5,227 nt of DNA from positions 1 to 5,227 of the forward strand of contig JARGFV010000149.1 of NCBI GenBank assembly GCA_029210545.1. Direction: 5' to 3'. The notes beneath the pieces were generated by a model, which was given only the letters and a program-made list of their open reading frames with translations, was not told the origin of the DNA and did no database searches. Every line of letters begins with the position of its first letter. The stretch's first letter is position 1. This DNA comes from a bacterium (lineage in GTDB: Bacteria; BMS3Abin14). Below, in pieces: positions 1-5,227 of this stretch. A program made the translations under genes and the position numbers.

Positions 1-106
1 TCCAATAACTATTTATGGTGATTTTAACAGCACTAAATCAATAAATAAACCAATAAATTCAACTAGTTATGAATTTTACAGGCACAACTAAGTATGAAGG
101 TTGATA

Positions 107-112
107 TATAAT
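107..112 (+). promoter_or_regulatory. Isolated TATAAT (-10-like) hexamer
   Basis: A perfect TATAAT lies at the end of the AT-rich edge, but no acceptable -35 hexamer sits 16-18 bases upstream (the nearest, TTTACA at 75-80, is 26 bases away) and the extended -10 TGn is absent. If used, it would make a long leader containing the GC-rich inverted repeats at 132-230. It may be chance in AT-rich DNA. Confidence 0.2.
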
Positions 113-251
113 GTACCCGGCAGCTTGTCAGATTACCGTGTAATGCCACGTCTCTTCTCCCGACCATCCTGCAAGGATTTCCGGCAAAGGGTACCGGAGG
201 GGGGCGATCCAAACACCCGGTTAGTCCCTCATTGACAGGTACTGGGATTTT

Positions 252-267
252 TGGAATGTTTCTTGCG
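252..267 (+). promoter_or_regulatory. Sigma-54 (-24/-12) promoter of the HD-GYP gene
   Basis: The sequence TGGAATGTTTCTTGCG fits the RpoN consensus TGGCAC-N5-TTGCW: the GG at 253-254 and GC at 265-266 are separated by exactly 10 bases, and TTGC is intact. Transcription would start near 278, giving a leader of about 60 bases before the ATG at 339. The element closely resembles the promoter at 2805-2820 (19/24 identities over 247-270 versus 2800-2823). Sigma-54 promoters need an AAA+ activator; no activator site could be recognised. A TTGACA at 232-237 has no matching -10 and is not preferred. Confidence 0.65.
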
Positions 268-338
268 TACAATTACGATAGCCTGTACTGGGTTTTATAC
301 ATGTAAATGACAAAAACAACCGTCTGGAGCTGTGTTTG

Positions 339-2465
339 ATGAAAAGGGGCAAGAGCTTCGTCGTCAATGTTCCGCCGGAACTGGACACGACCGCCGTCGA
401 AGCCCTCGTGCACAAACTGAACGTCCTGATCAGGGCCTCGATGATCTACAGCCTGAGGCTGGATTTCAACTCGGCTCTGAAGGTTATCGTCGAACTGGCC
501 CGGGAACTGGTTGCCTTCGAGAAAGCCGTCTTTTATCTCCTGGATGAGGACGATAAAAGCTTCTATCCAGGCCTCATCCACGGTTTTGCAGACAAACTTC
601 CCCCGGCCATGCACAAGGGCAACATCTTCCTCGAGTGGACTGTTGAAAACAGCCTCCCGGTGAGGGTCGAAGAACCCGATTCCCCCGAGATGGAAAGGCT
701 CCTCAAAGAGATAGGCTGCCGATCACTCATCTCCATCCCCATTATGGTGGGGAGCGACCTCCAGGGTATCGTCCAGCTTTTTTCCTCCAAACCGTACAAC
801 TTCCCCGACGAGACGGTCCGTCTCCTGTGGATTCTGGTACTCCAATTGGAGGGAATTTTCCACAAATTGACCAAGCCTGTCCACCATACGGTGGAGGAGC
901 GCGATCCCTTCACGGTCCTGCCCATGCGTGCCCGGTTCGAAATGGAGCTGGAAAAGGAGTTCGCCAGGTGCCGGCGCAATAACCGCGCCTTCAGTATTTT
1001 CTTCATCGAGATCGATAACGGCGGTGTCCGGGACCAGCTGTTGTCCCTTGGTATGGGACTTATCCTGAGGGAGGTAGCGGAGCACATCCTCCCGATGGTC
1101 CGCAAAATAGACACCTTCAGCCGTTTCTCCGACACCACCCTGGCCCTTCTCCTCCCGGAGACCGATCTTCATGAAGCCACGTTGCTGGCCAACCGCCTCC
1201 GTCACCGGCTTTCCTCCGTACCCATATCAACGAGGGGAGCGGAACCTGAACTGAAATTCACTGTCAGCGTGGGCGTTTCGGCCTTCCCTCAGTGCATGAC
1301 TATCTCCGAACTGATAAGCGAAGCCCAGAACAATCTCAAAAATGCCCAGACCCATGGCGGGAACCGCGTGGTGAGCCCTTTCTCCGCGTCCCACCACCCT
1401 GACCTCAAACCGGTCTCCCTCGACCTCCAGGAACTCCTGGACTCTCTGGGAAGCTTCTTCGACATGGAAAACCTCCTGTCCAACCTTGTTGAGTTCTTCT
1501 CCCGCATGAGCGGCGCTGACAGGGTCTCCATCATGATCGCCGACGAGAGTGGCGAGAAGCTGGTTTTCAAGCACGGTGTCGGGTTCCAGGGTTTCGAGGC
1601 AGAGGTCCAGAAGAGCGTCCTGGCCATCGAGGACAGCATCTGTGGCCAGGCGTTAAGCAAACGCCAACCCCTGATGGTGGACAACGTCGATCTTTTCATG
1701 CCCAAAAGGGCAAGGAAGGGCCTCCGCTACAGCTCCCCGTCCTTCCTGTCGATCCCCCTCATTTTCGACAACGATGCTTTCGGGGTGGTCAACTTTTCCA
1801 ACCGGCGCGACAGGGGCACCTTCACCCAGATGGACCTGCAAAACCTTCTGCCCCACGTAACGGCCATGTCCAAACTGCTGGCCGAGGGCAAGCGGTTCGT
1901 CGGGATTCAGAAAGAGTTCCTCCACGAAACGGCCGACATCCTGCTCAACATCGCCGAGAGCAAAAGCCCCTACCTCAGGGGGCATGCCGAACGGGTCTCC
2001 GAGGCCAGCTATCGGGTCTCCAGGAAACTAAAAATGAACGAAGCCGATGCCATGCGCATCGCCAAGGCCGCCCGATTCCACGACCTTGGACGCATCGCCA
2101 TCGACGAGTCTATACTGGGCAGGAAAGGATCGCTGAATTCGGGCGAATCGAGCCTGGTCCGCCAGCACCCGCTGTGGAGCGCCCGGATCCTGGAAAATTT
2201 CCCCAAGCTGGACCTGGATATCCAGGCGGTGAAAACCCACCACGAGCGCTACGACGGTCATGGTTACCCGGACGGCCTCATGGGCGAGGAGATCCCCATC
2301 GGCGGCCGGATTTTGGCTGTGGCCGACGCCTTCGACGCCATGACCCACGAGCGGCCCTTCCGGTCGGCCATGTCCGTGGAAAGCGCCCTCGACACGCTGA
2401 TGGAAAAGAGCGGCACCCAGTTTGACAAGCGCATCGTCAAGGCTTTCAAAGAGACCATCCAGTAA
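339..2465 (+). CDS. GAF-GGDEF(degenerate)-GAF-HD-GYP cyclic-di-GMP signalling protein
   Basis: This is a predicted cytoplasmic sensor and c-di-GMP phosphodiesterase of 708 residues; I see no signal peptide or membrane segment. Domains in order are a GAF-like sensor (~35-175), a GGDEF-family domain (~188-347), a second GAF (~365-515) and a C-terminal HD-GYP domain (~530-708). The HD-GYP metal and substrate motifs are complete: H549, H581-D582, H610, H634-H635, GYP at 642-644, D663. This predicts hydrolysis of c-di-GMP to GMP or pGpG. The usual HDxGK is HDLGR here. The GGDEF fold is recognisable (a DPFT start, LLLPETD after the active site, GGNR near the end), but the catalytic signature RYGGDEF is replaced by RFSDTTL (262-268). 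It should therefore not make c-di-GMP and may be regulatory. ATG 339 was chosen, with GGAG at 326-329 nine bases upstream; a TTG at 336 in the same frame is the alternative. The gene is preceded by a sigma-54 promoter and stands as a single transcription unit. Confidence 0.93.
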   Translation: MKRGKSFVVNVPPELDTTAVEALVHKLNVLIRASMIYSLRLDFNSALKVIVELARELVAFEKAVFYLLDEDDKSFYPGLIHGFADKLPPAMHKGNIFLEWTVENSLPVRVEEPDSPEMERLLKEIGCRSLISIPIMVGSDLQGIVQLFSSKPYNFPDETVRLLWILVLQLEGIFHKLTKPVHHTVEERDPFTVLPMRARFEMELEKEFARCRRNNRAFSIFFIEIDNGGVRDQLLSLGMGLILREVAEHILPMVRKIDTFSRFSDTTLALLLPETDLHEATLLANRLRHRLSSVPISTRGAEPELKFTVSVGVSAFPQCMTISELISEAQNNLKNAQTHGGNRVVSPFSASHHPDLKPVSLDLQELLDSLGSFFDMENLLSNLVEFFSRMSGADRVSIMIADESGEKLVFKHGVGFQGFEAEVQKSVLAIEDSICGQALSKRQPLMVDNVDLFMPKRARKGLRYSSPSFLSIPLIFDNDAFGVVNFSNRRDRGTFTQMDLQNLLPHVTAMSKLLAEGKRFVGIQKEFLHETADILLNIAESKSPYLRGHAERVSEASYRVSRKLKMNEADAMRIAKAARFHDLGRIAIDESILGRKGSLNSGESSLVRQHPLWSARILENFPKLDLDIQAVKTHHERYDGHGYPDGLMGEEIPIGGRILAVADAFDAMTHERPFRSAMSVESALDTLMEKSGTQFDKRIVKAFKETIQ

Positions 2466-2555
2466 CCGCCAATTTGATAAAAACGACAATCTTTTCCTGT
2501 CAGAGCGTCGCCATTCCTTACACTATCGAAAGGCAGCGAAATCTTTCCCTAACCA

Positions 2556-2576
2556 GTTGTTTTAACAACACTTTTT
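2556..2576 (+). terminator. Possible weak terminator after the HD-GYP gene
   Basis: GTTGTT (2556-2561) and AACAAC (2564-2569) form an inverted repeat, realistically a 5-bp stem with a TTTA loop, followed by AC and five T residues (2572-2576). The stem is short and AT-rich and lies about 90 bases past the stop codon, so termination here would be inefficient. No better hairpin was seen between the two genes. Confidence 0.3.
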
Positions 2577-2743
2577 AGCCTTAAGGCGCCCTGCCAGGAT
2601 ATAATCAGCAAAATGCGTCGGAAAACCTTACGAAAAGAGAGCGCACCTTCCTGGCGGAACAGGTCGGGAAGGCGGAGAAAAGAGAGTAATACGAAATGAA
2701 CAGCCTGTCTCTGCTGAATAAGATCCGCACTTAAACAAAGGCA

Positions 2744-2799
2744 GGGGTGTGGGATTAAGAAAAATCCTGAGTAAGGCAATGAAAGACCATTTACACCCC
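2744..2799. repeat. Spaced inverted repeat upstream of the sigma-54 promoter
   Basis: GGGGTGT at 2744-2750 is the exact reverse complement of ACACCCC at 2793-2799, with 42 bases between. A smaller inverted repeat, GGATT/AATCC (2752-2756 and 2763-2767), sits inside. The left arm is about 80 bases before the predicted start at 2831, where an enhancer-binding protein could sit; the right arm touches the promoter. Function is inference only. Confidence 0.35.
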
Positions 2800-2804
2800 A
2801 TTCT

Positions 2805-2820
2805 TGGCATAGTCCTTGCG
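2805..2820 (+). promoter_or_regulatory. Sigma-54 (-24/-12) promoter of the PEP-CTERM gene
   Basis: TGGCATAGTCCTTGCG is a near-consensus RpoN site (TGGCAC-N5-TTGCW), with GG at 2806-2807 and GC at 2818-2819 separated by exactly 10 bases. The predicted start is near 2831, giving a leader of ~76 bases. In other bacteria PEP-CTERM genes are known to be controlled by sigma-54 with the PrsK/PrsR pair, so this fits the product of the downstream gene. Confidence 0.8.
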
Positions 2821-2906
2821 TACTTACAGCTTAATACGAGTCAAGAGTCCTGTTATCTTGGTAAAAGAATAATGCTCGGAAACCAACTGATGAAAGGGAA
2901 AACGAT

Positions 2907-3569
2907 ATGAAAAAGTTACTCTTCACTCTGTGCCTCCTCGGTGTCTTTGTCTTCGCTGCAGGGGCAACGGCACTGCCTGTGTTGCAGGTGGATATCTCTG
3001 GTGGTGAGTATGTCGGCGGTACAGAGCAAAGCACCATCACAGGTGATACGTTGTTCACCCTTTACGCTCTGCTGACACAGGATTCACCAGACTTTAACAA
3101 GAGATATGAGATGAGCGTGGCTGTTTACGCTAAAATCGGCTTTGAGGACGGCCTTGATCCGGATGCGGCCTTTGGTACTGTGGACGTCGATGGTGCCCCA
3201 TTGTCTTTTAGTAATTACGGAAGTCCCAATTTTAGCACCACGCCAATGGAACTTCAGGAGCACGGTATTTTCGAAACATACTACGGCATCTTCGATGTCA
3301 AGTTTGCCGCAGCTGATACAGTTGGCAGTTATAATGTACAAGATGACAGTGGAGCACCAGGGTACAGCTACTACGTTGGCTTCAACATTGACACCACCAA
3401 CCTGGTTGATGGCACCATGATCCACTTTGACCTGTACGATCCCGCCGATGGCGAACCTTTCGCACCGTTCTCCCACGACGCGGGTACCAGAGTTCCTGAG
3501 CCGGGCACCCTGGTCCTTCTCGGGATCGGAATGCTGGGCGTGGCCGCCTTCCGCAGAAAACTCAGCTAA
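2907..3569 (+). CDS. PEP-CTERM exported protein, choice-of-anchor N-like
   Basis: This 220-residue secreted or surface protein carries an exosortase sorting signal. Residues 1-22 are a Sec signal peptide: MKKLL, then a hydrophobic core, with likely cleavage at ATA-LP near residue 22. The C-terminus is a textbook PEP-CTERM tripartite signal: VPEPG at 196-200, a hydrophobic helix at 201-215, and the basic cluster RRK at 216-218. EpsH-type exosortase would recognise and process it at the inner membrane for delivery to the outer surface or matrix. The body (LQVDISGGEY at 26-35, FTLYALL at 50-56, HGIFETYY at 119-126, YNVQDDSGA at 142-150, IHFDLYDP at 172-179, FAPFSHDA at 185-192) recalls the 'choice-of-anchor N' family from memory; its biochemical role is unknown. 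The mature part lacks cysteine. AAGGGA at 2894-2899, seven bases upstream, supports the ATG. The gene is monocistronic, with its own sigma-54 promoter and strong terminator. No exosortase is in the window. Confidence 0.92.
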   Translation: MKKLLFTLCLLGVFVFAAGATALPVLQVDISGGEYVGGTEQSTITGDTLFTLYALLTQDSPDFNKRYEMSVAVYAKIGFEDGLDPDAAFGTVDVDGAPLSFSNYGSPNFSTTPMELQEHGIFETYYGIFDVKFAAADTVGSYNVQDDSGAPGYSYYVGFNIDTTNLVDGTMIHFDLYDPADGEPFAPFSHDAGTRVPEPGTLVLLGIGMLGVAAFRRKLS

Positions 3570-3590
3570 GCGTTTAACTGGGCATATTTG

Positions 3591-3621
3591 AAAGCAGGGC
3601 CATTTTAGGCCCTGCTTTTTT
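3591..3621 (+). terminator. Rho-independent terminator of the PEP-CTERM gene
   Basis: A perfect 11-bp stem AAAGCAGGGCC (3591-3601) / GGCCCTGCTTT (3608-3618) encloses the 6-base loop ATTTTA and runs into six T residues (3616-3621). It begins 22 bases after the stop codon, so the PEP-CTERM gene is transcriptionally separated from the VanZ-type gene. Confidence 0.93.
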
Positions 3622-3625
3622 GTGC

Positions 3626-3679
3626 TGTCATCGCGAGTTGTCACCTGGACAAAGCGATCCCCGCTGTTTTGTCATCGCG
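3626..3679. repeat. Direct repeat TGTCATCGCG, REP-like
   Basis: TGTCATCGCG occurs at 3626-3635 and again at 3670-3679, a 44-base period. The first copy continues as GAG and is followed by AAAGCGATCC at 3651-3660; the second is followed by CTCGAAGGGCGACGG at 3694-3708. This layout recalls the dispersed intergenic repeats beginning GTCATTGCGAG and ending GAAGCAATC found in many deltaproteobacterial genomes. The resemblance is from memory; the copies here would be degenerate. Confidence 0.4.
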
Positions 3680-3750
3680 CCGGTCCACCTCAGCTCGAAG
3701 GGCGACGGCGGAAACCGCTAACCGGGTGGCGCGATCCTACACCAATAGTG

Positions 3751-3779
3751 TTTACTCGATCTTTTCCAAAGGCTATTCT
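3751..3779 (+). promoter_or_regulatory. Weak sigma-70-like promoter before the VanZ gene
   Basis: TTTACT (3751-3756) and TATTCT (3774-3779) are 17 bases apart, each matching 4 of 6 consensus positions. Transcription would start only a few bases before ATG 3789, implying an almost leaderless mRNA, which would explain the missing ribosome binding site. The evidence is thin. Confidence 0.2.
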
Positions 3780-3788
3780 TTATCCGCC

Positions 3789-4961
3789 ATGCCTCTCCTC
3801 CCCCGAAACCTTCTTCGCCTCCTAATAATCTGCATGATCCTGGGCATGCTCTTTATCGGCCTCTACCCCTTCAACTATTTTTCACCGAACCAGGTGTCCG
3901 TGAATGAAGATGGGAGCGGCCTTCACTTCCACGGCCGAGGGATCGCCTACAGCACCGGGGATTCCGCATGGCCTGAGGACGGTAATTCTGATAGCCCCCT
4001 GACCCTTGAGCTCATGCTCAATCCGGAAAGGAGTTACAATCGAGGCATCCCACACATCCTCTCCCTTTGTGATGTCTCGGGCCGGGAAGTGATGTACCTC
4101 GGTCAATGGAAGAGTTCTCTCATCGTCCGGCTCATGGAAAATGGCCTTGGGGTTGAAAAAATCAAAAGGGAGATCGACCACGGAGATGTGCTCAATCCGG
4201 GCGAACCCGTGGCTATTACTCTCGTCCTGAACGTGGGAAGCGCCGATATATATGTGAACGGTCAATTGGTAAAAGAGGCAAGTGGGTTCGACTTTGCAGA
4301 AGCAGTTTCAAAACGCCCTGTCAGGTCACTTGTACTAGGTAATGCTTCCAATGGAGACAGCCCCTGGCGGGGAACCATATGGAGTTTCTCAGCATTTGAC
4401 GGTGCACTGAGTCCGACTGAGATCCTGAAACGTTTCGAACAATGGGGAAGTGGGAGCAGACCTGGATCCGGGGAAGAGTTCATAAAATACCGTTTGGAAA
4501 AACCTGCAGGTGGGGTTGTTGGCAACCAGGCTGGAAACGGATGGAACCTTATCATCCCTGACACCCTGGTTCCCCTGCACTGGGAATTCCTTGCCATGCC
4601 CTCCAGGCAGTTCCTCCAGAAAAGACACTTTTACAAAGACGCTATCGTCAATGTGGTTGGCTTTATCCCATTGGGTCTGGCCCTATCTATTTTTTTCACA
4701 CAGGTCCCCAGTGAAAAAAATAGCTGGAAAAACCTTTTATATCCAATTCTTGCAGGAGGACTGCTCAGCCTGTTCATCGAAACCAACCAGGTCTTCCTGG
4801 TTTCCCGTAGCTCGTACTTGACCGACCTGGTATTGAACATTCTGGGAACGGGGATAGGGATGGGAATATGGTGGGGAAAGGACCTGTTACTTCGGAACGA
4901 GACAAGGCTGCCTCTCACACAGATCACAGAGGACTCAGAGAAAAGCTCGGAATGCAGGTAA
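3789..4961 (+). CDS. LamG-like/VanZ-family fusion membrane protein
   Basis: This is a 390-residue membrane protein of unknown biochemical role. A hydrophobic segment at ~7-27 anchors the N-terminus. Residues ~35-218 resemble a concanavalin A/LamG-like beta-sandwich (LTLELML at 71-77, ADIYVNGQLV at 152-161, LVLGNAS at 181-187, then GTIWSFSAFDGALSPTEI at 195-212), a fold often used to bind carbohydrate; it would lie on the periplasmic side. The C-terminal ~280-363 is VanZ-like, with three more hydrophobic segments (~284-303, 314-332, 343-362) and the family pattern E331, Q334, R340, D346, N350, G353. VanZ of enterococci gives low-level teicoplanin resistance, but most relatives have no proven function, so resistance should not be assumed. 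The frame stays open upstream to a TTG at 3669 (430 residues) and contains a GTG at 3726. ATG 3789 was chosen because the anchor helix follows at once and the extra residues look non-coding. No good ribosome binding site precedes any of these starts. Confidence 0.85.
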   Translation: MPLLPRNLLRLLIICMILGMLFIGLYPFNYFSPNQVSVNEDGSGLHFHGRGIAYSTGDSAWPEDGNSDSPLTLELMLNPERSYNRGIPHILSLCDVSGREVMYLGQWKSSLIVRLMENGLGVEKIKREIDHGDVLNPGEPVAITLVLNVGSADIYVNGQLVKEASGFDFAEAVSKRPVRSLVLGNASNGDSPWRGTIWSFSAFDGALSPTEILKRFEQWGSGSRPGSGEEFIKYRLEKPAGGVVGNQAGNGWNLIIPDTLVPLHWEFLAMPSRQFLQKRHFYKDAIVNVVGFIPLGLALSIFFTQVPSEKNSWKNLLYPILAGGLLSLFIETNQVFLVSRSSYLTDLVLNILGTGIGMGIWWGKDLLLRNETRLPLTQITEDSEKSSECR

Positions 4962-5227
4962 AACCCTGCTCTTTGAAATGAGAATCAAAAGCAAACGCAA
5001 GCTTGATGCCCAGGGTACGCATCACCTCGAAGCTGGCACAGTCCACGAGGCTGAGCTTTCGTCTGGAAGCTGCCAGAAACGCGCTCACCGCGGCCCTGTG
5101 CGTTTCCGGGTCGATCCAATGGATATTTACGAGCCCGAGCATGTCCTCCTTAATCCCACGCACAGCCACAAACCCAAGGCGATGCTGAATGAGCGCTGAG
5201 CATTCAAGCAGAACGTAATTAGTGGTG
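4924..5227 (-). CDS. PIN-domain ribonuclease, VapC-like toxin (5' end outside window)
   Basis: On the minus strand the frame is open from the window edge (5226) to a TGA at 4924-4926, giving the C-terminal 100 residues of a protein that starts beyond the right edge. It reads like a PIN domain: TTNYVLLECSALIQHRLG at the start (the acidic residue E8 follows the TTN motif), then SLVDCASFEVMR (D62) and FAFDSHFKEQGF (D81). These match three of the four conserved acidic metal ligands; the first Asp would lie outside. PIN proteins of this length (~130-145 residues) are usually Mg-dependent RNases acting as VapC toxins, with the antitoxin gene just upstream, here to the right of the window. A GTG at 5169 in this frame is not the start, because family conservation continues above it. 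The last 38 bases overlap the convergent VanZ gene. The residues after EQGF form a short non-conserved tail. Confidence 0.82.
   Translation of the reverse strand, partial: TTNYVLLECSALIQHRLGFVAVRGIKEDMLGLVNIHWIDPETHRAAVSAFLAASRRKLSLVDCASFEVMRTLGIKLAFAFDSHFKEQGFTCIPSFSLSPL

Follow-up and report, generated by a model that had tools for sequence, protein, structure and literature searches.

Two predicted sigma-54 promoters ahead of a probable c-di-GMP phosphodiesterase gene and a PEP-CTERM gene in a conserved bacterial locus

Does a gene for c-di-GMP turnover belong to the same regulon as a gene for a PEP-CTERM surface or matrix protein? The question is raised by a 5,227-nucleotide stretch of bacterial DNA (hereafter the window; contig JARGFV010000149.1 of assembly GCA_029210545.1), in which a sequence-only reading had noticed two near-identical sigma-54-type sites, one (A) ahead of a GAF/HD-GYP gene and the other (B) ahead of a PEP-CTERM gene (Table 1), and had suggested that the two genes form one regulon. 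The window is the entire contig C149 of a 2.72 Mb assembly of 241 contigs, 97.5% complete (G000), and the comparison set consisted of this genome and 11 relatives from the family (G001-G011).

The control logic that joins RpoN, PrsK/PrsR and PEP-CTERM proteins is already known, RpoN and PrsK/PrsR control of PEP-CTERM genes having been established (PMC1569441, PMC9850573, PMC9012009). The PEP-CTERM/EpsH system combines PrsK-PrsR-PrsT with sigma-54 promoters (Haft et al. 2006, PMC1569441); its motif 2 is a sigma-54-type site, and its motif 1, a 17-nt element ending in TTTACA and located 32-92 nt upstream, is likely the PrsR site (PMC1569441). The pepA gene of Aquincola tertiaricarbonis has an RpoN-dependent -24/-12 promoter with a mapped start (PMC9850573), and a PEP-CTERM gene of Zoogloea resiniphila is credited with an RpoN-dependent -24/-12 promoter (as cited in PMC9012009). 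Enrichment of five predicted PEP-CTERM targets is described for DVUA0057, the PrsR homologue of Desulfovibrio vulgaris (PMC3333781), and the figure of the DVUA0057/DVU0804/DVU0110 network shows predicted sigma-54 promoters together with an HD-GYP item, the figure 5 legend not giving the binder of the latter (PMC3333781). As this figure, going by its legend, holds both classes, a tie between PEP-CTERM and HD-GYP genes is not without precedent; the two terms occurred together in only two of the papers searched.

Table 1. Features of the window
Feature	Position	Strand	Remark
Predicted sigma-54 promoter A, TTGGAATGTTTCTTGCGTAC	251..270	+	predicted start near 278
GAF - degenerate GGDEF - GAF - HD-GYP protein, probable c-di-GMP phosphodiesterase	339..2465	+	TTG start possible at 336
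Predicted sigma-54 promoter B, TTGGCATAGTCCTTGCGTAC	2804..2823	+	predicted start near 2831
PEP-CTERM protein, choice-of-anchor N family	2907..3569	+	PEP-CTERM motif 3492-3560
Intrinsic terminator-like hairpin and T run, 3' of the PEP-CTERM gene	3590..3619	+	folded, -22.2 kcal/mol
Membrane protein, LamG-like and VanZ domains	3789..4961	+	Pfam PF04892, PF13385; linked neighbour

The two promoter sites and their counterparts in relatives

Both sites had the GG-N10-GC geometry attributed to them, with exactly 10 nt between GG (253-254) and GC (265-266) in A and between GG (2806-2807) and GC (2818-2819) in B, each site being intergenic and upstream of a gene. The reported identity at 19 of 24 positions between 247-270 and 2800-2823 was also confirmed; a best ungapped 24-mer match of at least 19 was seen in 8 of 1000 first-order Markov shuffles of both intergenic regions (p ~0.01). 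The TTGG-N8 motif suggested for a genome scan contained one N too many, the true spacing being TTGG-N7-CTTGCGTAC. The sole exact matches to this pattern in the 2.72 Mb assembly were A and B, a count that is descriptive and no test of the sites, as the pattern was derived from them. With up to three mismatches, it was not commoner assembly-wide than a reversed control (198+243 vs 298+250 matches).

HD-GYP orthologues with 60-69% identity were present in G002, G003, G006, G008, and G011, and in these five genomes and G000 the core GGAAYGNTTCTTGC was located upstream of the gene, about 40-70 nt before its start. When the six orthologues were aligned on GG, the 14-nt core of A showed 91% pairwise identity, with the flanks at random level (26% for the 58 nt upstream and 30% for the downstream stretch). 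This footprint marks A as a genuine sigma-54 promoter that has been conserved. A more distant HD-GYP orthologue in G004 was preceded at -240 by the variant TTGGTATGGTTCTTGT, which ends in TTGT and is without the C of the -12 element (shuffle p ~0.01), and no A-type site was found upstream of the HD-GYP orthologue of G001. An Rfam scan for a riboswitch upstream of the HD-GYP gene gave nothing near the gathering score. Further upstream of A, a stretch of about 60 nt was near-identical in two species of one genus (L098 of G003, at about 240-310, and L107 of G011), with differing surroundings; located at the same distance from A in both loci, it is a candidate activator site.

Sigma-54-type sites were likewise found shortly upstream of the PEP-CTERM genes of G003, G004, G006, and G009, with 10-12 of 14 core positions agreeing between genomes, and every PEP-CTERM gene linked to an HD-GYP gene was preceded by one. 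The claim that both sites are sigma-54 promoters was therefore upheld, for A by its conservation footprint and for B by these counterparts. The mutual likeness of A and B was strongest in G000 (16/20 positions, compared with 10/20 in G003 and 12/20 in G006); A sites compared across genomes agreed at 13-18 of 20 positions. Because A and B are less alike in G003 and G006, their strong resemblance in G000 looks like a local coincidence atop two real promoters. Both would be genuine sigma-54 promoters of an ordinary kind, set within a conserved locus and predicted to depend on RpoN.

The extended TTGCGTAC beyond the -12 element, proposed as a shared signature of the two promoters, did not stand up, being poorly kept in relatives and occurring also upstream of unrelated cytochrome operons. 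Of the five other A sites, three had an altered version, as did every orthologous B site. Across the A sites, the six bases 3' of GC showed only 51% identity (GTAC was kept in G003 and G011 and not in G002, G006, or G008), so that the extension is no conserved part of the promoter. TTGCGTA also precedes two paralogous genes for secreted proteins with weak NHL repeats. A multihaem cytochrome gene follows in both cases, and near-identical sigma-54-type sites (TGGAAYGAAACTTGCGTAA) are located about 20-30 nt before the secreted-protein genes (C24:5252-5271, + strand, and C105:8169-8188, - strand; L119 and L120). These loci are probably an RpoN-controlled electron-transfer module. Since they were found by searching for the extension, they show its lack of specificity for PEP-CTERM or c-di-GMP genes, and not its generality.

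Gene products, linkage and known systems

The GAF and HD-GYP domains ascribed to the first gene were present, but a degenerate GGDEF domain had been overlooked (Pfam matches to HD_5, GAF twice, and GGDEF). Eight HD-GYP orthologues were aligned (alignment A1), seven of which reach the HD-GYP region. Every orthologue in A1 carried S(D/E)xx(L/I) in place of the GGDEF active-site motif, and for this reason the domain is not expected to synthesize c-di-GMP; with its RxxD inhibitory-site motif kept, it may still bind the molecule. HHERxDGxGYP and HDLGR (instead of the usual HDxGK) were kept in 7/7 of the sequences covering the region. With these residues kept, the protein should degrade c-di-GMP and is a probable c-di-GMP phosphodiesterase.

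The PEP-CTERM protein matched NF038141 with 91.8 bits (cut-off 40) and PF07589 with 31.6 bits (cut-off 20.7), and displayed a hydrophobic N-terminal stretch, the PEP motif, a further hydrophobic stretch, and a basic end. PEP-CTERM genes were found in five genomes (G000, which has a single one, G003, G004, G006, and G009), and none was found in G002, G008, or G011. HD-GYP and PEP-CTERM genes adjoin in four of the five (G000, G003, G004, and G006), with orthologues of the G000 PEP-CTERM protein linked to HD-GYP in G003 and G004. Comparison across the set suggests that the pairing and its promoters are often kept in related genera. A single operon running from A through the PEP-CTERM gene was judged unlikely, the 441 nt gap between the genes carrying its own promoter. 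An inverted repeat, GTTGTT-TT-AACAAC, was observed in the same intergenic region at 2556-2569, about 240 nt upstream of promoter B.

RpoN, on which the proposed regulon depends, was encoded in G000 by one full-length gene (DNA-binding domain at C2:3131-3607). Both PrsR (599 bits, cut-off 502.6) and PrsK (368 bits, cut-off 300) scored above the curated cut-offs on contig C123, separate from the window contig, and a PrsT-like TPR protein on C123 scored just below its own (276 bits, cut-off 312). Among the genomes searched, PrsK, and PrsR above cut-off, were found only in G000, G003, and G009. In G003, which belongs to another genus of the same family, one contig carried the HD-GYP (420-2561), PEP-CTERM (3408-4184), and LamG-VanZ (4782-5894) genes and, on the opposite strand, PrsR, PrsK, and PrsT up to 13186, placing the whole set within 13 kb. 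Of the evidence for a functional tie, this linkage, together with the pairing in four of five genomes, is the strongest.

The locus resembles the PEP-CTERM/EpsH system in its single-gene PEP-CTERM unit, which stands behind a long intergenic region and has its sigma-54 site no more than about 110 nt from the start, and in the presence of PrsK, PrsR, and a PrsT-like TPR protein in G000. It differs in having one PEP-CTERM gene only, with a c-di-GMP phosphodiesterase as the regular neighbour, and in that neither motif 1 at its stated spacing (TTTACA word) nor an exosortase (PF09721) was found. In a word search, TTTACA began 15 nt ahead of B and 177 nt ahead of A, in neither case within the motif-1 range of 32-92 nt; as the word was not found at that spacing, PrsR control, even of B, is no more than a prediction. 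With Aquincola and Zoogloea, G000 shares prsT, prsK, and prsR and a PEP-CTERM gene behind a -24/-12 promoter, here with predicted RpoN dependence; in contrast, these organisms have exopolysaccharide clusters and floc phenotypes, and the Aquincola paper makes no mention of c-di-GMP (PMC9850573).

No match to the exosortase model PF09721 was obtained in G000 or the 11 relatives, a result from a single model, which a divergent exosortase may have escaped. Seven of the 12 genomes searched are at least 90% complete, and the PEP-CTERM genomes G004 and G009 are rated 100%; that genomes so nearly complete carry PEP-CTERM genes with no exosortase found makes one ask what handles the sorting tag there. 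The LamG-VanZ gene, a neighbour of HD-GYP also in G003 and G001, had no convincing sigma-54-type site of its own. Its product was considered as a cysteine transpeptidase and rejected, as no cysteine was conserved in three aligned orthologues; for the same reason it is no obvious exosortase replacement. That the locus is exosortase-free, with an RpoN-driven phosphodiesterase within the PrsK/PrsR circuit and the LamG-VanZ protein anchoring or processing the PEP-CTERM protein by other chemistry, is a speculative reading to which we give little credence.

One regulon or separately controlled promoters

The reading that we regard as probable is that A and B are genuine, separately kept sigma-54 promoters, B being run by PrsK/PrsR and A being RpoN-dependent with another activator in several relatives. 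The locus would then unite a c-di-GMP phosphodiesterase with a PEP-CTERM protein of the surface or matrix, joined in a relative by PrsT/PrsK/PrsR. By analogy, B most likely acts like known PEP-CTERM promoters, with PrsK phosphorylating PrsR and PrsR activating the RpoN polymerase. Promoter A, shown by conservation, would place the phosphodiesterase gene under RpoN, and since A persists in several relatives in which PrsR is not detectable, its activator there is probably not PrsR. With both promoters induced, the PEP-CTERM protein would be exported while cellular c-di-GMP falls. If confirmed, this would link c-di-GMP breakdown directly to how PEP-CTERM surface proteins are regulated, and would add a conserved gene pairing open to testing.

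The one-regulon claim of the sequence-only reading held in part: both promoters are real, RpoN and PrsK/PrsR are encoded, and the genes are linked, but the extension is no shared signature, the resemblance of A to B is weaker in relatives, a search for an activator site common to both gave none, and A is kept where PrsK/PrsR were not found. In its strict form, in which PrsR drives both promoters and the phosphodiesterase and PEP-CTERM protein are always made together, a single PrsK/PrsR regulon would account for the shared contig of Prs, HD-GYP, and PEP-CTERM genes in G003, for the resemblance between A and B in G000, and would be in line with the joint occurrence, going by the figure 5 legend, of PEP-CTERM targets and an HD-GYP item in the D. 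vulgaris network of DVUA0057 (PrsR), DVU0804, and DVU0110 (PMC3333781). We nevertheless consider it rather unlikely. PrsK/PrsR were not found in G002, G006, G008, and G011, yet A is kept in all four; these genomes are 73-91% complete, and the chance of all four missing PrsK by accident is about 0.001 if losses are independent. Furthermore, A is kept in G002, G008, and G011, where no PEP-CTERM gene was found, A and B diverge more in G003 and G006, and neither direct comparison nor Gibbs sampling revealed a common upstream activator site of A and B that was convincing beyond shuffles. A test for enrichment of the motif ahead of further PEP-CTERM, exosortase, or EPS genes is underpowered here, since G000 has a single PEP-CTERM gene and gave no PF09721 match.

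A further reading, in which A, B, and the cytochrome-operon promoters have in common an activator that is not PrsR and is marked by TTGCGTA, would fit the sites at C24:5252 and C105:8169, ahead of paralogous secreted-protein genes and multihaem cytochromes, and the NtrC-family activator gene located about 0.8 kb upstream at C24. It is improbable, given the poor conservation of the extension among relatives and the way in which the two loci were found. Moreover, the sites from which enhancer-binding proteins work usually lie upstream, and bases past the -12 element are not recognized by them. Chance, by which the sites would be no promoters and their likeness accidental, could draw on the p of only ~0.01 for the A/B likeness alone, but the cross-genus footprint of A and the sigma-54-type sites ahead of all linked PEP-CTERM genes make it very improbable, and on this comparative evidence it appears already largely refuted.

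Two minor observations were made alongside. The word RAACAGCCTG occurred in either orientation upstream of the PEP-CTERM genes of G000, G003, G004, and G009, exceeding 12 shuffles at width 10 only, and is a weak lead to an activator site. At the contig end, a PIN-domain protein fragment (4924-5226, - strand) showed 92% identity to its G003 counterpart, compared with 65% for the HD-GYP proteins of G000 and G003, suggesting that it may be mobile.
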